Shown here: in pieces, positions 1 to 35,762 of the stretch
How positions within the stretch are numbered: the first letter of the stretch is position 1
Layout: each line of letters opens with the position of its first letter
Assembly: GCA_009840355.1 (NCBI GenBank)
Contig: VXNZ01000030.1
Span: 1 to 35,762, forward strand
DNA length: 35,762 bases
Direction: 5' to 3'
Source of the DNA: Chloroflexota bacterium
GTDB taxonomy: Bacteria > Chloroflexota > Dehalococcoidia > Lucifugimonadales > JADFKI01
Position numbers and translations under genes: made by a program
Notes under the pieces: model-generated
What the model saw: the letters and a program-made list of their open reading frames with translations, nothing else
Told to the model about the DNA's origin: nothing
Database searches by the model: none

Positions 1-909
1 TTGAGGGGAGCTCTACCAGCCGTCTGGGAGATTCCAGAGCCGTTGTCAGTTCATCCAGTCCAGGTGGACGACGACAACGTGATCATTTTGCGACGCCACG
101 GAAACCCCGAGGGTCCCAGGCTTATTCTGAGCCACGGTAACGGCCTCGCAATCGACCTCTACTATCCGTTTTGGTCTCTCCTCAGCCGCGATTTCGATCT
201 AATTGTTCACGACCTAAGGAATCACGGCTGGAACAAAGTCGGCACCCAGAAGGACCACAGCGTCGATACTTTTGCACGCGACCACGACCGCATTTTTGAT
301 GCGATCGCCGGTCTCTTTGGCGTGAAACCGACCGTTGGCGTCTTTCACTCCATCTCAGCCCTTGCAGGCCTTCATACGCCTTCGAAGGGAGACAACTACT
401 CCGCTTTGGCACTCTTCGATCCGCCCCTTTGCAATCCCGGCTCCATGCACAGGGAAATGGAGTCGCGGGCTAGGAGAACAGCCGACATGCTCAGGCGGAG
501 GACTCAATGGTTCCGGTCGAGGGAAGAGCTTGCGGCACTTCACACCAATTTGCCATATTTTCAACGGGCCGTTCCGGGGATCTTCGAACTTGTAGCGAGA
601 ACGACCCTCAAGGAGTCGGAGTCGGGCCAGGGTTTCGAGCTCCGATGTCCCTCCGAGTTCGAGGCGCAAATCTGGGACCACGCCTCGGCGTATGCGGTGT
701 CAGTCGACTTTGGTGCCTTGAGATGTCCTGTCAAAATCGTATCCTCAGACCCCACCTCACTGGACCCGAATGCCCCGATGTTCGACTATGGTGACGCGGA
801 CATCGACCATGAGCTCTTACCTGAAACTACACATATGCTGCCACTCGAAAAACCGCAGGAGTGTGAAGTGGCCTTGCGGAGGTTTCTGATGGGGTTGGGA
901 ATCCTGTAG
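1..909 (+). CDS. alpha/beta-fold hydrolase, possibly 5' truncated
   Basis: A 302-residue serine hydrolase of the alpha/beta fold. The oxyanion-loop region LILSHGNG lies near residues 41-48. The nucleophile elbow is the unusual F-H-S-I-S-A, with Ser117 as probable nucleophile in place of the common G-x-S-x-G. The late histidine is His278 in E-T-T-H-M. The substrate cannot be read from the sequence; esters, lactones or C-C bond hydrolysis are all possible. The reading frame begins with TTG at the very first base, so the true start may lie upstream of the window. It stands alone: nearly 500 bases separate it from the next gene on the same strand. Confidence 0.8.
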   Translation: MRGALPAVWEIPEPLSVHPVQVDDDNVIILRRHGNPEGPRLILSHGNGLAIDLYYPFWSLLSRDFDLIVHDLRNHGWNKVGTQKDHSVDTFARDHDRIFDAIAGLFGVKPTVGVFHSISALAGLHTPSKGDNYSALALFDPPLCNPGSMHREMESRARRTADMLRRRTQWFRSREELAALHTNLPYFQRAVPGIFELVARTTLKESESGQGFELRCPSEFEAQIWDHASAYAVSVDFGALRCPVKIVSSDPTSLDPNAPMFDYGDADIDHELLPETTHMLPLEKPQECEVALRRFLMGLGIL

Positions 910-1390
910 AACCGATTATTCCGGCCTTGAGAATCTGTCCTGATCTGCGACATTCTGCGTTAGTCGTGAATGCCCCGCGTTTCATCGGCGGACTCACACG
1001 GGGAGGGGCTGCAAATATCACTGTCCGGCCGCTACAAGCATCCTTGGCATCTGTGCGTCACGAGTCTCGTGATAACTCAAACACGACTTGCGCCACGAAT
1101 TGTTGAAAACTGTTGCTGTCCCCAGGCACCAGCCCAATATGCAACGTCGAATCAGACTGCATCGCCTGCTGCACGGCCTTAGGGTCGGCGAGACGAGCGG
1201 CGGTGCGTGCCACGATGTCACGCCCGCGGGAACACCCGGCAGCCCAACTTTGTAGTAATATTAAAGGCAGGCCGAATTCATCGTGGCATTCACATCTACA
1301 GGGTAGCACGAAAGATTCCCTCTCCCCATTTGCGCGAGAACAAATTTTGCCGGGATGCCCGGCAAGTAGTCAAGAGAAGGAAGCGTGTCC
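910..1390. other. intergenic stretch with a possible gene remnant
   Basis: No convincing gene lies in these 481 bases. The minus-strand frame 1309-1058 has a protein-like second half (ending in ELSRDS) that could be the tail of a decayed gene, but it has no clear ribosome binding site and no family I recognise. The last bases before 1391 hold the ribosome binding site of the next gene. Confidence 0.3.
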
Positions 1391-2515
1391 ATGCAAATCG
1401 GCATGTTCTATCAGATGCAGGTCCCCAGGACGTCATCCCGCTCCTACGAGGCTGACCGGTTCCTGGAAATGCTTGACCAAGTGGCCTATGCTGAAGAGAT
1501 GGGCCTGACCAGCGTCTGGATGGCCGACCACCAGTTCCGTACCGAGTGGTCCCACTCCAGCGCCCCCGACGTAACCCTTGGCGCATTGAGCCAGCGCACC
1601 ACCCGGATGCGTCTGGGCATCGCCGTGGTGGTGCCCCCGGTGCAGCACCCTCTCCACATCGCGGCCCGCACCGCCACTCTGGACATTCTCAGTAAGGGAA
1701 GGGTTGACTTGGGCGTGGGCCGCTCCGGCTACCCCTACCAGATGGCCGCTTTCGGTACAGACATGGAAGACGCCACCGGAATGGTGGACGAGGCCCTGGA
1801 AATCATCCCGCGGGCATGGACCGAGGGAGAGTTCACCTACCAGGGCAACCACTATAAGATTCCCTTGCGCGAGGTCCACCCCAAGCCGGTCCAGCAGCCC
1901 CACCCGCCCATCTGGCTCGGTTGCAGCCAGGAAGACACGTTCAGGAAGGCAGGACTCATGGGCCTGGGCTGCCTGGCAATGGCTGGGGGTGGAGCTACAG
2001 GATTGGCCCCTCTCGTGCAAGCCTACCGAGGCGGCATCCGGAACGCCAATCCGATCACCGGGGTTGTCCACAACCGCGTCGCTGTAAGCACCGTGGCCAT
2101 CTGCGGGGAGTCGCGCAAGAAGGTGCAGGAGCGCTCCGCCGAATTGATCGACTGGTACCGCCAACAGCAAGCCCTCAGGGACGTCCGCGTGTGGAGCGAA
2201 CAGGACCCGTCCCACGTTCCCGAAGACTACCAGTGGCACTACACCCGCTCCACCGCGACCGACTCACCAAAGCGCGAGGAAACATCATCCCTCGACCAGA
2301 TAAGGAGTGGACGCTACTGCATCGGCGACCCCGACGACTGTATCCGCTACCTGGAAGCCTATGCCGAGGCGGGCGTGGACGAGGTCATGCCCCTGTTTCA
2401 AGTGGGCGGCATATCCCATGAGGAAGTGATGGATACGCTGCGTCTCTTCGGCAAGCACGTCATCCCCCACTTCAATGCCAAGGCAAGTTCGTCCTCCGGT
2501 AGCCCTGCAAGATAG
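1391..2515 (+). CDS. LLM-class (luciferase-like) flavin-dependent oxidoreductase
   Basis: A 374-residue flavin monooxygenase/reductase of the bacterial luciferase-like superfamily, acting in the cytoplasm as a TIM barrel with F420 or FMN. The start MQIGMFYQMQ, the W-M-A-D-H segment near residue 45, the strand R-L-G-I-A-V-V-V near residue 75 and GRVDLGVGRSG near residues 104-114 are typical. The partner cofactor and substrate cannot be told from sequence. I chose ATG 1391 over GTG 1385 because GAAGGA (1376-1382) lies 8-9 bases from the ATG but only 2-3 bases from the GTG. Relatives in Chloroflexota and actinobacteria often oxidise or cleave recalcitrant organic compounds; that role is inference here. 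Confidence 0.9.
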   Translation: MQIGMFYQMQVPRTSSRSYEADRFLEMLDQVAYAEEMGLTSVWMADHQFRTEWSHSSAPDVTLGALSQRTTRMRLGIAVVVPPVQHPLHIAARTATLDILSKGRVDLGVGRSGYPYQMAAFGTDMEDATGMVDEALEIIPRAWTEGEFTYQGNHYKIPLREVHPKPVQQPHPPIWLGCSQEDTFRKAGLMGLGCLAMAGGGATGLAPLVQAYRGGIRNANPITGVVHNRVAVSTVAICGESRKKVQERSAELIDWYRQQQALRDVRVWSEQDPSHVPEDYQWHYTRSTATDSPKREETSSLDQIRSGRYCIGDPDDCIRYLEAYAEAGVDEVMPLFQVGGISHEEVMDTLRLFGKHVIPHFNAKASSSSGSPAR

Positions 2516-2666
2516 ATGGTCCCATTCCCTGGCCTGACTATTATTCCAGCGTCAGAAGGAATCCCCTGTGTTATGCGTCAACTGCGATGATACTTCATAG
2601 GCCATCCGGGACTGGGTCTGACCCATTCGTCAACTTGCTCAGATGTCTTCAACCAGAAGAGTACTT

Positions 2667-2963
2667 CTACACGATCTCTTCGTATATCTCCGTCTCATGA
2701 GTGGACACCAGCGCGGGGTAGATTCTTTCGAATATCTCGGTTATCGATCGCGTGGCGCGGACCTCGTTGCGTGATGCGTCGTAGGCCGCTACGGATTCCC
2801 AGCGCTGAACGGTGACCATCGTCCCGTGGGGGCCAAGTACCTTCCGGTACACGCTCAGAGGAGGAAAGCCGGCCTCAACCGTGGCCGTCTGAAGGTCTCG
2901 GAGGTGTCGCTGAAGTCCTCCCCCGCCGGGTTTTGGAGTGTAGGTTCGTCGAACGATAATCAA
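2667..2963 (-). CDS. small dimeric alpha/beta-barrel protein, ABM/NIPSNAP-like
   Basis: A 98-residue protein with the pattern of ABM/NIPSNAP-type dimeric alpha/beta barrels: an N-terminal beta strand (MIIVRRTYTPKPG), a helix with HLRDLQT, then a strand VTVQRWES followed by a helix. Such proteins are small monooxygenases or ligand-binding proteins; no catalytic assignment is possible. The frame opens at GTG 3023, but TTG at 2963-2961 is preceded six bases upstream by a near-perfect AAAGGAG (plus-strand 2970-2976) and gives a natural start at the first beta strand, so I place the start there. The gene faces away from the reductive-dehalogenase-like gene downstream in coordinates. Confidence 0.6.
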   Translation of the reverse strand: MIIVRRTYTPKPGGGGLQRHLRDLQTATVEAGFPPLSVYRKVLGPHGTMVTVQRWESVAAYDASRNEVRATRSITEIFERIYPALVSTHETEIYEEIV

Positions 2964-3208
2964 GAGAGTCTCCTTTGTGGTTTGAGTCAGGGGCAGACCG
3001 ACTCGGTCGATCTCCAACTGCACCTCTTCTGATCAAGGGTGCCAGTTCAGTTGTACCATCGGCCTCGGTCAATGACAATAGCTTGGACACGCGGTGGCTT
3101 GGGATATATCAAACGAGTCCTCATCTGTCGTGATTACTGGAGCATTTGCAAAAGAATTGGCCAGGCTGCAACATGTGAGAATACGTTACCTGTAGGAGGA
3201 TTCATGCA

Positions 3209-4489
3209 ATGAAACTTGGACTGCGGCGGCCCGCTAAATCTCACTTGAAACAGGACTCAGAAACAAACGGCCATGTCACTGCCGCCGAAATGTACCAGGT
3301 GCAGGACTCGTACGTCCGGTTCAATCAGAGAGACCATATGGGTTCGCAGATGATCTGGGATGCCCGCTCCAAGGCTGAAAGGGACAAACTGAAAGTCAAG
3401 CAGCGACAGCTCACTGAGAAGGGACGCGTCGGATTCGATGCCTCTGCGTGGAGCCTCGAATACGCATCAGAGTCACTGCTGAATCTAATGGACTTCTCGA
3501 AGAACCAGTCGGACAGGCCAGCCAATGCCTGGCAGTCTGAAATAGAGCCCTCACCCACCGGGCGACCCGAAACTTCCCCTGAAGGGGCATCACAGATTGT
3601 GAGGAAGGCCGCCCAGATATTCGGGGCGGACCAAGTTGGCTTTGCTGAGCTGGACCGTCGCTGGGTGTACTCTCACTACTTTGACGACGAGACGAAGGAT
3701 GCCTACCCCATCAAGTTCTCCGATGAGCCCGGGTACGAGCGGTACGACCAGCCCATTCGCCTCGAAGATGGAACTCGGGTCATCCCGAAGGAGATGAAGT
3801 ATGTGGTAGTGATGCTCCACGAGTGGGACAAGGACATTGACGGCACGGAGTATGCACCGACTCTTCTTACCGAGGGACTCAGCACACTGGCATACGCTCG
3901 GATGGCGCCGACGCTATGGATGACGGCTGAGTTCATACGAGGGCTGGGGTACAACGCCATCCCTATGGCTAACGACACGGCCCTGAGCATCCCACTGGCT
4001 GTCGACGCGGGCCTCGGCCAGCTTGGGAGACACGGTCTTCTGATCAACCCAAAGGTGGGGTCGCGCTGCCGTATCTCCAAGATCTTCACCGACCTTCCGC
4101 TGGAGCCCGCTGGAGCCGTGGACTCGGGAATCACCGAGTTTTGCAACGCATGTCAGAAGTGTGTTCCGAAGTGTGGCACCAAAGCCATCACAACGGGCGC
4201 CCGGAGTTTCGATCCCCTGGCCAAGAGCAACTCAGAGGGAGTGCTCTCGTGGAAAGTGGATGCCGAGAAGTGCAGCACGTTCCAGATCCGTGTCGGGAGC
4301 ACCTGCAGCACGTGCGTCCGCAGGTGCGCGTGGACCAAACCGCCACACAAGATGTATGCGATACCACGCTTCTTCATCAGGAACTTCCGGTGGAGGTGGC
4401 TGAACAAGACCTGGGTATGGCTGGACGATCTGGCGGGGCACGGGAAGTTCGACAAGAGGACTGATGACTTCTGGATGGCGGACCGTTGA
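3209..4489 (+). CDS. reductive dehalogenase-like iron-sulfur/corrinoid protein, no export signal
   Basis: A 426-residue protein resembling the catalytic subunit of reductive dehalogenases (RdhA). The corrinoid-domain signature region AGLGQLGRHGLLINP lies at residues 267-281, followed by RISKIFTDLPLEP. Two [4Fe-4S] ligand sets are visible: Cys312, 315, 318 and 322 (C-x2-C-x2-C-x3-C) and Cys355, 366, 369 and 373 (C-x10-C-x2-C-x3-C). The family's usual Pro after the fourth Cys is replaced by Gly and Ala. No twin-arginine motif or hydrophobic N-terminal segment is present and no rdhB membrane-anchor gene is nearby, so a cytoplasmic, non-respiratory enzyme is inferred. Marine Chloroflexota are known to carry such Tat-less relatives. 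AGGAGG at 3194-3199 supports ATG 3209; a mini-frame ATGCAATGA starts at 3204. Dehalogenation itself is not proven. Confidence 0.8.
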   Translation: MKLGLRRPAKSHLKQDSETNGHVTAAEMYQVQDSYVRFNQRDHMGSQMIWDARSKAERDKLKVKQRQLTEKGRVGFDASAWSLEYASESLLNLMDFSKNQSDRPANAWQSEIEPSPTGRPETSPEGASQIVRKAAQIFGADQVGFAELDRRWVYSHYFDDETKDAYPIKFSDEPGYERYDQPIRLEDGTRVIPKEMKYVVVMLHEWDKDIDGTEYAPTLLTEGLSTLAYARMAPTLWMTAEFIRGLGYNAIPMANDTALSIPLAVDAGLGQLGRHGLLINPKVGSRCRISKIFTDLPLEPAGAVDSGITEFCNACQKCVPKCGTKAITTGARSFDPLAKSNSEGVLSWKVDAEKCSTFQIRVGSTCSTCVRRCAWTKPPHKMYAIPRFFIRNFRWRWLNKTWVWLDDLAGHGKFDKRTDDFWMADR

Positions 4490-4535
4490 GCGGAGTCGTC
4501 AGTCGCCTCCCTGCTGGCGGGATAGGTGGCCGTGA

Positions 4536-4730
4536 TCAGTTCGCGGTAGCTCTCGATGCCGGGGACATTGGCGTCGGAGGTCTTGACTTCTTCTTCTCCG
4601 ATGGCGACGGACCTCGCTGCCAGTTCCGCGCCGACCTGGTACTCATCCCTGATGCCGCCGCTGCGGCCTGTTGACTCTTACCTTCCATCAGCTTCTGCCT
4701 CATCAATGCTACCTGTCGATCGGTGATCAA
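4536..4730 (-). pseudogene. istA: IS21-family transposase istA, 5' fragment
   Basis: The minus strand encodes ITDRQVALMRQKLMEGK, then AAAAASGMSTRSARNWQRG and SEKKK, the N-terminal helix-turn-helix of IS21 IstA transposases. TTG at 4730-4728 with AGGAGGT six bases upstream is the natural start. Similarity ends after SEKKK (about base 4588) and the frame stops at 4536, so roughly 50 of an expected 400-500 residues remain and no istB is present. The DDE catalytic domain is absent, hence a dead remnant. The IS end repeats lie just upstream at 4768-4810. Confidence 0.7.
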
Positions 4731-4767
4731 TATCCCACCTCCTGGTGGGAGTTGGTCTATCACACTA

Positions 4768-4810
4768 ATCGGCAAAAATAGTAGTCGCTATCGGCAAAAG
4801 TAATTGTCGC
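4768..4810 (-). mobile_element. IS21-type terminal repeats (left end remnant)
   Basis: Two 21-base copies, 4768-4788 and 4790-4810, match at 18 of 21 positions and both begin ATCGGCAAAA and end GTCGC on the plus strand. Multiple short terminal repeats with GCCGAT next to the istA start are a hallmark of IS21-family ends, where the transposase binds. The outer tip is probably within 4810-4816. No matching right end was found in the window. Confidence 0.65.
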
Positions 4811-4836
4811 GTATCACCTTTCCTTCAGATTTGAAT

Positions 4837-4876
4837 CTCCCACCGAAAAGTTCGCAATTCGGTACGCCTTCCCCAC
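4837..4876 (+). repeat. 40-bp direct repeat, copy A
   Basis: Begins CTCCCACCG and contains AAAGTTCGCAATTC and GTACGCCTT. The first 34 bases match copy B (7291-7331) at 32 positions in the same orientation. The two copies bracket the EamA and ada genes. The origin is unknown; no transposase lies between them. Confidence 0.7.
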
Positions 4877-4946
4877 TTTTTGAAACGTTGGATATTTACA
4901 GGTTTGAATTCAAAGCAGTCATACATACATTGGGGAACCAAAAGGG

Positions 4947-5774
4947 TCAATTGGCCCTATGACTGAGAATCAGACCACCAATGACAGCGGCAGTTCCGAC
5001 GATCTGACCGAGTTGAATGGGCTCGTCCAGTATCAGCCAGGCCGCATATCCACTGATTACCGGAACGAGGAAAAGTAGCGGCGCAATTCTGGTGGTAGCG
5101 AGGTGTCGTTGTACCCAGTTCCACACAGACCAGGCAACGAAAACGGGCCCGATTATTACCCAGACCATAGCAAGCCAGCCCGTCGAGGAAATCGTGGACC
5201 AGTCTTGTCCCACAATTGAGTATGTGGTTAGAGCAAGCACAGGGAGCGCTGCCAATGTCGTGCCGTAGGTGATAAGTGTGAAAGGAGGATACCTGTCGAT
5301 CAAAGGGCGGTTTAGCAATAAGTATCCAGCGTAGAACCCGGCAACTACCAAAGAGATAAGATCGCCCCATCCAAGTGACAGGGACGTGCGAGCCGCAACA
5401 AAAGTGACAACCCCTGCCGATGCAAGAGCGAGAGCAGCCAATGAAACGGTATTTGGAAACCTGTGCTCGACCAAGCTGTTGAAGACCACGATCCACAGTG
5501 GGACCAGCGCCAATAACAGCGACGCTGAAAAGGCACTGGTGAGGTGAAGTCCAACACTGAATCCGAAGACGTACCCACAATACCCGACGACTGAGACTAT
5601 CAAAAGGCGGAGACGATCTCTTGGTTCAATTGGGTGGACGCCGCCGGTCGCCAATAGCACTAACCAACCCACGACAACCATTCCACCGAACCGGACAAAG
5701 TTGAAAGGACCGACGTCAAATTGATCGAGCGCGTGCTTTGCCAGCACGAAATTGATGGCCCAAGCGAATACCAC
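4947..5774 (-). CDS. EamA/DMT-family transporter, 5' end apparently frameshifted
   Basis: A polytopic membrane protein with two EamA repeats and about nine visible hydrophobic helices, ending in the typical re-entry pattern PLLFLVPVISGYAAWLILDEP and a final GLILSHRAN. EamA proteins export small metabolites or amino acids; the substrate is unknown. The frame first offers GTG 5774, which would start inside helix 1. Codons upstream of it (reading PFAAWSVACF) continue the first helix but contain no start before a TAG. A well-placed ATG at 5848 (AGAGG seven bases upstream) lies in another frame and joins this one if the run of five G at 5802-5806 had six. So the gene is either broken by a one-base deletion or the sequence has a homopolymer error. 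Confidence 0.8.
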   Translation of the reverse strand: MVFAWAINFVLAKHALDQFDVGPFNFVRFGGMVVVGWLVLLATGGVHPIEPRDRLRLLIVSVVGYCGYVFGFSVGLHLTSAFSASLLLALVPLWIVVFNSLVEHRFPNTVSLAALALASAGVVTFVAARTSLSLGWGDLISLVVAGFYAGYLLLNRPLIDRYPPFTLITYGTTLAALPVLALTTYSIVGQDWSTISSTGWLAMVWVIIGPVFVAWSVWNWVQRHLATTRIAPLLFLVPVISGYAAWLILDEPIQLGQIVGTAAVIGGLILSHRAN

Positions 5775-6121
5775 GAAGCAGGCAACGCTCCACGCAGCAA
5801 AGGGGGCCGCTCCATGGTTTTGGCCACAACCATCTTCGTTGTACTCATTACTCTACCTCTTGCATTCTTGCTTGAAAGCCATAGCTATGGGCTCCGGCGT
5901 TGCACTGAGTTGTCGTGGCTTAGGCTAGCGGAGGGCGGCGCGGGGAAACATCCGATTGTTGCGCCCTAAATTTTTCAAAAGAGTGACCGTTAATTCAGGC
6001 TCTCAAATTGATCCACAAGCCCCTTCTGCTCCCGAAGAAATTACTAGGCAAGAAACGGATGGACGTGCGGTGGGATCCATGTTCAAATGGCGGTAAATGC
6101 GAAATAATGGGAGTTAGAAAC

Positions 6122-7192
6122 ATGACAATGCCATCTGAACAGGAAATGCGCGTAGCACTTGCGGCGCGGGACAAGGCTTACGACGACCGCTTTCTCTTTG
6201 CGGTGACTACCACGGGGGTGTTCTGCCGACCCTCGTGCGCCGCACGGCCCGCTCGACCGGAGAATCTACGGTTTTTTCCGGACGCTGACTCCGCCGTGGC
6301 TTCAGGTTTTAGGCCTTGCAAACGCTGCCGGCCAATGGACATAGCGCCGGGGTTGAGTGTGCTCGTGAAGGTCGCCCAATACATTGAAGCGCACGCCGAT
6401 GAACGTCTGACGCTGGGCGGACTCTCGAAGCACGCGGGCCTTTCGCCGTCGTATTTTCAGCGCGTCTTCAAGGCGGCGTTCGGTGTTTCCCCCAAAGTTT
6501 ATCAAGACGCGATTCGTATGAAGCGCTTCAAAGTGGCGTTGAAGGAAGGTGACGATGTCACCGGGGCAATCTTTTCGGCGGGTTTCGGATCCATAAGTCG
6601 AGTTTACGGCGAAGAGGTGCGCAGCCTCGGTATGACACCAAAGACCTACCGTGCTCGTGGCGTGGGAGAGACGATCGCATACGCATATCGGGATACGGCA
6701 CTCGGTCCCATCATTATGGCAGCCACTGCACGAGGCGTGTGCTTCGTGCAGTTTGGCAAGGATTTGGAGAACCTTCTCGAACAGCTGCGAGCGGAGTTTC
6801 CGAAGGCAAGACTTATCGCCTCAGCCGCGCAAGACTCCCCTGAGCTCGACGTTTGGATTGAGGCTCTGGATGCACACATCAACCAAGGCACGCCTCGACC
6901 CGACCTGCCGCTCGATATGTACGGGACCGCCTTTCAAATGAAGGTTTGGCGGTTTCTCTTAAGTGTGAGAGAGGGAGACGTGATCAGTTATGGTGACCTT
7001 GCGGCACGAATCGAAAAGCCGAAAGCGATTCGAGCCGTTGCTTCCGCTTGTGCAGCCAACCGCATTGGTGTGCTGGTACCTTGCCATCGGGTATTGCGTG
7101 GAAATGGTGAGCTTGGCGGCTATCGCGGGGGTGTTGAGCGAAAACGCGCCCTGCTCGATAGGGAGCGACGAAGTGCGGTACGAGTGAAATGA
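6122..7192 (+). CDS. ada: Ada: methylphosphotriester/O6-methylguanine DNA methyltransferase and transcription activator
   Basis: A 356-residue Ada, nearly identical in length to the 354-residue E. coli protein. The zinc-binding phosphotriester-repair domain has Cys35, 39, 66 and 69 (FCRPSC and RPCKRC). An AraC-type helix-turn-helix follows around residues 80-170 (LGGLSKHAGLSPSYFQRVFK). The C-terminal suicide methyltransferase carries PCHR with acceptor Cys321, then RGNGELGGYRGG. It repairs alkylated DNA and, once methylated at the N-terminal Cys, activates transcription. The frame is open back to TTG 6008, but ATG 6122 has GGGAG eight bases upstream and gives the family length. It is divergent from EamA and lies between the two 40-bp repeats. 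Confidence 0.95.
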   Translation: MTMPSEQEMRVALAARDKAYDDRFLFAVTTTGVFCRPSCAARPARPENLRFFPDADSAVASGFRPCKRCRPMDIAPGLSVLVKVAQYIEAHADERLTLGGLSKHAGLSPSYFQRVFKAAFGVSPKVYQDAIRMKRFKVALKEGDDVTGAIFSAGFGSISRVYGEEVRSLGMTPKTYRARGVGETIAYAYRDTALGPIIMAATARGVCFVQFGKDLENLLEQLRAEFPKARLIASAAQDSPELDVWIEALDAHINQGTPRPDLPLDMYGTAFQMKVWRFLLSVREGDVISYGDLAARIEKPKAIRAVASACAANRIGVLVPCHRVLRGNGELGGYRGGVERKRALLDRERRSAVRVK

Positions 7193-7200
7193 GTATAGAA

Positions 7201-7266
7201 GCCTCATACACAACAATCGGCTGGAAGTATGTATCGAAGGCGATGCATAAGGGGGGACTATGAGGC
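7201..7266. repeat. 8-bp inverted repeat after ada
   Basis: GCCTCATA at 7201-7208 and its exact complement TATGAGGC at 7259-7266 lie just after the ada stop, separated by 50 bases. There is no T tract, so a classical terminator is unlikely. It could be chance or the edge of an inserted segment. Confidence 0.3.
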
Positions 7267-7290
7267 CGCCGCACCCTTTCTGATCAGAAC

Positions 7291-7331
7291 CTCCCACCGG
7301 AAAGTTCGCAATTCAGTACGCCTTGGCCCAC
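7291..7331 (+). repeat. 40-bp direct repeat, copy B
   Basis: Begins CTCCCACCGG and contains AAAGTTCGCAATTC and GTACGCCTT, then GGCCCAC. It matches copy A at 4837-4876 at 32 of the first 34 bases, in the same orientation. It lies about 100 bases after ada, close to where codon style changes to that of the rest of the window. Confidence 0.7.
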
Positions 7332-7397
7332 CACTTGCGCCACTCACGATACGAATAACGCCCCCTTTATGTTGGCGTTGAGACGACCTGGATTTCG

Positions 7398-7598
7398 ATG
7401 CGATTCCTTAAAGACGTGGCGGAACAGTTTATGCTGATGGGGAAACTCCTCTATCTGTACACTCTGAAGTTCCTGCTCATCATCGCGCGAGACCTGCTCG
7501 GCGGTATCATCGCCATCGGATTCACGCGATCCGTCCTAATCCTGCTTATCGCCATGACCATTCTCGTATGGTATCTAACGCTGCTCGCAAACGGCTAG
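7398..7598 (+). CDS. small membrane protein of unknown function
   Basis: A possible 66-residue protein. A short amphipathic start (MRFLKDVAEQF) is followed by two hydrophobic stretches, around residues 15-42 and 44-64, consistent with one or two membrane helices. There is no clear ribosome binding site. It ends 23 bases before the convergent acyl-CoA dehydrogenase gene. No family is recognised; the hydrophobicity and placement are the only support. Confidence 0.4.
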   Translation: MRFLKDVAEQFMLMGKLLYLYTLKFLLIIARDLLGGIIAIGFTRSVLILLIAMTILVWYLTLLANG

Positions 7599-7621
7599 GC
7601 GTACTATTCTCGACAGGCGCA

Positions 7622-8779
7622 TCACACCAGCGCGTTATGCCCCGTTATGTCGCGCCCCAGTATCAGAGTGTGTACGTCGTAGGTGCCCTCGTAGGTGTCA
7701 ACCGTCTCTAGGTTGAGCATGTGGCGTATCGTCGGATGCTCCAGCGTTATGCCACTGCCTCCCAGAATCTCGCGCGAACTGCGTGCGGCGTCCAGAGCGG
7801 CGCGAACATTGCGGCGCTTCGCCATTGACACATGCGTGTGGTTCATTGTGCCCGCATCCTTCATCTCGCCCAGACGCCACGCCAGCAGCAGCCCGTTGGT
7901 GTGGTCGGTAATCATATCCACCAGCTTCGTCTGCACCAGCTGGCGCGATGCGATAGGCTTGGCGAATGTGCTGCGTGACTGTGAGAACGACAGGGCGTCT
8001 TCATACACGGCTTCCAGCGAACCCAGCGCGCCCCAAGCGATACCGTAGCGCGCCTGAGTCAGGCATGACAGCGGCGCAGACAGCCCGCGAGTTGCGGGCA
8101 GCATCTGCGACGCGGGTATGCGCACCTCGTCCATCACCAGCTCACTGGTTACGGATGCGCGCATGCTCATCTTGTGCTTGATTTCGTTCGCCTGAAAGCC
8201 GAGCGTGTCCGTCGGGACGATGAACCCGCGCACCACATCATCGTCGTCCTTCGCCCAGATGATGGCGATGTCCGCGATGTTGCCGTTGGTAATCCACATC
8301 TTCACGCCGTTGAGGATGTACGACTCGCCGTCCTTGCGCGCGCGGGTCTTCATTGCGCCGGGGTCGGAGCCGCCGTCGTGCTCGGTCAGCCCGAAGCAGC
8401 CGACCATCGATCCGGCAGCGAGCTGCGGCAGGTATTCGTGCTTCTGCTCTTCGGAACCGTAGCGGTATATCGGGTACATCACGAGCGCGCCCTGCACACT
8501 GGCGAAGCTGCGGAAGCCGGAGTCGATGCGCTCCAGTTCGTACATAATCAGCCCATACGCGACATTGCCGATACCGCTCGCGCCGTACTCGACGGGCAAG
8601 TTCGCGCCGAGAAAGCCCATCTCGCCAAATTTGGGCACGAGGTGCTTGGGGAATTCGCCGCTCTCCCACCAGTCCAGCACACCGGCGGCGGCTTCGGCTT
8701 CCATAAAGTCGCGCGCGACCGTCTGCGTCTGCTTATCCTCCGGCGAAAGCGCATCCGCTATCTGATAGTAGTCGAGCAT
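7622..8779 (-). CDS. gcdH: glutaryl-CoA dehydrogenase-type acyl-CoA dehydrogenase
   Basis: A 385-residue FAD acyl-CoA dehydrogenase. The C-terminal TYEGTYDVHTLILGR carries the catalytic base Glu364 in the position used by glutaryl-CoA dehydrogenases. SGFRSFASVQ carries Arg90, the counterpart of the glutaryl carboxylate-binding Arg. The FAD/substrate signature GCFGLTEHDGGSDP is near residues 140-153. The expected reaction is oxidative decarboxylation of glutaryl-CoA to crotonyl-CoA in lysine, tryptophan or aromatic breakdown. ATG 8779 has AAAGGGA nine bases upstream. The open frame runs on to 9160, but that extension would cover the divergent DUF1330 gene and has no family similarity. Confidence 0.88.
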   Translation of the reverse strand: MLDYYQIADALSPEDKQTQTVARDFMEAEAAAGVLDWWESGEFPKHLVPKFGEMGFLGANLPVEYGASGIGNVAYGLIMYELERIDSGFRSFASVQGALVMYPIYRYGSEEQKHEYLPQLAAGSMVGCFGLTEHDGGSDPGAMKTRARKDGESYILNGVKMWITNGNIADIAIIWAKDDDDVVRGFIVPTDTLGFQANEIKHKMSMRASVTSELVMDEVRIPASQMLPATRGLSAPLSCLTQARYGIAWGALGSLEAVYEDALSFSQSRSTFAKPIASRQLVQTKLVDMITDHTNGLLLAWRLGEMKDAGTMNHTHVSMAKRRNVRAALDAARSSREILGGSGITLEHPTIRHMLNLETVDTYEGTYDVHTLILGRDITGHNALV

Positions 8780-8807
8780 TGTTGCAAGTCCCTTTCTTGC
8801 CACTGTG

Positions 8808-8861
8808 TTGACAGAGCATCCGTAAGTAGTGTTACTGTTTAACAGTGGAAAATGGTAACAC
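8808..8861. promoter_or_regulatory. nested palindrome and TTGACA box in the gcdH/DUF1330 divergent region
   Basis: TTGACA lies at 8808-8813. The palindrome ACTGTT-T-AACAGT lies at 8834-8846, and an outer inverted pair GTGTTAC (8829-8835) and GTAACAC (8855-8861) overlaps it. The region sits between two divergent genes, 118 bases apart, the usual place for a shared operator. The -10 match for the TTGACA box is weak, so the operator reading is stronger than the promoter reading. The regulator is unknown. Confidence 0.45.
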
Positions 8862-8897
8862 ACAGCGGCTCGAAAGCGTGAATAAAGGAGGAAGGAA

Positions 8898-9185
8898 ATG
8901 GCAGCGTATGTAATCGCAGATGTAGAAGTAACGGACGAGGCACTCTTCGACGAATACCGCAAGCTAGTGCCTGCGACGGTCGAATCATTCGGCGGCAGGT
9001 ACATCGTGCGCGGCGGCGCGAGCGAAGTCGTCGAAGGCAACCAAACGCCGCACCGCACGGTCATCATCGAGTTCCCAAGTTTCGAGCAGGCAAGAGCCTG
9101 GCACGCATCAGACGAATACGCCAACCCCAAGCAAATGCGAATCGACTCCACTAACAGCAACGTGATGATAGTTGACGGCGTGTAG
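8898..9185 (+). CDS. DUF1330 family protein
   Basis: A 95-residue DUF1330 protein, a dimeric alpha/beta barrel related to ABM folds: MAAYVIADVEVTDEALFDEYRK, then GGRYIVRGG, VIIEFPSFEQARAW and a C-terminal IVDGV. The biochemical role of the family is not established. AGGAGGAAGG just before the ATG is a strong ribosome binding site. It diverges from gcdH across a palindromic region, suggesting shared control, and is followed by a strong terminator hairpin. Confidence 0.9.
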   Translation: MAAYVIADVEVTDEALFDEYRKLVPATVESFGGRYIVRGGASEVVEGNQTPHRTVIIEFPSFEQARAWHASDEYANPKQMRIDSTNSNVMIVDGV

Positions 9186-9223
9186 GCGCCTGACGGCGGC
9201 CGACTTCTCGCGTTAAATGCTTG

Positions 9224-9255
9224 TATAATCTCCCCTGACTGCTTCGGCAGCAGGG
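9224..9255 (+). promoter_or_regulatory. TATAAT box followed by a UUCG hairpin (possible short RNA)
   Basis: TTGTATAAT ends in a perfect -10 hexamer at 9224-9229. Just after it, CCCTG-A-CTGC / GCAG-CAGGG (9233-9255) forms a stable hairpin with a TTCG tetraloop, then the terminator at 9259-9290. Either this is a double terminator for the DUF1330 gene or a promoter driving a very short terminated RNA. No good -35 box is visible. Confidence 0.35.
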
Positions 9256-9258
9256 TGC

Positions 9259-9290
9259 GAAGCCGCCCCGTAAGGCGGCTTCAGCTTTTA
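9259..9290 (+). terminator. intrinsic terminator
   Basis: A perfect 9-bp stem GAAGCCGCC / GGCGGCTTC (9259-9267 and 9274-9282) with a 6-base loop, followed by AGCTTTTA. It ends transcription after the DUF1330 gene. Confidence 0.75.
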
Positions 9291-9654
9291 TGTGGGCGAG
9301 GTTTTCGATGAAAACCAACTTCTATGTTTCTATAATGGTGCGGGAAAGCCAACCAGATACAAGTGGCTAGATTTGTCAATATTGTTTGAACTGTATTTCC
9401 CCAACTCCCATAGAAATTGTGAGAAGGGAACTAGGATTGAAAGTCGGATCGCTACATCCGCAGTTGAACACACAGGTACGCCCCAGTCAGGCGTTAAGGC
9501 AATCTGTGGATTTCTATCGAAGCATACGCGCAGGTCCCCCGTCTAGCAGCCTCTTCCCCAACACGCTCACCGATGCTACTGGCACATTCCGAAAGCCCGC
9601 GCGCTGGTAGGGCACGACATCCTGCCCACGCTGTCCATCCATGTCAGTTTACAT
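9291..9654. other. intergenic stretch with a weak decayed reading frame
   Basis: No gene can be supported in these 364 bases. ATG 9308, with GAGG six bases upstream, starts a 20-codon frame ending in TAG at 9370. The same frame resumes with protein-like text (EIVRRELGLKVG) up to about 9610. It could be a small gene broken by a stop, but no family is recognised. Confidence 0.3.
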
Positions 9655-11010
9655 CTACGCCCGCAGCGCCGCTGCCACTTCGCGCGCTTGTTTGGCGCCG
9701 CGTTCTGCGAATACGCTGCACACACCGGTGTATGCCGTTGGGTCTAGTAGGGATTGGATTTGCTCCGCCGTCAGGTTTGCGCTTACTTCGGGTTCTTCGG
9801 CTAGGCATTCGGCGAACGACCTGCCTTCGATGAACGACGCCTGCGCCGCTTCGTACACTGCGTCATGCGCCTTCTGCCTGCCCAATTGCCTGCCGAGTTC
9901 GAGCATTATCGCCTCGGACATTATCAGTCCGCCGCTCAGGTCGAGGTTCTGCCGCATGCGCTCCGGAAATACGCGTATGCCATCGAACAGGCTGACCATG
10001 CGCTGAAGTATATCGCCTGTGAGGACGCACGCGTCATTGAGCGCCTTGTCAATCATCACGCTCGTCGTGCGGTCGGCTTCGTGTTCGGTCTGCATCGCTT
10101 CGAGCGCGAGCGGCACGATGGCGCGTACCTGCGCGGCGCCGGCTACGATGTCCTGCGCCAGCTTCGGGTTGCGCTTCTGCGGCATCGTGCTGCTGCCCAC
10201 AGTTCCCTCCGGAACCGGCTCCTCGACCTCGCCGAACTCCTGCTTCATCTGCGTATAGACTTCCCTGCCGATTTTGCTGCAGGTGGCGGCGAGCAGCGCG
10301 AGGATGGTTATGTACTCGGTGAGATGGTCGCCGATGGTGCGGCTTGGGTTGGACATGGAGGACATGCCGAGCCGTTCCGCGATGCCGTCTTGTATCTCCA
10401 AGCCTATCTCGCCCAGCGACGCCAGCGTGCCAGCACCGCCGCCGAGCATCGCGACGAACACGCGGCTTTCGCAACCGCGCAGACGATCCACATGGCGGCA
10501 CAGTTCGTCGATCCACACGGACACCTTATAGCCGTATGTAGCGGGAACGGCGTGCTGTCCGTGCGTGCGGCCGGGCAATGCGGCGTCCTTCGTCTCTTCC
10601 GCAAGGTCTGCGAGCTGTGTCAGCAAATCGGCAATCTGGCTCAGGAACACGTTATGCGCACGCCGCATGTTCAGCAGCTTGCCCGTCTGCGTGATGTTCT
10701 GCGTGGTCGCTCCCCAGTGGATATATCCGCCGGCGTCTCCATCGCAGATACGGTCCAACTCCCAGACCATCGGCACGAGCGGATGCCCGGTGCGCGCAAG
10801 ACCTTCGCGGATATTGTCCATATTTAGAAGTTCGTACCGCGCCTTGCGCTCGATCTCTTCTGCGGCATATTCCGGGATGATGCCGAGTTCTGCCTGAGCC
10901 TGCGCGAGCGCGACTTCGACATCGAGCCAAGCCTGTATGCGCGACGCCTCGCCGAATATGTCGTGGATGCCGGGGTCGCCGACACGGAACGAGGTAGGTT
11001 CGCTTTGCAT
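9655..11010 (-). CDS. fumarase/aspartase-superfamily lyase (adenylosuccinate lyase or CMLE type)
   Basis: A 451-residue lyase. The superfamily signature GSSTMPQKRNP is at residues 272-282, HWGATTQN at 98-105, and the catalytic-His segment GRTHGQHAVP at 147-156. The mixture fits adenylosuccinate lyase (PurB, purine synthesis) or 3-carboxy-cis,cis-muconate lactonizing enzyme; automated pipelines would probably say PurB. No other purine or protocatechuate genes lie nearby, so the substrate stays open. ATG 11010 has GGAGG seven bases upstream; the frame extends upstream to 11085 without a ribosome site. Homotetrameric and cytoplasmic by family. Confidence 0.88.
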   Translation of the reverse strand: MQSEPTSFRVGDPGIHDIFGEASRIQAWLDVEVALAQAQAELGIIPEYAAEEIERKARYELLNMDNIREGLARTGHPLVPMVWELDRICDGDAGGYIHWGATTQNITQTGKLLNMRRAHNVFLSQIADLLTQLADLAEETKDAALPGRTHGQHAVPATYGYKVSVWIDELCRHVDRLRGCESRVFVAMLGGGAGTLASLGEIGLEIQDGIAERLGMSSMSNPSRTIGDHLTEYITILALLAATCSKIGREVYTQMKQEFGEVEEPVPEGTVGSSTMPQKRNPKLAQDIVAGAAQVRAIVPLALEAMQTEHEADRTTSVMIDKALNDACVLTGDILQRMVSLFDGIRVFPERMRQNLDLSGGLIMSEAIMLELGRQLGRQKAHDAVYEAAQASFIEGRSFAECLAEEPEVSANLTAEQIQSLLDPTAYTGVCSVFAERGAKQAREVAAALRA

Positions 11011-11225
11011 GATTTTCCTCCGATGTGATTCGACATTGATATTGAAGCGAATAATAGGGACTTGGAACGGTTGGTATGCTAACACACTGCGCCGGCAAGA
11101 TGCGCCGCGCAGTCATCATTTGCATTTTCCTGCCGTCTGTATCATCATTAGCCAAACGATATAGGACGATTTATATTCTTATGCGTATTTGAGAAACAAC
11201 CTCAAATTCGAATGGAGATAATTGA

Positions 11226-13796
11226 ATGCGTAATCTGCTGGCTGGTATAAATTGGAAATCGGCGGCGCTTCTGCTTGCGGCGGTAAGCGCGCTGCTTGCG
11301 CTGATGATGTGGATGCCTGCAAGCAGCGACCGCGCTCATGCGCAGACGCCGGACGGGGATGGGCTGATTTTCGAAAACATGGACGAATGGCTTAATGAGC
11401 TCGCGCGACAACACGCGAACGGAGAGTTCATTTCGAGCACCTTCTCGGGGAACGGCATCACGAGCGACGGCGGCTCCGTAGGCGTAATTTTCCATACGGA
11501 AAGCGGAACTTCGGAAGGCGTGCGGGACTTTCTGCTGCAGAACGGGGCTTCGCCGGGTCCCGCGTTCGACGAATTCGTCGGGGCGAACGTGCCGGTCAGC
11601 TTGCTGGCTGAAGCGTCGCGGCAGGACGGCGTGAACTGGATGCAGACAGACTTCCCGCCACGCGCGCTCGATGACGATTCCGATGGCGGAGAAGCAATCA
11701 GACACGGCGTCGATGTATGGCACGCCGCGGGACTAAAAGGGGCGGGCGTGAAAATCGCGGTGATACACTTCGGTTTCGAGGGAATTCAGGACCTGATGGG
11801 GACGGAATTGCCGCAGACGGTGACGGCAAGATGTTACACGGGATACGGCGCCTACGAGACCGCCATCGAACACTGCGAGAAAGGACAAGCCGGCGGAACC
11901 ACCAGGCTGCAAAGGATATTCGACGTTGCGCCCGACGCAACATACTACATCATCACGATAACGGACAGGGTGGACTTGTACGACGCAGCGCATTGGATGG
12001 GAGAGGAGGGGATAGACATAGTCAACAACTCGATTATATGGATTTACTCGGGACCCGGCGATGGCACATCTCCCTATTTCCTAAGCGAACTCAGCAGCGT
12101 GGACATTGCGATAGAAGGCGGAGTTACATGGGTCATGCCTGCGGGCAACGATGCCCAAGCAACTTGGTTCGGCGCATTTCGCGACGACGACGACGACGGC
12201 TACCACGAATTCGACGACGGCAATGAATGCAATGGAGTCGAAGCGCGACAACCTGGCGGTTGGGCTTATGTGGGCGTGATTCGATGGGAAGGCAAGTGGA
12301 CTGGACCGGTCGATCCGCTGACGAACAGAGACTTGCAACTGCAAATGGTCGACGAAGAGACTTCGACTCTCCTCAGGCGGAGTCACCGCTCCTTCCGCGT
12401 GATAAACGCACCGATAGAATACTTATACTTCTTCCCCGCCCCGGATAGGAATTACTGTCTCAGGGTGAAATTGGTTGAGGGAACGGCGCCGAACTGGATA
12501 CAAGTGCAGTCATTCTTCGGCCAAGAGTTAGAGCAGCCTAGCCTTTCCGGCGGCATCGTAAGCCCGGCGGAGAGCAACAACCCCGGCATGATTTCAGTAG
12601 GCGCCGCTTCACCGGACAACCCTGACGAAATCTGGGAGCGCAGCAGCCGCGGCCCCGCGCCGGAGCCGTGGCCCAGGGGCAGGATCAAGCCTGAGCTAGT
12701 TGCAGGGCTCAGATTCGACGCCACCCAGCCCCTATCAATGCGGGGAACAGGCTGGGCAGCCGCCTATGTAGCCGGCATCGCGGCGCTCGTAAAGCAGCGC
12801 TTCCCGGAGTACAGCCCCGAAGAGGTCGCCGACTATCTGAAGTCTAACGCCGAAGACAAGGGCGAACCCGGCCCGGACAACACCTGGGGCTACGGACAGG
12901 CGACGCTGCCCGCGTCTGACGCCGCCGCGCCGCTCGACCCGGACGCCTGCATACAGCGGATTTACGGCAGTCACACCATCGAGGCAAGCTGGGACGACAA
13001 CTGCCTGTCCGAGAACAGGCCGGACGGCGATGAAGGGACCGGCGAAGGCGACTACTACGCGCGCTTCTACACGCTCGCGGTGGGGGCGGGCAAGAGGCTG
13101 ACAATCGACCTGACCTCGGATCACGACGCGTACCTGTACCTGATGCGGGGCGAGGGCAGAGAAGGCTCGATTGCGGCGAGCAACGACGACAGCGTGCCGT
13201 ATATCGATTTCAACTCCCGCATAGTGATAGACGGATTGAGGGCAGGCGAATACACGATAGAGGCAACGACGTATGAGCCTGAGAAAAGCGGCGCATTCAC
13301 GCTTGTCGTGCAGATAGACGATACGGACACCGAGCCGGAGCCTGCGCCGGCGCCAAGTGGACCGTTCACCGAGTTCAGCCGCGGCACAGACCATGCATGC
13401 GCCCTGCGCTCCGATGGCAGGATAGCGTGCTGGGGTGATGACGAACACGGCCAGGCATCGCCGCCGGCCGGCCGATTCAGCGCCGTAAGCGGCGGTGAGA
13501 ATGGCAGCTGCGCGCTGCGCGACGACGGCGCGGCGATATGCTGGGGCATCTTCGAGGTCAGTCCTTCGTTTGACGACACAGCATCGGGTCCGTTCACGGA
13601 GGTGAGCCGCGGCGCAGACCATGCATGCGCGCTGGGCGCCGCCGGCGCGATAACCTGCTGGGGCGCGAACTCGCATGGGCAGGCATCGCCGCCGGACGGC
13701 GAATTCAGCGCCATCCACAGCAGCATAGGCGGCAGTTGCGCACTGCGAAGCGACAACGCCCTAGTCTGCTGGGGAAGCTTCGATGTCAGACCGTAG
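11226..13796 (+). CDS. secreted subtilase-fold pseudoprotease with PPC-like domain and RCC1-like repeats
   Basis: An 856-residue exported protein. A signal peptide spans about residues 1-39 (hydrophobic 12-30, A-H-A before Q40). A peptidase S8-like domain spans about 155-545, but the three catalytic positions are changed. The Asp motif reads A-V-I-H-F-G-F (His181), the His motif reads G-G-T-T before FDVAPDA (Gly223), and the Ser motif reads G-T-G-W-A-A-A (Gly509). The oxyanion Asn308 (AGND) is kept. A PPC-like beta domain follows (about 605-698), then a Pro/Glu linker and four RCC1-like repeats (713-856) with paired cysteines (CAL...CWG). Binding rather than proteolysis is inferred. GGAG lies eight bases before the ATG. 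A very acidic Asp-rich loop at 320-331 may bind calcium. Confidence 0.85.
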   Translation: MRNLLAGINWKSAALLLAAVSALLALMMWMPASSDRAHAQTPDGDGLIFENMDEWLNELARQHANGEFISSTFSGNGITSDGGSVGVIFHTESGTSEGVRDFLLQNGASPGPAFDEFVGANVPVSLLAEASRQDGVNWMQTDFPPRALDDDSDGGEAIRHGVDVWHAAGLKGAGVKIAVIHFGFEGIQDLMGTELPQTVTARCYTGYGAYETAIEHCEKGQAGGTTRLQRIFDVAPDATYYIITITDRVDLYDAAHWMGEEGIDIVNNSIIWIYSGPGDGTSPYFLSELSSVDIAIEGGVTWVMPAGNDAQATWFGAFRDDDDDGYHEFDDGNECNGVEARQPGGWAYVGVIRWEGKWTGPVDPLTNRDLQLQMVDEETSTLLRRSHRSFRVINAPIEYLYFFPAPDRNYCLRVKLVEGTAPNWIQVQSFFGQELEQPSLSGGIVSPAESNNPGMISVGAASPDNPDEIWERSSRGPAPEPWPRGRIKPELVAGLRFDATQPLSMRGTGWAAAYVAGIAALVKQRFPEYSPEEVADYLKSNAEDKGEPGPDNTWGYGQATLPASDAAAPLDPDACIQRIYGSHTIEASWDDNCLSENRPDGDEGTGEGDYYARFYTLAVGAGKRLTIDLTSDHDAYLYLMRGEGREGSIAASNDDSVPYIDFNSRIVIDGLRAGEYTIEATTYEPEKSGAFTLVVQIDDTDTEPEPAPAPSGPFTEFSRGTDHACALRSDGRIACWGDDEHGQASPPAGRFSAVSGGENGSCALRDDGAAICWGIFEVSPSFDDTASGPFTEVSRGADHACALGAAGAITCWGANSHGQASPPDGEFSAIHSSIGGSCALRSDNALVCWGSFDVRP

Positions 13797-13854
13797 AGAG
13801 TAACGCGGCACGACTCCGCATCTTAATCACAGCCTGCCATCATGCCGACACACG

Positions 13855-13887
13855 GCGTAAGGGCGACTCTTGTGGTTGCCCTTACGC
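13855..13887. terminator. hairpin between convergent genes
   Basis: A perfect 10-bp stem, GCGTAAGGGC (13855-13864) and GCCCTTACGC (13878-13887), with a 13-base loop, sits between the subtilase-like gene and the convergent PIG-L gene. No long T tract follows on either strand, so termination strength is uncertain. Confidence 0.5.
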
Positions 13888-14619
13888 TCAGCGGCGGAAT
13901 TTGATGCGCTTGAACGCCTCGGCGAATTGAATGCCCATGCCCTTGCCGCGTTCGCGCTTCCATGCGCCCATGCGCTCGTGCGCCCAAGCCGCGTCGTGCC
14001 CGTCCATCTGTGACACATGCTCCATCAGCGCGTTGATGGAAGTGTCCATGTGCTGCGTTACATCCACAAACAAGTCAGGCTCCGGATGACCCATAATCCA
14101 AACTTCGGCGACTTTGTGCGGTTCGAAGCCTGCCTCTAGCAGGTCGGGGAATGTCATGTGGTCGCGCGCGGTGGGGAATACGGCTTGCAGCGCGGCTTCG
14201 CCCGCCGCGATGTGGTCGGGATGCCCGACGCCAAAGCCGCCGTCCAGGTTGCGCATCGGGTACATCGTGATGAGCACATCAGGCTTGTGGCGGCGTATCT
14301 CGCGCGTGATGTCTTTGCGCAGCTCCAACGTGGGCTGCAGCAGGCTGTCCTCGTAGTCTAGAAACACCACATCCTTGAGACCGAGCACCTTGCCCGCGTT
14401 AATCTGCTCTTGGCGGCGAATTGCGGCGAGTTCCGCCTGCGTGATTTCGCGGTCGCTGCTGCCCTTGCTGCCGTCCGTGCACATCACATACACCATTTCC
14501 CAGCCCTCGGCGCAAAGCTTCGCCACCGTGCCGGAGCAGCCGTATTCTGCGTCGTCGGCATGCGCTATAACCACCATACCACGCGAAAATTGTTCTTCGT
14601 TATTATCCGTAGTTGTCAT
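13888..14619 (-). CDS. PIG-L family deacetylase
   Basis: A 243-residue zinc-dependent N-deacetylase of the PIG-L/LmbE family. The metal motif reads AHADDAEYG, with His20, Asp22 and Asp23 (the usual AHPDD with Ala for Pro). The second motif GHPDHIAAG gives His133, Asp135 and His136. The family removes acetyl groups from N-acetylglucosamine conjugates or acts on other amides; the substrate here is unknown. It converges on the subtilase-like gene. The start is uncertain: GGAG lies about 13 bases from ATG 14619, and a later Met15 is possible. Confidence 0.88.
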   Translation of the reverse strand: MTTTDNNEEQFSRGMVVIAHADDAEYGCSGTVAKLCAEGWEMVYVMCTDGSKGSSDREITQAELAAIRRQEQINAGKVLGLKDVVFLDYEDSLLQPTLELRKDITREIRRHKPDVLITMYPMRNLDGGFGVGHPDHIAAGEAALQAVFPTARDHMTFPDLLEAGFEPHKVAEVWIMGHPEPDLFVDVTQHMDTSINALMEHVSQMDGHDAAWAHERMGAWKRERGKGMGIQFAEAFKRIKFRR

Positions 14620-14722
14620 GTTGTGCTGCCTACTCCGTATCTAATTTTGTCCAATGTTCAAACAAGAGTGTATCCAATCCTCCGAGCATTAGTCCAGCAA
14701 ACAGGAAAATCACCATGCCCCA

Positions 14723-14760
14723 CATCCTATACATCCTGTCTATCCCGTTCATCCTGTTAT
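14723..14760 (-). repeat. AGGATG/ACAGGAT-type intergenic repeat
   Basis: On the minus strand this reads as alternating ACAGGATG, GGGATAG, ACAGGATG and TAGGATG units. Similar text recurs at 21281-21310 and 22224-22245. All three copies are intergenic. Confidence 0.5.
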
Positions 14761-14839
14761 ATTTCGCATGTCTGCGATAGACTATGCACCGAGTAAATCC
14801 GGTATTTATCAGAGGTGCGTCTTGCAGGCAGAATCCGAA

Positions 14840-16045
14840 ATGCGATATGACGGCGCGCTGTCCGACCTGCGCGTGCTGGACTTCACGCACTACATCGCCG
14901 GACCGTACACGACCAAGTTGCTGGCGGACTACGGCGCCGATGTGTTGAAGGTCGAACGCCCCGAAATCGGCGATGGCGCGCGCCGCATGGGCCCGTTCCC
15001 CGGCGATGTGCCGCACATCGAAAAGAGTGGCACTTTCCTGCACCTCAACACGAACAAGCGCAGCATCACGCTCAATCTGAAGTCGCAGCAGGCGCAGGAC
15101 ATCATCAAGCGGCTGGTCAAAAATGTCGATGTGGTCGTGGAGAGCTTTCGTCCGGGGCAGATGGCGGCATACGGGCTGGACTACGCCGCGCTGCGCGCCA
15201 TCAATCCGCAGATTGTCGTAACATCCATATCCAACTTCGGGCAGACCGGCCCGTACCGCGATTTCCGGTCATCGGACTTGATGATATACGGCATGGGCGG
15301 CGAGATGTATTCCACCGGGCTGGAAGACCGTGAGCCGCTGAAACTCGGCGAGAACGTGGTGCTGTATCAGGCGGGCGCAATAGCAGCTACAGCCACGATG
15401 GGAGCGGTCTTCGCGATTGGCAGCCAGCATGTGGATGTGTCGCTGATGGAGACGCAGGTCGGCACGATAGACCGCCGCATGAGCATGCTGCTCGCGTACC
15501 AGTACAATGGCGAAATCTCTAAGCGCAGCGCGACAGCCACAGCGGGCGGTTACCCCAACGGCGTGTTCATCTGCCAAGACGGCTATGTGCAGATTGCGGG
15601 CGGGCGCAACTATTTCGACCGCGTAGTGGCGATGATGGGCGCGCCCGACGAACTGCTAGACGAACGCTGGTACGCGCCCGAAGCACAGTACGACCCGGAG
15701 CTTAAAGACGAATTCAGCGCATACTTCATCCCTTGGTGCCTCGAGCGCACAAAGCGCGAAATCTGGCAAGCGGCACAAGAAGCCGGCGTGCTGAGCGCCC
15801 CCATTAACGCCGCGTCCGACCTAATCAACGACACGGGAATCCAAAGTCGCGGCGCCTTCGCTGAAATCGATCATCCCGCCGCCGGCAGCCTGCTATACCC
15901 GGGCCGTCCCTTCATAATGCAAGAATCGCCCTGGTCAGTTCGCCGCCCCGCCCCCCTGCTTGGTGAGCACACGGAAGAAGTGCTCACCGCGCTAGGCTAC
16001 GCAAAAGACGACATCGAACAGTTGCGGCGGCAGGGCGTCATTTGA
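14840..16045 (+). CDS. CaiB/BaiF class III CoA-transferase, catalytic Asp not conserved
   Basis: A 401-residue class III CoA-transferase fold: LRVLDFTHYIAGPYTTKLLADYGADVLKVE (CoA-binding start, about residues 10-39), SFRPGQMAAYGLDY, and late LLGEHTEEVLTALGY. In family members an Asp four residues before a Gly (D-x-x-x-G) forms the acyl/CoA anhydride. Here the aligned stretch is V-L-Y-Q-A-G, giving Leu175; Glu171 is nearby. It may be the non-catalytic half of a heteromer with the next gene (66 bases on, same strand), or act differently. The start is uncertain: ATG 14840 gives the family N-terminus, while ATG 14768 and TTG 14822 are in frame. Confidence 0.85.
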   Translation: MRYDGALSDLRVLDFTHYIAGPYTTKLLADYGADVLKVERPEIGDGARRMGPFPGDVPHIEKSGTFLHLNTNKRSITLNLKSQQAQDIIKRLVKNVDVVVESFRPGQMAAYGLDYAALRAINPQIVVTSISNFGQTGPYRDFRSSDLMIYGMGGEMYSTGLEDREPLKLGENVVLYQAGAIAATATMGAVFAIGSQHVDVSLMETQVGTIDRRMSMLLAYQYNGEISKRSATATAGGYPNGVFICQDGYVQIAGGRNYFDRVVAMMGAPDELLDERWYAPEAQYDPELKDEFSAYFIPWCLERTKREIWQAAQEAGVLSAPINAASDLINDTGIQSRGAFAEIDHPAAGSLLYPGRPFIMQESPWSVRRPAPLLGEHTEEVLTALGYAKDDIEQLRRQGVI

Positions 16046-16060
16046 GAGGCTCACACAAAA

Positions 16061-16096
16061 TGATTGGATAGGGGAAGGTGATTGGATGGGGGAAGG
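16061..16096 (+). repeat. 18-bp tandem repeat, two copies
   Basis: TGATTGGATAGGGGAAGG (16061-16078) is followed directly by a copy with one change (16079-16096). Each unit carries a GGGGAAGG purine tract resembling a ribosome binding site. It lies between two CoA-transferase genes, upstream of ATG 16112. Confidence 0.7.
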
Positions 16097-16111
16097 TTAC
16101 AAGGGGTGAAA

Positions 16112-17422
16112 ATGGCAGACCACAAAAAACTGCCGCTCGAAGGCATTCGCATATTGGATATGACCGTCGTCTGGGCGGGCACTTACTGCGCCACGCTGCT
16201 CGCCGACTTAGGCGCGGAGGTCATACGCTTAGAATCGATCAAGCGGCTGCCGCCCATCACGCGCGGATACATCCCGTATCCGCCAAAGGAAGTCATCGAA
16301 GGGCTGCCGGCGTTCGTCGCGGCGATGCCCGGACGCGAACCCGGCAAGCGCCCTTGGAATCGCTACCCGCTGTTCAACGCGCACGGGCGCAATAAACTCG
16401 GCATCACAGTCGATCTCACGCAGCCATCCGGCATGGATATATTCAAGCGTCTGGTTGCCGTCAGCGACGCCTTCGTGGAGAACAATGTCACCGAGACGAT
16501 GGACAAACTCGGCATATCGTACGAGATGATGCGCGACATTAATCCCCGCATTGTGATGCTGCGCATGCCCGCATACGGCAACACCGGCGCGTATCGCAAC
16601 TTCCGCTCGCTAGGCGTCCACATGGAGGGCGTCATCGGACACACCATCGTGCGCGGATACGAAGATATGGACCAGTCGTCCAGCACTAATGTGTACGCTG
16701 CGGACGCTGCGGGCGGCGCGCAGGGAGCGTTCGCCATGCTCGCCGCCCTGCACTTCCGCAAGCGCACCGGCAAGGGGCAGCTTATCGAACTGGCGCAGGC
16801 GGAGAACATGATCTCCTACACCGGACAATTCTTCATGGACTACGCGATGAACGGTCGCGACAGCGGCACGATAGGCAACCGCCACACGAGCGCCGTTCAG
16901 GGTTGCTATCCGTGCGCCGGCGACGACCGCTGGGTGAACATCACGCTGTACGACGATGACAACTGGGCGGCGTTCCGCAACGCCATAGGCAGCCCCGCAT
17001 GGACGGACGACGACCGATTCGCCACGCACTCAGCCCGCTACGAAAACCAGCGCGCGATGGACGCGCACATCGCCGATTGGACACGCCGGCACGACCACTA
17101 CGAAGTGATGCACTGCCTGCAGGCGGTAGGCATCGCCGCCGGTCCCGTTATGGACCAGAAAGACGCCTTCGCCGACCCGCACCTGCAAGAACGCGGCATG
17201 TTCGAGGAGGTGTATCACGAAGACGTGGACGGCTCGCACCTGTACGTGGGCGCGCCCTACAAGATGTCTGACATGCCCATAACAATACGCAGCGGTCCGG
17301 TCCAACTAGGCGCGGACAACGAGTATGTCTATAAGAAGGTGCTGGGCGTGAGCGACAAAGAGTACGCAGAGTTCGAGCGGCAAGGGCATATCGGCATGGA
17401 TTTCCCGCACGATGGGGAATAG
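16112..17422 (+). CDS. CaiB/BaiF class III CoA-transferase
   Basis: A 436-residue class III CoA-transferase. The opening LEGIRILDMTVVWAGTYCATLLADLGAEVIRLE (about 9-41) is the CoA-binding Rossmann-like start. Asp198 in Y-A-A-D-A-A-G-G fits the catalytic Asp, and HFRKRTGKGQLIELAQAE follows as in active members. It transfers CoA between carboxylic acids; the substrates are unknown. ATG 16112 is preceded by AAGGGGTG (16101-16108); the frame also contains an earlier TTG 16082. It forms a likely operon with the preceding CoA-transferase, which lacks the Asp, so a two-subunit enzyme is plausible. Confidence 0.9.
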   Translation: MADHKKLPLEGIRILDMTVVWAGTYCATLLADLGAEVIRLESIKRLPPITRGYIPYPPKEVIEGLPAFVAAMPGREPGKRPWNRYPLFNAHGRNKLGITVDLTQPSGMDIFKRLVAVSDAFVENNVTETMDKLGISYEMMRDINPRIVMLRMPAYGNTGAYRNFRSLGVHMEGVIGHTIVRGYEDMDQSSSTNVYAADAAGGAQGAFAMLAALHFRKRTGKGQLIELAQAENMISYTGQFFMDYAMNGRDSGTIGNRHTSAVQGCYPCAGDDRWVNITLYDDDNWAAFRNAIGSPAWTDDDRFATHSARYENQRAMDAHIADWTRRHDHYEVMHCLQAVGIAAGPVMDQKDAFADPHLQERGMFEEVYHEDVDGSHLYVGAPYKMSDMPITIRSGPVQLGADNEYVYKKVLGVSDKEYAEFERQGHIGMDFPHDGE

Positions 17423-17492
17423 GCGAGCCTGAAGAGCGCTCGAAAGCCCTCGCGTCAATGGCTGACTAACGACAACGGACACATCGCCTAGC

Positions 17493-18644
17493 CTATTCCA
17501 ACGGCGGTATCACGCCGCCCGCCCGCAGCGAGTCTATCTCATCCACTTCATATCCCAACTCCAGAAGCACCGCCTCCGTCTCCTCGCCAAATGTGGGCGT
17601 TGTGCCTAGCATTGGTTGCGTCTTGCTTAGGCGCGGCGCGACTCCGGCGTGCGTAACTTGCCCTAGCCCTGCGACATCTTCATTGACGATAAGTCCGCGC
17701 TCTCGCGGATAGTCGTCGTTTAGGATGCGGTCGATGTCGTCGTTGCGCGCCGCGTCAATACCGGCGGCGCTTAGGTCGTTCAGCCAGTCCGCGACAGTTC
17801 GCGTGAGGAATACCGCGCCAAGTTCTTCGCACAGCGCGGCGTCGTTCTGCGTTCGCAGCGCGTCAGTGGCAAACTCATCCCGCGCTGACAGATGCTCGAA
17901 CGCGGGCATATTCATCAGCGCGTCCCAACCTGCATCAGCGATGACAAGCCAGCCGTCCGCCGCTTCGTACAACCCGTTGAGCGCGTTTGACCCGCGCGCG
18001 TCCAGTCCCTCGGCTTCGTTGCGCTCGTAGCCGTCGTGGTCGATGAGAAACGGAGACGAGAATGTGGACCCTGTCTGCGCCAGCGATGTGTGCACGAACT
18101 GCCCCTTGCCCGTGCGCCGCCGGTGCAGCAGTGCAAGCATCACGGCGTACGCGCCCATCAACCCTGTGCCGTAGTCGTTGAAGGTATAGGGCGAGTGGAT
18201 GGGCTTTTCGCCGCGTCCGCCATTGCGAACCTGCACGCCGGTCGCCGCCTGCGCGTTCTGCTCGTAGCCCGGGCGATTCGCCCAATCGCCATCCTGCCCG
18301 AACGCGTTGATGGCGAGATACACGATGTCCGGCTTGCGCTCGCGAAGCTGCTCATAGCCGATTCCCAGACGCTCTGCGACGCCTTTGCGGAATCCGCCCA
18401 GCACGACATCGGCGGTATCAACCAGCCGCAGAAAGACTTCAAGCCCTTCCGGCTTAGTGATGTCGAGGCAGATGCTGCGCTTGCCCCTGCCCACATCGGA
18501 GAGCTGGCGGTCGGACGGCGGTCGAAGCCAGCTGTCAATCTTAATGACCTCCGCGCCATACTCCGCAAGCGTTCTGCCGCAAGTCGGCCCCGCGAGAATG
18601 ATGCACAAGTCAAGCACCCGTATTCCACTAAGCGGCATATTCAT
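17493..18644 (-). CDS. CaiB/BaiF class III CoA-transferase
   Basis: A 383-residue class III CoA-transferase, convergent with the previous two. LSGIRVLDLCIILAGPTCGRTLAEYGAEVIKID opens the protein. Asp157 in F-N-D-Y-G-T-G matches the catalytic Asp, and LLHRRRTGKGQFVHTSLAQ follows. ATG 18644 has GGAGG eight bases upstream; the frame continues to 18911 but that extension shows no family similarity. Substrates are unknown. Compared with its neighbours it is shorter, and it has its own upstream region shared with a small Tat-signal gene on the other strand. Confidence 0.9.
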   Translation of the reverse strand: MNMPLSGIRVLDLCIILAGPTCGRTLAEYGAEVIKIDSWLRPPSDRQLSDVGRGKRSICLDITKPEGLEVFLRLVDTADVVLGGFRKGVAERLGIGYEQLRERKPDIVYLAINAFGQDGDWANRPGYEQNAQAATGVQVRNGGRGEKPIHSPYTFNDYGTGLMGAYAVMLALLHRRRTGKGQFVHTSLAQTGSTFSSPFLIDHDGYERNEAEGLDARGSNALNGLYEAADGWLVIADAGWDALMNMPAFEHLSARDEFATDALRTQNDAALCEELGAVFLTRTVADWLNDLSAAGIDAARNDDIDRILNDDYPRERGLIVNEDVAGLGQVTHAGVAPRLSKTQPMLGTTPTFGEETEAVLLELGYEVDEIDSLRAGGVIPPLE

Positions 18645-18786
18645 CCTGGCTGCCTCCGTTGTTCTAGCGGCGTTTAGTATTACAGCATCGCAGTAAAGCT
18701 CCAGCCTGTTGCGAATAGGATAACAGACATAATTGCTAATTGTGCTTTGCTTATGGCAGATATTGCTTATACGCGCTGCCCACAAC

Positions 18787-18844
18787 TTGCCCCAAGAGCG
18801 CGCCGTTGAGTATAATGATTGCCGCAAAGTCAGCGCAAAGTCAG
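18787..18844 (+). promoter_or_regulatory. promoter with an 11-bp tandem repeat at the start site
   Basis: TTGCCC (18787-18792) and a perfect TATAAT (18811-18816) are 18 bases apart. Right after, CGCAAAGTCAG is repeated exactly twice, head to tail (18823-18833 and 18834-18844), covering the expected transcription start. The arrangement suits a repressor site for the small Tat gene 105 bases on; the regulator is unknown. Confidence 0.5.
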
Positions 18845-18948
18845 CAAATAATACCGGCAGCGAATTGCACGCGGCCGCAGACTTGGCACACACAGATTCA
18901 AGCACACACAACCATCAACACGCACACACGCGAAAGGGCAGACACAGC

Positions 18949-19137
18949 ATGGACGACAACAAGGAACAGCGGCGGATTTCGCGCAGGCACTTTCTCTTGG
19001 GCATTCCGGCGGGTATCGCGGGAGTGGTCGCGCTCAATGCCATTGGCAGCAGGGTGGTCAAGCGCAAGACCTCGCAGTATCCTCAATTCCCCAAAGGCTC
19101 AATCTTCACGCCCGCAGACGAGCGCACGGACGCCTAG
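18949..19137 (+). CDS. 62-residue twin-arginine-signal protein
   Basis: A 62-residue protein: a charged start, then RRISRRHFLLGIPAGIAGVV, a textbook Tat motif (S-R-R-H-F-L) with a hydrophobic segment to about residue 38, followed by a basic tail ending in FTPADERTDA. Almost the whole protein is signal or anchor, so it probably sits in the membrane and may help export or anchor a partner. No partner is evident nearby. AAAGGG lies about ten bases upstream, a promoter at 18787-18816 precedes it and a terminator at 19223-19256 follows, so it looks like a single-gene transcript. Longer in-frame starts exist upstream but overlap the promoter. Confidence 0.6.
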   Translation: MDDNKEQRRISRRHFLLGIPAGIAGVVALNAIGSRVVKRKTSQYPQFPKGSIFTPADERTDA

Positions 19138-19222
19138 CCAAGCACGCCCATTCACAATCCCAACCTGTTCGCATCCAAGCCTTCACCCAGACTGGGCAGA
19201 ATGGGCATCATGAAGCGCCACG

Positions 19223-19256
19223 AAACCTCGCCTGACATCCGCAGCGCGAGGTTTTT
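19223..19256 (+). terminator. intrinsic terminator
   Basis: A stem AAACCTCGC (19223-19231) and GCGAGGTTT (19246-19254) with a 14-base loop runs into a T stretch (five T at 19252-19256). It lies 85 bases after the small Tat-signal gene. Confidence 0.75.
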
Positions 19257-19365
19257 CGCATACAGAAATGCCGTGCGAAGGCTGCAATAGGCACAAGTCC
19301 CAACCACGACTGCACTGAAGAACCGACAAACTGACCGACTGAAAGACTAATACACGGAGCCTCCC

Positions 19366-20328
19366 ATGAAAGTGCTAATGACCAATGCCCACCTGGGCGA
19401 AGGCTTTGTCGAGCAGCTGCAATCCGAGTTCCCGCAAGTGGAGTTCCATACCGCGATAAGCCTTGAGGAGCAGCTGCGAGAAGTCGCGGACGCCGATGTT
19501 ATCTGCGGCTGGCCCGACAGCCCTGAAGTCGTGTCCGCCGCCGCCAAGCTGCGCTGGATACACTGCCCCGGCACCGGCATAGACAAGATTATGGCGGAAC
19601 TGCCCGCGCTCGCCGACAGCGATGTCGTGCTCACCAACGCGCGCGGTCCGCACGCCAACCCGATGGCAGACCATGTGCTTTGGATGATGCTATCGCTGTC
19701 GCACCGCGGCAGGCAGATGGCGGAAGACCAACGCCTGAGACAGTGGGACGCGGACAGATACTCGCACTCGTTCGTGGAACTGTCCGGCGGCACTATGGGC
19801 ATTCTCGCGCTCGGCGATATCGGAAGCGCGGTCGCCCGGCGCGCATACGGCTTCGACATGGATGTGTACGCAGTGGACATCAATCCGGTTACGCCGCCGC
19901 CGCAGGTCAAGGAAGTCTGGGGACTCGAAAGGCTCGACGAGCTGATGGCGATGTGCGACTGGTTCGTGGTCACCGCGCCGCTCACCGCAGAATCGCGCGG
20001 GCTGATAGACCGCCGCCGCATCGGGCTGATGAAACCGTCGTCGTATGTCATCGTCATATCGCGCGGAGGCATTGTGGACGAAGACGCGCTCGCCGATGCG
20101 CTGCGCGAAGGCAGGCTCGCCGGCGCGGGCATCGATGCCACCGCCATAGAGCCGCTGCCGCAGGAAAGCCCGCTGTGGGACTTGGACAATGTCGTGCTAT
20201 CGCCGCATGCGTCCGCGCTGACGCCGCAGATGTACGAAGGTCGGCGGCAGGTCTTCCGCGAGAATATGCGGCGCTTCCTGAGCAACGAACCGTTCCTGTA
20301 TGTGTGCGACAAGAGGGCGGGCTTCTGA
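19366..20328 (+). CDS. D-2-hydroxyacid dehydrogenase (NAD-binding)
   Basis: A 320-residue D-isomer-specific 2-hydroxyacid dehydrogenase. The dinucleotide loop is M-G-I-L-A-L-G-D-I-G (144-153), where the first Gly of G-x-G-x-x-G is Ala. The catalytic triad is visible as Arg233 (ISRGG), Glu262 (AIEP) and His281 (LSPHAS). It reduces 2-ketoacids or oxidises 2-hydroxyacids; the substrate is unknown. GGAG lies six bases before the ATG. The stop overlaps the start of the next gene by one base (TGATG), which implies an operon with translational coupling. Confidence 0.9.
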   Translation: MKVLMTNAHLGEGFVEQLQSEFPQVEFHTAISLEEQLREVADADVICGWPDSPEVVSAAAKLRWIHCPGTGIDKIMAELPALADSDVVLTNARGPHANPMADHVLWMMLSLSHRGRQMAEDQRLRQWDADRYSHSFVELSGGTMGILALGDIGSAVARRAYGFDMDVYAVDINPVTPPPQVKEVWGLERLDELMAMCDWFVVTAPLTAESRGLIDRRRIGLMKPSSYVIVISRGGIVDEDALADALREGRLAGAGIDATAIEPLPQESPLWDLDNVVLSPHASALTPQMYEGRRQVFRENMRRFLSNEPFLYVCDKRAGF

Positions 20329-21281
20329 TGCGCGTGCTGGTCGCGGACCGCTTCTCGGACGATGCGCGCGCCACACTCGCGGCAGACGGCTTCGCTGTCG
20401 CCTACACGCCTGACGCTCGCGGAGACGCGCTCACAGCCGCCATCGCGGACACACAAGCCGATGTGCTGGTCGTCCGCAGCACGCGCGTCGATGCCGATAT
20501 GCTGCGCTCCGGTCGGCTGAAACTCGTCATACGCGCGGGCGCCGGATTCAACACCATAGACGTGGCAACCGCGAAGTCAATGGGCATATATGTCGCCAAC
20601 TGTCCGGGCAAAAACTCCAACGCCGTCGTCGAAATCGCATTTGGGCTGATAATCGCGCTGGACAGGCAGATTGCGGCGAATGTCGCAGACCTGCAGCGCG
20701 GCGCGTGGCGCAAGGCGGCGTACAGCAGCGCGCGCGGACTCGCCGGCAGCACGCTCGGACTGGTCGGCTTAGGACGCATAGGCCGCGCGATGATTCCACG
20801 AGCGAAAGCATTCGACATGTCCGTTGCCGGCTGGAGCAGATCGCTCACTGACGAAACGGCAGACGAACTCGGCATAGCGCGCAAGGAAACGCCCGCAGAT
20901 GTGGCGCAGTCGGCGGACATCGTGAGCGTGCATGTCTCGCTGAACGACGACACTCGGCAAATGGCGGGACGCGACTTCTTCGCCGCGATGCGAGAAGGCG
21001 CGATATTCATCAACACATCGCGCGCAGAGGTCGTTGACGAAGCAGCGCTGGCTTGGGCGGTGCGAGAGCGCGGCATCAAGGCTGGGCTGGATGTGTTCGA
21101 AGGCGAGCCGCCGTCTGGCACGGGCAGCATCGACAATCCGTTGTTCGCGCTGGACGGCGTCATCGGCACACATCACATAGGCGGACAAACATCGGAGGCG
21201 CAACGTGCAATAGCAGACGAAACGGTGCGCATAATTCGCAAGTACCGGGCGACCGGCACGCCGCCAAACTTGGTAACTTAA
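20328..21281 (+). CDS. D-2-hydroxyacid/phosphoglycerate dehydrogenase-like
   Basis: A 317-residue member of the same superfamily, closer to SerA-type phosphoglycerate dehydrogenases in the catalytic core but without an ACT domain. The NAD loop is LGLVGLGRIG (143-152). The triad is Arg232 (NTSRAEVVDE), Glu258 (LDVFEGEP) and His283 (THHIGG, where relatives read PHIGG). It starts at the ATG inside the TGATG overlap with the first dehydrogenase. The two differ clearly in sequence, so they are not recent duplicates. The pair may act on related or successive substrates. Confidence 0.9.
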   Translation: MRVLVADRFSDDARATLAADGFAVAYTPDARGDALTAAIADTQADVLVVRSTRVDADMLRSGRLKLVIRAGAGFNTIDVATAKSMGIYVANCPGKNSNAVVEIAFGLIIALDRQIAANVADLQRGAWRKAAYSSARGLAGSTLGLVGLGRIGRAMIPRAKAFDMSVAGWSRSLTDETADELGIARKETPADVAQSADIVSVHVSLNDDTRQMAGRDFFAAMREGAIFINTSRAEVVDEAALAWAVRERGIKAGLDVFEGEPPSGTGSIDNPLFALDGVIGTHHIGGQTSEAQRAIADETVRIIRKYRATGTPPNLVT

Positions 21282-21310
21282 CAGGATGGACAGGAAAGAT
21301 AGAGGATGGG
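21281..21310 (+). repeat. AGGATG/ACAGGAT-type intergenic repeat
   Basis: ACAGGATGGACAGGA then AGATAGAGGATGGG, resembling 14723-14760 (reversed) and 22224-22245. It starts at the last base of the second dehydrogenase stop codon. Confidence 0.5.
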
Positions 21311-21345
21311 CGGTATGGCTATGACGGATACGAATAGGAGATAGT

Positions 21346-22206
21346 ATGACAATGGCGCCTACGGAACACTGGGCGAATGTGCGCGATTTGCGAATGCGCT
21401 ACCTAGACTGGCACGGAGACGGCCCTCCGATTCTCGCGCTGCACGGTTTGGCATCGTCGGCGCACTGGTACGACATCATTGCGCCACTGCTGCGAGACCG
21501 CTACCGCATCGTCGCGCCCGACCAGCGCGGGCACGGGCAGACGACGCAGGCGTCGAACGGCTACGGCTGGCACTCGGTCGCGTCGGACGCGGTGGGCTTG
21601 CTCGATTTGCTCGGCATCGAAAAGGCGATAGTGTTCGGCCATTCGTGGGGCGGCAATGTCGCGGTCGCCACGGCAGCGCATTATCCTGATCGTGTGGCGG
21701 CGCTTGTGATGATAGACGGCGGATTCTTCAGCCCGCAGATGATACCCGGCGCGACATGGGAAGCGTTCAGCCAGCGCCTATCGCCGCGCGATGTATCCGG
21801 CACGCGCGCCGAGTTTATCGCGCGGATGCAAGGTCAGCTCGCCATGTGTTGGAACGACGAAATCGAGCGTATCGTGCAGACGATGGTCTATGAAGCAGAC
21901 GGGCAGATATACGACATCCTGCGCCCGCAAAATCAGGCGCAAGTCATCCGTGCAATGTGGGACGACCCCGCATCCGACGCCTGGCGCCGCATCAAGTGCC
22001 CATCAATGATAGTGCCCGCCGGACCATCCCCAGACCGCGCCAACTCTGACTTCGCCGTATCCCGCCGCCGCATGGTAAACCTAGCCGCCGAAAACATCCC
22101 CAACTGCCGCGTCCACTGGATACCCGAAACCGTCCACGACATCGGCTACCACAAACCGCGCGAGCTAGCTGACGCAATCCTTGCGTTCCTAGACGACATC
22201 GGATAA
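21346..22206 (+). CDS. alpha/beta-fold hydrolase
   Basis: A 286-residue alpha/beta hydrolase. The oxyanion motif LALHGLASSAHWYD (about 30-43), APDQRGHGQT and the nucleophile elbow GHSWGG (Ser100) are classical, with His264 (ETVHD) as probable catalytic His. Substrate unknown. TAGGAGATAGT before the ATG is a good ribosome binding site. It follows the two dehydrogenases on the same strand after 64 bases that contain a repeat, so co-transcription is possible. Confidence 0.9.
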   Translation: MTMAPTEHWANVRDLRMRYLDWHGDGPPILALHGLASSAHWYDIIAPLLRDRYRIVAPDQRGHGQTTQASNGYGWHSVASDAVGLLDLLGIEKAIVFGHSWGGNVAVATAAHYPDRVAALVMIDGGFFSPQMIPGATWEAFSQRLSPRDVSGTRAEFIARMQGQLAMCWNDEIERIVQTMVYEADGQIYDILRPQNQAQVIRAMWDDPASDAWRRIKCPSMIVPAGPSPDRANSDFAVSRRRMVNLAAENIPNCRVHWIPETVHDIGYHKPRELADAILAFLDDIG

Positions 22207-22223
22207 CGCTTAACCAAGCATCG

Positions 22224-22245
22224 ATATACAGGATACACAGGATGA
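22224..22245 (+). repeat. AGGATG/ACAGGAT-type intergenic repeat
   Basis: ATATACAGGATACACAGGAT followed by GA, a shorter relative of the units at 14723-14760 and 21281-21310. It lies in the gap between two convergent genes. Confidence 0.45.
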
Positions 22246-22293
22246 ATTGATAGCATATCGTCCTGCCCATTCTGCGCATCGGGTTAAGTATCA

Positions 22294-24573
22294 TCACTCC
22301 GTCGCCGCAATCGGCTGGTAATCCTGCGGGAAGTCCGGGGCGAAGAATACATAGGCGTCTTCGCTGCCGATGTTGTGGCGCACACCTTCCCGGTTGAGCC
22401 AGTAATCCACCACGCTGCGCCATGTCTCGCGGTCGGTTATGCCGCTTACAAACCGCGATGGCGTTATGTTGCGATAAGTATGTTCAGGGAACCACCAGCG
22501 GTGCTTTATCCGTTGCCCCTCGCCGTATGCCTCTTCTAGCATCGGCGCGACCGTGTTCTCGTTATCGTAATGAACAATCACGACCTCGCCGTCGGGCGTG
22601 TCGTTCGATGCCGCATCCTCGTTTATGGTGCGGTACGACGCGTAGTATTCGTCGCTGTGGCGCAGATACCACGCCCAGGGCCAGGTGAACCCGCTTGTAT
22701 CGTCCACATCGATGGCAATACCGTTGTCCGCGCCTGCGAACCCGTCCGCGCGGTATATTTCGTCAGCGAGCAGTCGAATGTCCGGCGATGTCTGTGTGTA
22801 CACCAGCATTTCCACCGGCACATCGCCGTGGCTATACGCCGCCATTCCGGACGCGCGCACCGTCAGCGCCAGCAACACGACGACCGCCGGTATCGCCGCT
22901 ATCTTCGCCATCTGCGACGGTTTGATTTGCCGCGAAATGTACACTCCCACGCCCAAAATCGCGGCGCACGCAAGCGCGGATGCGATAGCGACCGCAAGCC
23001 CGTTCCCGCCGCCGTCGCCCGTTCCCGCGAGCGCGAGCATCACCACCGCCACCATCAGGATTGGCGTGCCCACGACGACAATCGCACCTTCCGGACTAAC
23101 CAACTTGCGCCAATCGACGCTGGACACAATATCGCCCAGGAACTTGCCCGCTAGCACGATGAGCGGCAGCGTGATGTTCACCAGCAGCCACGGCATCTTC
23201 TCGCTGGCGATGGTGAACAGCAGCAGCGTCATCCCGCACCAGTACAACAGGAACAGCGTGAACGCGTCCGTCCGTCGTTTCACCGCGTAATAGACTGCCG
23301 CAGCCACCGACAGCGCAAGCGGCAAAAATTCGTACAGCGGCGTGATGACTAGGTAGTAATACCACGGCTGATTGCCGCGCGCGACATCCTGCTGCGCTAT
23401 CCAGTAGCCCAGCCCGCGCCACATTCCCGACTCGATGCCGCCCATGTTGGTGAAGAAAGTGGTGTATGTCAGCACCCAGACGGCGTAGAATATCGCCGCC
23501 GCTATCAGCCACACTTCATGGTCCCAAAAGAAGCCCGTCGCGACCGACACGCCCATCAGCGTCACCATCAGCAGCGATGCGAGCAGTATCGCGCCGCCAA
23601 CGGGCGAGCCGACATTCGCGCCGCCGTCTTGCGTCACGAATGTGAGGTTCGACCAGTTCAGCAGCGGTGTCTCCTGCAATATGCCGATAGCCGCAGACCA
23701 CATCGGCAGGGTGAGCGTGATGAGAATGAGCAAGAATGCCGCCGGACCTCGCAGCGACGGCAGCGGCACGCGCCGACTCCACGCCGCCGACACGATGCGC
23801 CCGATTGCTGCCAAGGTCGTAGTCTCGCCGATGCGTATGTCCGCGTTTCGCAGTATGCGCGGCGCGTTCATGAACAGCAACCACAGCGCCAAGAACAGCC
23901 CAAGCAGCGCGGTGATGAGGTACGATGTTTCCTTGCTTGCGAACGCGAGCGCCAGCAGCGCCGCCGCGATGTAGATGTAGCGGTTCTTGCCTTCGCCCTT
24001 GCTGTCCGCGTCGATGTACCGCCACATGCAGATGACCAGCCCGAGCACCCAAACCGCCATCAGGATGTCGTTGCGCGCGAAGCGGCTGAAGTACAGAAGC
24101 GCCGGCGAGAACGCGAGCATCACCGATGTGAACAGCGCGCCGAGCCTGCCGAGTCTGCTACGGAAGAACAGCGGCAGAGCAACAAGCGCGATGCCCGCGA
24201 CCGCATACAACAGCCGTGAAGTGTAGTCGCTGTCGCCGAAGATGAAGAATATCGCCGCCGTCGCCTCGAACTGAAATGGCCCGTGCATCAGCGGGTCGTG
24301 CCGAAAGCCGCTGCCCTGCGCGAGCTGCCAAGAGTAGTACGAATGCAAGCTTTCGTCGTGATGTACCGCGCGAAAGCCCAGATCCCACAGCCGCATCACC
24401 GCAGACCCGGCAAGCAGCGCACCGTAGGCAATCAGCTCCCAAAGCAGCAAACTAACGCCCGCCAAGCTGCCAACACCGCTGCCCAACCGCCGCGAAAGCG
24501 CGCCAAAACCAGCCTGCCCGACATCAGCGTCCGGCAACGCAGCCTTCCCCTGCTGCATAGCATCGTTGTTCAT
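22294..24573 (-). CDS. Agl23-like (TIGR03663) GT-C-fold membrane protein
   Basis: A 759-residue polytopic protein with about a dozen hydrophobic helices, a short soluble start and a C-terminal soluble domain of about 200 residues. The first extracytoplasmic loop carries VHHDESLHSYYSW (near residues 70-82), the acidic motif typical of GT-C glycosyltransferases and of the TIGR03663 family named flippase activity-associated protein Agl23. KMPWLLVNITLP and WNWSNLTF-like loops also fit. The likely role is lipid-linked sugar transfer or membrane glycan assembly, outside the cytoplasm; the substrate is unknown. The start is uncertain because AGGAG lies about 14 bases from the first ATG and a second ATG follows four codons later. 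Confidence 0.85.
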   Translation of the reverse strand: MNNDAMQQGKAALPDADVGQAGFGALSRRLGSGVGSLAGVSLLLWELIAYGALLAGSAVMRLWDLGFRAVHHDESLHSYYSWQLAQGSGFRHDPLMHGPFQFEATAAIFFIFGDSDYTSRLLYAVAGIALVALPLFFRSRLGRLGALFTSVMLAFSPALLYFSRFARNDILMAVWVLGLVICMWRYIDADSKGEGKNRYIYIAAALLALAFASKETSYLITALLGLFLALWLLFMNAPRILRNADIRIGETTTLAAIGRIVSAAWSRRVPLPSLRGPAAFLLILITLTLPMWSAAIGILQETPLLNWSNLTFVTQDGGANVGSPVGGAILLASLLMVTLMGVSVATGFFWDHEVWLIAAAIFYAVWVLTYTTFFTNMGGIESGMWRGLGYWIAQQDVARGNQPWYYYLVITPLYEFLPLALSVAAAVYYAVKRRTDAFTLFLLYWCGMTLLLFTIASEKMPWLLVNITLPLIVLAGKFLGDIVSSVDWRKLVSPEGAIVVVGTPILMVAVVMLALAGTGDGGGNGLAVAIASALACAAILGVGVYISRQIKPSQMAKIAAIPAVVVLLALTVRASGMAAYSHGDVPVEMLVYTQTSPDIRLLADEIYRADGFAGADNGIAIDVDDTSGFTWPWAWYLRHSDEYYASYRTINEDAASNDTPDGEVVIVHYDNENTVAPMLEEAYGEGQRIKHRWWFPEHTYRNITPSRFVSGITDRETWRSVVDYWLNREGVRHNIGSEDAYVFFAPDFPQDYQPIAATE

Positions 24574-24784
24574 AGACGTCCCGCGCCACTCCTATAAATC
24601 GGTCTGCAACAAATAGGATGACCGCCGCGCAAAAACGATTCATAAACGCCATCATCCCGCATCCCATCACAGCCCAAACAAGATTATCGCGTGGACGCCC
24701 TCCGCGCAAGGCGTAGCGAGGATTGCCGTCCCCGCCTCTAACGGGTAATATGCGCCGCGCCGGGCAGGCACTCCTACGCCACCT

Positions 24785-25561
24785 CTATATCATCGAGTAG
24801 CTTTGCCCGCCGTCCACCACGATGCACGACCCCGTAATCAAGTCCGCGCGCTGGGACGCTAGGAACGCCACCAAGTCGCCGACCGGCTCGGGCCAGCCGA
24901 ACCTGCCCAGAGGCAAGTTGCGCGATATGAAGTCTGCAACAACTTCCGGCGGGTTCTCATTCTGGAAACGCTCCCACGAGCCTTCAGGATGTTCGATGGA
25001 GCCGGGCGCGATGCTGTTCACCAGAACGCCGTCCGTTACAAGGCTCAGCGCCGCGTGCTTCGTCGCGCCGATGAGCGCCGCCTTCGCCGACATGTACGCC
25101 AAGTTGCCACCGTACTCTCTGCCGTAGATAGACGCGATGTTGATGATGCGTCCCCACTTCTGCGCGCGCATGTGCGGGATGACTTCGCGCATCAGCTGGA
25201 ATCCTCCAAATAGGTTCAAGTCGAACGCCGCCTTGAAGTCGTCAAGCGGCAAGTCGGCGAGGTCCTCACGGGCGCGCGAGCCGCCGGCGTTGTTCACCAG
25301 AATATCGATTGCGCCCAGCCCGTCCACGACCGCCTGATTCAGCGCCGGCATCGCCTCCGGGTTCGACACATCCGCGACCACGCCCTGCCCGCGCACTCCG
25401 AGCGCCTCGATTTCCGCCACCGTGCCGTCGAGTGTCGATTGCGTCCTGCCGCAGATGGCGACATTAACGCCCTCGCGCGCCAGCGAAAGCGCCGCGACCC
25501 TGCCCAGCCCGCGGCTGCCGCCCGTAACCAGCGCGACCTTGCCCTGTATTCCCAAGTCCAT
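24785..25561 (-). CDS. SDR-family oxidoreductase
   Basis: A 258-residue classical short-chain dehydrogenase/reductase. The NAD(P) loop is TGGSRGLG (13-20), the structural motif NNAG is at 90-93, and the active-site set is Ser144, Tyr156 and Lys160 (Y-M-S-A-K). The C-terminus DLITGSCIVVDGGQSYSMI is typical. It interconverts alcohols and ketones; FabG-like and sugar substrates are both possible. GGGAGGAC lies just upstream of the ATG. Confidence 0.93.
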   Translation of the reverse strand: MDLGIQGKVALVTGGSRGLGRVAALSLAREGVNVAICGRTQSTLDGTVAEIEALGVRGQGVVADVSNPEAMPALNQAVVDGLGAIDILVNNAGGSRAREDLADLPLDDFKAAFDLNLFGGFQLMREVIPHMRAQKWGRIINIASIYGREYGGNLAYMSAKAALIGATKHAALSLVTDGVLVNSIAPGSIEHPEGSWERFQNENPPEVVADFISRNLPLGRFGWPEPVGDLVAFLASQRADLITGSCIVVDGGQSYSMI

Positions 25562-25573
25562 GTGTCGTCCTCC

Positions 25574-25807
25574 CTATTGATCCTCATACTGCATAAGCGC
25601 ATTCCAAAATTGTTGCGCCTGCGCTTTACGCCCGTTGTGAGGAATGACTGATATGACGGACGCCCAACCATTGCCAGCATCCCAATAGACGACATCCACA
25701 TGCTCGCCGCGCACTTCCCACGCTCGTTTGCCATACGATTTTGCGCGCTGATGATAACCTTTACCGCCAGCAAGTTCGCCGATGACGCTGCTTTGAAACT
25801 CCATCAT
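25574..25807 (-). CDS. 77-residue hypothetical protein
   Basis: A 77-residue protein of mixed composition: MMEFQSSVIGELAGGKGYHQ, then VRGEHVDVVYWDAGNGWASVI and a C-terminal helix AQQFWNALMQYEDQ. The central strand-rich part and aromatic content look like a real small domain; no family is recognised. It overlaps the end of the upstream Cys-containing frame by the ATGA of its first codon, which suggests translational coupling. It ends 12 bases before the SDR gene. Confidence 0.5.
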   Translation of the reverse strand: MMEFQSSVIGELAGGKGYHQRAKSYGKRAWEVRGEHVDVVYWDAGNGWASVISVIPHNGRKAQAQQFWNALMQYEDQ

Positions 25808-26039
25808 GCCACCTCGTTTGCTGAGCGCTGCGTTTGGTACTTCGCCTTCTTTTCAAGTAGCTTGCGCTGTTCTTCGTCGATGTGGGCGCGCGCCGTGCCA
25901 TTGGTATATCGCTTCTGCTGAACGGTATCCTCTCGCCTTCTGCTCTGAAAACGGGGCATGTGTCGAAATCGCCTCTGACTTCGTCGCTGCCGCATATAGT
26001 ACAGGAGTACCTGGGGCGGTCGTTGACGCCTGTGGTCAT
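25804..26039 (-). pseudogene. small Cys-containing gene, apparently frameshifted
   Basis: The frame from ATG 26039 reads like a small zinc-binding protein (RPRYSCTICGSDEVRGDFD then TCPVF), but carried on it becomes Arg-rich and runs into the next gene. The neighbouring frame, ending at 25804, instead has a convincing tail (NGTARAHIDEEQRKLLEKKA). A frameshift near 25925-25945 would join a 5' Cys half and a 3' helical half into one protein of about 78 residues. Either the gene is broken or the sequence has an indel. Function unknown. Confidence 0.35.
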
Positions 26040-26040
26040 T

Positions 26041-26766
26041 TCACCATCTCCCTGTAATATATTTCTTCTCTAGCGCATCTGTGCCCATGAATTTCACGCG
26101 CCCGCGGATTTCGTGGAAGGTGTCCATTTCGATTCTGTCTGCGAAGTGAGCATGGCGCGGAGCGGGCGCAACGATTTTGAGTTGCGTATAGAAATCGCGT
26201 AGTTCGTTGAACTTGGTCAGTGAGTTCAGCATATCGGTGGACATTTCGACCTCGAACATCTTCGCCGGCATATCGCGCCTGTTGAACCAGATTACATCCA
26301 CCGTCCTAGCTCTACGGATAAAACTTTGGTAGCCGAAATTCGGCAACCTCGTCATATCGCAGACATCACCAAGTTTCTGATTGCCGAAAGTCCGATTTTT
26401 GTCTTGCGCTGGTACATAGGTTTTGTAGTTTCGCGCCTTACCGAGTTCAACTAGCAAGCCTTGATAATACCAGTGGTTGCGCTCTTCTACTTCAGGCGGA
26501 ATATCGCCTTCATCCGGAAGGCTGTACTCTTCCTCATACTTCGACGTTAATTCTTTAAGGCAGTACAAGCCCGGTTTCAATGGATGGATATGACCAGGCG
26601 TGTTTCGCACAATGCGCCGTATAGTCGCTTCAGGAGTTCTGGTTCCCCAATGCGTGGCGTCTCCACCCGGAGAAAGTAGGGTGCGAGTCAACTGCGACAA
26701 TGTAGCAATGCCACCCAGCTGTTTGAGCGCGGATACGACTTGCCTCCATTGAGTAATTCTTGGCAT
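26041..26766 (-). CDS. winged-helix plus PD-(D/E)XK nuclease-like protein
   Basis: A 241-residue protein. The first 70 residues look like a winged helix (VVSALKQLGGIATLSQLTRTL, then ATIRRIVRN and GLYCL). The second half resembles a restriction-endonuclease-like core: a helix LLVELGKARNY (104-114), Asp157 in VDVIWF, and Glu172-Val-Glu174 in FEVEMSTD, an E-x-E variant of the D...(D/E)-x-K metal site. FGNQKLGDV and the N-S-L-T-K-F helix also fit nuclease-like relatives. A DNA-cleaving or DNA-repair role is inferred, not shown. No methyltransferase lies nearby. Its stop is just next to the small Cys-containing gene, so the two may be co-transcribed. Confidence 0.6.
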   Translation of the reverse strand: MPRITQWRQVVSALKQLGGIATLSQLTRTLLSPGGDATHWGTRTPEATIRRIVRNTPGHIHPLKPGLYCLKELTSKYEEEYSLPDEGDIPPEVEERNHWYYQGLLVELGKARNYKTYVPAQDKNRTFGNQKLGDVCDMTRLPNFGYQSFIRRARTVDVIWFNRRDMPAKMFEVEMSTDMLNSLTKFNELRDFYTQLKIVAPAPRHAHFADRIEMDTFHEIRGRVKFMGTDALEKKYITGRW

Positions 26767-26954
26767 TGATCATTCCCAGTGTGTCTTTACTGCAACGCTC
26801 GACAAACTGCATCCTACCATACTGCCGAATATCTGATCTACCCCTCGAAAGATACCAAGATACAAGATAGCGTTTCCATTTGTCTGGTCAAGAGAGTGCT
26901 TTGTTTTCGCTTGTGGTCAGCCTGTCCGAACCACGAGAACGCAGGACAGGGCTG

Positions 26955-27347
26955 TTATTCGGCATCATCCGTGTCCTGCTCCTGATTGCTGCTTGCCCTT
27001 GCGCGAGAAACGGCGATTGACCGCAAATTTGCGAGAAAGTCGCGTCCTTCCTGCGTAGCCTCTAAATCCTCTATCATACCCGTTACCAGCGTCTGCTCGA
27101 ATTCTTTCAAGTCTCGCAGCAGCCACAGCGACGGTTCAGCATTATTGATTGCAACCTGAAAGTTTTCTTGGAAAGCGGCTGTCGATTCCGCATCGTTGCC
27201 TTGCAGAAAAAGGGGCTCGCCTTCGTCCCAATCGTCAAGTGAGTCCGCGACAATACTTCGTTCAATAGTGGCAAGGAATAAGTCCATAACCGACTGCCGC
27301 GACGGGTAGGGCAGAATAGGTTCAAGTTGTCGGCTGCTCAGCATCAC
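26955..27347 (-). CDS. 130-residue acidic hypothetical protein
   Basis: A 130-residue protein, mostly helical and acidic, with a Ser/Gln/Asp-rich tail (SNQEQDTDDAE). No motif or family is recognised. Helix-forming stretches cover MDLFLATIERS, TAAFQENFQVAI and EFEQTLVTGMIEDLEAT. The first residues contain two or three possible start codons (ATG 27347, 27344, and Met21). A protein-like composition across the whole frame is the support. It lies upstream of, and on the same strand as, the nuclease-like gene and faces away from rpoB. Confidence 0.5.
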   Translation of the reverse strand: MMLSSRQLEPILPYPSRQSVMDLFLATIERSIVADSLDDWDEGEPLFLQGNDAESTAAFQENFQVAINNAEPSLWLLRDLKEFEQTLVTGMIEDLEATQEGRDFLANLRSIAVSRARASSNQEQDTDDAE

Positions 27348-27604
27348 ACTGACCTTCCTTCGGTGAGTTGCGGCGACTATATGGGATCGCCCTTCGCGAT
27401 CTCAAGGTAGAACGCCGACATATTGCCCTCCCGTCGTCCAAATAGTCCCTACAGAGCGCATCCTACCACACATGCGAACAAAAACGCTAGTGCGCCACGG
27501 AAAACACCCACCCCATCCCATCACTCAGCCCCGCCGCCATACTACAAGCCCGCAGCCGCGCAATTCCCCGCCCAAAATCCGCTTGACACGCGCTCAAAAA
27601 AGAC

Positions 27605-27641
27605 TTGACAAACACAATCATAGCGGGTAATGTTGTATGAT
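27605..27641 (+). promoter_or_regulatory. candidate rpoB promoter
   Basis: TTGTATGAT ends in a -10-like TATGAT (27636-27641), and TTGACA lies at 27605-27610. The 25-base spacing is too long for a standard pair, so the TTG-TATGAT box is the main support; the same TTG-TATAAT context occurs at 9221-9229. A second TTGACA is at 27583-27588. Confidence 0.4.
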
Positions 27642-27668
27642 AGTCTAAATATGTACTTTCTTACCATC

Positions 27669-27719
27669 GCGCATTCTCGATTGCAGACATATCACCCCGG
27701 TCGAGGTGCGCCCTTTTTT
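27669..27719 (+). terminator. attenuator-like terminator in the rpoB leader
   Basis: GCGCA-TT-CTCGA (27669-27680) pairs with TCGAG-G-TGCGC (27701-27711), ten base pairs with a small internal bulge and a 20-base loop, followed by CC and six T (27714-27719). It lies between the promoter candidate and rpoB, 177 bases before the ATG, so it could terminate early transcripts and set rpoBC expression. Confidence 0.5.
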
Positions 27720-27818
27720 ATTTCACACGATTTCTCCGTTTCGTACCGGCGCACCTGCGCGCATCGCACCTGCCATTGACGACTGCTCGCCTTTTCTAGT
27801 CGCCAAGCGCAGCATCAA

Positions 27819-27876
27819 CATCGCTATCCATAGCCACATAGCCATCGCTATCTAGCCATCGCCATCACCATCACCT
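27819..27876 (+). repeat. CATCGCTATC low-complexity repeat before rpoB
   Basis: CATCGCTATC at 27819-27828 recurs 24 bases on (27843-27852), followed by shorter units (CCATCGCCATCACCATCACC). The whole stretch is built of CATCGC/CATAGC variants. Bases 27348-27895 otherwise hold only the promoter and attenuator candidates and the rpoB ribosome binding site (AGGAG 27882-27886); no gene is seen. Confidence 0.5.
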
Positions 27877-27895
27877 TGCTCAGGAGTGTGAGTGT

Positions 27896-31751
<3,856 letters not shown>

Positions 31752-31759
<8 letters not shown>

Positions 31760-32129
31760 AAACGGAAACATCGCCGGCGGCGGCTCAAACCGTCTGCCGG
31801 CGACGATAACATCAGGAGCCATAACGCGAGAGCTCACGCAGCATGCCATAGACAAACCGCATCACGGTATCACGGCAGCGATAATCGAGCATGTGCTTGA
31901 CAATTGGGTCATTCGCGGAATCAAGACCGATGCGCTAGGGCGTCAAAGTATGTGTTATCTGGCGTTTGCGCCACAACTGGGGAAGACAGTCAGAGTAGCG
32001 GTATCCATGGACGGCAGCCGCATCATCACTGCATTCCCAGACGATGCGGCTACAGGGCATTGGAACAAAGGCAACCTAAGTTACTTTGTCAAGCGCTATC
32101 AGAACTTGGAGGTGCGCGATGCGAGTTAG
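31752..32129 (+). CDS. DUF4258-like small protein, toxin-like
   Basis: A 125-residue protein whose core ([21 protein letters not shown], then [20 protein letters not shown], then [11 protein letters not shown]) resembles DUF4258/RelE-BrnT-type small proteins, which are often toxin-like RNase folds. The fit is from pattern, not a search, and the catalytic residues are not identified. ATG 31752 overlaps the end of rpoB by 8 bases, with AGGAG abutting it, so reinitiation is probable. No other start precedes the core. Its end overlaps the next gene by 11 bases. It lies between rpoB and rpoC. Confidence 0.55.
31771..31803 (+). other. hairpin just after the rpoB stop
   Basis: TCGCCGGC (31771-31778) and GCCGGCGA (31796-31803) form a perfect 8-bp stem with a 17-base loop, 12 bases after the rpoB stop codon and inside the first codons of the DUF4258-like gene. 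There is no T tract, so it would act on translation or RNA processing rather than as a terminator. Confidence 0.5.
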
Positions 32130-32520
32130 CCATGACACTCACCCTCAAGCAGATATCCTCTACTTCAGCACGGGAACGCCTGATGTTGGAGGGTCTGACA
32201 TACTTACCGCGCCGGGAGTTGTCGTTTTTGTCGGCGCCGAAGACGGGCACGACATCGTAGGAATTGAGATTATAGGTGCATCCGCATATCTGCCATTGGG
32301 CAAGAAAGGATACGACGCCAAGACTGACACACTGATGCTGGGCGAAAAATGCGCGAAACCTGATCTCATAACCAAGAACGACGATTTTGTCGCGTACTGG
32401 CAGATTGACGAAGAATTTCCGGATGAAGGGTTCCTAGAACCCGTTGGCGTCGCTATCAAGAATGCTTCGGTGCACATAGCGAACATGAAAATCCTATATC
32501 GAGAGCCGGCAGTGCGATAA
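32119..32520 (+). CDS. DUF2283-like small protein, antitoxin-like partner
   Basis: A 133-residue protein opening [19 protein letters not shown] and continuing TAPGVVVFVGAEDGHDIVGIEIIGAS, the pattern of DUF2283 (a beta-rich fold with D-x-D/E-x-D-x-L-Y-x-x-x). The family commonly sits beside DUF4258-type genes and may act as an antitoxin; function is not demonstrated. It is longer than a minimal DUF2283 because of a C-terminal extension. ATG 32119 has GGAGGTG five bases upstream and overlaps the preceding gene by 11 bases, a typical coupled pair. 63 bases separate it from rpoC. Confidence 0.6.
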   Translation: MRVSHDTHPQADILYFSTGTPDVGGSDILTAPGVVVFVGAEDGHDIVGIEIIGASAYLPLGKKGYDAKTDTLMLGEKCAKPDLITKNDDFVAYWQIDEEFPDEGFLEPVGVAIKNASVHIANMKILYREPAVR

Positions 32521-32583
32521 CTCACTGTTGGACGGACAAACCGATACACCGACACACTGACAAACTATTCAGGAGTGTGCTAA

Positions 32584-35500
32584 ATGGGTCAAGGCGGCAA
32601 CGACTTTAACGCAATAAGAATCTCGCTCGCTTCACCGGAGCAGATTCGCCTATGGTCTTACGGCGAGGTCATCAAGCCGGAGACCATCAACTACCGCACG
32701 CTGCGTCCCGAAAAGGACGGGCTGTTCTGCGAGCGCATATTCGGTCCGACAAAGGACTGGGAGTGCTACTGCGGCAAGTACAAGAAGATACGACATCGCG
32801 GCATCATCTGCGACCGCTGCGGCGTGGAAATCGCGCGCGCAAAGGTGCGACGCGAGCGCATGGGACACATCCAACTAGCCGCGCCCGTCGCGCACATCTG
32901 GTTCTCCAAGGGCACGCCAAGCCGGCTCGGGCTGATGCTCGACCTCTCGCCCAAGAACCTCGACCGCGTCCTGTACTTCGCGCAGTATCTCATCACCAAG
33001 GTTGACCACGAACTGGTCGCCGACGAAGTTGACCGCCTGCAAAACGGTCTCGACGCCGAACTGGATCGCATGGAAGTGCGCCTGCTCGAAAAGACAGAGG
33101 CAATCCAGACGCAGCTCGACGCCGCCGCGGATAACGACCTGACCGAAGAGCGGATAGCCGAACTGCAGGAAGAACTTCGCCAGCTCAACCTAGCCTTCGA
33201 TGACGAAAAGGAAGACATCTCGGACGAGATTCAAGAGCAGATAGACGACATGGAAGGGCTGGCAGTGGGCGGTCTGCTCACCGAGAGCCGCTTCCGAGAC
33301 CTGCGCGATTCTTGCGGCGAAGTCTTCGAGGCAGGCATGGGCGCAGAGGCAGTCCTAGAACTACTACGCGGCATCGACCTCGACGTCATGCGCGACGAAC
33401 TGCAGGAAGAAATCCGCACCACATCAGGCCAGCGGCACAAGAAGGCGGTCAAGCGCCTGCGCGTCGTTGAAGCGTTCCGCAAGAGCGAGAATAAGCCCGA
33501 GTGGATGATCTTCACAATGCTACCCGTGCTGCCGCCCGAACTGCGCCCGATGGTGCAGCTGGACGGCGGACGCTTCGCCACCAGCGACCTGAACGACCTG
33601 TATCGTAGGGTCATCAACCGCAACAACCGGCTCAAGCGACTCATCGATCTGATGGCGCCCGAAATCATCGTGCGCAACGAAAAGCGCATGCTCCAAGAGG
33701 CTGTTGACGCGCTCGTGGACAACGGGAGGCGCGGCAGAGCAGTCGCCGGCAGCCACAACCACAAGCTAAAGTCTCTGTCCGACCTGCTGCGCGGCAAGCA
33801 AGGGCGTTTCCGCCAGAATTTGCTCGGCAAGCGCGTGGACTACAGCGGCCGCTCCGTCGTCATCGTCGGACCGGAACTGAAACTGGACGAGTGCGGATTG
33901 CCGCGCAAGATGGCACTCGAACTGTTCAAGCCGTTCGTGATGAACAAGCTCGTCATCAACGGCTACGCGCACAACATCAAGAGCGCCAAGCGCCTCGCCG
34001 AGAGCGAGCGCCCGGAAGTCTGGGACATCCTAGAGCGCGTGGTCAAGGACCGCCCCGTGCTGCTGAACCGTGCGCCAACGCTGCACAGGCTCGGCATCCA
34101 GGCGTTCCAGCCGGTGCTCATCGAAGGCAGCGCGATACGCCTGCACCCGCTCGTAACCACAGCGTTCAACGCGGACTTCGACGGCGACCAGATGGCTGTG
34201 CACGTGCCGCTATCCAAGGAAGCCGTCTGGGAAGCCAAGCGCATGATGCTGAGCACAAACAACATGCTCGCGCCAAGCTCCGGCGAACCCATCGTTTCGC
34301 CCACGCTGGACATGGTGCTAGGCTGCTTCTACATGACGCAGGCGCTCGAAGGCGCGCGCGGCGAAGGTCGTGAATTCGCAGACATCGACGACGCGCGGCT
34401 TGCTTACGAACTCGGCCAGCTCGACCTGCGCGCGCTGGTCAAAGTGCGCAACGACGCCGCGAGTGAATCCGGCGAAGACTGGCTGGAGACGACCGCAGGG
34501 CGCATCATCTTCAACGACGCACTGCCGGACGAACTGGGCTACTTCAATGTTGTCATCGACCGGCGAATGCTGAACGAAATTACTTCGCAGGCGCACGACG
34601 TCCTGGGCAACGAAGGCACTGCGGAAGCCTTGGACAACATCAAGGACATGGGTTTCCACTACGCGTCAAAGTCCGGCATCACCATCGCAATCAGCGATGT
34701 GGAAGTGCCGACCGAGAAGCAGAACATCATCGTCAACGCAGAAAGCCAAATCGCAGAGCTGGACGATATGTATATGGACGGTCTGGTAACGGACGACGAC
34801 CGCTACCAGGGCACGGTGAACATCTGGACGGAGGCGAACAACGACCTCACCGCAGCCGTCGAGAACAACCTGAACAAGTACGGCGGCGGCAGCCGGTCCA
34901 CGATGGGCAACGCCGGCATCGGCTTGTACATGATGGCGACTTCGGGCGCAAAGGGTAACATCGCGCAGATTAAGCAGATGGCTGGCATGCGCGGCTTGAT
35001 GTCCGACCCGCACGGTCGCATCATCGAACGCCCCATCAAGTCGAGCTTCCGCGAAGGGCTCAGCGTGCTGGAGTACTTCATCTCCACGCACGGCGCGCGC
35101 AAGGGCTTGACCGACACGGCGCTCAGAACTGCGGACAGCGGCTACATGACGCGCCGCCTCATCGATGTGGCGCAGGAGCTCATCATCCTTGAAGAGGATT
35201 GCGGCACCCTTGAAGGCTTGCAGATTGCGGTGAACCCGCCACCTCCGCCGTCGCATCAGGAGCGCCAACTGCCCCCGTTCATAGACAGGGCGAAGAGCCG
35301 CTACGCCGCGGAAGCATTCGCCGACCCGAACACCGGCGAGATTATCGTCGAGCGCAACGAACTGCTGACACTCGAAGTGTTGCAGCGGATAGAGGCGCTG
35401 GCGAAAGTCGAAGACGGCGAAGAAGGCCCGGAAGCCGGTGTGGTGTGCGTAACTGTGCGCTCGCCAATACGCTGCGAAGCGGAACGCGGGCTGTGCCGCA

Positions 35501-35762
35501 TGTGCTACGGTCTGTCGCTCGCCACTTGGAAGCCGATTATGATCGGAGAGGCGGTGGGCATCATCGCCGCGCAGAGCATCGGCGAGCCCGGCACGCAGCT
35601 CACCATGCGCACATTCCACACCGGCGGCATCGCCGGCTCCGACATCACGAGCGGTCTGCCGCGCGTGAACGAGCTGTTCGAGGCGCGCGTGCCGAAGGGC
35701 GAAGCCGTGCTATCACAGATTGACGGCACGGTAACCGTCAACGAGACGACCGAGGGCAGAAT
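32584..35762 (+). CDS. rpoC: DNA-directed RNA polymerase subunit beta', 3' end cut by the window
   Basis: The first 1059 codons of RpoC. The first zinc site is Cys61, 63, 76 and 79. The catalytic magnesium loop [12 protein letters not shown] begins at residue 529, with Asp531, 533 and 535. The second zinc site has Cys873, 964, 971 and 974. An inserted coiled-coil-like stretch (about 140-225) follows [18 protein letters not shown]. The trigger-loop region near [20 protein letters not shown] is intact. AGGAG lies eight bases before ATG 32584; the motif CAGGAGTGTG also precedes rpoB. The frame is open to the last base, so the C-terminus lies beyond the window. Confidence 0.97.

Follow-up and report, generated by a model that had tools for sequence, protein, structure and literature searches.

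A secreted subtilase homologue with all three catalytic residues replaced, probably kept for a non-catalytic role, in a Chloroflexota bacterium

The gene at positions 11226–13796 (forward strand) of the window analysed here, a stretch of 35,762 nucleotides from a Chloroflexota bacterium that is probably a symbiont, encodes a protein of 856 amino acids that belongs to the S8 peptidases by sequence and by its oxyanion Asn (Asn155 of subtilisin), but lacks the Asp/His/Ser triad. This raises the question of whether such a gene is a duplicate on its way to decay, an enzyme with a rebuilt active site, or a protein maintained for something other than catalysis. The evidence set out below makes it likely that the product is a secreted pseudoprotease, which arose by duplication within its own family and was retained to bind or regulate something.

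Domain layout and catalytic columns

The reading frame is intact from ATG to stop over 856 codons, as the preliminary description had it, and has the layout of an exported protein, with a pseudo-subtilase followed by a PPC domain and an RCC1-like tail. A putative signal peptide (residues 1–39, 11226–11342; all features of the gene lie on the forward strand) ends in the cleavage motif AHA↓QT, read by eye, the QT of which lies at the equivalent place in many paralogues. Next comes a prodomain-like region (residues 49–148, 11370–11669), defined from the family alignment, conserved across the family and matched by no Pfam model; S8 was the sole family-wide Pfam domain in a scan of 20 members. Peptidase_S8 (PF00082) scores 61.4 bits against a cut-off of 21.8, with its best stretch at residues 445–557. 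The alignment places an insert of approximately 125–135 amino acids between the oxyanion and Ser motifs (residues 316–440, 12171–12545), dividing the S8 domain into an N-terminal half, recognised from alignments and a Foldseek search with a partial model (residues 160–315, 11703–12170), and a C-terminal half identified by Pfam (residues 441–560, 12546–12905). Behind these lie the PPC domain (PF04151, 30.4 bits; residues 613–680, 13062–13265) and four RCC1-like repeats with paired cysteines (RCC1_2, PF13540, 71.6 bits against a cut-off of 22; residues 712–852, 13359–13781), which begin at residues 725, 762, 801 and 838. The PPC-like domain and the four repeats, first read from the sequence alone, are borne out by Pfam and by the motif count.

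The catalytic columns were located in a full-length alignment of 20 S8-bearing homologues from five genomes of the genus, in a 46-row family alignment that adds 25 members belonging to other families within the order, and by comparison of the family profile with subtilisin BPN', where the motifs VID, HGT, AGN and GTS fall on those of Asp32, His64, Asn155 and Ser221. By the alignments and the BPN' profile, His181 (11766–11768) stands in the column of the catalytic Asp32 and Gly223 (11892–11894) in that of His64, while Asn308 (12147–12149) occupies the Asn155 column and Gly509 (12750–12752) takes the place of Ser221. The three replacements and the retained oxyanion Asn are exactly those named in the preliminary description, and the profile alignment restores no Asp, His or Ser to the catalytic columns. 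Misalignment of the triad was ruled out, as the columns agree in the 46-row alignment and against BPN', and so was chance or sequencing artefact, the identical replacements (H/G/G) being found in a homologue from another genome of the genus. No replacement triad was found elsewhere among the clade-specific residues.

The same columns bear on whether the protein could be a hydrolase of a different kind, with an active site assembled from clade-new residues in the same cleft. His181 is shared with the homologue L052, and Trp510 and Tyr514, which follow Gly509 where the family has Gln and His, are both new and shared, but the catalytic motifs hold no clade-shared new Ser or Cys and the nucleophile position is Gly; this explanation is very unlikely. 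The subtilase domain would instead be expected to fold and be unable to cleave, because nucleophile, general base and orienting acid are all replaced; in the absence of autoprocessing, the N-terminal prodomain would stay attached.

A model of residues 49–568, made from an alignment of distant subtilases fetched by motif and without the genus paralogues, is partly confident (mean pLDDT 54, pTM 0.57), and its best PDB matches in Foldseek are subtilisins (E 5e-8, TM 0.62 by target). It lends support to the subtilisin fold, which had been predicted to remain, and not to how the cleft or the insert is built. Among solved structures the S8 profile matches Tk-SP (3afg) best, and the insert shows a weak match to the C-terminal beta domain of that enzyme (profile positions 311–402 against 3afg 454–535, 10.4 bits); Tk-SP differs in being an active enzyme, and in carrying its beta domain after the protease domain rather than within it.

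Family placement and the order of triad loss

The wider family looks active. All 18 other genus paralogues carry D/H/S, and 17 of these 18 intact paralogues have the oxyanion Asn, the exception being L047, which has Asp there. Of the 25 sequences drawn from the order's other families, D/H/S is present in 24, and the remaining one (L084, from G187 of the same order) has E/H/S, with Glu for the catalytic Asp and both His and Ser retained. The two remaining genus homologues come from G001, a second species of the genus: L052, 62% identical to the protein studied here, has the same H/G/G and keeps the Asn, and L053 reads S/P/S, also with the oxyanion Asn.

In a maximum-likelihood tree built from 46 S8 domains, these two and the present gene form one clade (100/99), corresponding to one state change on the tree, within which the gene groups with L052 (100/100). 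The nearest relatives are accordingly pseudoproteases, not intact-looking enzymes. In a class-wide search, the best matches outside the order scored far below the clade members. L047 is sister to the degenerate clade (100/97), a placement made less sure by its long branch. This gene (L047:3726–5840, minus strand, in G001) has an intact triad, Asp at the oxyanion position and an N-terminus without prodomain, and adjoins a Cache-PPC-RCC1 protein with the identical tail type.

Taken together, the sequences place a small pseudoprotease lineage inside an expanded family of active-looking S8 proteases. The preliminary description had spoken of three independent losses; the three replacements are real, but loss of the triad was probably stepwise, because L053 is without Asp and His and retains Ser. 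The lineage would have originated by duplication within the large genus family of intact-triad S8 proteases, with Asp and His gone from each of the three clade members and Ser lost in the common lineage of the present gene and L052.

The clade has three members in two genomes only. L053 is the positional homologue in G001, flanked by genes for an acyl-CoA dehydrogenase and purB on one side and a PIG-L deacetylase on the other; L052 lies elsewhere in G001, outside the interval between purB and PIG-L. In G002, which the neighbouring genes (93–98% identical) mark as the nearest genome, a membrane protein gene adjoins PIG-L instead, and no close homologue was found in that genome, which is 80% complete. 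The gene is an accessory, lineage-specific member of its family, given its placement in G001, the different gene beside PIG-L and the lack of a close homologue in G002. The contents beside PIG-L (in the window, purB to PIG-L at 11085–13888) vary among species, comprising an S8 pseudoprotease, a membrane protein or a PPC protein, and across the window, G001, G002 and G004 this interval may be a variable site. Further along the window, three CoA-transferase family III genes are clustered at 14768–18911.

A contig scan for close relatives returned four loci, with the match confined to the tail, and a profile search of viral contigs found no relative. Elsewhere in the family, L054 and L055 of G004 are 97–99% identical in their prodomain, PPC and RCC1 parts and 80% in their S8 domains, a pattern suggestive of gene conversion or of a diversifying protease domain.

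Constraint on the gene

If the gene were a decaying duplicate, an S8 paralogue without function that drifts and is open by accident, its amino acid changes should tell. They are indeed faster than in the neighbouring genes, and presence within the genus is patchy. In comparisons with L052 (NG86), the S8 part has a dN of 0.24 and a dS of 1.69, the prodomain region 0.36 and 1.52, the PPC domain 0.30 and 1.27, and the RCC1 region 0.26 and 0.82, whereas dN for neighbouring genes between the same two genomes is 0.06–0.09, three to six times lower than in the pseudoprotease. The corresponding dN/dS, however, is about 0.14 for the S8 part and approximately 0.1–0.3 across the four regions, all well below 1, although dS is near saturation and the ratios are rough. 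Close intact pairs gave an S8 dN/dS of approximately 0.3–0.4, at lower divergence. Judged from these comparisons, the protein evolves faster than its neighbours, yet under clear constraint, moderate in degree.

Simulation argues in the same direction. Under neutrality, 0.1 substitutions per site introduce approximately six stops per 856 codons, and none of 300 runs at 0.1 or more substitutions per site kept an open frame, whereas all three clade genes have open frames despite near-saturated synonymous sites. The RCC1 repeats have also been retained, with four in all three clade members against one or two, by the same motif, in intact RCC1-bearing paralogues. Decay was rejected on the open frames, the dN/dS and the common H/G/G replacement, shared with a homologue only 62% identical, and is very unlikely. 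The gene encodes a protease homologue that lacks the catalytic residues and is maintained by selection, and in these respects it fits the description of a pseudoprotease; the initial reading of selection rather than decay withstood the comparisons of alignment, relatives and dN/dS, with the drift simulation in agreement.

The constraint is distributed differently from that of the active-looking relatives. There are 163 positions at which 15 or more of 16 intact paralogues agree; the present gene keeps 122 of them, L052 124 and L053 128 (75–79%), and held-out intact members keep 82–99% of theirs. Within seven residues of the catalytic columns, the protein and L052 share 62% identity, compared with 67% over other positions, whereas intact pairs are 66% identical near these columns and 55% elsewhere. 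The balance is reversed: catalytic constraint has gone while constraint on the fold is kept, and the surplus conservation round the catalytic site is missing while the rest of the protein is still constrained. The protein is probably kept for a binding or regulatory job, because a related species carries the identical three replacements.

Candidate roles and known pseudosubtilases

What such a job might involve is suggested first by the tail. PPC-RCC1 tails of this kind also stand behind Cache domains in G000 (the source genome), G002 and G001, with Cache scores in the first two just under the Pfam cut-off, and RCC1 repeats lie behind a trypsin-like domain in G004, which suggests a tail module common to exported proteins with sensing, binding or cutting roles. 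Among solved structures, the RCC1-like tail is most closely related to BLIP-II (1jtd, 3qhy; E 4e-13), which forms a complete seven-bladed propeller. The present tail has paired cysteines and, by motif, only four repeats, short of a closed seven-bladed structure. Literature on sponge Chloroflexi with RCC1 proteins yielded nothing specific. That proteins of the genus carry this tail behind a variety of N-terminal domains would fit an adhesin whose working part is the RCC1-PPC tail, with the dead S8 domain as no more than a spacer, but the S8 domain (66% identical to L052) is at least as conserved as PPC (60%) and RCC1 (65%), and this account is unlikely. For a pseudoprotease retained as a binding protein, the PPC and RCC1-like tail would hold or present the subtilase body outside the cell, and that body, with its jelly-roll-like insert, would offer a surface to which a peptide, some other ligand or an active S8 paralogue could bind. 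The binding or scaffold role proposed at the outset may reasonably be entertained.

Dead proteases of a similar kind are already known, for example CspC of Clostridioides difficile, which together with CspA offers the nearest known mechanism; the present protein most likely works in a like manner, arrived at independently. In CspC and CspA a prodomain precedes a subtilase domain that carries a jelly-roll insert, catalytic residues are missing, and in CspC the prodomain is left unprocessed (PMC6636752); CspA and CspC pair into a stable heterodimer, which acts upstream of CspB, an active protease (PMC12880746). The likeness lies in bacterial pseudosubtilases with a prodomain or prodomain-like region and an insert in the subtilase domain, which in the Csp proteins is a jelly-roll of approximately 130 amino acids. 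The insert here is of about that size and place, its fold not being confident in the model. Ser has become Gly in CspC as at Gly509, and both proteins are kept beside an active paralogue. Unlike the present protein, in which all three triad residues are changed, CspC keeps Asp105 and has two replacements (G485, T170), and the Csp proteins act in spore germination and are described without PPC or RCC1 parts. As no Csp chain is among the best 60 of 101 PDB matches of the S8 profile, the likeness is taken as one of layout, convergent, and membership of the Csp family is not claimed.

A more specific form of the pseudoprotease explanation is that the protein, as decoy or partner, controls or blocks one of the active S8 paralogues. 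The source genome encodes three intact same-family paralogues (L048, L049, L050) and additionally one S8 protein of another type. These three have the prodomain region and an S8 domain with the same insert, at 41–43% identity over the matched region, but differ in their intact D/H/S and in other tails, without the four-repeat RCC1 region. The prodomain region and insert, contact surfaces in the Csp proteins, are kept in the present gene, and pseudosubtilase heterodimers have published precedent (PMC12880746). Against this, the intact paralogues lie on other contigs, with no gene linkage, and the proposal is tentative and less likely than not. That the pseudosubtilase is a sensor or regulator of the same bacterium's active S8 paralogues, and so an independent invention of a Csp-like arrangement, is a more speculative and rather doubtful extension; if true, a Chloroflexota-like lineage only distantly related to the spore-forming clostridia would have invented the control of a protease by a pseudoprotease.

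An automatic label of "S8 family peptidase" would mislead for this gene. Few bacterial pseudoproteases have a readable history. Here an intact family, an S/P/S member and two H/G/G members stand side by side in one genus, so that the order of loss becomes visible, as does the release of catalytic constraint. The origin of pseudosubtilases such as CspC can thereby be compared with a second, independent case.
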